From assembly GCA_011503125.2 (NCBI GenBank), contig WWBZ02000051.1:1364001-1428000 (forward strand): 64,000 nucleotides of DNA, given 5' to 3'. Source of the stretch: Botryosphaeria dothidea (Eukaryota > Ascomycota > Dothideomycetes > Botryosphaeriales > Botryosphaeriaceae). Made by a program: the position numbers and the translations under genes. The notes beneath the pieces are model-generated. The model ran no database searches and had not been told where the DNA came from. It saw only the letters and a program-made list of their open reading frames with translations. Positions 1-64,000 of the stretch are shown one piece after another (the first letter of the stretch is position 1; every line of letters begins with the position of its first letter).

Positions 1-1520
1 ATAGATCCTAGGCCTAGATCGACGAGGATTTTCTCTCTAGATAATCGACGTGCGAAGAATAGCAGACTCTTTACTCGCCGCGCGCGGCCACGATCCCTCA
101 CCTTAACTAGTTGGTAAGAACTAGGTATCTCGCTTTATCGACAACTAGCCTAAGCTTAAAACGAAATAGAATCGAAAGTTCTATTTATAACGCGTAAAAT
201 GTGAGGATCCGGACGCGATTAACGCGTGGTTTAAGCGCGTTTAAGAGACGCGTCGGTCGTATAGCATTCTCGACGACGATATTTATAACTTTAATAAGAC
301 AGAATTTATAATAGGTATAGTTACGATATCTAAAGTAGTTATAAGCTCCGATACGATCGGCCGAGCGGTCGTCGTGCAGCTAGGAAACCGGGAGTAAATA
401 ACGACGATTAAGGGTATTAACGCCTCCGGCTGGGCGATTCCGCCGTTCGTTATTCTCGTAGGAAAGGTGTACTAGTTAAACTAGTATCGAGGACTACCGG
501 CTAATTAGGTAATTACTATAAGCGACAACGGCTAGACGATAGATTAGCTAGGTCTTAAATAGATTAAGCATTTTAATACGCACACGGAATCTCGTACTAA
601 GGGAATCTACCGTCTGCTTATCCTCGACGGCCATAGTAGCTACGCAACGCCCGAATTCGACCAGTACTGCATGGCAAACAATATCGTCACGCTCTATATA
701 CCTACGCATACGTCGCATCTTCTCTAGCCGCTTAACGTTAGCTGCTTTTCCCCTCTTAAGCGCTCGTACGGTTAGGAGGTACAGGAAAGCGTCCGCCAGG
801 GAATCCACTATATCGATAAAGATAATTTTCTCACGATATACTTAAGGGTGCGCCCATTAGTCTTTACGGATTAAAACATTAGAAGCGGATTCCGAGCTAC
901 AGGGCTTATACCGTACGACCTATAACGCGTCTTATCGTCGCTCACCGTTACTAAGATACCCTCTCTACCAGGGACGGCGAACGGACAGGCACCTTAATAG
1001 ACGTTAGAAATACCTTATACTTTGGCTTAGCTAGAGCAGCAGACTCGGCTTGTACGGGAGCTTATCTAGCGCCAATCCCAGAGCCCGACAAACCAAGTAT
1101 TCAGCCAACTTATTAAGGGATATTAGATAGCGATGTATTTAGCTGTAATACTTGCAAAGGAGAATTCGGAGCTTCGTGCGGCTAATTAACGACGAAAATA
1201 AAAGCAGTAATACCGCCGAAGGTATATCGTATAGGGAGGCGCTTTATAGGCTTAGTAGGGGTAGTTCTTAGTTCAAAGGATAGAAAATAGGGAAGAAGAG
1301 GCTAATCAACGGGAATCGATAGCTGCACGACAACGTGCACCGCCGACGTGCAGTAATTATTATTTATAAGGCCACACGATTCGGCGCTATCCTGAGATTC
1401 AAAGAGCGGTTAGATAGGGTTTTTAATTAAATTCAAGGCGTTGTAGTGGAATATTTGTGCGAAGACGCGTCCTGGGTCTAGTGGGGTGCGCAGCTTACTA
1501 GGGTGCGCAGCTTACTGGTG
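1..1520 (+). pseudogene. RIP-mutated pogo/Fot1-like DNA transposon (transposase relic)
   Basis: One forward frame (codons in phase with 725-727) reads as a pogo/Fot1-family DDE transposase from about 130 to 1400. Visible landmarks, allowing for stops, are KCEDPDAI, DDDIYNF, GINASGWAIPP, SDNG, LLILDGHSSY, THTSHLL, PLNVSCFSPLKRSYG and a C-terminal Cys-rich tail. I see no frameshift. The damage is many TAG/TAA/TGA codons where Gln or Trp is expected (for example 725-727 and 773-775), which is the CpA-to-TpA, TpG-to-TpA pattern of repeat-induced point mutation on both strands. The third catalytic Asp is also lost (PLNV where PLDV is usual). CpA/TpG are scarce across the whole stretch, which stops abruptly near 1500. 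The 5' end lies outside the window. It cannot make a transposase. Confidence 0.86.
1484..1517. repeat. 17-bp direct repeat at the transposon edge
   Basis: Two adjacent copies of a 17-base unit beginning GGGTGCGCAGCTTACT, differing only in the last base, lie where RIP-like composition gives way to normal sequence. They probably belong to the 3' terminal repeat region of the pogo-like element. The matching 5' terminus is outside the window, so this cannot be confirmed here. Confidence 0.55.
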
Positions 1521-1538
1521 AAACACGTTATTGGATAG

Positions 1539-2326
1539 CATATTAGCTTAGTCATTCATTCTGAGACGTCTTGGGAGCAATACCACGAGCGCCTCAGCAA
1601 CCAAGCAATCAAGTCATTCATTCATCGATTCCGACCGATCAAGCGCGAATTTCATCAGAAAGAAATCCGTGCAAAGCTGAGAGAGTACAGTATGTTTCTT
1701 CATCATTTTGAGTCCAATATTCGCTGCCACTTGCTGATCATGAAACACTATGCAGATGATGCGATCGTCCGGCAGATGAGGTTTGTCGCCATTGAATCGC
1801 CCAACTCCGGGGGTCTGCAACGCATTCAGCGCTACATCGCCTCTACAGAAATGGGGCCACCTGCTCTTACGGACGGTGACACATACCTATGGGGCTCAGA
1901 GGAGTGCGATCCTGACAAAGGCTGCTGCGATCTTATATCCCTGACATCACGCCACAACAAAGACTTCTTCTTCAGCTGGAGAACGGACAATGTGTCCGAG
2001 AAAATGATCAAGCTGAACCAGAAGCACAAGTATAAGGGACAGGGCAAGCCTGAGGGCTTTGCGGACACGGAGATGTCACGATGGACCTCTACAGTGATGT
2101 GCGCCCTGGCTTCGGCGCTTACAGTATTTGCCCTACTCAACTCCGTACAGCCTTTAGAAGCCCAGCTGGGACTTATCTTCGCCTTGATTTTTTTTTGAAT
2201 TTGGCCCTTGTACTGTTCATGCCAACCAAAAGCGCAAATGTCCATGCTCTGTCGGCCCTCGTCTCAGCTGTGCAACTGGTCTTTGCACTTGTATCGGCAG
2301 ATGATACGCGGGACACAACTATCTGA
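1539..2326 (+). pseudogene. DUF6594-type membrane protein, truncated and frameshifted
   Basis: An open frame runs from a stop at 1536-1538 to 2198. It resembles the C-terminal half of fungal DUF6594 proteins: a helical segment (LQRIQRYIAS, then DTYLWG and CDLISL) followed by a first membrane helix (about 2080-2150). The second hydrophobic stretch is interrupted at a run of nine T (2188-2196). After it the reading continues in another frame as NLALVLFMPTKSANVHAL and QLVFALVSADD, to a stop at 2324-2326, matching the family's usual second and third membrane helices. The N-terminal part is missing, and the frame begins directly after the RIP-mutated transposon, which may have split the gene. Family assignment is by eye from residue pattern. 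The first ATG in frame is at 1692. Confidence 0.6.
2188..2196. repeat. T9 homopolymer at the DUF6594 frameshift
   Basis: Nine consecutive T where the DUF6594 reading changes frame. A one-base slip here (in the genome or in the assembly) explains the break. Confidence 0.6.
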
Positions 2327-2714
2327 GCAACTCGCCGTTTATCCTATTGCCTGGGAGGCGAAATAATGCTACGCTATCAAAAAATAGGGGTTGCTGCGGG
2401 CGTGTCTTTCGATATTCCATTATCATCGAAACGTAAGGCTATGCTCCTCATGGCGGTCTACCAAGACATGGGAGCTTCGTATCTTCATTATGATACACTG
2501 CTTTCCTTTCTCAATTTTTGAGGAAGTAATCACACGTGCAAAGTTCTGAGCGTAGCTGAGTGGCGCATTCTCCACCCATGTATTTTCAATGAAGCGGTTG
2601 GGGCTCATCATTTAACAAAAAGAACAATTAAAGATATTATGTCGATACCAACACTTCCGAAGTCATAACGGCTGGGTTCTGGTTTTTCTGTGTTTCTCTT
2701 TCCTAGAAGAAACA

Positions 2715-4068
2715 TCATTTGAATGGCTTTTGCGCATATACGACATGCCTGCAGAGCCAATTAGCGTCAAATACCAAGAACAGTGCGGTGGGAACCTCCA
2801 TATTGTGCTGAAGTCTCATTCTTGGGTTCTTCAACTCTGCACGAATCGTCGCAAGGAATACGAGAAGCTTATCATACTTCCAACCCCTCAAAGTAGTGAA
2901 GGGCCTCATCGACAACCCCTCCAACCCCTCAAGAAACTGGATTAAATCAAAAGCACCAACATCCTTCAACCTCCTATCTTTTGGCCAAGTGCCCGTCGGG
3001 ATCGGCAAAAGCTTGTGCGTGACATTTACAAAGCCCGCATCTTCAACCCAGCCTTTCAGCTTCGGTCCAGGCTCGGGGTCCATGCCCAAGCTCATGATCC
3101 CTTCAATGAGCTCAGTGCACCACACATCCAGTGGTGAGCCTTGCTTGAAGTCGCCGCCGTTCGTGTAGAAGCGCATCTCGAAATCCTGGAACTCAACCCA
3201 GCCGCCGGGCTTGGTGTTCGCGAAGCATTGGCGCATCAGACGCGGCCAGTTTTTGATGGCTCCCGCCATGAACCGGCAGTGGATATAGTCGAATGGGCTG
3301 CTGTAGAGCCAGTCTGCTTCGACGTCGTCGACTTCGAATTTGACATTTTGGGGAACGCTGGGATGGATCGTGTCAGCAAGCATTGAGTTGAACAATGTCG
3401 CATTCTACGCGTCTTACAAGGATGGCCGCACCGGGCTCAAGTCGTTACCGATCACCTGATTGGGGTTAGTTGGGTGGCCAAGGGCAGAAGGAGCCAGAAC
3501 GAACCTCTGAAGATGGATACTCATCAGCTGCTTCAATAGCCCAGACTCCCGTGCCTGTGCCGATATCGAGGATTCGCTGAGGGGCTTTGTCGAGGGGAGC
3601 AAGGTGCAGCTTGTCATCACAACGGCGCAGGACGATATGATGGCAGATATCAAGACGGTCGAGCTCAGACTGAAGAGAGTCAGTCAAACGATGTCGATAT
3701 ACACAGTTGTCTTACCTCATCGTTGGGAAGCCAGTACGCTAAGGCTTGGTTTAGCATTGTAAACAGCATTTTAATGTGGAATGCTTACATTTGTCTCTCA
3801 TTTCAGCATGATATCGGCGGCCGTTCTCGTATTTGTATTCGAGAATGCTGGACTTGAGGGAAGTCGTGTAGCTCTGCCTAGTATTGTCATCAGCAGAAAC
3901 TGCGGCACAGTCTTGCCATTGTAACATACGCATCTTCACCCAAAGCCGACTCTGTACCGTCCAATGCGTTCTGAGAGAAAGCAGATCTTAGCTCGAAGCA
4001 GATGAGAGAAATGCCCAGGGGTTGCTTACAGGGTCAATTTCAATCAATTCAGTGTGAAGTTCCGCCAT
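2715..4068 (-). CDS. LaeA-like SAM-dependent methyltransferase
   Basis: Seven exons join in phase: 4030-4068, 3930-3970, 3789-3877, 3716-3738, 3505-3669, 3418-3455 and 2715-3357, giving about 345 residues. The start ATG at 4068 opens MAELHTELIEIDP. The order is typical of the fungal TAM/LaeA-like methyltransferase group: YKYENGRRYHAE, then YWLPNDE, then RLDICHHIVL, then the SAM-binding motif I RILDIGTGTGVWAIEAADEYP, then VIGNDLSP, VKFEVDDVE, FDYIHCRFM and KPGGWVEFQDF. Family members are cytosolic or nuclear class I methyltransferases; some (LaeA) control secondary metabolism, others have unknown substrates. No biosynthetic genes flank this copy, so I infer only the enzyme class. No breaks are seen. 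The small exons (23 and 38 nt) are the least certain. Confidence 0.85.
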
Positions 4069-5128
4069 GGTGGGCCAAAAGATTCAGAGAAAGTTTCGAG
4101 CTTCTCTCCTACCCGCAGTTCCGGGGTCTGCAAATACATAAGGAGACCACAGATCCAAGAAGCCTGAATCGACGCGTGCGGCACAGCAGGGAGGTGGTGC
4201 GTGTCTTTGTGGGGAAGGTGGAGAGACCTGCCAAATAGAACAGAAAATGCCGGGATCATGTGGAACGCTCCGGATGGGTTCCGCATCCCCGAGAGGCGAG
4301 CACTGCGAAATGTAACGGGATGGACGGTTTCTGCAGATAGGTACCGCGGCATGTTACGGCAGTAGAAATCAGCACAGCAGCTGTTCAAACGCTTTTAGAT
4401 AGAATGACATTGTATCTATCACAACAAGACTTTTCGAAAGATAGCTTCAACTACTCATTACGGTTTTGATCAAGTGAACCCTTGTCTCCCCAGTGTAGAC
4501 TGCATTACCCAGATGTTTCCGTGGAATGTTTTATTAATACAAATTTTAATACCAGTAAAATGGACGAAATACAGGAAATCGTGAAAAATCTAACAGGCGA
4601 GGACATCTTTGAGGTAAAATGGCTCCGAAACCTCACCAGCATCAATGCACGTTCGCTTGGAACCCTGCAATAATAGGGAATTATTATAGTGTGTAGCATC
4701 TTCGCAATGCGTTCCCAGAGTGGATTCAAAGGACTGAAGCAATTGCTGTGCCAGTGGCTAGAGAATTAACAAGGCTCCACAGCAGGCCGGCAAAGATGGT
4801 TGTAAATCGTGAACACGCCATAATTCACATGACCTCTTTAAACCGTATGCGGATAAAGTAAAAGCTACGATGAGCTAGAGACAATGAAGTTTTAGAGTTC
4901 TCCAATCTTGTCGAAGACCAACGCTCAAGGTGGCACGTGGAGATTGCTTTGCTCAGATGAAATCACCTCAGTGGATGATGCACACTCCGTCCGCCGTGAC
5001 CTTTTTTCTGCACTCTCCGACTTCGATAAGTGATTCCTGTCCGTGCAACGCGAATGCGAAGGAACCTCGCTTATGATAAGCGACCCACAATGCGGCTATG
5101 AAAGAGTCCACCCGACCAAAACGAAAAA
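4069..5128. other. Intergenic, no gene seen
   Basis: Between the methyltransferase start and the first 5S gene. Only short open frames are present (longest about 114 codons, antisense to the methyltransferase upstream region). The left part must hold the methyltransferase promoter; no clear TATA box was picked out. Confidence 0.5.
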
Positions 5129-5246
5129 CATACAACAGCCGGGATTCCCCAATGGTCACCCACTTGAGTACTAATCGGCCGGTTCGCAGCTTGAGTACGG
5201 CTGAGCGGACGGGAAGCCCTATTTTCTGCGACCTGTGGTCGTATGT
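5129..5246 (-). rRNA. 5S ribosomal RNA, copy 1
   Basis: On the minus strand the 118-nt sequence starts ACATACGACCACAGG and ends GGCTGTTGTATG, with the conserved fungal 5S core GGGCTTCCCGTCCGCTCAGC and GTGGGTGACCA. The two ends pair as helix I. The internal control region for TFIIIA/RNA polymerase III lies within the gene. A short T-rich run follows the 3' end (minus strand), fitting a pol III terminator. It stands alone rather than in the rDNA array, as is usual for many filamentous ascomycetes. It differs from the copy at 59077-59194 by one base. Confidence 0.95.
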
Positions 5247-5526
5247 GACAGTTGACGCTGCATATTATCACTATAATACCTAGTCCAAAATTCACACGTT
5301 GTGGACATCCACTGCATTAAAGTTTGCTGTATCCAGCGGCTTATTGCTGTAAATGGCGGAGGCGATCAAAATCTCCATTGTACATCGTAGAATCTTACTG
5401 AGATTCACGTCCCATGCTAAATGTTGGTCTTTCAGTTGAATCATTTTACACAATCATTATTTTCCCATTAAGCTTCAACTAAAGCCAATCCGCCAGATTC
5501 CTCCACAAGAGCGGAAATTAAGTAGA

Positions 5527-5943
5527 TCACTTGCGAACGTTGCCAGGGTCCACGTTGGAGCAAAGGCATGGGTAATCGCTGAGAGGTCGGTGTCAGTATT
5601 CAGATAATTTCAAGAAGCGACAGACAGCAGCTCACCCGTTGGTACAGAAGCCATTGCTCCAGCCCTGGTACAAGCAGCCGGGGGTGCAGCAGTTGGTCTC
5701 ACTGCAATCAGTCACACAAAGCGAAGCACCGGTGTTCCTAGAAAGGAGAGATTTTATTAGCAAGGGCAATCAATACCTTGACTTGCCCAGTGGGACTCAC
5801 TCATCAACCAAGCATCGTCGAACGCCATCAGAGCTGGGCGGGCAGGAAAGACGGAGGTCGTCCGAGCACTGCGTGCTGGAAGAAGGGATGCTGGCCAGGG
5901 CAACGGCCGGGAGGAGAGACAAGACTGCAAAGGCGAACTTCAT
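5527..5943 (-). CDS. Small cysteine-rich secreted peptide with a CSalpha-beta-like pattern
   Basis: Three exons (5801-5943, 5636-5737, 5527-5578) join in phase to give 98 residues. The start MKFAFAVLSLLPAVALA is a clear signal peptide, so the mature peptide has about 80 residues and 11 cysteines. The C-terminal half has CCTPGC (a CxxxC), then SNGFC (GxC), then PCLC (CxC), the order seen in defensin-type CSalpha-beta folds. The N-terminal half adds three more cysteines and resembles no family I know. Such small, Cys-rich secreted proteins in fungi are antimicrobial peptides, effectors or cell-surface proteins; function here is unknown. An odd cysteine count suggests one free Cys or a misplaced exon edge. 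Introns are 63 and 57 nt. A TATA box lies about 115 nt upstream. Confidence 0.8.
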
Positions 5944-8900
5944 GTTGATGAATTGCGGGATTGTTTGAAGAGGAGAGAAAGGATTCAAATGTCTGCTTTC
6001 TTCGGTATGTCTGAGAGGTTTGTAGCTGCCGATGTGATTGATTTGTGGGCGACTGCTTTTATATCCATCGTCGTGCCTAACCCGAACAGCACATTACAAC
6101 AGTGCCTGATCCTTCTTTCCGTGATGCTGTGCCACCGAAGCCTACGTGTGCCGCACTCAAAGCCTCGCGAAGCTTATTTACGAGAAAGGAAGACATGCAG
6201 GTGACGTGTGAAGCTTTGAGTGTCCGTTGAGCTTTTGGGAAAGGTCGGTTCGGGCCGGAAATGAAACGGCAATCGACCATGCAAGATTGGGGTTAGCGGG
6301 AAACCACCGGCTGCCACGGAGCATTTAAACATCTTTGGTCCCAGGATCGCGTGAACTCAGAGAATAATGGGCTGAAGTCTGTCGGCTTGAAGTTCGTTTT
6401 CTGCTGTTGGCCACGTACCCAGTTTCAGCCGTATACGAGGAAAAGGGGCCTTGAATGCTACGATAAAACCTGGCTCTCGCAATAGCTGAAGCCAGAATTA
6501 CAGTCATATGAAAATGATAGATCTAGTTGTTATTGGTCATGGTACCCTTTGATGGTATGAGTGGCAATATCAATTTTAGCACACCGGCGGGAAGTTTTGC
6601 CTCCAGCATTCCACCAGTCTTCTGGAAGCCCATTATCGGACCTTCTTTCACGTCAAAAAAAAAAACCTCCCAAACCTTCTCGTAGCAAGTAGATCGCCAC
6701 AAACGTTCACCAAGCAGATAGGGTCTACTGTGAACTACATTGCTTATAGATGTTCCACAGGACATCCAAAACTCCCACAAATGTGAGTGCTTAGTTCATA
6801 ACGCTTCCAATTTTTTCACTATTCACATATTTGTTCTCTAAAACAGGATACGGATGATCGTATGTACTGTTCCGTATGTACAAGAATAGAATGTGACATC
6901 CATAAAGTCAAATTTCTTGGTGTTTGTTATTGGTGACTCGTTCGCTCTTTCTCCTGGACATGCTTCATTGTGATCTCCATGCTTCTTGAATAGTCTCCTT
7001 TATTCATGCTATGATACAATTCCACTTTCTATCACGTCCAGAGGGAAGCTCGCCGTGTCCAAATGAGGTAGAATGTTTGTACCGCCAGTGAATTGAAGTA
7101 CCTCCTCATGTCCTTTTCTTTCGTTCTCCAAGCTGATTTCCGGAAACTTACATTTTCCGCCGGTGCGGCCGAAAGAAAGGAAAGCAACTCGGCAACTGTT
7201 TCCGATCATCGTACACGCCGGCAAGAACAAACACTATGCTTTAAGGTTCTCAAGCTGCGGCGTTAAAATACCGAAGTTATCAGGAGATACTACTCTGAAA
7301 ATAAAATCGGGGATAAGGTTTACGAACATGACTCTTTGAGTCTCAATGGCACTGATCGGCATTTTCGGCCTGGGCTGGCGAGGAAGTTCTGGCAAAAACG
7401 GGTTCGGACTTCATTCTTTATAATTTTCAGCGCTCGACCTGTGGTCATAATTCCCGGCGCACTTGTTTCTCTCAGTCTTCAAGACCTAAATTGCAAAGAG
7501 AGATGGTAGACAGTTGCACGGGCTGGCGTTCGTGACGGCAGAATTCGTTGTTGGTATCTTAGATCATAGTAAGAATGAAAGATTCAATACTCCTATTTGG
7601 CGTCACTCCTACCTCTCATCAAAGTACATCTGTCATTGGGAACATACACCGCAAAGAATGCCATATCCGCTCCAATTCCGGAATCCGAACACGAAAATCA
7701 AGTTTCTTTCAGCCGCAGCAGTCCGACAAAAGCATATTTACTGCGGGACAACTTACACCTGATGATTGGCAGCCGGACGTGGCCGCAGGAATTCCAAGAT
7801 GAGGAGTCCTTTCTAACGTAGAAGGAGATCTAAGGTCCAAAATTTGCATCATGGAGTAGTGTCCAAAGCAAATGTCACGGCTTTAAGGAAGAAGCTTCTT
7901 TGCGGCAATCCAGAGCAATGCGCGAGATTGCGACCAAGACTATTGTTGAAGCTAATCCTTGATATGAGATAAAGATCACGGCAGCAAGTAAGCGTTATGA
8001 GATCACCTAAAAATGAACCTTATCAACGGAAGGTTCGAAACGCACGGGTTGAACTTTGGTTGAAGAGCGACGGGCCAAATCACACCCGCACAGGATGCGG
8101 GGTCACCACCTCCGCTGCCGTCGGGAATCCAGTAGCTGATGATTGCCTACCCGGAATGCATCAAATTCGGACGGAGATACGTGCATTTGCTTCTTAGGGC
8201 TGGCAGAGCAAGTTCTTCAACTCTTTCCAAAGTACAAATTTTCCTGATGGGGTAGCTAATCTGACATCAGCTGGGGATGTAGTAAATGCTCGCACCGCAG
8301 AGATCACTGTTCCACGTCTTGAGGCAGGAATGCTCTATGCTGCCATACATCTATATCGGCTAATCTGGCTGGCATCAGAAGGACGCACGGGCTTGATTTG
8401 AGGCAAGAGCGGAGTCCGTCTGACGCTCGCTGGCAATCGCCGGGTATGGCTTTGGCTCAAAGCCCCAACGGCCAACAGTACAGGTCGTACACAGGAGATC
8501 ATCATGATCGTCGCAATATGCAAGTGAGACGTTTGGGTAACATGTTCCAAAAGCCGGGAAGCCCCCGATTTGACCGCTAGAAATAGCTGATTCCCTGTTA
8601 CACGCACTGCCATTGGAAGTGCGAGCTGAAAGCAAAGCTTCCAAAGACACACCGCACCTGGGTCATTGGAGAGTAGTTATTCTCCCTGACCCCCAACTAA
8701 CAATAGCGTCCAGTCTGGTTTGCTGATGATATATCTAGTTTAATTTTGCGAACGTAAGGGCAACCCGCTTCTGGTCATCCGGCTGGGCAATATGCAGCGC
8801 CACCACACTTCTGTCCGCCACCTCCAACAACACATCTCAAAATGTCGCCGACCCGCAGGTACGTATCGGAACCCTGAATTTCGGCAGCCGTGCCACCTTG

Positions 8901-9589
8901 CCGATGCCGAAACACCGCGGCGGGTGTCGGAGAGGGGCCGTCTGCCAGCTGTCGGCCACTTTGTCAGCTCGGAAACTTCAGCTGTGCAACTGCCGGGCGT
9001 ACAATGGGGGAGCCGATAAGTTGGACTCGCCTCAACTGCAGAATTTTCCTTTTAGTCGCGCATACAGCTATCAGCTCTTTACTGAAGGATTCGGTTTCAG
9101 GTATGTTGGTGCAGGATACAGGGGTTGGTCAGCGAGCCTGTAATATGGATAACGATTGGCCAGCACGAATCGCTGTCAGGGCCTCGCGCGACAGCAACGA
9201 GCTCACATAAGATCACAAAGGCAGACAGCTGGAGCCTGTCTGAACACACCGTTACAGAGGAGCGGGAAGCCTTGAATGTAGTAAGCGCCAAGGGCCAAGC
9301 TTTGCTGCGGGCAGGTTGCGGGGGGCGGAAAAAGCGGACGTGCCACTGCCTTATCCACTGGCCCTACGTGGTGATACAAGACCGGTCTAACAATAACGGG
9401 ACTAATTCGAGGCTGGCAAAAAGCCATGGCTCTGGGCATACATAAAAACACTTCTGCGGTCCAGGGTAGAAACTGTCCAGACGGATCATCAACTTTTAGC
9501 TGGGGCAATTCAGTGGAAGCAAACTCTAGCTATCATCTGGTTCGTAGAGACTTACCGGCTCCATACATTTCTTTTCTATCGCCGCAACG
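5944..9589. other. 3.6-kb stretch without a convincing gene
   Basis: Apart from the promoter just upstream of 5943, both strands show only short, mutually overlapping open frames (up to about 106 codons) with no recognisable motif, signal peptide or consistent splice chain. Base composition is ordinary and there is no RIP signature like that at 1-1500. Around 8830-8960 several CGG/CCG triplets are clustered, which may be zinc-cluster factor sites upstream of the gene at 9590, but this is weak. Confidence 0.5.
6056..6063 (-). promoter_or_regulatory. TATA box of the secreted cysteine-rich peptide gene
   Basis: TATAAAAG on the minus strand, about 113 nt upstream of the ATG at 5943. Position and sequence fit a core promoter. 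Assigned by consensus only. Confidence 0.5.
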
Positions 9590-11118
9590 ATGATTGAGTC
9601 TCAAGTGGCTCCTTTGGCCCCGCCGATGGTGGAGGAGGAGAAAGAGGCATCGGAGCGCATCCTCAGATCGGCCACCACCGGCCTATTGGACCCCCCAAAC
9701 AAGAACCCTTCCAACAATTTACGGGAATGGTTCAAGAAGGACGTTATTGCCTTTTTCATCATGGGAACCGCTGTATGTCTTTCTTGAACTTGATCAGGAA
9801 TACTGGAGATTGACTTTTCCATCAGATGGCATTGCCTACTACAATCCTGTGCACAGCAGCACACTCATTATTTCCAGGATTCACTGGAGCTTTCATGATT
9901 GTACTCGCAATTTCTGCTGTTGCAACATCAGGCCCCATGCCTCTTTTCTTGCACTTCATTCCCCACAACGTGCGGGTCCTCCTCATCTTCGTTGGAAGCT
10001 GTATCTCATTCTTCTTCTGCACCCTTGGACATCATATTCCCCCTGGACAGATCAGCGGTACATCCATGGCCGCCACGGTCTACGCATTTGCAACCGGCTC
10101 TCTGCTGGAGACAGCTGCATTCTTCGACCCCAAAACGGTGCTCGCCTTCAACATGGGTTCAAGTAAGACAACCATTACATCTCGCCACGGTGAAAGGAAC
10201 GAACACTAACAACATTGCTCCGACAGGTTCCTCCGTCCTTTTAGGCGCTCCGCTATTTATTGGGCTTATGAAAGCCTTCAACGGAGATTGGAAGAAGGTC
10301 CTTCTTGTCTGCATATCCACATCCGCCATCCTGCCAACTGTGTGGTTCTGCATGGTCTCCAAGAGTGGTCGACTCGCCGCCGAGGAGAACAGGCGTTCAT
10401 CAAACGCTGCAAGGAAGTCCAAGAGGGCTACGAACAACTCAACACCCGATCCAGAGGCTACCGCAGGATCTCCGAAAGAAGGCGCCACCTCCGGCCTCAG
10501 TGGCTTCGGGCCTGAGCGCACCCGTACGAAGCTTTTCTGGAAGGTCCTCTTCCCGAGATATGTTGTTCCGCTGGCCATTTCCACTTGCCTTGGCGTCATT
10601 GCACTCTATGGTGTTGTGCCGTGCTTGATGTTCCTGCGCGCCTTCAAGAAGGTTCCGCAAGGGGAACTACAGTACGAACTGAGCTGTAAGTCTCGTTCCA
10701 CCCGTGTATCGATCTTGTGCTGAAATTTTGAATAGACCTTGCATACGGCACTGCGCAATTCTTGTTCTCCACCATATCCAACATTTGTCCGCTCTCAAAC
10801 GTTTGGTTGTGGGCAGCTTTGCAGACTGCTCTGGTGGTCATCAGCATCGTCCAACTCTTTGAGCATTTCTTGACGTACTTCGGAGTCTGGATCATCTTCA
10901 TATTCTTCCATGGAGGAATCATAGGTGCTTCGTTAACTAATACGAGTTACAAGATTGCTGAGGACTTTCGCGAAAACGGGGAAGCGGAGGACGTCCGGGC
11001 TTTTGCAATGAGCTATGGCGGGCTTGGAAGCGCGGTGGGTGATATTGTGGGTGGCGGTCTGGCCATCATGGTTCAGAGGCTGGCCTTTATGAAGCTTCCT
11101 GTAAAGGTGCATATGTAG
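9590..11118 (+). CDS. Battenin/CLN3-family multispanning membrane protein
   Basis: Exons 9590-9772, 9826-10162, 10227-10685 and 10736-11118 join in phase to 453 residues. There are about nine or ten hydrophobic segments, starting at DVIAFFIMGTA. A long hydrophilic loop in the middle (SKSGRLAAEENRRSSNAARK to PERTRTKLFWK) is rich in Ser, Lys and Arg. The C-terminal pattern FFHGGIIGASLTNTSYKI, then EDVRAFAMSYGGLGSAVGDI, resembles the conserved end of CLN3/Btn1, vacuolar or lysosomal proteins linked to pH and basic amino-acid balance. The stop TAG at 11116-11118 falls between residues that look like a continuing membrane helix: 29 more in-frame codons (LAVICELGAAAIFIYGID) follow to about 11208. 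Either the protein ends here, a 3' intron exists, or CAG has become TAG. Family call is by pattern; another multispanning family is possible. Confidence 0.68.
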
Positions 11119-11240
11119 TTGGCTGTCATCTGCGAGCTCGGTGCGGCGGCAATCTTCATTTATGGGATAGACAGCGGCTCCTTATATGCAATTTCTCTTT
11201 CTGTCTAGTCATTCGGTATCGAAAAAGACGCTCTGTGCGC

Positions 11241-12076
11241 TCAGCCCATCTTCGTTAGAGCTTCTTTCACAATCCCATCAGTTTCACTATCCAGTCCACC
11301 AGATTCAGCCAAGATTTGTAGCCTCCTCTTCCAGAAGTCCCACCTTTCCAATGTGAAACCAGCACTACTTCCTTTCCAAACCCCCCTTTCAGCAGGCAAG
11401 TACCGGTTATCTTTCTCCACCTGACCGCTCTCATCTCTCAGCTCCGATGCAGCGTGCAGTATGTACTGCATTGTAGCCTTGTTATCCAAGCACATAAGCG
11501 CTCCTTTTTCGTCGGTGTTCCGAGACCTCTCATCATGAAGCGAGCTTAAGTTCCATCCATCCTCTTCAAGCAATCTGCTCAGCTGCGACCATGCCATGGC
11601 CTTCGATCCAACAGCCGACTTGTACGGAGAAGAAATCAGCTTGGCCGAAAAAGCGTCAAAATTGACAAACCGCTCCCCCGGCCCTGGAAAGCTCTTATGG
11701 TCGCCGCGTCCAGGTGGTTTCTCGTACAAGCCCTCGCGTCGAGCCCAGTAAATGTCGTTTCGATCCCGCCAGTTTGAGGCAAACGGGCAGAGGAAGGCGG
11801 TGAGTCTTGGGTTTTTGCTTCCATTTCCCCGCCTTACTTGGAGTGTGAGCATGAGCTCGATGATGGTTTCTTGGTGTTGGGGTAGCTCCGCAGCAACGTC
11901 GAAGATAAGCTGCCAGAGACGCCAGGTTGTGTCATCGCGGCATTTGAGATCGCTGGATACGAGGCGCTCGGCGGCTTCGTTGCTCGAGATGTTGCCGGCA
12001 AGGAGTTGTCTGAGGGGCTCTGCATGCTGACGCAGAGCGCCGAATTTTTCGGCAATTTTAGACTCGAACCAGGTCT
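11241..12076 (-). CDS. DUF3632-like protein, 5' end unresolved
   Basis: A minus-strand frame open from about 12076 to 11241 reads as a fungal DUF3632-type protein. It has WRLWQLIFDVAAELPQHQ and IELMLTLQ, then RFVNFDAFSAKL, and ends GFTLERWDFWKRRLQILAES and IVKEALTKMG, which is the family's most recognisable part. Function of the family is unknown. Just upstream the frame hits TAG at 12079-12077 in a good splice-acceptor context, so a first exon further upstream (towards 12240) is likely, but I could not fix its donor or ATG. A GTAAGG donor-like site near 11837 might mark an unused or real internal intron. Its last base is about 120 nt from the end of the CLN3-like gene, which converges on it. 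Confidence 0.6.
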
Positions 12077-12234
12077 AAGACATAGTCGGAGAAACTTTGT
12101 GTTGTTGCGTTTCTCTTGTAACAAGGTGGCCAACAAATGAAGCCCTTCACGCTGATGTAGTTGGTGAAGTGCAATAGTCAACCAGCAACGCGCCGATGCA
12201 CCAGAGAGAATGACCAAAGGATGTCCATGTCAAC

Positions 12235-12667
12235 ACAACAAAAAAGTTCACATCACATACACCGTTTCAAGCTCGTCTTAGTTCCAAATACGACGATGCG
12301 TTTTTACCGTCCAGTCGGCATTAGAACACACACACACACACACATAATCGCCGTACTAGTCCAATATTTCTAGGTCCATGTTGGGAGATGATCCTACCCT
12401 GATATTGCGACTGAATAATCTATATATGCATAGCTCTGTTATTGCTTCTGGAGCTTCCATCAACAAATGCAAAGATCCGACTCCAATAATACAAAGTACA
12501 TCGCCGCCCACTCGTCCGCCCTCATAATGAGGAAGTTCAAGGCTGGGCAAAAGGAAACATAGATTGCGGGCAATGCACCATGATAGCACCGGCTGGTGTA
12601 ACGGAAAGCACAAACATCACCACGACTGTTTCCGACTAGAGACCCTCTTAGATTCAGGTTATGATCC
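12235..12667. other. Intergenic, no gene seen
   Basis: Contains the CA microsatellite and, near its left edge, probably the missing first exon of the DUF3632 gene. Short overlapping open frames only. Confidence 0.45.
12326..12344. repeat. (CA)n microsatellite
   Basis: About nine and a half CA units in the intergenic stretch between the DUF3632 gene and the ankyrin pseudogene. Confidence 0.9.
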
Positions 12668-13240
12668 TCAGCGACGGCCTTGCTCAAGGATAATATATGC
12701 CATCCGAAGCTTTTGAGACCGCATTTCCGCTACCATTGCTTCGCAAAAAATTAAGGTTAGATCATCAGGACAAGAATAGCTGGAAAGGAGAATCTCCAAC
12801 ATCTCGACTTGCCCAGCAGCGGCAACTTCCCATAATTTCTCGGTCATAAGGAGACCATCCAGGTGGACACAAGGGCCGGATTGAAGGAGTAACGTGAACG
12901 CCGCCACATCGCCAGTCCGGATAGCCACAGAGAAAGGAGTGTAGCCCAAGCAATCTCGAGCAAATCCTAGTGAGCCGTTGGCAATGAGCAAAGTTTAGAC
13001 AGCCTGTGAATGTAAAGCGATGGCTCAAGTAAGGACCATTGACTCTTTGTCATCCATGATGTCGCAGGGGCTGGGGTTTAGGGTCAGAATAGTCTGAATA
13101 GCCTTGAGATCACCCTACCCAGCCGCATTGGCCAGATGTTTCGCAGGCTGCAGAAGTGTATGTAGAGGAACCCCAAAACTTCCATTGATAAGCCACTCCC
13201 CGGTATCAATTTGTAGGAAATCACGTGTTTTGCATATTGC
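12668..13240 (-). pseudogene. Ankyrin-repeat protein, inactivated by stops
   Basis: A minus-strand frame reads as ankyrin-repeat protein from about 13240 to a stop at 12668-12670. One repeat reads LGYTPFSVAIRTGDVAAFTL and an earlier one has AKHLANAAG, then GDLKAIQTIL. Three in-frame stops interrupt it: TAG at 13115-13117, TGA at 13025-13027 and TAA at 12995-12997. The frame is otherwise kept and the sequence around the stops continues the repeat pattern. Two of the three fit CAG/CAA changed to TAG/TAA (RIP or deamination type); the TGA does not fit RIP strictly. No start codon was found. The relic probably derives from one of the many fungal ankyrin proteins, often parts of NLR-like receptors, but no other domain is left to show that. 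Confidence 0.6.
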
Positions 13241-13729
13241 TTTTGCAACACCAGATAGCTTAGTCACTCACTTACGTATATAAGGAGGGTGGGCCACCTA
13301 CGCCCTTCCTCCTCATGCCAATCATCAATGAATCATCGTTGTTCATCAACATATCAACACAATTTGTTTTCTGTGTGCCACGTGGAGCGATTTTGACATT
13401 GGGCGGGAATCCATGTTTTCGCTTGGTTTGTAAGTTGTCCGTGCATGAGAATTCTGCGGTGACTTAAGCCAAAGAGCTCGAAATCCGTGATCTCCCAGCA
13501 TATCCAGTATTTCTCTAGCATTTCGATGTCGCAAGATGTGTTCTGAAATTTCCGGATCCCCCGGAGCGTGCAGGTTATCGATGGCAGCTTTGTATACTTT
13601 GACTCGTCCTTTGACTGATAGATTTTGATGGGCGTCATTATCAAGAAAGAATGTTCCCGTGGATATCCGGACCCCAATGTTGCTACCCGCTGGAGATAAT
13701 GACATTAAAGAACAATAAACAGAGGCTCA
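13241..13729. other. Short gap with one unexplained open frame
   Basis: A minus-strand ATG frame of 119 codons (13346-13705) lies here: it starts MSLSPAGSNIGVRISTGTFF and contains REILDMLGDHGFRALW. It may be a small gene, a further relic of the ankyrin protein, or chance. I recognise no family. A TATA-like sequence near 13278 faces right, away from it. Confidence 0.35.
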
Positions 13730-15893
13730 TCAAGCCCGATACATCCCCGCCCACTCCTCCGCCCTCCCCTCCCCCGCACCCATGGCCTTCCTCTCCGGCA
13801 CCTCCCACTCCACCGCCACACCGCCCTCGCCCCTATCCAACCTCTGCCCGCGCCTCCCCCACAACTGAAACCGCAAATCCGCGGGTCCGATCAAGATCCT
13901 CATCTCAAACTCGGCGAGCCAGTACTCGCGCGCCCATTGGTACCAGCGGGTATTCCGGCGAACCATATCGGCGTGCTCGAGACTCGACTCGATAACGCAG
14001 ACTTTCGAGATGCTGGTGCCGCCTTGCTCTTTGTTATTGAGGCTGTGCGGCAAGCGGTCGGGCGGCAGCGGCGACATGACGATCTGGGTGCACCAGGGGG
14101 CGCGCTCGGTGCCGAGGGCGCGTTTGAGGCGGTAGGGGTAGCGTACGCCGCGGCGCACGGCGATGGGGTCGCCCTGGTATGTGTCAGTTGTGGAATACTT
14201 AGGATGTGTGCAGTGTGTAGAAGTTGGAATGGAGGAGCGGGGTCAGGAAATGAACTGGTGGCTTACCTTCTTGACGACCCAGTGGATCTGGCCGTCTACC
14301 CACTTCTTCTTGTCATACGGGTCGACGATGACTTGTTCGCCTATGTGGCGGCGTGGGTCGTACTTCTCGCGGCACACGATGCCGTAACTGGCGCGGCAGC
14401 AGCGCGACGTGTAGACCAGGTTGTCAGAAGTGATCTCCTGGACGCGGTTCATGACCAGGCCATGGCAAACCGCGAGCTGGCTTGAGGCGCATCAGCGAGA
14501 CCCGCCTTGCAAGAGAAATTGACTCACGGCTCTGGTGCCAGGAGGATCTGAAGGTCCTCGACATTGGGGTAGGTGTAGGAACCATTTGCTCCAGCCTGAT
14601 AGCGATCTCGCAAATGTTTGCGAAGATAGGGAGAACTTCCGAGGCCCCCAGAGACGATGAGGTAGGACTGATACAGTCAGTTTGATGTTATTTAATTTTC
14701 AGGCAATGCAGTTGACTCAACCACGACTTCATGCGGATGGGTGACACGGAGTCGGTCCAGTTGCCCATCGATGAGTTTCAGGATCTTCTCGATTTGCTCG
14801 TCGAACAGTTGCTGCAGCTCTTCCCTGCGGCAGCCTTAGTCCTGAAAAAAGGAGAAATAGTGCAAGTGGTCTACGTACTTCTTGATGATCATCTTGGAGT
14901 TCTCTATCCTCGACCCACGGAAGTCGTGACCTGGTTCCATACCGGGTATCGGTAGCGGATACTTCTCGTGGTTCGAGGCTTCAGAGCCGAAGTCACACTT
15001 AAATGTCTCGAAGCGTCCGCGTATCATCTGCTCTGCAAGTTGTTGTGGTTGGCCTTGAAGACGATGTTTGACAAGTTCAAGGCGCTGTTGTATGATCAGC
15101 GACATCTTCCAATCGATCAGTGCTGAGCCAATGGCCATGCCCTCAACGTAAGAGAGGGGGGTGAGCTCAACTCGAGACCCCACGGATGCGATTTTGAGGA
15201 TGTTGATGTCTGTCGTGCCTCCACCGGAGTCACAAACGAGAATCACATCATCCCGGTTGTAGTGTTGATTTGCAACGTACACGGCTGCAGCCTCGGCTTC
15301 GGTCAATGAAATTGTGACTCTTTGATTGGGAGACTCGCCGAATCCAGCATCTCTGAGGATCCTCTCGATCTGAGCTATCATAGCAGGGTTCTTCCACGTT
15401 GTAGGGACACTGAAGATGAATTCTGCGTTTCTTTGGTCCCAGCGCGGAAATTTTCCTGCAAACCAGCTCTGGATAAACATGTACAACTGGTTCATGTAAT
15501 TCCAGAACCAGTTGTGTGCCTCTTGAGTAGATGGCGCCGAGTCGTGAATGTCGTGATAGTCCGGATCCAGGTGGAGTTTGAAGAACTCTTCGATACGGAC
15601 GTCACGAGTGTGCAGCCCTTGATCTTGAAGTTCCTCGCACTGAAATCCCCAGGCAAAGGAGGTTCCGCTGTCTTGACTGAATGCGACGGCTGTTCTGACA
15701 TTGTTGACGAGTTCGGTACTCAACTTGCCAGGCCATTTTTGAATCGTAATTGGCATGGACCACTCCGGAGATTTCGAATAGGCAACGCCTGCAAAGCGTC
15801 AAACCAGTAGGCTCTGGAATCTTCGCCTCACAAACCTGTGTATGTCATGCCAAAATCAATGGCGATGACGAAATCTGGTTTCCAATATGCCAT
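13730..15893 (-). CDS. Hsp70-family ATPase (fungal divergent type)
   Basis: Six exons join in phase: 15836-15893, 14879-15788, 14722-14824, 14528-14667, 14267-14480 and 13730-14173, giving 622 residues. Start MAYWKPDFVIAIDFGMTYTG is the actin/Hsp70 phosphate-1 loop. Later come FIFSVPTTWKNPAMI, TEAEAAAVYVANQ, the phosphate-2 motif VCDSGGGTTDI, PLSYVEGMAIGSALID and the adenosine-binding SYLIVSGGLGSSPYLRKHL. The C-terminal part lacks the canonical substrate-binding domain and EEVD tail; this fits the expanded fungal group of Hsp70-like ATPases of unknown role, often about 600 residues and related to HSPA12. Unusual: the first loop reads DFGMT where DFGTT or DLGTT is normal. Intron 2 keeps the acceptor CCGCAG at 14825 rather than the nearer TTTCAG, because only this keeps the frame open. 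Confidence 0.88.
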
Positions 15894-16369
15894 GACAGTA
15901 CGCGAGGCATCGGACATGTGCTTCAGTTGCCGGTGTATGCTTTACAAGACATGCGTGGGTACTAGGAGGGCTTTCTTTGAGCAAGGCATGTAAGGAGCGG
16001 CAGAAAGATTCGCGGAAAGCTCTTCTTGAGGCTGAACCCCGCATTAAGGCAGCCATTGAAAGACGAAAGTGAAGGCATACATTGCAGACAATACTCAGGT
16101 CAGTCTCGCATAGGGGTCTAGCCGCGTTGCCATGGATTCTATGTCCGCTTATTGGGGCAAATACGTTATGCAGAGCTGCAGATAAGCCGCCATCACAAGA
16201 CATGAAAGTGCAACGTTTGGGTAGATGGAGCTTTGATGCTTGCTGCAAAGCTCGATGACAAAATTAGCAGTGGCGATAGGCCGGGCGAGGGATATGATAT
16301 ATGAGGTGGAGTTCGATTGTATCGGATACCCTTTCATGAATCACAATCTTTCAGCATCCTCGCAGATGA
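15894..16369. other. Divergent intergenic region
   Basis: Lies between the Hsp70-like gene (leftward) and the membrane-protein gene (rightward). It should hold both promoters. No clear TATA box or repeat was seen. A first exon of the rightward gene may lie near its right end. Confidence 0.45.
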
Positions 16370-17587
16370 CCAGGCCCGGTCATTCATCAAGTAACAAACA
16401 GGCTGTCAGCGACAAATTTAGCAGCGGCGAGTTCAGCAGCAACAGTAGCAGTCACGGCGGCAACGGACGTGAGCAGGGCGTCTACTTCGGCAGCTCAGAA
16501 TTCCCCAACCGACAGCAGAGAGACGATATCGCCTGCGCCGACTTTAGCAACAACATCGACAAATACGACGCCGGCCACCGAGTCAAATCCAACTTCGATG
16601 GCCAGCGTCGGGACCAACCAGGAGACGGCGAGCTCGGGCATCTCGGGTGGAGCGGTGGCAGGAGCAGTGATTGGAACAGCGGTTGGGATTGCGCTGCTGA
16701 CGTTCGTGCTGACATTCTGGCTTGCACGGCGAGGGGTGAAGAAGAGAGGACTGCAGCGGCAGTGGCGGCGGCGGAGCAGCGACTTTGGCGACGGTCAACT
16801 CAAGAGGAGCGGCACCGGGGCGTTGGGGGGCCGGCGACGGAGCGGATGGCTGGAACACCTCCCACAGTCATTGGACGACCAGACGGTGCGAAGACGCGTG
16901 AGGGCGGTGCTGGACCAGGCTGCAGTGCACGTGGAAAACAACTTCAGCGACGTCCAGGGGGGGCGACGCGGCGGAGACACGGAGACGCAGGTCGAGGTGG
17001 AGGAGAGAGAGGACGCGTTGGCCGCCTTCCAAACGCCGCACCTTCCCGAGCCGCTGCCCGCCCTGCTCAACCAATCACGGCGGCCCTCGCTGCTGATTCA
17101 GCACGCGCTGGCTTACTGCCTGCTCGTCGCGTCCCACAACCTCCTCCTGCCGCCCATCCTGACAGAACTGCCGCGCGTTGTCGACCAGCGCCCCGACAGA
17201 CCGCGCTCCGCCTCTCACGCCCTCTCCCATTGGCGTCGTCTCACCGCATACCTTTATCCTGCTCCGGCGGCAGATCCCGCGTTCCAGGCCCGTCGCAACG
17301 CAAACATCGCAGACCAGGTTGACCTCTTCTTCCTGGCCTTCTCGCCATGGCTGGCCACCAATCCGTCTGCAGACCATCGCACGAACCTCATCGCAATCTT
17401 CCAGGCCGCAGCTGACGTATCATATATGCTGTTCTCCCAGCCCTCTGCCATTGAGTACGATCGGGCGGCCCGACCCGACGCCAGCATCGTCAGCCTTCCC
17501 GGCCTCGTGAAGCTCACTGACGAGAATGGTTCGCCACTGCCGTATGCCCACGTGTTCCTGCACCCTGTTCTAGTTTCCTCTTTCTAG
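16370..17587 (+). CDS. Single-pass membrane protein, conserved fungal type, start unresolved
   Basis: The frame is open from 16370 to the stop at 17585-17587 (about 405 codons). An extracellular Ser/Thr/Ala-rich segment (NLAAASSAATVAVTAATDV onward) precedes one membrane helix, AVAGAVIGTAVGIALLTFVL, followed by basic residues (ARRGVKKRG). The cytoplasmic part has a region of about 220 residues with LDDQTVRRRVRAVLDQ, then LIQHALAYCLLV, FLAFSPWL and VSLPGLVKL. Many Pezizomycotina have proteins with this design (Ser/Thr-rich ectodomain, one helix, conserved inner domain) and no known function. There is no ATG before 16577 in this frame, so a short upstream exon with a start or signal sequence is probable; acceptor-like AGs occur near 16360-16420. 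The C-terminus is VFLHPVLVSSF. Confidence 0.62.
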   Translation, partial: PGPVIHQVTNRLSATNLAAASSAATVAVTAATDVSRASTSAAQNSPTDSRETISPAPTLATTSTNTTPATESNPTSMASVGTNQETASSGISGGAVAGAVIGTAVGIALLTFVLTFWLARRGVKKRGLQRQWRRRSSDFGDGQLKRSGTGALGGRRRSGWLEHLPQSLDDQTVRRRVRAVLDQAAVHVENNFSDVQGGRRGGDTETQVEVEEREDALAAFQTPHLPEPLPALLNQSRRPSLLIQHALAYCLLVASHNLLLPPILTELPRVVDQRPDRPRSASHALSHWRRLTAYLYPAPAADPAFQARRNANIADQVDLFFLAFSPWLATNPSADHRTNLIAIFQAAADVSYMLFSQPSAIEYDRAARPDASIVSLPGLVKLTDENGSPLPYAHVFLHPVLVSSF

Positions 17588-17863
17588 CTGCTGGCATCCT
17601 CCCTTTCTCTGATTGGAAACATCTGCTGACCGCGTGCGTCCGCCCTGAAATTCCTCTTGTTCTTTCAAAGATTCTTTTGCTGGACTGACGGATCACTACT
17701 TTGCTTTCTTTCTCCTACTGCCTTGTTTCGGCATATGACCAACCTGGAATTTATCAATTCAATCTCGAAGGCGTCTGTCAAGACAGAAACGATTTGCATT
17801 TTCAGCCTCATCATCAGACCAATCTGTTGCATGCAGCGGCCCCTAAAAGCCCGCCCCCAAAGA

Positions 17864-18721
17864 TCAAACCACCCGCTCTTGGAAGCTGGCTCTATGAGCT
17901 AGCCATCTCTGTCCGCGCGACCTTCCACCAATCCGCATGCCAAGCGCCGTCGAATCAGGTTCTGGGGTTTGCGCCCTCCCTGCACCAAAGACACCGCGTC
18001 GCGCTTGACGCATGCGCTCAGACGCAGCCTCGCGGTAGTCCACCTGCAGTCCAGACATGTCTGGACCCTCTCCAATCACCGCAGGCGACACCTCAATGAT
18101 CGAGTCAGTTTCGTGGCGTTGCCTTGCCTCGCCTGGACCCTCAACGTCCAGCTCCACCGGCTCAACCTTGAAGATGACTGAATGTCGTTTGCTGTTCAGA
18201 AACTGGCTATCCTCGTACGATGGGGGCGGATATTTCGGCTCAGGCTCAACTTCTTGCCTCGTGTAGATCGGGGCTGAACCGCGACTGCAGAGAACCCCAA
18301 TGGCCGTGTTGAGTCCCTGGTAGGCAAATTGAAGTCGGTTCAGGCTGGCTGGGATTTTTGGGGAATCTCGCAGCACGAACCAGCCTCGAGTAGCGAGAGT
18401 GACGCTCCCGTTATTCGTCTGCATGTCGGCGCGGGCTGGTTCGACCAGCATGGCCACATTCCTGATGGCTTCCTCGGCATTGTCCAGCTCTGCGTCGATC
18501 ATGTCTTTCTCGAGGTTGCTGAGGAACCGCGATTTCTGGCGCCTCAGTCTTCGTGTTTGCTGAAGAATTTTCTTGATTCCGTCGCTGATGGTGAGCACGT
18601 CGTGAGCTTGTTGCTCGACCTCGCGGATCTCGAAGATACGCCTCGAAAAAGTGATAGCGGAATTAATGAGAAATCCGACTGTCCCGATCGTGCTGAAGAT
18701 GCTCATCGTGTGCGGCTCCAT
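17864..18721 (-). CDS. Helical N-terminal-domain protein of unknown function
   Basis: Single-exon minus-strand gene, 285 residues from the ATG at 18721 (MEPHTMSIFSTIG); an in-frame ATG at 18814 would add 31 poorly conserved-looking residues. The first 150 residues are a helical bundle (TVGFLINSAITFSRRIFEIR, then DMIDAELDNAEEAIRNVAML, then WFVLRDSPKIPASLNRLQFA), reminiscent of the helical N-terminal domains of fungal HeLo/STAND-type proteins, though that is only a pattern impression. The second half is low-complexity and charged, with PPPSYEDSQF, and looks disordered. No enzyme motif is seen. It converges with the membrane-protein gene on its left (stop at 17587), with 276 nt between them. Confidence 0.6.
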   Translation of the reverse strand: MEPHTMSIFSTIGTVGFLINSAITFSRRIFEIREVEQQAHDVLTISDGIKKILQQTRRLRRQKSRFLSNLEKDMIDAELDNAEEAIRNVAMLVEPARADMQTNNGSVTLATRGWFVLRDSPKIPASLNRLQFAYQGLNTAIGVLCSRGSAPIYTRQEVEPEPKYPPPSYEDSQFLNSKRHSVIFKVEPVELDVEGPGEARQRHETDSIIEVSPAVIGEGPDMSGLQVDYREAASERMRQARRGVFGAGRAQTPEPDSTALGMRIGGRSRGQRWLAHRASFQERVV

Positions 18722-19337
18722 CTTGGCTGGCTGAATTCCTTCAAGGTGAGGAAGAAGGAAAGTGTTGCTGCGTCTAGGCCAACATCTAGAACAAATATTC
18801 CATTGATGATGCATTCAGAACGTGAGATTCTTATGGACCACAGCTATTCGAACCGCAATTCCATTTGCTCGTCCTGGGGTGCGGGGAAACTCATGGCTTC
18901 TGCAAATGAGAGCTGACGTGTGCGACGGCCCCAAGATTACGACGCACACGATTTGCAGACTTAAATATGAAGCAGCATGTGCCAATCAAGATGAAGCAGT
19001 GCTGATAATCGCGCACCACCGCATGCAGAATTGAGGTTCTGCCCACTTCAGATGACGAGCCTACTCACACTCACGGGATTGTGATTGTGCCAGCAGATGC
19101 CGCAGTGATGCAGCATGGCCAAATCGTCTGCTCAGCATGCAGTGAGCAGCCACTATGCTGTGGGATAGTATCAGAATATGAGTTCGTAGAGGACGCTGAG
19201 GCTGAAATTCTTCCCGTCACGACCTTTGTTTTTCCTTTCTGGAACGCTTCTCCATTTGCGCATCTGATCAATACTAATATGACTTGAGCCTCTTCAGCTA
19301 GTGGCTTACGAAGGCGCCTTGACTGACTAGATCCAAC
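18722..19337. other. Divergent intergenic region
   Basis: Shared upstream region of the helical-domain gene (leftward) and the Ser-rich membrane-protein gene (rightward). Only short open frames are present and no core promoter element stands out. Confidence 0.5.
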
Positions 19338-20440
19338 ATGCTATCACAACTTGTTTCGTTGTACCTATTCTCAGCTCTTCATCTCGTTGTCGGCCTCGCT
19401 CTTGTTGCGCCTACGAAACGCTCAGATGACCATTTGGTCCACGGGTGGACACCGAAACCCACGCCCGGGCCTGAACTCGAGCTTCGTGAGAATGGAATCC
19501 GGCCGCGTCAAAATACACAGGATGGTACATGTGGCTACTACGTAGCCTCCACAGACCTGTTGTTTGCCTGTCCTACCCGGTCACAGTGCGCGTATACATC
19601 GCACTGGATGGGATGTTGCTCCTCATCGTCCTGTTTTCTCCACAGCAGCTGCTTTGATTCTACTGCTGCACGCCTGTGTACTGGTGACTGCACAGAAAAC
19701 GAGTCCAACCTTATCTGGTATGAATGTTACGGCGCACTCACCAATCCATACTGACATCCGCCTGCAGTTCTACTTCCAACAATCCATACTGCTACACCAA
19801 CTATGTCTACGGCAGCGACGCACAAGATTCCACGACCTACACTTACTTTGACTGCCGATCCTCACAGGCGGCCTCCGTCGTCTACCCGCTGGATAGGTCG
19901 GCATCAACTTCCTCAGATTCTGCACAGGAAACAACCACATCCACCTCAGAATCGTCATCATCATCATCATCTTCTTCTTCTTCTTCTTCTTCTTCTTCTT
20001 CTTCTTCTTCTTCCTTCTCCCTCTCTCCACCGCCACCTTCTTCTACGTCTATGGCCCCGCCGCCTTCGGAGCCGACTTCAACCATATCGGCAGCACCTCC
20101 TCCTACAGCTCTTCCCTCGTCTTCTTCGCCCTCCAGCACGCCTCCGTCATCATCTCAGACCTCGAGCTTACGCACAGCTACATCCTCCAGCGGCGGCAGC
20201 TCCATTCTCACCGCATCCACCTCGGCCACCTCATCCGGTAGCACCGCCACGACTACTCCCGAAAGCCAAGCCGGAAGCGACAGCGGCAACTCGAACCACA
20301 CCGGTGCCATCGCCGGGGGCGTCGTGGGCGGAGTGATCGGCGTAGCGCTGATCGCTGCGGCTGTCGTCACACTCATTTTCCGGAAGCACAAGCATCGGGA
20401 GGAGGCGGAAAAGAATGTGAGGGAGATATCGGCGCAGTGA
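19338..20440 (+). CDS. Ser-rich single-pass surface protein (Mid2/Wsc-like layout)
   Basis: Two exons, 19338-19717 and 19768-20440, join in phase (the Cys codon TG|T is split), giving 350 residues. Order: signal peptide (MLSQLVSLYLFSALHLVVGL), a Cys-rich ectodomain of about 120 residues (GTCGYYVASTDLLFACP, then GCCSSSSC, then NNPYCYTNYVYG), a long Ser/Thr/Pro-rich stalk including about 25 Ser encoded by TCA and TCT repeats, one membrane helix (AIAGGVVGGVIGVALIAAAV), and a short basic tail (RKHKHREEAEKNV). This is the layout of yeast cell-wall stress sensors and many fungal surface proteins. The Cys domain is not a canonical WSC domain, so ligand or role is unknown. Reading through the intron would stop after ALTNPY, which supports the splice. 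Confidence 0.82.
19952..20013. repeat. TCA/TCT trinucleotide repeat encoding poly-Ser
   Basis: About six TCA-type units followed by fourteen or more TCT units, all in the Ser frame of the surface-protein stalk. Length changes by slippage would lengthen or shorten the stalk without frameshift. Confidence 0.9.
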
Positions 20441-20766
20441 ATGGTGGTGGGGCATGAGGAAGGGCTAAAGGGTTTTACGGTGTTTTGGATATACCCACTT
20501 TCGTTTCTACGCTGATTCAAGTTTGGGGTGGCGTTTTTGGGAAATGTTTGTGGTAGCTGGGGACAGGCTTGAGTGTGTGAGGACGGTCGCTTGTCAATTT
20601 TCTTTGTATGGATGCTGTGGCTTAAAGATATCTTCAGCAATATGACTGATGTATTATAGGTTCATATCTGTATCTTGAGGAAATTCTTATATTCTGAAGC
20701 ATGGTCAAGTGGCAATACAGTGATGGGTTCTGCTACTAATGAGAGTAATGCCATCCGCTCACCCGC
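20441..20766. other. Convergent intergenic region
   Basis: Between the stop of the Ser-rich surface protein and the stop of the AAA ATPase. It should hold both 3' ends. A short direct repeat, two and a half copies of CACCCGCT, abuts the ATPase stop near 20760. Confidence 0.5.
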
Positions 20767-23280
20767 TCACCCGCTCTCTTCCAGGACGTTCTTCTGAGTG
20801 ACACCAAGGACAGCCTGAATGTGCTCCATGGAAAGTGGCCCGGACTCGTAGCTTGCAAGAAGCTGTGCAGACTTGACGAGGTTTTTGATCTCGCGTCCGT
20901 TCAAATCCAACCGAGCCAAACTCTCCAGGTCGCCGGGCTCGAGAGCGTTTCCGTGCCCCGGCAAGACGACCATGCGCTTCCAGATCTCGAACCTAGCCGG
21001 CTCCTGCAGATCCGGGTACCGGATCTTCAGATGGATCCTTGACTGGAACGCCGGGTCCATTGCTTTGACACGGTTCGTCGTCATGAACAGCACGCCCCGG
21101 AAGTACTCGAGAAGGCGGAGGAAGATGGCAACGATCCCGTTCCGGTGGAGATTGTCGGGGCTGCGCTTCTCGAGGAACACGTCACTCTCGTCAAGGAGCA
21201 CAACGGCGTCCCATTTGACCGCCATCTCCAGGATCATCATCAAGCGGCTCTCAAGCTCGTTTGGAGAGCTGCCGAGCTCTGCAATGCTCATAGCGTAAAG
21301 AGGCTTCCGAAGCCTGTCGGCCACTTTAGTTCCAATACGTCAATATTCGAGTCAGGCACGAGAAGAGTGTTTTGGGACTTACGAGCTTCCGCGGTAAGCG
21401 TCTTTCCCACACCCGGGCTACCTTCGAGGAGAATCACAATCCCTTGCCCTACCACCAACAAGTCAGTTCCCGGAAAATTCCTGCTTTCCACTGCCGTGAT
21501 ATCACACACCTTTTCCTTCGATGAAATCGTCAAAGAGCCCTTTGTTGCGGATCTGGCTGTCCACAAAGGACAGCATGAGTCTCTTGTGGTTCCTCGGCAA
21601 AACAAGGCTTTTGAACGCCGCCTCGTTCCATCTCACTTCTTCGATCAGGTCCACCCAAAACGTTGCTGTTACACATAATCAGCCTTGAATTTCCCACTCA
21701 TTGACGTGAAGGAAAACCTACCCCACTTCTTGATCTTGAAGGAGTATCCTCGGATCTGAGGACCGCAGAGGTAAAGTAGGTCGGCCGGCACTCGTGTTGA
21801 TTGCATTCTGTCTCCTTCCCCACCGTGACCAGGAGGGCACGGGGGGCCAATGCCCATATCCTGTAGATTTTGCCTTAGTATTGACAACCTACCGACCAGA
21901 GTACATATGAGAGCCAATAAAAAGCATATTACACTTACTTCGTAGTCCATTGGAGACAAGAGAGGAGGTGGACGGGGGCCCCTCCCGCTCCAATGGTTTT
22001 GCTGAGTCTGGTCAGAGAGATCCCACTTTGGGTTCACCGAGTCACTGCTCAGAGGCGTGAGGTAGATTCTCTCAAACGAATTGAAGCTTGCGAAGGAGTC
22101 AGGATCAATGATGACGCGTCCATCGACCTTTGTTCAAACCGTCAGCAAGACTTTGAAGCACTGGGACTGGCCCAGAAGCTCACCCGCACTTTGTGCACGA
22201 CCCGGGTTATACTTGCGGGGTCCACAGGAAGGTCAACTAATCCTCGGTAAGACTTGTAGCGATGGCCGTTGGCTTGAAGCTCCTGGAACCTCTCTCCTCG
22301 TTTGTGGAGATGGTGTTTCAGGATGTGAATTCCGGGATAAAGATCCGCAGGACAGGCGCAAAGGCTGGCGAACGGCACGGTCCCCTCGAATTCTTGAATG
22401 TCGACGTTGGCCTTTCTGTACCCGAAACCCTTGCCATCGAAGTCTATACCGCGCATGTACAGACGGTATGCCTTTGCCCCTCCGCTTAGAGTCTTGTAGG
22501 AAGATCTCAAAAGACGGTAAATTGCGTCAAATCCCTCTTTCGAAGCGTACACGTCGATTCCTGGCTTGAAGATCGTCCACAGAGTCTTGAATGTGATGAC
22601 GCCGTTGCGCATATGGTCCTTGCTCAGCGCAATTGAATCCTTCAGCTCTGCATCGAGAGTCCTGCGTAGAAGTCGTCCATGTTCTTTACGGACAGGATCT
22701 TGCTCTTGCCGGACAACATCCTTGAGATTCTCCCACTCATAGAAGAATGGATAGAAAGGAGCTTGGAACACCAGCCTCTCCAAACTCGTCGTGATGCCGT
22801 CATAACCCTCGAAGACGCGAGCCAAGAGTCCCTTGAGGTGAGGGCTTTGCACAACAATCGAGTCTAGGACGAACGGGTTCCGTTCAGAATCATGGCTCTT
22901 CTTCATGCGAATGAGCAAAGCATGGCGCTTGCTCTCCGGTTGTTGCTCGATGCCCAAGCCCACGTCCTCCGGTGGCTCCTCGACCCAGTTGATGCAGCAT
23001 TCGCACTTCTCCGGGCCCTCGTAGAGGGCCTTGATCGTGGATTGCTGTCCGATCAGCGCGCTCCCTTGGCTGTCCTCGGTCTCGAAGTGGTCAAAGTCCG
23101 CATCATGTCCGGGCATCTCTCGTTCAATTGACTCTTCGAGAAGGTCCGAGAGACTCTTCACGTCCTGTGCATTTGGCCAGAGACACGATGATCAGTTGAT
23201 GATACAAGAAGGAAGAGCTTTGATCGGAAGAGACTTACAGGTGACTTCGAGCTGCGTTCAGTCTCGTTGATGTCATCCAT
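20767..23280 (-). CDS. AAA-family ATPase with DUF7025 domain
   Basis: Seven exons join in phase: 23239-23280, 22184-23164, 21939-22127, 21722-21860, 21510-21665, 21383-21448 and 20767-21323, giving about 709 residues. The N-terminal half carries the fungal DUF7025-type region (SPHLKGLLARVFEGYDG, then PFYPFFYEWENL, then YRLYMRGIDFDGKGFGYRK and DLPVDP). The C-terminal half is one AAA module: Walker A GSPGVGKTLTAEA, Walker B VVLLDESDVFLEKR, sensor-1 MTTNR and the arginine finger PAFQSRIHLKIRY, then a lid helix region (LDLNGREIKNLVKSA). Such proteins are abundant in filamentous ascomycetes; substrates are unknown. All nucleotide-binding residues are present, so it should be active. The Walker A segment lies in a 66-nt exon, easily missed by gene finders. 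Confidence 0.87.
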
Positions 23281-23987
23281 GGTGGGATAATGAAGTCCTC
23301 TGCTGAGGCTCTGTTGGTTTCGTCCAGACGTGAGACACTCGAGCCGTTTTTGTACGTCCTCTCTGGGGGCCGAAACCCATGCTGCCTGCCATGATGTTCC
23401 GCCGACGGGAGGGGTAAAATACCTCGGACGAGCTGGAGCCTGACGTGTTCATTGTGAGACTTCGCATGCAAGACGGGATATGTGCAATATTCTGATTGGA
23501 TGCACGCCTGTGAATTTTTGTAGGCAACAGCTGAGCGGTCGCGCAAGAGGAGATCAATGAAACAAGCTATTACCTCCCAAACATGTTTTACGGCGCACAA
23601 GGAGCGCTGACAGAGGCAGACCGGGATGTTGCATAATGCAACAGGGATACCAGCGGCTTGCAGGCGATGACATTCGACTGCTCAGTGGTTTGATTCAAGC
23701 TAATTTCCTCGCCTGGTAACCTGATTTTCAACTTTCAGCTCATATGATCCGTGGCCTGCTGCAAGGTGCGGTGTTGCCTTGTGTTCAACTCGGTCCAGTC
23801 CGCCGTAGCCGATGGTGAAACGCAGCTTGGCCATTCAGCCTTGTGTCTCCGTATGACCCTTACAGATGGTGCTGCCAGTTGCGGTACTTGCCCAAAAGCC
23901 GGATCAAAACTACTTTCATTCCGGATTACCTTGTTCCTAAAAATAAAATATACATGCGCCGAACGAATGCTTCGATTCCCCATCAAA
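23281..23987. other. Intergenic, no gene seen
   Basis: Upstream of the AAA ATPase and downstream of the C2H2-like gene, both leftward. Overlapping open frames of 120-157 codons occur on both strands, mostly antisense to one another, with no motif. Confidence 0.5.
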
Positions 23988-26702
23988 TTATCCTTGCTGA
24001 TCAAGCGGATAGGAGAAGTCCCAAAACGATTCTCCAAAGCTGTCGAAAAGATGCGAGTCCGTATCCAGTGGTACGGCACCGCCAATGCCAAACAGGTCAT
24101 CAATAGATGTTGCAGTGGCGGAAGTCGGAGCAGAAGCATCTCTTTCCGAGCGACTCAGACTGAGATTCGCTTGATTCCGCGGGCAATCATCCACTGTATT
24201 ATCCAGGCCCTCGGCCGGGGGTGATCCGTCTGCTACAGTGGGCGACGGTTGGTCACTCTGATCAGGTGGAGCAGATGTCTGAGATGAAAGAAGAAAATCC
24301 CTCGAAGAGCTTTGGCGACTTTCAGGCTGTTCAGTCGTGTTGCTTGACGTGTCAAAGGAGAAGAATCCAGAATCCGCCACCCTGGGTTTATCCACCCGCG
24401 CTTCAGCTAATGCCTCTCGAGCATCAACATGATCGGTAGATGGCGGGGGAACAACCAGGTCCGCAATGTTTCCTTCTGTGGAGTCCTGATTGTTCGTTAC
24501 TGGTGGGTTCGTCGGGTTTGATTGTGTCTCTGAGACATCTCTGCTCTCCGAGTTGCGCCCAACCGTATGCAATGAGCTCCGCCATTGGTTCAACATGTCT
24601 TCCTGCGCCATGCGCATGATGTCATACATCATGCCTCTTAATCTTTCTTCCACAATAACTTCCTCCGTCTCTATCTGGGCCTCGAGTCTTCGTTGAACAA
24701 TAGCACGCAGATTTTCGCGGCTGAATTGCTCGAATGCCATGAGATTCGCGGAGCCAGGGGACATCTGTGAATACTGGACTTGGGGGTCGAAGTCACAATC
24801 TGCGGCCATGTCAGTCTCGTAAATGTGAGAGGGGAAATTCAATGGTTTCAATGCTCAGCTATCTTGACTCCATGACAATTCACCAGGGCGAGAGCGGGGC
24901 GAAGGGAGAGAAATGTTTGTGGGAGGGTCCCACAGATATACAGAAGAAATCGTAACTTACACGGTGACGGAATCTCTGTCTCTCCTGGAAAGAGAATAAG
25001 ATACACACATTCCCATTTCCTCTCCTCACTGTCTTCTCCTTTGATCCGCTTTTTGCTCTTGAGTTGCGTCTCTTGTTCGGGGGTGATGCCCTCAATCTCG
25101 GGTATATTGAGTACCTGGGCACACCTCTCTGTTTCATTCTGATGCTCTGCTAATGACCTTTCGCTTTGGAAGGTTCTATAGCATCTGAGGCACAGCTGAG
25201 GCCGCATGTGAGTTCTGTAAAGATGTCCCCTGAAAAATGAGGATTAGTGAAACCGACAAGAACACAGGAGATCAGACTCACTTCAGACGCGCGATATTTG
25301 GGAAGCCTGGGAAGACGCAGGCCGAGGCTTTCGGAGCACGGTTCGGGTAACGCCTGGCGTATGGGCAGGCAAATTTTCGGCCGCCGGGAAGTCGCGATGG
25401 CTTTTCTGGGGAAGGTGTCCGTTGGCGCTTTCTTCCTTCCTGCTCCTCATCCCCATCATCATCTCCTGGAGGATCTGACTCGTCAATCGTGCGCTTGCGT
25501 CCTGCTGTAGGCTCTTGCTTTGGGACTGGTTTGTCGGATGCCCTTTGGGTTGATGATCCGCAACCTTCCGTAGGCCCAGCAGCACTCGATCCGTCATTTT
25601 CTTGTAGAGCGCCCCCCTCGTCCGCGCTATCTTGAATCGTAGAAGCCTGATCCGAGCCATAGTCCGTATCTCCTTCCTCTTCATCAAAGCAATCACTGTA
25701 CCATGACCGTGGAGAACGCAGGTAAATATCATCGAAAGTTTCCATTACTTTCTCGATGATCTTTTTCTTGCGTTCAGAGGACATTGAGGTTGATATAGTC
25801 AAGTCAATGGAGCTGGGTGAGCTGTTCAGGGTAATGGTATCGTCTGTAGAGTCTGAAGGCGGGCTTTGCTCTGGTAGCCTTTCTTGCACTCCTGCATCCG
25901 TCATTCCGCCACCAGAAGATTGATTGTCGCTTGAGATATCTCCAGGTATTTGTGGAAATGGAGATGAAAGGGAGGTGCCAGGGTCCAAGAGAGCGTGCGA
26001 TGCAGAAAGATTTGAATCAGATGCTACGGTGTCAGTCTTGGATGCATGGACACCGTCTAGTACTTCTACCAATGCACTCCAGAAGTCTGCAACTCCAGAT
26101 TTGGCGGAGTCCGGTATGCTCTCATCTACGCGAGCACTCTGGCTCTGTCCCGAAGAGCCTTCCGCGATGGCTGAAGTCTCGCGTCTTTTCGACTTTTTGG
26201 TCTCATTGCTATTTTTGCTCCTGAAAAGAGCTCTTCGGCGGCCTGTGCAAACATATCCGCCGCAGGCGAGCTCATGATCATTCCTCTCCGTCATTCTGGG
26301 GAAGGCTGGAGAAGTGCACTCATGATGGCGGCACTTGAACTGCCGAGATGCTCGAGGGCGGACTTTAGTAGACTTCGGAGGGCCTCCAAATGCTGCTAAC
26401 GGCCCAGTACCTGTATCAGGCTCATCCCCAAACGAATGATCGAAAAACGCGTCGTTGTAATTACTGGGTAAAAACGAGTATTCATCAGGATGCGGAGACG
26501 GCCCGTATCCCGAATCAAAGGAATTGTAGGAGGCGAATGATGAGGAAGATCGCGCGGATAAAGATTCGACAGAGCCAATTGAGGAGCACGAAGGCGATTC
26601 CTCCATTTTCGTTGCCGGCGGGAGACCCCCGTAATGATGATCCGAAGACAGCTGATTATGGAGTGGAGAGGGGTGCCAGTAGTAATAACTCCGAGAGTCC
26701 AT
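23988..26702 (-). CDS. C2H2-type zinc-finger-like regulator
   Basis: Exons 25282-26702, 24961-25229 and 23988-24799 join in phase to about 833 residues. The start is MDSRSYYYWHPSP at 26702. A long Ser-rich, acidic, probably disordered N-terminal region contains one Cys/His cluster (FKCRHHECTSPAFPRM...ERNDHELACGGYVC). Then comes the fungal C2H2 module KFACPYARRYPNRAPKASAC, followed across the first splice by RLKGHLYRTHMRPQLCLRCY and FQSERSLAEHQ, and EGITPEQETQLKSKKR. Splicing puts the module together, as no single exon carries it. Many Pezizomycotina encode this type; they are predicted nuclear or NLR-associated regulators without known targets. The C-terminal exon has a helical stretch (LRAIVQRRLEAQIETEEVI) and a disordered acidic tail. 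Confidence 0.8.
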
Positions 26703-28346
26703 AATTGATGGAAAGAACTCTGTGAGTCTCCCAAAGAGAAAATGAAGAGGGGTTTGTAAGTGGTGAGAAAAGGATGAGTATGCGGTGCCGTGGCGTCGAA
26801 CGGAAAACCTGTGCGGGGGCAGCCTCACGCGAGAACGATACGATCACCAACAGTGCGGAGGATGCCTGTAGTGTAGTATTTGGATATGACGTCGCATACG
26901 AGGAAGCTTGGAGGGAAGGGGCCGGATTTGAGCTTGAGCAAAATGGAAACACTGAGGAGTTATGTGGAAAAAAAAGAGCCCACGGCTGTGCCTACGCTCT
27001 GGGCTGGAAACGCGCACATGTGCATTACCTAGGCGGTGAAGGATTGGTAGTGAAGCCACATGCAGGGGTGGTGGCGCGCTCAGCCAATAGCATGAAGTTT
27101 CTTTTTCGCATATCAGTGAAATGCCGACCTATCACATTATCCGGATCGAGTTGCATCCCCTCAGCCTCAGCTTGACTCCCGTAATCTTTTCGTTATCAAA
27201 CGACGGACGCGCTGCCTTCAAGTATGTCTTGTGTGTCTGTTTACTCTCCAGAGTGGGCTATTAATTCTCTCTGAGGTTCAGTCAGGGTGACAGATGTGAC
27301 TTAACGTAACCTCATGTCCCCCCAAAATGACGGACTGCTTGTCAATGAGTCATCAAGTGTGACGTCCGCCACCCTTGGTTCAGCCTTATTCTTGGGGCCC
27401 ACGTAACTGAGATCTGTAAAGCTACGTTCCCACACCCTCATGACTTGCTGTCATACAAACTTCCTCAATGTGAGTTGGTCACTATAATTCAAAGAAAGCA
27501 CCTGTACGACATTCCTAGTCTGCCATTCATTTCTATGTTTGGTATGCCTGTGTTAAATTATGAAAGAACAGAAGAATGGATATAAGTTACATCTTAGCAG
27601 GTAGCTACGCTTTCCTCTAAGAAATAGGCAAAGAATAGTCGAGAGCAGGACAAATAGCCAGCATCCCTTCCGTAACCACAATGACTTTAAAGATGAGACA
27701 CTACACAAAATGTCCCAGTGCCACATTTTATGTGTGGACTGGATCCAATTTCCTTGGCAGGTGGAGGAACGAGTATCTGTATCTCTCAACCCCCGGATGT
27801 CATCGGATCACACCGATGCTGTGTGAGCGACGACCAAGGCCGAAGCAAAAACCGCAGATGGTCCCCGCGGTTGTAACAATGGCCCGCGCTCATCATACCA
27901 CATGGTCACGAAAATCAAAGAATGACGGACTAAACACCGCTCTGGTGGTGTTGGCGCAGATCGGGCTGAAGTACTATGTGGACAGGGTGGCCCGTTCGCA
28001 ATCATCCACGATAATGAGTGGTAGTCGTGTTTGTCTTGCCCACTGATCCGGGGCATCTGTGGGCTTGAATGCCGGAGCCGATTCGTACCGAATGCTCACG
28101 GGGTTAATTGCCTACTCACTCGGGTAATGCCACGGCGCGAACGTTCGCGCATACCGTGTTTATGGTTAGGCCCGCCAGGCGTCCCGACGCTCTGGCCCTC
28201 CCTATCGTAATGACAAACTAAGACATCTCACCAATCTAGTACTAGATCGATCACGTCTGCTTTGAAGATACGACACAAGAACAGCTGAACATTGAAATGC
28301 CTTAATCTTCTCAATTTCCATCACCTCGAGCCCCACACCTTCAACA
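26703..28346. other. 1.6-kb divergent intergenic region
   Basis: Upstream of the C2H2-like gene (leftward) and of the small secreted-protein gene (rightward). Only short open frames are seen. T-rich and C-rich tracts near 26650-26760 precede the leftward ATG and may be its 5' leader. Confidence 0.5.
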
Positions 28347-28623
28347 ATGGCCAAGTTCATTGCTCTCATCGCGCTCCTCTTCGCTGTCGCCTCCACGACA
28401 CAGGCACAATGCATCCATCGCGGCCATAAGCGTATCCCAAGTCCACCAAGCAAGAAGTTGGCTAACGATATGTCAGAGCCCTACCCTGGAGGCTTTGTTG
28501 AATGCTGCCAGCCTGAATCCTCCAGCTGCATCCGTACGTCTCGCTAATTCTCATCAACCCCTTTCTAAAGTGCTAAAATCGTTCTCAGAGGTTCCTGCAG
28601 GTGGACCATGGACTTGCCAGTAG
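28347..28623 (+). CDS. Small secreted protein, 73 residues
   Basis: Exons 28347-28533 and 28589-28623 join in phase. A signal peptide (MAKFIALIALLFAVASTTQA) is followed by a 53-residue mature part with five cysteines (QC, ECC, SC and a final TCQ). The 55-nt intron has donor GTACGT and acceptor CTCAG; without splicing the frame would end nine codons later. The mature segment is basic at first (CIHRGHKRIPSPPSKK). No family is recognised. It has the marks of a fungal small secreted protein, perhaps an effector candidate, but nothing here shows host interaction. It converges with the Ppo gene at its right. Confidence 0.72.
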
Positions 28624-29019
28624 CTTGCGGTTACGACTGAGGCGGTCAACTTCGTTCATCTTGGAGCTGAGATTGGGCTTTTGGGAGAACTTTCGAGGTA
28701 GCTTTAGTGAATTAATCCATCTCAAACCATTGCTTCCTTGGCACCACACCCGAAAGTTGAGAGCCATTCGTGACCAAAGCTTATTTGATACCTGTACATC
28801 ACCCTCAAGTCCATGAAGATCTCCAGTCCCATATTAAACCAAAGGAATTTTCATCATCATCACCCATTTTGACGACGGTCAAAGATCCAAGTGCCCAAGA
28901 ATTTACATGGTCTACCAATGTCTCTCTCCAGACCTTCAAGGATCTACCGTGTCCATTATCTCTCACCATCCTCTCCAAAAGAATTGCCTGTGTCCAAAGT
29001 CAGCCTGTATACAGTACAT
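28624..29019. other. Convergent intergenic region
   Basis: 3' flanks of the small secreted-protein gene and of the Ppo oxygenase gene. No repeat or coding signal was seen. Confidence 0.5.
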
Positions 29020-32000
29020 TTACGCACTTCCGTTCGCGCTGCCGTCCGCGTTGTCCCAGTTGACCTTCAGGGCTGTGAAGAAAACAGTTAGCATTAGAGT
29101 TCAATGCACAAGGTTCTGTGAAAGACTTACACTGCGGGAACGGGAAGAACGAGTCATTCATATCCGTCAGATACTTGTGATACCTGACCTCCTTCCTCTC
29201 CAACTCAGGCGGGCCCATGACTTGCTCGACCTTCCTGATGGTGCCCTGCGGACCCTTCGCAACCCTCAAGCCCGGACACTCCTTCAGCACGACCTTGAAC
29301 AGCGTCGTCAGCGCGATGCGCGTCATCGGCAAGCCCAAGCACTGATGCTGTCCGGCGCCGAGGTGGATGTACGACTCGAGCGGGCGGTCGACCTTGACCG
29401 TGTCAGGGTCGGGGAAGATCTTGGGGTCGCGCGACACGGCGCGTAGGTGGACCATGAGCTTGTCGCCTTGCTTGAGATCGATCTGGCGGCCGCCGTCAAA
29501 GAGCGTGACCGGCTTGGTGGCGTAGCGGAAGACACCCGTCTCGCCGCCGAGACGGCTGCCCTCCATGAAGTAGTGCATCAGCGTGTCGAAGGCCTCGTCG
29601 TCCTCGCGCAGCGCCAGCGCGCGGCACGTCGGCAGCAGCGCGCGGCCTTGCTCGGTGGTGAGGAAGAACTCGATCGTCTGGGCGAAAAGCTGGCCTTGGT
29701 TGGGCGCCATCCCGCCCGCCGTGCCCATGATGTGGCCCCAGACAAGGTCGTGGACGTCGTGGTCGGTCTTGAGGAGACGCTCGATGAGGTGGGTGCCGTA
29801 ATGCTCGAGGCTGTTTCCGGTCTCGACCGAGGGGAAGATTAGAGACATGGCGGTGGGCAGGATGCCACCAGTTCCCTTGATCTGCTTGACTTTAAGTTCG
29901 ACCAGCTTGCCTAGGGACTCTGTCGCCTTTTTGCCTTTCTGGCGGAGTGGAAAGGATGAGCCAGGGTCAAGATCGAAGAAGACGACCGTGAAAACAGCTG
30001 CGAGGATCATGTACAGCTCGTGCTCAGTGAACATGCCGTGCGGGTTCTTCTCCGTCTTGAGAGGCAGAAGGAAGAGATCTGCAGCGAAGTGGACGTGCAC
30101 AAGGTTGCCAACGTCACGGATGAGGTCGACCTGATTGAGGCCACCGCCCAGCTTGTATGACCTCTGCTTCAGCATCTCCTCACTCTTGGCCAGGTAGTAC
30201 TTCTTGACCTCGTTCTGCCACTCCTTGATGTACAGCGCCTCGGACATCATCTTACGAGACTCCATGTTCTCATAGCCATCACCCGCAAGCATGAAGTTCT
30301 TCGCAGGCTTGCCCATGAGGAACTCCATCGCCGGACCCCAGGTGACATGGAATGTCGCTTTATCACCAAGGATCTTCTCGGCACACTCATAAGAGTAAAT
30401 GAGCTGGGGATGGGCCTTGTGCTGCGGCTTGTCGAAGTTGTACATGTGTGCCTTTTCCAACGTCGTCAGCACGTTCTTCATCTCCGACGGAACGGTCAGA
30501 GGATAGTGAGCGTAGACGGAGTTAGGCTCAAAGTGGTTGGGGAAGGCACGCGTGAATAGCTTGTAGAAAACGCAGCCATTGTCGATGGTCTTGTCGGACT
30601 GAATCAGAGAAAATCCCCAGTTGGTCAACAGCTTCGGGTGGTTGTCCAGAGTGTAGAAGCGGTCTCCACGGACAAGAGCAACTGCGTCGGAGAGCACGCC
30701 GCGGGAGATGGTGTAGTTAGTGCAGAGGCCAGAACCAGGAACCATGGGCTCCTTGGCCGACTCAACAACCAGACCCGGATACAACTCAACGAGATCCGGA
30801 GTCTCATACAAGTTTTTCAGCTGGTCAGCGACTTCGGGGTTGATGTCGTCGAAGGTTCTGTGCGGAGTCAAGCCAAAGTGCTTTCTGAATTCGTTCAGAG
30901 TTGCGCAGTTCCAGGCGCGGGCCTGCTCGATGCCAAGGACCTCGATGGCGCGCATCACGGTAGGCACGCGCAGAGCGCCGAAGCTGTTGGCACAGTCCTC
31001 AATGCCCTCTACGAGGATCTTGACGAGCTCGTCGTCATCGAATGTGCCATCTTCCTTGCGCTTCAGCTTGTTGAAGGGCCTCTTCTCAGGATCCTTCGGG
31101 GTCTGCTGGTCCAGCTCGTGCAGTTTTGCCAAGAACTCGTGCATCTCCATCTTCTGCGGATCCTTGCCCGGGAAAAGCTCCTTCCAGAGATCTTCGGTCC
31201 ACTTCTCATCGCGATCAGAAATGACGGAATGCCAGCGGTAAACCAAGTTGAACTCGGCGGAAACCTGGTTGCCAACGCCCTGCTCGACTCCCTTGATGTC
31301 AGCGCGAGGGTTCAGAGCCCAGTTGCTGTCGGTCTTGTTAAGGTTGAGAATGGTGCGGACGTAGTCCAGCAGGATGCAGTTGACGTAGAGGCCGCAGGTG
31401 ATCAGACGTGAGGTCTGGAAAAGGTCCTCATCGCGTTTCTCCCAGGTCTGTGTATGGGGGCCTGACCTTCCCTCTACTGGCTTGGAAAACCTGTTGCCTT
31501 CGTTGATGTCTGCCAGCTGGCCAGCAACGTAGTTGTGGAAACGGTTGAACATAATCAAGAGCACGCCCACGCCGGGAGGAAATAGCAGAAGACGCTCCTC
31601 GGCGAAGCAGTCGGGCTTGAGTTTGCCGTCCTTGAAAGTCCTCATACGCTTCAGATCGTCGTCGTTGCTGCCGTACAAAGGTGCCAGATCAAGATATGAC
31701 GAGGTCTTTGACCTGTAGAAGTCCTCGTGGTCGGTGTGGAAGAGGTCGTGAATAATAATAGATGCCAAGTAAAAGAGAAAGCTGGAGATCTGGTTAGGAT
31801 GCTTCTCGCTCTCCTTGCGGGCCATAAGAGTATCGAAAACGACGCCAGCGTCGGGAAGGGCAACGAGCTGAGGAGTCTTGGGCTGTACAGTCCTCGCGTA
31901 AGGCATTCCGGCAGCGCCAAGCTTGGGATGCTTCAAGCTGTTCCAAGAGCCATCGGCCATGCGGTACTTCAGGTGACCTCCCAGGTAGGACTGCGGGGGG

Positions 32001-32398
32001 TGCTGCAGGTCGTTGTACAGCTGGGTGAGGAAGCCGTCGGTCAGCTTCTTTCCAGTAGGGGAAGCGTCAGGGAGCCCCGAGGCGGCCTGGATCAGCCTTT
32101 CCATGAAGTAAGTCTTGTCGTCGACGAGCTCGCCGGTGAGCTTCTGCTGCAAAACTTCGTACAAGGTCTTGTAGTCGGTGATGCCCATATGGCTCAGATC
32201 GGACAGACCGGCTTCGGCGGCCTCAAAGGCATCTGTGTGGTAGTCCTCATTGCTGAGGTCGGTGCCATTGCCAGTGTCCGGAATGGGCTTCACAGCATGG
32301 CTGATGAGGGTGCTAATGCTGGATAAGGCGTTGGAGACCTCTTGGCGGGTCTTGTCGAGCTGCGAGAGCTCTGGCTCGGATGTGAAATGCGCAGACAT
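29020..32398 (-). CDS. ppo: Psi-producing oxygenase / linoleate diol synthase (Ppo family)
   Basis: Exon 1 (29132-corrected edge 29131 to 32398) and exon 2 (29020-29072) join through a 58-nt intron to 1106 residues; A. nidulans PpoA is of similar size. The N-terminal half is an animal-type heme peroxidase/dioxygenase domain: distal His in SIIIHDLFHTDHEDF (about residue 221), LDLAPLYGSN, and the catalytic Tyr and proximal His in NLVYRWHSVISDRD (about 387-390). The C-terminal half is a P450-type hydroperoxide isomerase with ESYIHLGAGQHQCLG, so the heme-thiolate Cys is kept, as in PpoA rather than PpoC. Family reaction: 8-dioxygenation of linoleate or oleate, then isomerisation to diols (psi factors) that tune sporulation and secondary metabolism. 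Without the intron the C-terminus would be nonsense-like; spliced it ends SLKVNWDN... Confidence 0.93.
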
Positions 32399-33751
32399 GG
32401 TGGCTGTCCGCAAACTGTTTTCTGGTTAGAGGGAGGGGTGTTGGTGGAGAGGGTAGAGTGGTCAAAGAAAAGGGCGGGCGATGTGATAAAGAGTGTCGGC
32501 TAGCTCCGGATTAGGCGAGCTGGGGGGAAGGGCGGGAGAGGCTGACGGGAGGTGGTGGTGCAATCATCAGCTTTTCCGAGAGATGGCAGCTGCCATGACA
32601 TGGGAGCCGGCCAGAAGGTGAATGGGCGGGGAGGTCGAGTGGAGCTACGTCCGCACGGCGGCACAGTGGACGGAAGCGAGGCACGCAAAGCGGGTGGTTC
32701 GTACGACACGGCAGATGGGCACTTACTTTTCTGGGGTATCAATTAAGGAAGTGCTCGCCGGAGGTGTCTCAGACGAGGGCGGTAGGGTAGTATGATATAA
32801 GACAGCAGCGAAGGGAAAACACAAGGGCGCTCAAGCAATTATAGCAACACACGTGGTCGCGGGAAGTGGATCGGTGGATGATTTGGAAGGCAGGCGGCGG
32901 GGGGCGGAGGCGGCAGCTAGATATACACGCAGCTGGTGGGATGGTGGAGGCCGCCCTTCTTGTAGCTAGCATGTGCGGCTGAGAGGGTTCACGACGAAGA
33001 AGGTCGAGGTCAGCGAGCGATGGGCCGAGATGGGCAAGGTGCCGGGGAGGGCGACTCGAGAGGCCAGCAAGGGGCCGGCGACAGGGGGGTGAGCCAATGA
33101 CGCTCCCAGTGATTACCGGTCCTCATGGCATGCCACGCTCGTGCGGCAGCAAAGGCTGAGGGCGGCGACCTGGGGCTGAGACTCAGCTTGGTGGGGCATG
33201 CTGGCCGCAAACAGGCACATCTGCCGGCGCCGCGTCCACGCCCAAAAGCAGCGGAAGCGCTGGACGCAAGGCGGCGGCGGCGGCGGCGGGCGACGGGCGC
33301 TGCAGCCTGGGGCCACGGCCACAAGGCTGAGGAGACTCGAGTTCGAACAAACAGCAAGCCATTGGCTGGCCGCGCGACTGTGGGCGGTCTGCGCGCGAGC
33401 TGAGCTTACACGCCCAACGTACAACGCCGTGCCGAGGCTGCTGCGTCACTGCAAATGCGTGCGACTCCCGCTGCGTGCCGCCGCGCACAAAAGGAATTCA
33501 TGCTGCACGTCACCAGAGTCAAGAAAAACAGTTGATTATGGGATATACGCGCGAGCGGCTCAGCCCACGCGTAACGGGCCCGCACGTGCAAACCAAGGGC
33601 CCCGGGCCAGCGCCAGAGCTCCCGCTGTTCGGCTGTCGGCGCCTCGGAGCTTGGGGCCTGTTTCCCGCCGACGGTTGCGCTTCCTTCGCGACACCGAAAT
33701 CCGTTGAGCTCCTTCACGCCTCACTCACCCCCCTCCCCCACCACCCCAAGC
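32399..33751. other. 1.35-kb divergent, G-rich promoter region
   Basis: Upstream of ppo (leftward) and of the enoyl reductase gene (rightward). It is G-rich on the plus strand with a GGC repeat at about 33270-33290. Open frames of about 90-170 codons here are GC-driven, overlap on both strands and show no domain. Confidence 0.5.
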
Positions 33752-34819
33752 ATGGCTGAGCCCGTTACTCTCGTCGTGCAGCCGCGCGGTACTCCTCCAC
33801 GTGCCCTTCTCTGCGACTTGCTGCTGACCCAATGCCCCAGGCAAGCCCATCAAGAAGCTGCCCGCCGACACCACCATTGCCCTGTCCGACTCGACCGCCG
33901 AGCTCTACAAGCGCATTGCCGCCGGCGCCGGCACCACCGTCCACCGTTTGCGCATCGCTAAGGGCAGCGATGGCTCCGTAGTCCCCAACTCGCCAAGGGT
34001 TCTTGTCCAAGACACCGGCCTGCGCCAGAAGAGCACCATCACCGTCAAGGATCTTGGTTCGGCCCCCATCACCTCTAGCGCTCCATTTCTCCATCCACTA
34101 ACAGCTTCGCATCGACAGGCCCCCAAATCGCCTGGCGTACCGTTTTCCTCGTCGAGTATGCTGGTCCGCTGCTCATCCATCCGCTGATCTATTTCCTCCG
34201 CCCATACCTGTACCCTTACCCTTCGCTCTCGCCAAATGCGCTCCCCGAGCCTACCTCGCTACAGAAGCTCTCGCTCGCCATGGTGACCATCCATTTCCTG
34301 AAGCGAGAGCTGGAGACTCTCTTCGTCCACCGTTTCTCCAATGCCACCATGCCGGCCTTCAACATATTCAAGAACTCCGGTCACTATTGGCTGCTGTCTG
34401 GCCTCAACTTGGCCGTCTTCGCCTACGGCTCTTCGAAGACCGAGATTGACTCCAACCCATTGGCCGTATACGCTGCCATCGCCCTGTTTGCCATTGGCGA
34501 GCTTGGAAACCTCAACACGCACTTGGTTCTGCGTAGCCTGAGACCGGCCGACAACCCTCAAGCTCGTGGTATTCCCAAAGGCCTCGGCTTCAATTGGGTC
34601 ACCTGTCCCAACTATCTGTTCGAGGTCATCTCTTGGGTCGGCGTTTGGATAGTCAACTCCCTCATCGGCAAGAGTGGCTTCTTCTCCACAGCCTTGTTCG
34701 TGGTCGTGGCAGGCGTCCAGATGGCTTTGTGGGCTGCGAAGAAGGAGAGGCGTTACAGGAAGGAATTCGGCGCTCAGTACAAGCGCAAGAGATTTGTCAT
34801 CCTTCCCGGCATCTTTTAA
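33752..34819 (+). CDS. TSC13: Very-long-chain trans-2-enoyl-CoA reductase
   Basis: Exons 33752-33788, 33841-34056 and 34119-34819 join in phase to 317 residues. The N-terminal ubiquitin-like part (PIKKLPADTTIALSDSTAEL) is followed by a steroid 5-alpha-reductase-type membrane domain with VFLVEYAGPLLIHPLIYFLR, HFLKRELETLFVHRFS, GLGFNWVTCPNYLFEVISW and the C-terminal YRKEFGAQYKRKRFVILPGIF. These are the hallmark segments of Tsc13/TECR, which carries out the last NADPH-dependent step of the ER fatty-acid elongation cycle, feeding sphingolipid synthesis. The conserved Tyr and the E-L-T-F region are intact and length is normal. It is an essential single-copy gene in most fungi, so presumably functional. 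The first exon is only 37 nt. Confidence 0.95.
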
Positions 34820-35877
34820 GCCGTTGGTAGCAAGCATCTGCGTCTGGGGGAACAATGTGTTCAGTGGAAATCGGCCGCCTACATTATGGACAGGGAGCGA
34901 TCAGCGCTTCCAGGTTCAGGTGATAATGAGAAAACATGCTGGAGAGACGAGAGGACGCCTTGATGTACAGAAGTAACAGGAATATCGCGGGGACGAATCA
35001 AACATCGGAGATAAATCCGGAGTCTATTTTCGTACGCATTGTCCCTTATCGTCCTTCACGTCTTGGTTCCACAGCCTTCCAATCGCAAAATTCAGAGCAC
35101 TGATCCTTGCGAAGGATCATGAGCGATCGCCATAAGCTGACATTTTATAACTATAAGGCTGTCATGCGGTCATCCGCTTATTCTTGCTTACTTATTCCTT
35201 AATCACATGCTTGAATTCCTTTTTTTTCCCTGCCCTGAGCCCAACTCGAGATACTCGACTGGACGTCAATTCGGGTCCTCTGCATCTACGCCTCCGCCTC
35301 ATTGAAGCTCTCATACACCGCCTCCTCGTTCGATATGCAGATGCCCATCACCCCCAATTCCTGCCCTACTGCTCCATCACACCGTCATTCGCACCCACAC
35401 GGCAACTCAGCAGTGCCCTGTCTCCCTCCCCGCCATTCCATCCACCGGTGTCACCTCCGCACCCGGCGCTCACTGCACCCCCCGTTAGGGCTATGCGGGC
35501 CGAGCCGCGTGAGGGACATTCGTTTCCTCCATAAACAGAATCATCGCCCGCAAGGGTCTTGCCCTACGGGCGAGCAGATTTATGCGGGATGCCCAATCGA
35601 GGTCAATCGGGCGATGCCAAATCCCACACGCACCGGTCAGTTAAGTGCTGCTGATGGCGCCTAGCGCAGCATCACTACACTGACAAGATCACGAAGCTTT
35701 CCGGCAGTCCAATCGACATCTCCCATCATCGCCATCCCCAGTTCATGCATTCTCTCAATGGATACAATTTTCTTTTATTCAACATATCGAGAAAAAACAA
35801 CGCACTCTCAAAACAGCGCCATCACACCATCCAAGCAGTCCAGGACCTCTCAAAACCTTCCTCCCCTCATAAATTCA
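34820..35877. other. Convergent intergenic region
   Basis: 3' flanks of TSC13 and of the carboxypeptidase gene. A 116-codon plus-strand frame at 35184 (rich in Pro and Ser) is not supported by motif or splice structure. Confidence 0.5.
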
Positions 35878-37530
35878 TCACTTCATGTTCGCCAAAAGGT
35901 ACTTGATGCCCGCCCACATCTCCTCGCTGGTCGGCCTGATCTGGTTCGCCGGCAGCACGAAGCCGTACCGGCCCGTGTCGCGCAGCTCCGCCGTGAACGT
36001 GTACTGCGAGCGCACGACGTCGTTCGCGTAGTCGACCGAGCTGCCCGAGGCCTGGTAGATGGTCTGGCAGACGGGGCCGTACTCACTGCAAAAAAAAGGT
36101 CGTCAGTTTCAACACGGGGAAAAGAGAAGAGGGTGCAGTTTTCTTACAATTGCGTGCCATGCACAGCCTCGATGGCGGCCACGGCGCCGGCGTTGACGCG
36201 CTGGAGCTCGGAGTTGGTCGAGGGGAGCGAGTCGCACGTGTAGCCGTACGGCGTCATCCACAGCTGCGAGTACGAGTGCCAGTCCATGTACATCTTGACG
36301 CCCTGGCGGTCGCGGACGGTGCGCGAGAAGGCGGCGAGCCCGGTCCCCTCGGGGGAGCTGAGGGCGGCGGTGCCTGTGGAAAAGAGTCAGCGTCTTGTTC
36401 TCTTGGGAAGTTTGTGATTGGTATAATTTTTCCTACCTCTGAAGGTCTCGTCGCAGGGGTTGGTGGACGAGCCGCCGGCGACGCTCCAGCCGGTGGCCCA
36501 GTTGCGGTTGATGTCGGTGCCGATGCAGCTGTTGCCGGAGACGGGCTGCCTGTTCTTGCGCCAGAGACGGGTGTTGGTCTGCGTGTAGACGAAGCCTACG
36601 GAAATGTAAGTATTGTTTTCCCCTGGAGCTTTTCTGGATCATGTGAGGGGCATACCGTCGGGGTTGACAACAGGGAAGACGTAGAAGTCGTACTTGTCAA
36701 CGTACGACTTGATAGTAGCATCGGTATCGTACTTGGTGATCAACTGGTACGCAACATACTCATTGGTCTGTATTTCCGCGGCAAAATGTCAGTGCCGCTG
36801 AAGTTTGAAGGATTCCTTGGCACACAACTCACCAGAGTAGTGATCCACTCACGTGCGTGGACGGTCGAGTGCAGGATAACGCCGGGCTTTGAGTTCTTGC
36901 CGCCAGAGCCCCAGAAGTGGATACCGGTGATGTTGCGGCCCTCGTAGGACGAGCCAGCGTACACGATCTCCGCGTTGTTGGGGCGGACGGAGACGAGGTC
37001 GTTCAGGAATGCCAAGTGATCGGCGTACGAATGGTAGGCGTCGAACCAGGAATCAGACGGAACGGCGCCAGCTTAGTTCCCCCATGCGTAAGCACATTGA
37101 AACCAATAAAGCCGCGAAACAAACATGGACGTTGCTTGGCAACCCGTTTCGGTAAAACAGTCGATGCGTGGAAAATTTGGCAAAACTCACCTCTGTACTC
37201 AACCGTCTCCTCCTCTTCCTGCCTGATCGCTGCGCCGATATCATCCTGGATAACCTGGTGCGAGACGAGCAGGTTCTCCACATCGGCGTCCTTGTCGGGA
37301 GCCACGAGCAGATCGACGTGGCCAAACTGAGCGGGCTCGTCACTCAACTGCTCGCCCAGGGCGGCGACGGCGTCTGGGTTCTTCTCGTAGTCGCTGTACG
37401 CGACGCGGAGGACCCTGTAGCCATCATAGTTGAACTTCTCGTTGACCTCCTCGGTGGCCTCGGCGGTTGTCGAGATGGGCGAAGCGCTGGCCAGCTGGCC
37501 GAGAAGGAGGGCGGGGACAAGGAACTTCAT
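35878..37530 (-). CDS. Secreted zinc carboxypeptidase (M14A)
   Basis: Six exons join in phase: 37191-37530, 36833-37071, 36656-36767, 36437-36595, 36148-36373 and 35878-36085, giving 427 residues. Signal peptide [18 protein letters not shown], then a propeptide of about 90 residues ([15 protein letters not shown], then [10 protein letters not shown]), then the peptidase: Zn ligands in [12 protein letters not shown] (HxxE) and later [10 protein letters not shown], substrate residues [12 protein letters not shown] and NPDGFVYT, and the catalytic Glu in [16 protein letters not shown]. All catalytic residues of pancreatic-type carboxypeptidase A/metallocarboxypeptidases are visible. It should remove hydrophobic C-terminal residues from extracellular proteins. 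A TATA box lies about 100 nt upstream. No anomaly is seen. Confidence 0.93.
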
Positions 37531-37628
37531 GGTGATGGGGAGGGGAGAAAGAAGACAGCTGTGGCAGTTGAAAGACAGCCGCTGGTGTGAAAAGGTAGGA
37601 CAATAAACGCCAGCTCCAGAGCCGCAGC

Positions 37629-37636
37629 TTTATATA
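37629..37636 (-). promoter_or_regulatory. TATA box of the carboxypeptidase gene
   Basis: TATATAAA on the minus strand, about 100 nt upstream of the ATG at 37530. Assigned by consensus and position. Confidence 0.6.
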
Positions 37637-40068
37637 CATAAATCTGCCTGTTATCGGGCAGCGGGGACCAACCCGCCAAGAAAGAACCATGTTTCCCCTC
37701 GGCGGGTATGGAGAATGGGCAGGTGCAATGGCAAACCACGGTATGTCAGGTACCAGAGATAGGCAGGAGCGTAGGAATGAGGCGGTCTAGGAAGTTAATG
37801 ATGCGCATCCGAGCCAAGGCCGTCCCGCGCTGGCGTTGGGGACAAGGAAGCAAACAAAGCCGTACGACCTGCGTTGACTCGGCATGACGTGAATGCATGT
37901 TGTGAGAGTGGGATTGCGCGCGTGTGAGAGGCTGGGTGTTTTGGCGTGCAGAAACCCCGCGTGGACAGATATATTGCGGGATGTATATTCGCTCTTAAAC
38001 CGACTAGGCAGGTGATGCGCTCCGCCAAGCTGTCTCACCACCATCCACCTACTCGGACGGCTCTAGCCCAAGTCATGCCCAGTCTCTTGGCCCGGACCAG
38101 CGAGTAATTTGCATGCTGAGATCTCGAACCTTATTTCAGGCAACCCTACCAGCAGACCCAGTTCCGTATTTATTCTGCCGGTGCTTCTATCGGATCTCCA
38201 AATCCAGAAGCTGCAAACCTCGAGAGCGCATCACCCAGAGATGCTGATTCAACTGATCGACTCGGTTACCGTCGGACCTGGCCGCATCCACCAACTTTTT
38301 CCAGCGAGATGGAAGCTCAGGCGTACCGGGTCAGGTCTGGGCCTCGGTGTCCTCGAGCTGCGCTTGGGCCTGCACCATCTCATCATCCGTGGGTAGGTTG
38401 ACGATCATGAGATACAAGACGTCCTGCGATTTTCGGACTAGTTATACGAAGCCTCCAGAGGTAAAATCTCTGTATACTGGCTATTCAATCGAACCTCTTC
38501 CCGCAAGACTTCAACCGCCCGGGCATATCTTCTACGTTTTGGGCCATGCGCGTGGAATCCTGTAGCCACATTCATCTTGACTAATATCACCATTCTCTCC
38601 TTTCCGGTCCCAATTCTTGTAGGTCGGTCTTCGCTGATGGCACCCGCACGGCCAGTTTGTTGAGGGTCTTGCAAACCAGACGTGGGTCAAGCCATCCTCA
38701 TGCTACCCACCTTCATTGTGAGGCGTCAGGATGCTCCGAGAGCGACCTTGGATGAGGACACGTATCCTCCCAAGACGTGTCCGATGCACCATAAGGGTGG
38801 CTCTCCGTCAATCGTTTCACTCACGACTCCTGCGGTCTAACGGAGACCCACGTTGAGATCTTTTTCGCGCTTCGGAAACTCATCAAGCTTCCTTGATAGT
38901 CGACTGCAGGCAGATACTACTTTTTTCTCCCGGGGTGAAGTCTTCCGAGTCTTTGCCTGTTGGTTAATCGTTAGCGTATTGTCTTGCGCCCAAATGAAGT
39001 AGAAAGAACATAATGAAAGCAGAAAAGATACCGCCAGAATGTGTGGTATCATCGGTAGAAAAGCTGAAGAGGAGGCGGGAACCGTAACGTTTTGTGTCCT
39101 GAAAATTGATCGCGTAGCTGCAACGCCGACCAACCGACACTCCACGACCGTAGGAAAAGAAAAATGCTACGTAATGTACGCTCAGGGCCTGAACACGTAG
39201 CCATGGCATACTCGTAGATAAACAGTACGAAATCGCCAGTGGACATACTCTTCAGCAACTCGTTCTGGGATTCCAGTGCAAAACACCCATGCCTTTCTTC
39301 ACGAATCTCCCACAAGAACGGGGAACAAGACATGGTACTCCTCCGAGACAAATGTGCCGGGCCTGGACTTCGCCGTGCCTGCGGATGGCGACGTTGACTA
39401 TGGCACGGTCGAGCTTCCTGCTGTTACAAGATCAACTCGCAGCTCACACAGATAAGCAAAACTATGGCGGAGCGCACTGTGTAAGTAGGCGCAAAGCATA
39501 TCGGCAGCGACATCCGCGAAACCATACCCATTCTCGCTCAGTCCGAACATCCTCGAGTGGCCCTTCGAATGGACACACCACCACAACACATAGAGCCCAC
39601 CTCTCGATCAGCTTACCAGCACAGCTGTGCAGCGCGTCACACCCCGGCTCTCATTCCCGCACCTATCGCCGTCTCTCATCCTGTCAGCACTCAGCTATCT
39701 TGCTCGATTAGCTCGCTTTGCGGGGCGGGACAGCCGGGATGCGAATACCTTCGTTGATCCCTGAAACTTCGCCCCGCGCTGCATGCACCCGTTCAAGGCT
39801 TGGACCCACGTCGAACACAGCGTCCGAGCTAAAAAGCTTATCCAGACAAGACGTGCAGCCCTATAGCTTGTGTTGCGCCCCCCGCACCAACATCAACGTC
39901 AAGAGCACACAAACGAAGCGCTGTGAAAAGTCAACAAAGCACAGAGAGACGCCGCGTCCGCCAGGCGCAAACAATTCCTGCCGCATTCCATCAACGCGGA
40001 ACACACAAAACAGCACACGCAAGGCAGAAACGAAAAGAGGCGCGCAAACGAGCAAAATGACACTCGAA
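37637..40068. other. 2.4-kb intergenic stretch with a possible coding relic
   Basis: No intact gene was found. On the minus strand at about 38190-38680 two neighbouring frames look protein-like: VEVLREEVRLNSQYTEILPL, then across a plausible intron end (TCGCAG) DVLYLMIVNLPTDDEMVQAQ, a TGA, and then SRWKKLVDAARSDGNRVDQL in the same frame. This may be a decayed or highly spliced small gene of unknown kind. The rest shows only short chance frames. Confidence 0.35.
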
Positions 40069-40820
40069 TCAAAAACTCTTTTCGAAGTTTATTTTGCCAG
40101 CAAAACTGAAAGCAAACGGAACAGGGCATAGAAGTCTAGCATTTGAGCGTTGAATCCAGCCACCCCTTTCCTCGAAATATAAAAATGGAGCGACCTTTTT
40201 TGTTATAACAAGGAAGAGTGAGAAACGAGAAAAAAAAGACATGGGTATAGCTACACAAAGATCCAAGTGTTCGAAGCCCTTATTTCCCACCACCACCGAA
40301 ATAGGCCCATATATCCGAGCCCCCATCTTTACACACACGCTCGCGTACTTTGTACAAAAGAGAAAAGGTGGACCGAAGATACTGGAATCCATCGGCAGTG
40401 ATCGAGAGGATGAGGTCGCAAGAGAGAAAAATGGGAGAACTCTTTGCAAGACTTCAAGAGTATGGAACGAGGAGAAAAGAGGAAATGTAGCCAAAGGAAA
40501 ACCAGATGGGAAAAAGGAGCGCAATGCGCGCACAACCAGACATGCTAAAAGACAAAAAGACCTTGCTAGACCAACCCGCGTGCTGGATATTTTCTCATCC
40601 GCTGAAAGCAAGCTCCTGATGCCGATCAAACCTACCAGCCACCCGCCATGCACCCCGCCACCAACCGCGTCCTGTCCTTTCCCTACCCTATTTATGAGAT
40701 GATCTGCCGCCGCGGGCACGTTCAAAAGAAAAAGTTATTAGGCAATTCGTAAACAAAACAGAATGGAATGCAACGCTGAAAAGATGGAGATCACAAATCT
40801 CGCAGTTCGGGCTTCCTTGA
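40069..40820. other. Probable 3' untranslated region of the DOCK gene
   Basis: A-rich on the plus strand (T-rich on the DOCK mRNA sense). A 218-codon minus-strand frame (40069-40725) is open but composed of Phe/Leu/Ser runs expected from T-rich sequence, with no motif or signal. I regard it as non-coding 3' flank. Confidence 0.45.
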
Positions 40821-43800
40821 TCACTCCTCGGCGACACTCTCGCCGAGCCTGAAGTTCTTGCTCGACTTCTTTCCGATGTTCAGCATCGAGAACCTCTTCT
40901 TAATATTCCCCGTCATGCGGTCGTTGATGCTCTGACTCTGAGATGACTCGCTGCGGCTAGTCTTGGGCCTCTCCATGCTCATGCTGCGCTGACTGGCTGC
41001 GCCGCTGGAATCGTTGGTCGTGCTTCCGTGCAGGAAGCTGAGGCGGTGCGAAAGCCCACCACCGGGGCCATGGTCCTTGCTCCGGCTGCGCGACGTCGCT
41101 GAGTCCGCATCATGGTCCATGTCGTCACCCGTCACACCATTGATCTTCCTGTTCTCCATGAAAGGCTGGGATACCGAGCTTCTCTTCAGGAAAGTCAAGC
41201 TGAGGCGGTTCTTCTCCTGACGTGTAGTTCGCGAATCAGAAAGCGGCATGGTTGCGCTCTGCTTCAGAAGCTGTGGCTGCTGTGGAGTTGGAGTCGTCGA
41301 TGCGGCCCGCGACTGTGCGTTGACCCACGACGAAGCCTGCGAGTTTATGAATGGCGAATGTCCACCAACAAACAATGCTTCCAGCTCAGGTCCATAGGTC
41401 GTCTCAAAGCCTGTTGTGGTCAGATGAATCCTATGACACATGTGGTACATGACGAAGGGAAGAACGAATCACTTACGAGATGATAGGTCCGCCGCCGTGG
41501 CTTGCTGCGCGGGCCTAGTGTAGGCCGCCAAGCAGCGCTTGACTATCAGGGCGTGGTCCATGAGAGCCACCTTGAGCGCATTTTCCATCTGAGTCAGTTG
41601 TGGTGGCTCGAGCTCGTCTTCGTCTTCGTCCATTGTCGATTCAGCCCGTGTAGGAGCATGAGGGAGCAGCTCACGATACTTTGCCACAGTTGCAGGCGAG
41701 TTGGAGTCAACGGAGAGCATCAAGGCTTCGGTAAGCTGCTGCAGAGCAGAATCCTCACCACCAGTGACACGCCTCTCGAGCTGAGAAAGCTCGGCCGTCT
41801 TCCTCAAAGCGCGCTCGAGAGCACTCTGGACAGGGCTAAGATCAACGTGATCCACAGAGACGATCTCACTCCTGCGGAGAATGGTGGGGAAAGACTCCGC
41901 CGTCGTGTAAATCGTCTTGCGGATCGTCTGCTCCTTGAGACTGGTATCACTCACGTGGCGCCGCGAAGTCGTTGAAAATTTGTTAGGCCTTGACAGAACA
42001 TAATGTTCTCGGACAGCCTGTCCGACTTTCGGGCGTTGGTAGATAGGGTGAGTCAGGTCCTTTTGCGCGCTGACAGAGTAAATCTGCAGATATTGGCCTT
42101 CCATGTCCTCTTCGCTTGCACCGTTCGAGATTTGCGCGGACGGGTGCTGCTGTTGCATGCGGTCGGTAAACGTGGCCCGACTGTCGGTCGGCGAACCCTC
42201 GAAGATGAACTGCTTGTCCCTCAATGAGACAGGGAAGCCCAAGCCTCTGTAGACAACCCGGAAGTAGCGTGGAATTTGGCGATCGCCCTTGTTGATACTT
42301 TCGTAGACCGTGGCCATGGCTCTTTGCGTCCTAGCAAGCTTTGAGAAGTCGAAGATGTTGCTTTCGTACTGTGCAGCCAGTTCCTGATAAGCTTGCAGAG
42401 CGTTGTCCCATGACATTCCATCCTCGTAGTACTTAATCATCTCGAAATAGAGTTGCTCTTTTCTCTCAAACCCGGACTGGCTCGGGAATGGCGGGTCTTC
42501 CAATGCAGGAACGGTCGTGTTGGCATCCCATTCATATAGTTCGGCATGGAGACGTAGTGCAAGGCCAGCCTCGGTGTAGTTTCCGGCTTCGGCCTGAAGC
42601 TCAGCGAGCTGGTGCACGTATCTGATGTAGATGTCTTCCTTCTGCATATCCTTGAGGAACTCCATCAAGTGGAGAGTGTCCATAATATGGAAGATCTCTC
42701 CAGAGTTCTCCCTGCCGTGTACTGCCACCAACAGATCAAGAAGCTCGTCGATAGTACCAATCAAGTCCTTGACCGCATTGAAAAGAGGATCGTCCGGATC
42801 CTGAGCCAAAGGCTCAAAGAGATCAATGAGCTCACTGATGAACAGTTTCTGGAGTATACTCTCAGTGATGTCCTTGGACTTGAAGAGGCGATCAAGGCAA
42901 TCGATCATCTCTGCTTGGATGAGGGCAAGGTCCGAAGAAAGCGTCCACTCGCTAATGATCATAGTCTGCAAGACTTGAATAGCAACACTTCGCAAGCCTT
43001 GGTGGACGCTGAGGCAAAGCTCGACGATCGGGGCAACAAGGCCGGGCACATATTGCACTTGGTATCCGCCCATCTTTTCCAAACCATATTGCTTACGATC
43101 CTCTGGAGTCGTTTCCCACCCGATGGTCTCCCAACTTCTGCGAAGAAGCTCCGCACCAAGTTCTCGGACGTCACCAGCGATCTTCCACACAGCGCGACGT
43201 TTCTGCTCAGGGAAGGTTTCCAGCGCTAGGGCATCGCTACCGACCAGCTTCAGCAGTGCATCAAAGAATGATCGCCATAAGTCGGTGTTGAAATCGTCTG
43301 CCTCGTCAGGATCCGGAAGGAATGAATCAATGAGAATGCTGCAGATCTTCTCCAAAGCCTTCATTGTCGCACGGTGGTAATAGATATTGACACTGAGCCA
43401 AGAACTCGGAAACGCTTCGCCATCCAAAAAGGAGAGGTAGACCTGCAATGTGTCAAAGAGAAATGTGGCAAGCTCCGGTTTCGGTAGATCGGGCGTAATG
43501 TTGATAGGCAGATTCGTGATAGCTGCAAGAACTCCAAGAATTTCCACCAGAGCCTCGTCAAATTCGGCATCTGTGGTCGTCGTCTTCGAAGGGAAAGGAT
43601 AAGAGGATGGGAAAAGCAGCGAGAGTGTTTGTTTTTGGGGCTTCGGTGTAGAAGAAATGGCCATGTACGAGTCCACAAGTTTGGGAATGTACTCAGCAGC
43701 CTCCGCTCCCAAATCGTTGATCTGGGACGCCACCACCGAACAGCACAGCCGTACTTGATCCTTCCACTGTGCTGTAACCGCCACGGTCTTTCCCCAATGC

Positions 43801-46800
43801 GGCGCTAACCAGCGGACAGTATTTGAAAGAAGTGAAGGCCGAGTCTCAGGATCCTGGAAGGCCGGTATCTTGGAGAACTGAAGGATGAGAATAAGCTTGT
43901 ATAAGATAAGCTTACCCGAAGCCTCAAAGCAAGAGTCGATGAAACTACTGGCAAGCTCAAGGACTTCCTTCGGTTCGAGACAGAGGGTCAATTCCGGCAG
44001 CCATGTATGGATATGCTGGACGAGTAAAGTCTTGGTACCAACGAGGGCCGCGGCCGGATTGGCCATCAAATCCTCCAATGACTTAAAAATTTTCTGCATG
44101 TCATTGGCGAAATTTGTCTGCCGGTTAGTAAGACCGATGCCCGCTTCCTTCTCCTTCTGTTGTTCCCGAGCCTTCATGATGAATTTGAAAATGTGTGCTC
44201 CGACCTTGAAGGTAGCACGGAGCTTTCGGGAGCTGTCCGCGTTCGTGGGCTTGGATAGCAGGCGGTTGAAACTTCTGATAAGAGAGGCGGTTGCGAAGGG
44301 ATAGTTGAACCGATTTTGAGCATACTGATCCACGATGGGAGCGAGGTTGAAACGACGGTCGTAGACAATTCCCAGAACGATGACCAGTGTGTTGAAAACC
44401 AAATCTTCAATCTCGTCCGTTCCGGCGTATTCCACGAGTACCTCGAAAAGTGCGTCAAATACCTCAGGCAAAAGTTTGACGATTTCGATTTCCGGCACAA
44501 ACATAAATCTCTTCAGCAGGTCAGCAATTCCATCAGCCTCCTGGTCCTTCCACTTCAGCAGGCCAAGCAAATACGGATCCTGCGAATATTTGGTGCTGCA
44601 CAGATACGTCCTGATTTTCAAAGTAGCCATAGTTCCCGTAGCAGCCTCTTCCTTGTTCTTCGCATTCCAGGGCAGCGCCAAGTAGGCTCCGCGGCCAGAA
44701 ATCATGCTCGAGGTGTATTCATCGTACTTGTACAAAGCAAGCGAATGCTCACCATCTCGCACGAAAGCATCATCGGTCCACAAGGGCATCCAGCAAAGAG
44801 CGAAAGGGAATCCAGGAGCATCTGCCAAGCTCATGACGACGTGGGATCCAGGGACATCTTCGGGGGCAATCGCAAAACGGATTGTTGTGTTCCATGCCTC
44901 ATCCCTCTCGATTGCAGTAGTCCTCCAGGCGGTGTGTCCGGCACTGTTACCTGATGGATAGATGCAGTTTTCGATCCTCTCGCCTGTCGACTTCCTGACT
45001 TCAAGAGTAAGTTGCAGGTTTGCCATGTTGCTGTTTGCGCTCATTATCACCGATCCATTCTTCGGGTGGGAGAGGAAGCAGTTCCGGGGTAAGAATGGCT
45101 CGCTCAACGTGAGGTAGATATCGCTTCGTGGCTTGGTAGGAGCACCAGAAAAGCCGATCTTCTTGCTTTGGTTGACGTTGTGGAGCAAGGTCGGCATTTT
45201 CTTGATCAAGGCTTCAGCATCCGAGTGTGCGAAGCTCTTCATGTGCACATGTAACCGGTTCATGAACGGGTACTTCTTGTACCTCCCAGTGACACTTGGG
45301 CTGAGCTCTGTGATTAGTTCGTCCCAGGAATCTGCCTCTTCCGAGATTTCATCCAAGGGTTGGCTCGGAGTCCACAACGTCACTTCCTCCTCAGTCTCTG
45401 ACTGATCTTTGGAAAGATTATCCACGCGTAGCGCACCGACAGCGATGGCCCTCTTGACAGTCTTGCCCTCTTTCGGCGTGGTGGCACGTCCGTTTTGCCC
45501 TTGTCCTTCGCTTGATGGTCTTGCTGCGTTGGTATTGGCTGTGTTCAATCGAGGGGGCTCCTTGCCGGGATCGGATTCTTTTCGCTTCGTTCCCCACATC
45601 AAACTCCTTCTTCCACCCTTGACACTATTCGCATGGTGAAGTCCATTAGGTGCTGGGCTTTGAGATGCCTCCCGGGAGCTGGTTGCGCTTTGCGTAGGCG
45701 TCGACGTTCGGACACCTTCGTTAGTCAGGACCTTTATGACAACGTACAAACTCGTTCCAGCGCCTGCACCCTCGCCCAGATCAAAAGAGCTCAAATCGAC
45801 AAACAGAGACTTCATCTTTTCCTCCGCAACAGCTGCGACTACCGCCTCCTGGCTGATAAGATCCATGGAAAAGACCTCAGACAGGGGCTGGGCCGCAGCA
45901 CCAGGAGCCTTGGAGCAAAGGTACATGCAGAGTGTCGTCGGTGGTTTGATGTCGCCTGAGAAGTGCCGTATTGTCACTGCCAGATGATGCAGAACATGCT
46001 CGTCCACAGTTTGCACTGGTCGTTCATCCAACAGACTCATCATCGACTGCAGACGGGTGATTTCAATCGCGGAGTCCTCCGAGGTCAAAATCCGGCCCTT
46101 CTGTGATGGACTGCGCACAATCACTTCCCCCGACAGCATCTTGTTCCCGCTAACGAGATCCCAGACTGTTGCCTCCCTCACAGCTTCCAACTCCATCTTC
46201 GTCAGAACTTTATGCAAGAGCTGCCGCCGCGACGAGTCAAGTCTCTGGACTAGCGTTGTCATTTTATCCAGCGTGCCATATCTTCTTCCTAGCAGCAGCT
46301 CGTGAAGCTTTGTAGAATGCCACTCGCGCAAGCAGGATGCGATTTCGTCGACGAGTGGTTCGGAGAGCGATGTCGGCGTTTCGTCCCCTATTTTCAGCAT
46401 CGGAACAGGGGCGGGTGGACGAGGAGCGTTCGGGTCACGAGAAACCACGGATACGGGAGAAAGAGGGAGAAAGAACCCAGGCGAATGTTCGCCGTTTGTC
46501 TTGGACGAGCCATGGCGCAATAGTACGCTCTCACGTTTTTTGTCGGATGGTGTGAGAGCCAGGCCGAGATTGTTTGCAGCGGCAGGCTGGCCTTTGCCGG
46601 TTGCAGGGCTGGTCGAAGTGCTCTCATCAGGTGTGATCACGCCGTTCACCGGCTGCTCAGTATCGCTTCCCTGACCTTCGGCGTTGAGCAGTCCCTGGAA
46701 GTAGTCTTTGCGGCGTTCGTCGGCATCGGCGCTCGACTTGCCCTCACCCAGGACCTCGCGGACTTCGACGCAGCATCGCGGGAAAATTCCAGAGAAGACG

Positions 46801-47015
46801 CGGGCTTCCAGCGTCTTGCCCTTGGACGAGGTGAGGCCGGCGAGCAGCGACGGCGGAGCGACGAGGTAGCCACGATACCAAGAGCCATCCTTACCACCCT
46901 GTTCTATGATGTACAACTCGTCTCCAATCTCGAGCGGGAGGTCGGCGGGCGACGAGGGCTGGAAGGGAAATGTGCAGATTGCAAAAGCAATCCGCGGTAG
47001 GGGCCGCCAGGGCAT
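40821..47015 (-). CDS. DOCK-family Rho GTPase exchange factor
   Basis: Exons 41477-47015 and 40821-41410 join in phase to about 2042 residues. The N-terminus carries an SH3-like domain (AICTFPFQPSSPADLPLEIG, then DGSWYRGYLV and GIFPRCCVEV). Then comes the DHR-1/C2 lipid-binding domain (SDIYLTLSEPFL...MANLQLTLEVRK, and APGFPFALCWMPLW), long helical repeats, and the DHR-2/DOCKER exchange domain (ELQAEAGNYTEAGLALRLHA, KYYEDGMSWDNALQAYQELA, IPRYFRVVYRGLGFPVSL). The last exon is Ser-rich and disordered. The family activates Rac/Cdc42-type GTPases with an ELMO partner; yeast Dck1 acts in mitophagy, cell-wall integrity and polarity. Length is in the usual range of 1900-2100. No break is seen, and a 5.5-kb exon without stops argues for a functional gene. 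Confidence 0.93.
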
Positions 47016-48161
47016 GGCGCAGTCTTGCGGCGCTATATGGGATACCGGGGGAAGAATTGCATAACGCGCGATACGAGCGGTCTAGGGATGGCGAGCGGAC
47101 CGAAAGGAGGCGGTATGGGGCCGCACGTATGCGTGACGTGGGCGCGGGCAGAATCGAAGTCGCGACGGGAGCGTGATATGCTTGTGTGTGTGTGTGTGCG
47201 GGTGCGGAGGCACGGAGGAGCGAACGGAGGAGAGCGCGGGCTCGCGACAGCCTTAGTTGCGTGAGCGGGAGTGGCAAGCGGACGGGCAGGCGGTCGAGGA
47301 ATTGGACGGAGAGAGCGACTTTGTTTGGCGGTAGGGCGACGCGGGAGTGTTCAGGAGCTTGGAGCGGTCTTGCGATGCGCTGTGCAGCGGCTTGAGCTGG
47401 GGTGTACTGTCCTGTGCCCGTCCAGCCAAAGCCAACGGCGCCCGAGACGCCAAGCCCATACACGGCTGCTGGGACGCGTCGGCCTGCTTCTCGCCCCATG
47501 CACGTCGCGGCTGCGGATCCGTCCTCAATTAAGATTATTTAACCATACAATCTCCATCCTCCCGCTAGCCCTGCCCTCAAAAGCGCTGCCTTCCAAGCCG
47601 GGGCCGTCGTCCTGGGAGCTGCTGGCATGCCTGGTAATGGCAGACCCTGGAATGCGCAGCCCGCCGACCTGGCTGTCGCTGTCAGCGCCGGATCAGCGCG
47701 CCAGCGTGAAACGCGTGCTCCGCCGCTCCACCGCGTGTGTGAAATCTCGCCAGCCCGATCGACGCTGAGCGACGAAGCCAAGTCTCCACCGCCCAGGGGC
47801 CACCGCCGTCCGATGTCTGCTCCCCCATCGCCCTCTTGAGTCAAGCGCTCCGCCGTCGTGCCTACGCATCCTCCACGACGCCCGTCGTCTGCTCCCTTCC
47901 ATCAGCTGCCGGCCCACCAGCGTCGCGCCTACCAGCTGCGAGGCTGCGCGGACCCAGGCACCGCGTCTCCCTGAGCTCAGGGAACCAATCCGCCCATCTC
48001 GCTTGTGTGCGCCTCCCGCGCCCTGCGCATACTAAACACATCACTCTTCATTTTCGAGTCAGGAGTTGTCGTCCATTCGTGATTTCTATTGATCTACTCT
48101 ATTCTAAGCTCATCTGCGCCGTCCATCAATTTGCGTCCCTGCCCGCAGTCGACTTGCTTTC
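47016..48161. other. DOCK promoter region and Old Yellow Enzyme 3' flank
   Basis: Holds a (TG)n run at 47183-47198, close to the DOCK start. GC-rich, with several overlapping chance frames up to 202 codons (46891-47499 minus overlaps the DOCK 5' end). No domain was recognised. Confidence 0.5.
47183..47198. repeat. (TG)n microsatellite
   Basis: About eight TG units roughly 170 nt upstream of the DOCK start codon. Confidence 0.85.
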
Positions 48162-49283
48162 CTACGCCCGGCTCTGCTCCGCCTCAAACTCCTTCGAGAA
48201 CGGGTAGTCGATGTATCCGTCCGGGCTCTTAGCCTTGTAGAACGTGTCCCGATCGTACGGGTTCAGCTCGATGCCCTTCTTGATACGGTATACGATGTCG
48301 GGCGTCGAGATGAAGTACCGCCCAAAAACGGCACCCACGTTGTAGTCCTTGTACTCCTCGTCCACCAGTCTCCTGGCAGAGTCCGGCCTCAGACCACCAG
48401 CGATCAGCACGGGCTTCTCCTTACCCCACGCTTCCAGCGCAAAGTCCAGGCGATCCGAAGACTCAACGTCTGCGTTGCCCGACACCCTGGATTCGACAAC
48501 GTGAATGTATGCGAGGTCCAGCGCCTTCAGCCCCTTGATGATGTGGGTGAACTGAGGCACGGGGTCGTCCATCCTCATGCCCTGGAACGTGCTCCACGGG
48601 CTCAATCTGATACCCGTCTTATCGGCACCAACTGCCTGAGAAACAGCCTTTGACACCTCGAGGCCGAAACGGGCCCGATTCTCCACGCTACCACCCCACT
48701 TATCCGTCCTCTTGTTTGAAGTATCCTGGTTGAACTGGTCGATCAAGTAGCCGTTTGCACCGTGGATCTCAACGCCGTCGAAACCTGCCTTCTCAACAGC
48801 GTTCTTGGCTGCCTGGGCATAATCTTGGATGTACGTCTCAATCTCCTCTTCGGTCAGTGGCCTCGGGGTTGGAGAGTTGTCACTCAAGGGAACAGCACTC
48901 GCGCTGACAAACTGATCCTTCAAGCCTTCTTTCTCGAGAACCTCGGGGTTGGCTGCGCGGCCGAGTGCCCAAAGTTGGACCCAGATCTTCGACCCCTTGG
49001 CGTGGACAGCGTCCGTGACCTTCTTCCAGCCGGCGAGCTGTTCGTCTGTCCAAAGACCAGGAACGTTGGGATACCCACCAGCTCGTGCCGAAATGTAGGT
49101 CGCCTCCGTTATGAGAAGGGTTCCTGGCACGCTCGCGCGCTGGGCATAGTAGTCGGCTATCAGTTGGGTGGGTACGTGGTTGTCGTCGGCGCGGAATCGA
49201 GTCAAAGGAGCCATGATGACGCGATGGTCCAGTTGGGACGAGCCAACCTTAAAAGGAGTAAAGAGCTTGCTGTTGGAGGCCAT
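48162..49283 (-). CDS. NADH:flavin oxidoreductase, Old Yellow Enzyme family
   Basis: Single exon, 373 residues from the ATG at 49283 (MASNSKLFTPFKVGSSQLDH). FMN-binding beta/alpha barrel with RVIMAPLTRFRADDNHVP, the proton-donor region QLWALGRAAN, the substrate-binding pair in GFDGVEIHGANGYLIDQF (His and Asn), RTDKWGGSVENRARF, and the C-terminal phosphate loop AGGLRP...VGAVFGRYFISTPD. Family members reduce activated C=C bonds of enones with NAD(P)H; some act in ergot or other secondary pathways, others in stress response. No cluster partners surround it, so its substrate is open. All catalytic positions are present. A CTTATAAG sequence about 160 nt upstream may be its TATA element. Confidence 0.95.
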   Translation of the reverse strand: MASNSKLFTPFKVGSSQLDHRVIMAPLTRFRADDNHVPTQLIADYYAQRASVPGTLLITEATYISARAGGYPNVPGLWTDEQLAGWKKVTDAVHAKGSKIWVQLWALGRAANPEVLEKEGLKDQFVSASAVPLSDNSPTPRPLTEEEIETYIQDYAQAAKNAVEKAGFDGVEIHGANGYLIDQFNQDTSNKRTDKWGGSVENRARFGLEVSKAVSQAVGADKTGIRLSPWSTFQGMRMDDPVPQFTHIIKGLKALDLAYIHVVESRVSGNADVESSDRLDFALEAWGKEKPVLIAGGLRPDSARRLVDEEYKDYNVGAVFGRYFISTPDIVYRIKKGIELNPYDRDTFYKAKSPDGYIDYPFSKEFEAEQSRA

Positions 49284-50726
49284 AGCGAGGATCTTCAACG
49301 TCTGAGAAGACGGTGCGACTAGTTCTGGTGCGGGGCTTGATGGTGAAACCGGTGTATGGAGCGATAACCTGGCTTGAGAAAGTCGTAAAGCGGGGTTGAG
49401 TAGTGACAGAGAACTTAAGCTTTGCAGTCGGCAAGAGTGGGCTTATAAGGACGCTGCAAATGAGTAGCATGTCATGGTGGGCATTAGAAATGGCTGGGAA
49501 ATCACCGCCCGGTGAGTGTTGATTGATAATACACCCAGGTTCGGGGTTACGGTTCGACGCCATTCCACCGCGGCAGAATTAGCGGGAACCTGAAGCTTGC
49601 CGCCGAGTCCCATTGGCATTACCACGAAAGGTGACACTGTCTCAGAGCACGCATTAACAGTATGCCGAGGCCGCCTGGATGGTGTATAGTAATTTTAGCC
49701 TTAACATGATTACTCATGAGGTCGAAGTCAGCAGAGAGGCAGTCGTTGTGGCTGCCCGTTCGCGTCACGTCATAGGCGATTTCTCCCGACGTACCACCCC
49801 TGATGCCAAAAGGGCCGACGCGGCCCGGGCACCGACGATTGTTTCCCCCTTGCACATGATGCCTGGGGCAACACTTTTTTTCGGGCGCGGCTCGCGGCCC
49901 GCCCCTGCAGCAGTAGCCACCGGAAGACCTCAACACACCACGGCCTCCCGTCGTGACTGCGGTCATCTCAAGCTCCTCCTAATCCCATGTTCCATCATCC
50001 AACAACGCACTAAGATGGTGCGCCGTCTGCTGCAAATATGGTCTTCCACCCAGTGCGAACAGGCTCCAGCATCCTCGCCGGGTCTGTACGACCGTATGTA
50101 GCCGTTGCTTGACCGTGTTGGACCTTGATGCCTATCTGAGATCTTGCTTGGTTCCGCTCTCCTGCCCGGTTTTCCCTCAAAACTTGCCGTGCATCTGTCT
50201 GACTCTCGCAATTGAAATGTTCACCGCTGAGGCCTGCAGCTTCCATGGGTCGACACTGGCAGCATCTGGAAACATCGTTCTCTTGTCTCTCTGATTCTAA
50301 AGGCAGATCATCTCAACAGCATATGTAAGGCTATCACTTTATCTGATCAGCTGTCAAGACTTTGTAGTTCCTCCTCCCATCTCCTCCCATGACCATGCAT
50401 AATAACCAAAGATGCCAAAGAAGCCATCAGCGACGAGACTACAAGCTGTGGCGCAGAGAAATCAAAAGCACATGGTTCGGGACTAAGACCAAGAGTGTTG
50501 ACACCAGAGAAGCCAAGGAACAAAGCTTGATGGCAGAGTGCCCGGCAAACGTCAAGACTGCGAGGCTTCCTAATCCAGCCTTATCGGACCCTGTATCAAC
50601 TCCGGCACCTTCTCAAACAAAACCAACTGCGTCCCACGCCACAAACCTTCAACCAGCCCACCACTTCCACCACCGAAAGTTCAACTACACCCGGCAGAGG
50701 TTAGCTCAGAGCAACCTTCGCCCATC
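49284..50726. other. Divergent intergenic region with an upstream ORF before Argonaute
   Basis: Between the Old Yellow Enzyme and Argonaute start codons. A plus-strand ATG frame of 113 codons (50389-50730) ends with a TGA that overlaps the Argonaute ATG (ATGA at 50727-50730). It is basic and Pro-rich with no domain, and may be an upstream ORF in the leader or chance. Confidence 0.45.
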
Positions 50727-52794
50727 ATGAGCGCCCCTCAAGCAGGCCCGTTTCAGCCGACCGCTTCACCGGTGACTGGCGAACAGCCTGCCTCACCTTC
50801 CACCTCTCACCATGCATGCCATTCCCGCCAAGCCTCAGACTTGCGCACCCGTCCTAATCACCTCGGATTCCCTCATCCTATTATTACCCTTTCTGAAGTC
50901 AAGCGCCCGGCTCCGTCCGCTCCATCAACTCCTCATTTCACTGAGAAGACAGAGACCATTCAAGCTGTCCCTGCCGGTGCCAATCTTTTCAAGAACCCAC
51001 CACAAGAGTATATTGATTCGAATAGTCTGAGGCCTGAATACGGCAAATCGGGAACCTCCACACGAGTCATCACAAACTACGTAGCGGCAAAGGAGATGCC
51101 TACCAAGTTGTTCGACTACAGTATCTTATTCGGCTTCACCACTAATCCCGACAATGAACCCAAATCGGGTTTGAACAAAGATTTGAAGCGCCTGGCCGAG
51201 CTTCGACGCATGTTTGACAGTTTGCGCAAAGTCCAGCCGCTGGAGTGCCGCAATGACTGGTATGTACCAATTGTTCTTTGTTTTTCATTCGCTCTTAACT
51301 CACTTCCGATGCAGGGCCACCGACTACAAGCACATCTGGTCTGTCAACGAGCTCTTCCGCGGAGACACGTACTCTATTGCCGATCTCAGTTATATCAATC
51401 CAATTGGACGTACGGAAATCATTCCGCAGATCACGCTAAAGTACGAGGGTCAGCTTAATCTCAGTCGAGGTCACCTTGACTTGATTGAGGGTGGAAAAGG
51501 CGAAGGCGGCACTGATGTGGCCAGAAAGGCGAAAGCACTGAATGCGATCGTCTCCAATTACATGTGCCGTTCGACATCCACACCCATTCAACAACTCGGC
51601 GAAAACCGTTTCTTCCTGACCGACGCCTATGAAGATATGGGACAAGACAGCCCATTCGTTACCATACGCGGATACTTCTTTTCTATCCGCCCTGGCAATA
51701 ATCAGGTTTTCCTCAACGTCAATACGACCACTTCGGCTTTCTTCAAGCCCATACTGATCTCCGAGTTTTTTCGCATTATGCGGCTGCACAGCATGAAAGA
51801 CTGGGCAATTATGGGCATGTTGAAGAAACGGACGGTCAGAATTACGTGCGACAGACTCGTACCAGACCTCAACGAAGAAGATAAGAGAAGGAAAACGATA
51901 AGCGGATTTGGAGGGGTGCCATCGGAGCAGACTTTCACCGCCGGTGAGGAAGAAATTACAGTCTATGACTACTTCAATGGTAAAAGTCCTTATCTTTGTA
52001 TTTCTTAATAAGACGCCGACTGACGAGATTCAGCCACGAAGGATTGCCCTCTGACAAAGGACAGCAACATGCCGTGCGTGAATGTTGGTTCGTATAAGCC
52101 GGGCAGGGAGCAGTGGATCCCTGCGGAATTCTTGGAAATTACTTATCCGCAACCATACAACGCGATTCTTCCTCCTGCTTTCACGGACCGAATGATGAAA
52201 GTCGCTCTTCGTGGACCGGAGGAAAACGCCAATCTGATCGTCAACGAGGGTTTCGTGCACCTTGGAATCAAGAAAGACTCTATTGCAACTCAGAGAGATC
52301 TTATCCAGGAAGAAATCGGTTTCGACATTAATGATAAACTTATCGACATCCCAGCGCGCATTCTCAAGCAGCCCACTCTTCGATATTCGGATATCAAGGG
52401 CAAGGCTCAAACGGTTTCGCCGCGATTTGCAAGCTGGAATCTCGTTGACAAGCAGATGCGAAAGCAGCTCTTTGCGGTTTCATCCACCATACCTAGAATT
52501 GGCATCCTCACTCTGGGACAGTCTCGGATGGACCCTCGTGAACTTTCCAGGAGACTCAGCCAAATTCTTTCTGAACACAACATACGAGTGACAAACCCCG
52601 ATAAACCATGGCACAGGGCTTTCACCCCGCGACCGAATCCGGAAGGAAGCTTTGTAACTGCAATAAAGAACATCGTCAGCGAAGTTGAGAGCGAAATGAA
52701 GAAAAACGTAATCACGGTTGTTCTGCTATCAACACAGGACGAAAATCTATACTCTGCACTCAAGACGGTGTGTGACACATGGGGGATCCTCACC

Positions 52795-52802
52795 ATCTGC
52801 TC
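52795..52802. repeat. Target-site duplication, left copy
   Basis: ATCTGCTC directly before the element; part of the Argonaute codons for Ile-Cys-Ser. Confidence 0.92.
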
Positions 52803-53139
52803 CAGGGCTCGCAGTCAAGCGGCTTGCAAGCAGAGGACCCCCTCAAGCGGACGACAAGCAAGCGGGGTCCCGAGCTCCGCTTGCTTGAAATGCTTACAAG
52901 CGCTTGTAAGCAGATAGGGCGCCTAATACCTACCTAAGATAGCTTAGTCCCTTCTTAATTGGGATTCTTCGGGAGATCTTATCTGATTAAAAGATAAATC
53001 GACTCCGTTATAAGGACTAATCTACTACTCTTTTTACTATATTAGGTATATTTACTCACGTGATTCCGCTTGCAAGCGCTTCCAAGCAAGCGGAGGAAAT
53101 GGCCCGCTTGCAAGCAAGCGTCGCTTGTTGCGAGCCCTG
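52803..53139. mobile_element. Non-autonomous hAT-like MITE, 337 bp
   Basis: The element begins CAGGGCTCGCA and ends TGCGAGCCCTG, perfect 11-bp terminal inverted repeats, and is flanked by a perfect 8-bp target duplication ATCTGCTC. An 8-bp duplication and CAGGG-type ends mark the hAT superfamily. Both ends (about 52815-52915 and 53065-53130) are packed with CAAGC/GCTTG motifs in both orientations, the kind of subterminal repeats bound by hAT transposases. The middle is AT-rich and has no coding capacity, so mobility must have come from a transposase elsewhere. No RIP-type damage is obvious. No second copy was seen in the window. Confidence 0.92.
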
Positions 53140-53147
53140 ATCTGCTC
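53140..53147. repeat. Target-site duplication, right copy
   Basis: ATCTGCTC directly after the element. Removing the element and one copy restores an unbroken Argonaute frame (GILTICSASPPQKMNDQM). Confidence 0.92.
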
Positions 53148-54239
53148 CGCGTCTCCGCCTCAAAAGATGAACGATCAGATGCTGTCCAACATAGCACTGA
53201 AATTCTCCTTGAAAACAGGAGGAAGACCCCATCAAGTCGAGGGAATCCTCCGGGTTGTTGGCACAGACACCATGATCGTGGGAGCAGATGTCACGCATCC
53301 AGGGTCGACTTCCACTCCACACTGCCCCTCTGTAGCCGCGGCTGTCGCAGGCTATGACGAGCACGCGTTGAACTATTCAAGCTCGATGAGGTTACAAAGA
53401 CGCAACCAAGAGGTAATCATAGATATGCAGGAAATGGCCACTGAGCTGCTCAACATCTATGGCAGAAAGAACAAGAGGCTTCCGTCAAACATCGTTTTCT
53501 ACAGAGACGGTGTTAGCGAGGGGCAGTACGCCCAAGTTCGCAAGACTGAGGTTGAAGCGGTGGAGAAGGTCTGGATGGCGCTGAAGAATTCCGGCAAGCC
53601 TTCAAATTCTCCTAAAGTCCGAATTACCTGCATGGTTGTTGGAAAGCGCCATCACACGCGGTTCTACCCGATGAAGCCAGGAGACAGGGATCGGTCCAAC
53701 AACGTGATGCCGGGGCTAATTGTGGACTCCGTCATCACACACCCGTACTGCTTTGACTTCTTTTTGCAGTCGCACGCAGCTATTAAGGGAACAGCGAGGA
53801 GTGCTCATTACTTTCTGATTCGTAACGACATCAAGCTTAACGCTCAACAGCTGCAGGATCTTGTAAGGACCATCCACATTTCTGTTACTGCACCAGAGCT
53901 AATCACACTGGATGGCAGACCCGTTCCCTTTGCTATGCCTATGGCACTGCGACCAAAGGCATATCTTACTGCGCGCCGGCTTATCATGCCGACAAGCTGT
54001 GTGAACGTGGACGTTGCTTCATTCGGGACTGGCTTGTCAACCGCCCCACGCCCTCTTCAATGATTCGTCCGTACAACAAAAAAGATTCTATCGACGTCAA
54101 GGTCCACCAGAAGGACGAGGCGAAGCGTCTGATGGTGTCCCGTCCGTACAATATCTGGGAGACTGCCCAGGCTGGTGCTCACAAGGGCAGAAAGAACCCC
54201 TGGCACCCAAATTTGGACGACAAGATGTTCTGGGTTTGA

Positions 54240-56242
54240 GTTGGCTGAGGAGACAGTGAGCTTGATTGATGAGGTTACGGGATTAGCGAATCCAGGATGG
54301 CTTTTCTGGGATGTTTTTTGTTTCGGAGTCGGGTTGGTGACTCTGTCTACGAATCGACCGGAAATGAGTTACAAAGCTGATACAAATTGGTTTTAATTTG
54401 TTTTATCTGCGGGAAGATTGGCGGTCTCCATATTACTTCCAGCGCTCAGAGCTTGACTATACTCTTTTTCTTCATCTTCGACGTAACTCACACAAAATTT
54501 GCTACGACTCCCCCACTGCACCGGCTACGGAGTAATTTAGAGAACCATTGAATCAATAAGATCTGATGATTCCTTCTTGTATCCCTGTGTTTTCTCATTA
54601 CAAGCTCTGGCTTGTAGCAAACATTCCGTCCACTGACCGCTTGTCTCCCTATGTGCGACATTTTAGCATCGGAGAAGCAACACCAGCCAGCCATGAACTT
54701 GTTACGCGTCAGAAGCGGCATGCTAACGTCACTTGCGCGTTGATTCGATGCCTCGCTCACGAATCAAGACACATTACGCCACGCAATTAACTTTGTTTTC
54801 CCTTTCCCCTTTTCTTTACTCAAATCCCATGTTCCGAGCCAATCTCCACAATCAAAGCTAGCCCTCGGCCCTCGGAAAGGCGCGGAAGCGGGCAGCAATG
54901 GGCTGGGGCCCAACCTTAAATGGTCGACCACTCCAAGCTTGGCCGAACGAGGAAATAAACGCGAGCTTGTTTGCTATACATTAGCCTTTTAAGCATGGTC
55001 GTTGACACGAGAGACGAAAATTTTGAGAATTTCTCTGTGTGCCGGAAGTTTGGACACAAGCGAGGCATAATAACACACGACGCCCAGCTCCAGGACGCGC
55101 GAAGCCCCGTCCAGGGGCGGGCGTGTCAAGTGGGGGGATTTTGCGCGTAAGCTACCGCGGGACAAGGAGTGGGCAAGACGGTAAAAGTATCCGCGACAGC
55201 GGGCTTCTCCGGTGCTGGTCCGGGGGTGTTGCCGGTCAGGTCTGGCTCGCATATTCCGGAATTTCCGGTCAAACTGGGGAGTGCAAAGGAGGGTGTTTCA
55301 AGATGTTGCTGCCATGAATAATAGGGCTTGTTGATGAATGGGTGGCTTCTGCTCCGCGAGATTTGACGCGACGGGCGCGGATGCCTTGCACGATCCAAAC
55401 CGGAAAGTATTTTCTTTTTCCTGGGAAGTGGGATGCAATGTGTTTGAGAAGAGGAGCCAGTATAGGCTCATTCGAAGTTCATTAGGTTCGGTTTCAAAAC
55501 GCCACGATCAGGACAATCGAAACATACAAGTTGGGCTTTTCCTGAAATTTGCTTGCGAAAGCTTGTAAGGGGCCCCGTCCATAAGCCTATCGAAATGCCT
55601 GTTACGCACTGGGCTTTCAGAACAATCACACGCATTCCGATGCATCCTGGTGTGCTGAGCTATGCCCAAGAATGTCAGCTGCCATGGCCGCCATTTCTGA
55701 GCGGTAAAGATGGCTTGGTAGCATCAATATTGATGGTAATTCCTTTTCGGGGACAATGATATGCAGCATAATCATTGTTAAGCGCTTTTGTAGGAATTGG
55801 TAGATTTCAGTTGCTTCGAGAGGAGACGAAAGATACCAGGGCGCAAAGTCTCATCAGCTTACAGCAGAGACGAGTAGATAGAGAGCTGCGGGAAATCAAC
55901 CCAGTCTGGACTCTGACGCATGCGCCACAAATTTCCAAATCCAGCAAAGCGCAGTTCCGTCCCGACAGAGCCGCATTTGCTTGTCGGAGGTACAACACTG
56001 GAAGACCTGAATACATCATAGCTCGCCACCCACTCTTGATCAGACGGGACGGATGCGGGGTGCGCGCCAGATAACCCCGCAGTTACTAAGTCGATGCTGT
56101 CATCAGCTGCAAAATCACCTTTATAAGGTTGTTTCTGCAACCTTACAGAATCAGACGATTGAGCGCAGTTCTTCCATCCTCTGCTCCTTCAAACTGCGGT
56201 AACACCCCGACAACCTCACCTAGTTCCAACCCACCATCCACC
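54240..56242. other. 2-kb intergenic stretch, no gene seen
   Basis: From the Argonaute stop to the deacetylase start. Only short frames (up to about 100 codons) on both strands and no repeat. A TATA-like CTTTATAAGG lies near 56118-56127, about 115 nt before the deacetylase ATG. Confidence 0.5.
56119..56126 (+). promoter_or_regulatory. TATA-like box of the deacetylase gene
   Basis: TTTATAAG about 115 nt upstream of the ATG at 56243. Assigned by consensus and position; coordinates may be off by a base or two. Confidence 0.45.
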
Positions 56243-57407
56243 ATGGCCACCCCGATATCCCCCAAAATACGCGTCGTCCTATCCATCGACTTCGATGCCG
56301 TCTCCGGCTGGCTGGGCACAGGTACAAGAATCCATTTCTCCATCTCTCCTCTCAGCATCTCTTCGCTCAACCGCTTCATTGACACGTCATTTTCAAAGGC
56401 GCCCACCCCGACAACAATCTGGCCGACTACTCCTCTGGCTTCTTCGCTGCGCACGTCGGCGTCCCGCGCCTGCTCCGCCTCTTCGCCAAGCACGGCATCG
56501 CCTCACACGTCACTTGGTTCGTGCCGGGCCACTCTGCCGAGTCTTTCCCAGAGGCCATGGCTGCCATCGTCGCGTCTGGCGCGGAGGTGGCATGCCACGG
56601 GTACGCGCACGAGGATGCCGCGAAGTTGTCTCCGGAGCAGGAGCGCGATGTCATCGTGCGGTGTGTCGAGGTTCTGCAGCAGGCGGGCGCGCCGAGGCCG
56701 AGCGGGTGGCGGGCGCCGCTGTATTCGGTGAGGGAGGGGACGTTGGAGCTTTTGGAGGAGTTGGGGTTCGAGTATGGTGGGTTTGTCCTTCTTTACGCAT
56801 CCGATTTCGGCTTGCTTTTTCTCTAAAAAAAACATTCAAAAGAAAAAACAGGGAAAAGAGCAGAAAGGAGGGGAGGGTGGTCCTTTTATAATCTGTGGGG
56901 GCCAGCTGACATTCTGGGAGAAAAGACGCATCCTTGACCGACCATGATAGCCAGGCCTTCTTTGCTCCTCGACGCCCAGCGATCAAGCCGATCGACTTCA
57001 ATCAGCCTGCGGCAACGTGGATGCATCCGTTGGCCACAGAGCCTACCAATGGTGGAACAGCATATCCGGGAGACCGGCGCCCTTTGGTTGAGGTGCCATG
57101 TAATTGGTACATGGAGGATATGACGCCCATGCAGTTTTTACCGCACGTGCCGAACTCGCATGGATATGTTGATACACGTCATATTGAGCAGATGTGGAAG
57201 GACCGGTTCATGTGGTTGTGGGAAAATGAGACGGAGGAAGGGAAGGAATGCCTTTTTCCTATACTCTTGCATCCGGACACTAGTGGGATGGCGCATGTGA
57301 TTGGAATGATTGAGAGGATGATCAAATGGTTGCAGTCTTGGGGCCCGGAAGTGGAATTCAGTCAGACAAAAGAAGTTGCCAGAATGTTCAGAGAGCGGAA
57401 CCCGTAG
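56243..57407 (+). CDS. Polysaccharide deacetylase-like (CE4/NodB) protein
   Basis: Exons 56243-56321, 56399-56776 and 56926-57407 join in phase to 312 residues. The NodB fold begins VVLSIDFDAVSGWLG (the catalytic Asp pair region), then HVTWFVPGHSAESFP, the metal site ACHGYAHED (HxxxxHE-like), RPSGWRAPLYSVREGTLELL and GFEYDASLTDHDSQAFF. The C-terminal part has PVEVPCNWYMED-type sequence and LLHPDTSGMAHVIGMIERM. This resembles the HpPgdA-like branch of the family (cyclic imide hydrolase or peptidoglycan deacetylase relatives), which are cytosolic. There is no signal peptide, which argues against a cell-wall chitin deacetylase. The second intron is 149 nt; its acceptor AAAAG at 56925 restores DASLTDHDSQ, and an alternative AG nearer 56948 would lose those residues. 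Confidence 0.85.
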
Positions 57408-57483
57408 GCAGATGAATCGAGAATCTGAGAGGAATGGGAATGGCTAAGGAGATGTAGAAGAGAAACAGAAGCAGAAAAGCCAA

Positions 57484-58054
57484 CTACCCTCCGAGCCGCT
57501 TCCGAGGTGTAGCGCCGCCTTTCTTGAAATTTTCATTATTGGACCTGAGCACGCCGCCAGAAGTAGCTGCTATCGATTTGAGCTCTTCGAATCCACCACT
57601 ACCAACTTGGAATGCCACGAGCTGAATTTGGACCAGATCAAACGCGGCTCTCACAGTCGATATATTACCGTCTGGTGCACGCGAGACAAGGATTGCTGTA
57701 TCGTCGGATTCGGAGCGCTCATCGAGAATTGCAAATAAATCCACATTTCTGATCCGCTGTGATACTTCTTCCACGGATTGTCCGATGAAAGGAGAGATGA
57801 ATTGCTCTGTCGGCGGTTTTGACGCGTTGGTAGGTATCGGTGTTCCATCAATGCCAGTGGTTATGATGAGTACCAGTGAGGGGAAGCTGCCTGGTGCCAA
57901 CCGCTCGCTTCCAGCAAGAGCCTCGCTCAAGAATTTGTCTATAGTCTATGCTGGCAAGATTAGGAATGCTGTTGACCCAATTTGGGTCACGTATTCTCAC
58001 TGTTGTAGAAACTTCTGCAGTGCAGCAGACGGGGAAAGGTTCTCCGTCCGGCAT
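57484..58054 (-). CDS. Unidentified protein, C-terminal part possibly vWA-like
   Basis: A minus-strand frame to the stop at 57484-57486 covers about 148 residues from 57930: LVLIITTGIDGTPIPTNASK, then VEEVSQRIRNVDLFAILDER, IQLVAFQVGSGGFEELKSIA and ATSGGVLRSN. The last segment resembles the final strand and helix of von Willebrand factor A domains, but no MIDAS motif is seen. Upstream, an acceptor-like TATAG near 57954 and a donor-like GTGAG near 58002 would link it to an exon starting MPDGEPFPVCC at 58054. The model is tentative and the gene may be truncated. It converges with the deacetylase gene, 76 nt away. Confidence 0.42.
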
Positions 58055-59076
58055 CGTTAATTGTCGTTCAAAAGGAATCCGAAGTATGCAGGGAGTCGTA
58101 TGAGGTGTTGCCTAGGACGATTAATCATCGATGGGGGCGGTGCGTTTTGGCCCCTCCCAATATCAGCTGGCTGTTGGTCAGTGCGGAGACTATGACGTGG
58201 GTGTACATCTGGCTCTCCTCCCTTCGGTCACTCGAAAATGCACTTAAGACAGATGTTGATTCATGTCTGAATAGGGAATGAAAGGCTTGAAAATGGACAT
58301 ACAGTGGGTTAGGACAAGACATCTACCACACCGTCGGCCAGTGGCCTCGTCATCAAATTACTTCAAACCTCTATTCTACGCTATACGCTTGACTTTCTGA
58401 AGTAACGTAGATGCGGCGCATTTGACGTATAGAGCCATTACAACGCGGTGGCCCTTCCTCGCCTCACTGAATAATGCTAGTAACCGAACCCTGGTACTGG
58501 GAGAAACCAAACGGCGACAAGAACGAATCGCGGATGACTGGCGAATGACTTTCAAAAAGCCGAAGAGTAGGAAAACACGCTTTCACTGCGTGCAACTCTC
58601 ACGGGACCTTTGTCGGATTTTTGACGTGTCAAGTTTGAGTGGATAAGAAGAACCGCCCATGGAAGCCCGGCATATGCGGGACTATGAGTAGCTAACCTTT
58701 GAACCTGAGTTAAAGTATTTCGTTCACCACAACGCAACTAGCTCTTTTGTTTGGGACAATATCCAAATACTGTACTTTTTTCACTGTCCGTCATCTCTGA
58801 GAATTGCTTTGGAGCTTTGGCATCCCCCGCCAGTGCTGATCTGCGAGCTGTTTCCCGCATGTAGTGCATGTATAAAATGTTGCGGTTGTAGCCTCATGAA
58901 CGGAAGAATTGCTACAGAGAGCCAAAGAGACATTTCTAGTAGAATAACGACAGTCACTATACTTCAACTGTCGTTTTCAGGGGAGAAGGTACGCCCGGCA
59001 TAAGTTCGGAACATGTGGAAAATGGAAAAGGTAGACCCACCACTCAGCCAAGCGAGAAAGGACAAAAAAGCAAAAA
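58055..59076. other. Intergenic, no gene seen
   Basis: Between the unidentified gene and the second 5S rRNA. Short chance frames only. Confidence 0.5.
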
Positions 59077-59194
59077 CATACAACAGCCGGGATTCCCCAA
59101 TGGTCACCCACTTGAGTACTAATCGGCCGGTTCGCAGCTTGAGTACGGCTGAGCGGACGGGAAGCCCTATATTCTGCGACCTGTGGTCGTATGT
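59077..59194 (-). rRNA. 5S ribosomal RNA, copy 2
   Basis: A 118-nt minus-strand copy matching 5129-5246 at all but one base (ATATT here versus ATTTT, plus-strand sense). The same helix I ends, core boxes and a T-rich 3' flank (minus strand) are present. Flanks otherwise differ from copy 1, so it is an independent dispersed locus, not a segmental duplication. Confidence 0.95.
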
Positions 59195-61735
59195 GAAAGG
59201 AGCACTTGCTGGTATTCAATATGATAGTCAAATGACAGTCGACTGGCAGTCCGCGCTTTGTCGACACCCCCTCGATCGGGATTCATGGTCCTACGTAGGA
59301 AGCAAGGGTGCGTGATGGGCTTACGAAGATGGATGGAAGCCATGGGACGAGAGGGAAGCCAAACACGTTGCCAGCCACTCGCGCCCGGAGCGTGCTTTGG
59401 AGCTCAAGTCCTGCAGAGGCGCTGGCAAAATGGTGACAGTCGTTAGTAATCTGTCGAATATGGTCGCCGAACAATCTAGGACTGGGTGTGTTTCACATGC
59501 AAGTGGCTGCGCTCTCAAGCGTTTCTGGACTCCTAGCGAAGTCCCCTAATAAATCTACTTGCTTCGGGCAGACAGAGCAATTCGATGACTCGGGGATTTG
59601 GGAAAACGTGTAACCCCCTTTCGAGAAAGACGTGCAGTATCGGACTTTCCTGCAGACGCTGGCGAAGCCTTGCACGCTTCCTGTTGGCGTCTTCGTCCTG
59701 GGGCCGAATGCGTCAATCGGAGGCTGGAGTCTCCGTAGTCCGGAGACGGCCGTAACAGATGGGCAAGGCGTGTTGGACGTCACCGCCTCTACATTTGATG
59801 AGGATACTTACCAAATCATGGCACGGAGATGGAGTCGCGGAAGATTCCTTTTCTCAGGCGTACGATGACCCAATGATCGAACCATTCTCAGCTACTTTCT
59901 TGGATCCTTCGCGTTCCGTGGCGTTCCCAGAGTATGACGTTTCGTGTTGTTTTTGCTCGAGATGAGGCCGAAGGGAATCGCCGATTAGGAGCATGAATCG
60001 CGTCGGAAAGTGGGGGGTTGGCATTCGCAGGGCAGCAGTCGTCATCCTCGCCGAACTTGTGCCTGTCGTACATCATTGCTGGGGGGCCTCGCAAGTTTGT
60101 CTCAAGCAGATTGTTGGCGCAGAGATCGAGAGTCGAGAGCATCGAGTGCTGCGAGGATTCTCTGGACTCTCTGGGCTTCCAGCAGACGACGCGGGAGGAT
60201 GTGCAAGAACGAGGGAGATAGACCGTGCATCGACGGAAAACCGGACCTGCCTACCTATCAAGCAAAACAGGGTCCAAGAATAATATCGCGGCACAGAGTA
60301 TCTCAGAAAACTCTGCGAGGGTCTGGAAGGGTGTGTTGTACAGATCGCCTGTGCCGGAATCATCGCAAGTAGCAGTGATCTTCACCCTCCTTTTTGCTTT
60401 TCCCGGGCCGCGTGCTCCTGCACGCCGATCTTCCGAGAGGTGCATCTGGGCGCATTGTTGATGAGGAGGTGTCTCTGAAGCATCCACGGTTCTCGACCAG
60501 AGGCATCGGGGGGAGGTTCCAGCCGCAGTTCCGGCAGCCACTGGAGTGCGCAAGACATTGTTCCATGTGGCAGCCTCCTGTAAGCGGCGCGTGGCATCAA
60601 TATGAGAATGCGGCGCCGCTGCCGAAATGTCTTGCCGCAGCTGCCATTTCGCGGATGCGGAGAAGGAGCATCTGGGGTTAGGGAAGCGAGAGAATTGCCG
60701 CCTGTGACAGCCGCACATGGATCCAAGACAGGCCGGAAATAGAGACAGACAGGATTCTCGTTTCCGCATCGAGAGCGGCGTGCTCGGCGTCGGGCCAGGC
60801 CGCCGTAGCAGCACTCGTGGACAGCGAATTCTCACACGGATACGAGATGCCGGCCAGCAATCGAGAAGCAGCGGGCGAAAAGCACGCTTGTCACATTGGG
60901 GATGCAGCAGGACAGGCTTGGATGAGGGAGACGATGCGGAACGCGGAATTGCCGATGTTGGTCGGCGCACTCGGCAGTGGCAGCGCAGTCTTGGGGGGGG
61001 CCGAAGTAGGCGTTTTTGACTAAGCGGCCGGTATCGCGCTGGGCAGCCGGCTCGCAACGGCGGTCGCACGCCGCGAAACGGACGGGCAGCGCCAGCGATT
61101 GCGCGGAGGGATTGCGGCCGAGCATCGCAGCAGGCTCGGGAGGCCGAAATGGCGCGATTGTCGGCGGGCAGGCTCACTGCAGACGCATCGGGCATGACTG
61201 TGGATGTGTCAGAGACAGCATTTTGAGAGTGACCGGTGGAGAGGCGTTTGGCTCGAGAATCGAACAATTCTCACACCACCAGCACGTGCGCGCTCGCGGC
61301 ACCGCCCGCCGCCGCGCGCCCGCAGGCAGAGGCGCACACGCCCGGGGCGAGCGGACGGGCGGGCGCCGAGGGCGATCGCGAGAGGCTAGGCTGATCCGCT
61401 CGCCGTCTTGTGTGCGCTAGAAAAGCGCCCGCTAGTGGGCCAACGGCCGCAGGGCTGCGCTGCTCGTCGCTTGCTGTGTAGAGTGGCCTGATCAGCACGC
61501 CAGCCCGGCCATCCATGGCGGCCAAGCCCACGCGAGCGGCGGCATCCATCGAGGAAACTCTGAGTGTATGGGGTGGGATAAATAACACTGAAGACGCGCC
61601 ATTGTCGTGACCTCATCTTATCACACCAACAAGCCAGCACTGCAAAGTTAGCCAGCGCGCCCCCAGAAACGCACGACATCACCGCACATCAAACCACCGC
61701 CCCCTGCGACGACCCCTTTCCGCCCTCCGTTGAGG
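59195..61735. other. 2.5-kb intergenic region upstream of the bHLH gene
   Basis: GC-rich, especially 60400-61450. A 338-codon minus-strand frame (60251-61267) is open but Arg/Pro/Ala-rich, overlaps several other frames and has no motif; I take it as GC-driven. The last part should hold the bHLH promoter. Confidence 0.5.
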
Positions 61736-62835
61736 ATGACCTGTGATTGGCTGGAAGCCATGTCTCTGAGTGCGCTCCGCCGCCACCCGCAACTAGTCTA
61801 GCCACAGGGCTGACCACTGCTTCAGCATCCTTTGATCAACCTGCTGCAAACAGCTACAGCTTCGACGACTGGATCAACTCCGATTGCCTGGACTACCCCA
61901 CCAGCACTGTTGAATTGCCAGGCGGTCCGTCGTCAACATCATCTGTCACCACGCCACCCCTGCTGGCCCGCAATCATGCCATGGTCACGCCAGACTTCCA
62001 AGATAACAACCAACGACGCCCGCTGTCAAAAGACGCCCATCCGAACTCCCAGATCCAACCGTGGCAGACCAACCTCGCTGCAAATCCCTTCGGCCCTGCA
62101 TCCACCCTGCCTGCCATCCCCGACGACTTCTCCTTCCAGGATCCCAACAACACTTCGCTGAACAGCGAGAACCCCTACAACAACTCGGCCTTCGAGTTTG
62201 ATATGGCCGTATCGCCCACACCTTCTCTGTCTGGACCTGAATCTCCCTTCTCCCACAACGACCACGACATGGACACCACCACCTGCACCTCCGGCACCGC
62301 CACAGCCGCCTCATCCCCGCGCCGATCCTCTCTGAAGCGCTCCGCTCCCTCTTCGCCGGTTATGGACGAGATCCCCCCTGCTCCGAAGCGCATGCTCCGG
62401 CACCGGCCGCAGGGTGCGCCAATGCCCCAGGGCCAGAAGCAGATCGACAGCACCTCCACCTCGCCTCCCGCCTCGTCCCGTCCCAGCAAGACCCGCCAGC
62501 CCCACAACCAAGTCGAGAAGAAGTACCGCGAGGGCCTCAACAATGAGCTCGAGCGCCTTCGCCGCGCTGTCCGCACCCTGCCGCAACCCCGTCCTCGCTC
62601 CTGCTCCACCTCTGAGGAGGAGGATGACTCGTATGGCGGCTACAGTGCCGCCGTCCCCAAGCCCAGCAAGGCCGCTGTTCTCGCCGGTGCCGTCGAGTAC
62701 ATCAAGTACCTCGAGTCAGAGCACGAGAGACTCGCCAATGAGAACGAGCAGCTGAGGGAGCTTGAGGGCCTACGAAGGCGACGAGAGGAGGGCTGGGCCT
62801 GGACAAGGCGAGGCCCCATGGGATTCGTGAACTGA
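61736..62835 (+). CDS. SREBP-like bHLH transcription factor
   Basis: A 34-nt first exon (61736-61769, MTCDWLEAMSL) joins in phase over a 56-nt intron (donor GTGCGC, branch CTGAC, acceptor TTCAG) to 61826-62835, giving 347 residues. After an Asn/Ser/Pro-rich activation-type region (SFDDWINSDCLDYP) and a basic stretch (SSLKRSAPSSP, PAPKRMLRHRP), the bHLH reads RQPHNQVEKKYREGLNNELE, a long Ser/Glu loop of about 35 residues, then KPSKAAVLAGAVEYIKYLES and a coiled-coil HERLANENEQLRELEGLRRR. The Tyr in the basic region (EKKYR) is the SREBP signature that permits binding to sterol-type sites as well as E-boxes. There are no membrane helices, unlike true SREBP, as in the fungal Fus c 3-like group. 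Exon 1 was chosen because it supplies an ATG; the ATG at 61760 is the alternative start. Confidence 0.85.
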
Positions 62836-64000
62836 AAGGTGACTGGTGGGGCAGTAAGGAGAGGTTGTGACAAAACAAGTAATGACTATAGAGATGTAGT
62901 CAGCGCATTCAAAACATCTCTGGCGTTCATAGGCGTTTTTGCCAATTACCGGAAAAGCTGGATACCCGGAAAGACTAGCACTAGAAATTTTCTTCCCTTT
63001 TTTTCTTTGTTACGATAATAGCTCCGCCGGTTTTATGGCTGGATTAGGAAAAGAGTGTACTCACTCTGACATGAAATGTACAGAACTCCACCCTCTCATC
63101 AACCTTATTTTGGGCTCCAATTTTAGAAGTGACTTCGAGTGGCGTGACTGCCGCATGACTTTGGCTCCGAGCGCAGTGAGACTAACCCTTGCAGTTGACG
63201 ATGATACGCATTAGCGCCAGATTTACCGCAAATCCCTTCATGATTGGCCTTGGCTTTGCTCGCTTCCTTAATACAGGGTCAATGCATCTCAAGGGTGCGC
63301 AGCCTGCGATCTCGTTCGGCGAGATCAGGTGTGTCGAGGTGGAGAGATAAGATGAAGTGATCATGACTGCTCATGCCACAGAGTCATCCGATGTCTCGTT
63401 GAGGCCCGCATCAGCACGCAAGGCCAAGTCAGATCAAGATTCTTGATGGCTCCATTCTCGAAGCTGAGGCCCGCCGTTTGATGCAAACGCGTTTCGACAC
63501 CCACTGGTGTTTGCCTGGCACTGCGGCACCCGTCACGCCATGAATCCCTGATTGTGATCCATAGATGCGGCTCTGGACCTCAACCCTATCGCTTACGTTC
63601 GTAAGAAGAGGGCTGTCTTGAAACAACGGCCTTGGTGTTTCTTGCGCAATTCTTCTCGCCCGCTGTCCTTGTTCAGGGAGTATTGCTGCGCGGTGCACTC
63701 CGAAGATCCACAGTGGCATGTCTCTCCGCCGACTCCGATCACGGACCGGACACGCAAGACCGTGGCAATGGCGTTGCGCGGAAGTCTCCTTGCCTTCAAT
63801 ACATCCGCAAAGGGCTGTAGAGAGCGGCTCTCAGATCATCCGAGGTGAGTCACAATATTTGCTCGCAGATGTGGTTGTGAGATGTGTCGTGATCAATTTC
63901 GCCGAGAACTTTGGCCCCTGAAGGCGCGTCTGGAATCCACCAAGGGGCGACACCGCAAAATTGAACTCAAACCAGCAGACCCGTCCTCGGGGCCGAGACA
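62836..64000. other. Right-hand end, no gene seen
   Basis: 3' flank of the bHLH gene, then ordinary sequence with chance frames of up to 96 codons on both strands. No repeat, RNA gene or coding motif was recognised before the window edge. Confidence 0.5.

What the first reader, a model, noticed from the sequence alone, without database searches (positions are those of the whole stretch)
52795..53147. A hAT-like MITE has inserted into the PIWI domain of an Argonaute gene
Seen directly: 11-bp perfect terminal inverted repeats (CAGGGCTCGCA / TGCGAGCCCTG), 337 bp, perfect 8-bp target duplication ATCTGCTC, dense CAAGC/GCTTG subterminal motifs, and a restored Argonaute frame when element plus one duplication are removed. 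A transposon breaking a transposon-defence gene is biologically striking and could mark an RNAi-defective strain.
Basis: partly seen in the sequence, partly recalled or inferred. Interest (0 to 1): 0.87.

Follow-up and report, generated by a model that had tools for sequence, protein, structure and literature searches.

The report
Small transposon interrupts accessory Argonaute gene
In this Botryosphaeria-like fungus a 337-base jumping-DNA fragment sits inside one accessory Argonaute (gene-silencing) gene and very probably disables it, but other Argonaute genes remain readable, so it is a neat but ordinary gene disruption rather than proof that the strain has lost RNA silencing.

Summary
A 337-bp element (52803-53139) with 11/11 terminal inverted repeats and a perfect 8-bp target duplication (ATCTGCTC) lies inside an Argonaute gene (about 50727-54239) at the N-terminal edge of PIWI. 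It belongs to a real family: seven places in this 51.7-Mb genome have these ends (at most one mismatch) and perfect but different 8-bp duplications. A protein of an unnamed close relative (P0001; 465 of 482 residues identical) carries the uninterrupted site. Element plus one duplication is 345 bp, so the frame is kept, but five in-frame stops cut the protein before the PIWI catalytic residues. The flanking frame is otherwise open, so the insertion looks recent. 'RNAi-defective strain' is not supported: the gene is an accessory paralog, and open PIWI frames of a QDE-2-clade and a second Argonaute clade, plus Dicer-type and RdRP genes, are present. 'hAT-like' is likely from ends and duplication length, but no autonomous partner was found. 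A 2,009-bp copy is a family member with a nested Fot/pogo-type transposon, not the source.

The parts
52795..52802 (+). left copy of the target-site duplication, ATCTGCTC
52803..53139 (+). 337-bp non-autonomous element (MITE); no ORF of 80 aa or more lies wholly inside it
   Evidence: sibling copies
52803..52813 (+). left terminal inverted repeat CAGGGCTCGCA
53129..53139 (+). right terminal inverted repeat TGCGAGCCCTG
53140..53147 (+). right copy of the target-site duplication, ATCTGCTC
52891..53088 (.). span of the longest internal inverted repeat (arms 52891-52914 and 53065-53088, 83% complementary), CAAGC/GCTTG-rich
52915..52917 (+). first in-frame stop (TAG) in the Argonaute frame; four more at 52924, 52945, 52984, 53011
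50727..54239 (+). interrupted Argonaute gene (model made by eye: introns 51260-51314, 51980-52033, 53863-53918; start ATG 50727, stop ending 54239)
   Evidence: ORFs; splice-site sequence; ArgoL1, ArgoL2 and Piwi matches; relatives
52034..52802 (+). part of exon 3 upstream of the element (ArgoL2 region to the edge of PIWI)
53148..53862 (+). PIWI part of exon 3 downstream of the element, with D, E, D and H at the slicer positions
   Evidence: which columns are catalytic is recalled

Best explanation
A short non-autonomous cut-and-paste DNA transposon (MITE), most likely mobilised by a hAT-type transposase acting in trans (inferred), jumped fairly recently (inferred) into exon 3 of an accessory Argonaute gene in a fungus close to or identical with Botryosphaeria dothidea. 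It duplicated 8 bp of target (shown) and keeps the frame through its length (shown), but the frame meets a stop 37 codons into the element (shown in sequence), so that the product would lack nearly all of PIWI including the slicer residues and is very probably a null (inferred). RNA silencing as a whole is expected to persist through the other Argonautes (inferred).
For: Ends and duplication. Family: seven places with perfect, all different 8-bp duplications: this one ATCTGCTC (337 bp), C47 GTCCACAG (357), C3 CTTCGAGG (311), C47 GTCAGTAG (354), C58 CTGCATTT (321), C58 TGTTGGAG (203), C2 TCCCCATT (2,009 with a nested element); both ends exact at 4 of 7, one mismatch at one end at 3 of 7. Empty site in P0001 and, at lower identity, uninterrupted homologous sequence in P0003, P0004, P0005 and P0006. 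Five in-frame stops. No stop in the 482 flanking codons; of 17 differences from P0001, judged against P0002, P0003 and P0006, 6 are window-derived, 3 P0001-derived, 8 unresolved. Redundancy: seven PIWI loci in nine rows; in a 28-row tree C47:208465 falls with Aspergillus QDE-2-type proteins (5 rows, 100/100) and C2:62923 with the common Dothideomycete Argonaute (7 rows, 100/100), the hit gene apart with Botryosphaeriaceae relatives (5 rows, 91/100, not starred).
Against: No autonomous element with these ends was found, so hAT is an inference. The longer sibling matches are only 81-89% identical, so no recent source copy was seen. No RNA data: splicing round the element is not excluded, and qualifying splice options are more numerous than in most resampled elements. 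Six against three derived changes leans, without weight, to the window side.
Confidence: 0.88

Rival explanations
1. The element is tolerated because it is wholly or partly spliced out as an intron, so the Argonaute stays functional or becomes a variant isoform.
For: Element plus one duplication is a multiple of 3. Three in-frame, stop-free options with a fair donor, a CTRAY branch-like site and a YAG acceptor exist (52768-53178, 52770-53045, 52906-53178), against a mean of 0.22 in 300 resampled elements; 1.7% of resamples reach 3. The L. theobromae gene model P0002 lacks about 16 residues here, right after the homologous ALKT, as if a GTGTGT donor were used.
Against: All three options use flanking coding sequence and none lies inside the element; each removes about 10 to 22 conserved residues and two also leave element-coded residues in. 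The most intron-like stretch inside (GTAAGC 52906 to TTAG 53045) is 140 nt, not a multiple of 3 (read). The thresholds were chosen after the enumeration. The P0002 gap may be a gene-prediction artefact: another conserved stretch is missing from that model, and P0004, similar by eye, has the residues.
Confidence: 0.06
2. The strain is RNAi-defective because this Argonaute was the essential one.
For: A single Argonaute lesion can abolish RNAi in a fungal strain: Candida albicans SC5314 (PMC11047096, passages including the abstract).
Against: Three other PIWI loci have long open frames without stops in the match (C2:62923, C36:2266876, C47:208465), two of them in the main clades; RdRP and RNase III genes are present. 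B. dothidea LW-Hubei is reported with four Argonautes, two Dicers and three RdRPs (PMC7325678, passages including one from the abstract).
Confidence: 0.04
3. The family is moved by another superfamily that also makes duplications of about 8 bp (for example P, Merlin or MULE-like), not hAT.
For: No hAT with these ends found. That other superfamilies make 8-9 bp duplications is recalled.
Against: CAGGG...CCCTG ends resemble two resident hAT families (...CACCCTG); hAT dimerisation domains are frequent here (21 places).
Confidence: 0.12
4. Assembly chimaera or artefact.
For: The assembly holds duplicated stretches (C36 and C78).
Against: A perfect duplication and inverted ends with an exact empty-site counterpart are the signature of transposition; this locus was found once.
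Confidence: 0.01

Closest known systems
hAT-type MITEs (for example mar in Drosophila, PMC3517528; BniHAT in Brassica, PMC7385995; both seen only in the listing)
   Same: Short, non-coding, inverted ends and 8-bp target duplications (general features of hAT MITEs recalled)
   Different: Partner transposase not identified here; low copy number (12 places with both ends, 7 with perfect duplications; a lower bound)
Candida albicans SC5314 AGO1 inactivation (PMC11047096; passages including the abstract)
   Same: A natural strain carries a broken Argonaute while relatives carry a whole one
   Different: There a missense change in Argonaute and a shown RNAi defect; here a transposon insertion in an accessory paralog, no phenotype known
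RNA-silencing genes of Botryosphaeria dothidea LW-Hubei (PMC7325678; passages, one from the abstract)
   Same: Several Argonautes, two Dicers and three RdRPs in the same or a close species
   Different: Whether one of its four Argonautes is the ortholog of this gene, and whether it is whole, was not tested

Membership tests
MITE (non-autonomous DNA transposon) | short, non-coding, terminal inverted repeats | tested here: met
   337 bp, 11/11 ends, no ORF of 80 aa or more wholly inside
MITE (non-autonomous DNA transposon) | further copies with target duplications of their own | tested here: met
   12 places with both ends, this one included: 7 with perfect 8-bp duplications, 1 with 7/8, 1 with 6/8, 3 (two of them a duplicated pair) without a clear one
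MITE (non-autonomous DNA transposon) | empty site in a relative | tested here: met
   P0001, at protein level only
hAT superfamily | 8-bp target duplication | tested here: met
hAT superfamily | ends of CAGGG type as in resident hAT elements | tested here: met
   two hAT families here end in ...CACCCTG, judged from where their copies stop matching; a third pair (L051/L052) has an unclear boundary without it
hAT superfamily | autonomous copy with the same ends encoding a hAT transposase | tested here: inconclusive
   no exact 11-bp end in 21 PF05699 loci, of which about 1.5 kb on each side was held; a one-mismatch CAGGGCTCGCC recurs in one family with the same preceding 8 bases, inside its shared sequence, so it is not an end
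Argonaute | ArgoL1, ArgoL2, PAZ and PIWI domains | tested here: inconclusive
   PF08699 E 6.7e-9 and PF02171 E 6.8e-58 over their cut-offs; PF16488 E 1.1e-6 but 29.2 bits against a cut-off of 33.3; no PAZ match in the pieces scanned, exon 1 not scanned; relatives P0002 and P0007 do bear PF02170
Argonaute | slicer residues DEDH in the PIWI part | tested here: met
   alignments to Argonaute-2 and Argonaute-3 chains; which columns are catalytic is recalled
QDE-2 clade Argonaute | groups with QDE-2-type proteins | tested here: not met
   outside that group; C47:208465 is in it
Fot/pogo-type element as source of the family | the transposase in the 2,009-bp copy belongs to the family's own ends | tested here: not met
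   its inside occurs at four other places at 97-98%, all matches stopping at the inner inverted repeats; TA at both edges was read in the C2 copy only

The most novel reading that the evidence does not exclude
The MITE acts as a new intron-like piece: splice sites around and in it let some transcripts skip it, making a shortened or altered but translatable Argonaute isoform, so that a transposon has re-shaped rather than destroyed a silencing gene.
Probability: 0.05. Interest if true: 0.6.

Novelty: new member of a known kind. Interest (0 to 1): 0.3.

Why it matters
It documents a natural, probably recent, insertional allele of an accessory Argonaute in a Botryosphaeria-like plant pathogen, with a whole counterpart in a close relative. 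Isolates could be sorted by allele when Argonaute functions are compared. It does not show that transposons escape control in this strain: the rest of the silencing machinery is encoded.

Tried and rejected
Tried: (1) Reading the 2,009-bp place at C2 as the autonomous source; rejected because its DDE_1 transposase lies in a separately mobile element with four other copies. (2) Reading the end motifs at C36:3937410 and C78:3051822 as starts of long autonomous elements; the partner end lies 158 bp on, in a stretch duplicated between the two contigs; the long ORFs further on were not tested by profile. (3) Finding a hAT partner by domain, end motif and similarity: none; the best similarity was 26 bp at E 0.004. 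(4) In-frame splicing; the run gave 0 options because of my own end coordinate, corrected. (5) Other proteins carrying the element: the N-side piece gave 4 proteins, none with element-coded residues (sequences); the C-side piece gave 1701, 120 listed, the best 69% identical, so no near-identical carrier was listed. Both searches see proteins in 90% clusters and within a length range, so a carrier could be hidden. (6) The first paralog comparison used wrong strands and frame and was redone, with 21 of the 120 relatives, chosen by hand; rows L040, L034, L038 and Tothia have long branches and unsure places. (7) Papers: no listed title or abstract start described a MITE in a Botryosphaeria Argonaute (15 of 64 listed; 20 of 25; 3 of 3; 43, none found; 15 of 47; 12 of 32; 10 of 3,256). 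The library is partial.

Full report
What is there. The window is G000:C47:1364001-1428000 of a 51.68-Mb, 78-contig assembly. The Argonaute's nearest named match is a Botryosphaeria dothidea protein, P0007 (97% over the aligned part, 98%), so the organism is a fungus close to or identical with B. dothidea; I did not settle the species. The element lies at 52803-53139, 337 bp, with exact 11-bp inverted ends and an exact 8-bp duplication. The window holds no other such pair, and 20 Markov resamples hold none.

Family. A DNA search (14 matches) and a pattern search on the end plus a CAAGC motif (24 rows, the reversed control pattern giving 1 match) were paired by script. Twelve places carry both ends with at most one mismatch at one end. 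Seven have a perfect 8-bp duplication, each different; one has 7/8 (94 bp), one 6/8 (62 bp), and three (C36 and C78, a duplicated pair, and C1) have no clear duplication. Two further pattern rows (C1:4505781, C36:1668433) gave no pair with a matching duplication and were not looked at further. The copy number is a lower bound. The four longest matches to other places (181-273 bp) are 81-89% identical to the window copy. With flanks joined, only the Argonaute place of the seven with perfect duplications sits well inside a long stop-free frame (codon 259 of 564); at C58 (CTGCATTT) the site is at residue 230 of a 232-residue frame, and no frame across the other five exceeds 136 residues (introns not considered, and the left flank of the C2 place was only 152 bases).

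The nested case. The C2 place is 2,009 bp long; two of its open pieces match a Tc5-type DNA-binding domain (PF03221) and DDE_1 (PF03184). Four other copies of its inside, 97-98% identical, stop matching at its inner inverted repeats, which in the C2 copy are flanked by TA. It is therefore a Fot/pogo-type element inserted into a family member, and not the source of the family.

hAT or not. Ends and duplication length fit hAT, and two resident hAT families end in ...CACCCTG, while the boundary of a third pair is unclear. Twenty-one places carry the hAT dimerisation domain. None has the family's exact end in the stretch held; one family has a one-mismatch copy of the motif at a fixed internal place; similarity to the family copies is at most 26 bp, E 0.004. 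The transposase in trans remains inferred.

The gene. By eye the gene runs from 50727 to 54239 with three short introns (positions in the parts list). Pfam finds ArgoL1 and Piwi over their cut-offs and ArgoL2 below it; no PAZ match appeared in the pieces scanned, and exon 1 was not scanned. The element enters within a serine codon at the start of PIWI; the downstream part aligns with Argonaute-2 and -3 and QDE-2 chains, with D, E, D and H at the slicer positions (roles recalled). Insert plus one duplication is 345 bp, so the frame is the same on both sides, but five stops lie inside. The predicted product ends after 37 element-encoded residues.

Age and polymorphism. P0001, 549 residues, from an unnamed assembly, reads straight through the site and agrees with B. 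dothidea P0007 at the three window differences that P0007 covers. P0007 itself ends before the site and is uninformative about it. Across 482 residues 17 differ: 6 changed on the window side, 3 on the other, 8 unresolved, too few for a test of relaxed selection. Two protein searches with pieces beside the element listed no other carrier, within their limits. A recent insertion is the simplest reading.

Consequence. Nine PIWI rows at seven loci are found; three other loci have long frames without stops in the match. A tree of 28 PIWI rows places C47:208465 with Aspergillus QDE-2-type proteins and C2:62923 with the common Dothideomycete Argonaute; the hit gene groups with Lasiodiplodia, Diplodia and unnamed relatives (5 rows, 91/100, not starred). 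RdRP matches occur at four loci, two of them an apparent duplicate pair, and two of the five rows hold one stop in the matched frame; RNase III matches occur at four loci, three with two domains, two of these three an apparent duplicate pair. B. dothidea LW-Hubei is reported with four Argonautes, two Dicers and three RdRPs (PMC7325678; passages, one from the abstract). Nothing here indicates loss of RNAi as such, though I tested presence and open frames, not function.

Splicing. Of 64 in-frame GT/GC-AG options listed without regard to quality, three meet a stricter rule, against a mean of 0.22 in 300 resampled elements, 1.7% of which reach three. That is more than expected, but the rule was set after the first listing, and all three remove conserved flanking coding sequence. 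The L. theobromae model P0002 lacks residues at this very spot. This keeps the splicing rival alive at a low probability.

Verdict. A confirmed, well-formed MITE insertion in an accessory Argonaute gene; a known kind of event in a notable gene.

Noticed in passing
G000:C2:1489652-1491660 (L044:153-2161): A family copy with a nested, TA-flanked Fot/pogo-type DDE_1 element whose frame holds stops; four further copies of that element at 97-98% on C12, C47, C58 and C18.
   Followed up: yes
G000:C36 and C78: RdRP hits and degenerate family copies lie at matching spacing (about 547 kb) on both contigs, and the 6-kb stretches L042 and L043 give nearly the same ORFs: a large duplication or two haplotypes in the assembly. 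RNase III hits on C1 and C38 look like a second such pair.
   Followed up: partly
window 609-769: A fragment about 70% identical to the Fot/pogo-type DDE_1 region (row C47:1364609-1364769).
   Followed up: no
P0002 (Lasiodiplodia theobromae), against window 52768 onwards: The gene model lacks about 16 residues around the insertion point, as if an in-frame GTGTGT intron were predicted there; a possible exitron or a prediction artefact.
   Followed up: partly
L037/L041, L038/L039 and L040 (G000:C1 and C12): Further Argonaute-like loci, some with stops in the matched frame, which may be decayed accessory Argonautes; introns were not modelled.
   Followed up: no
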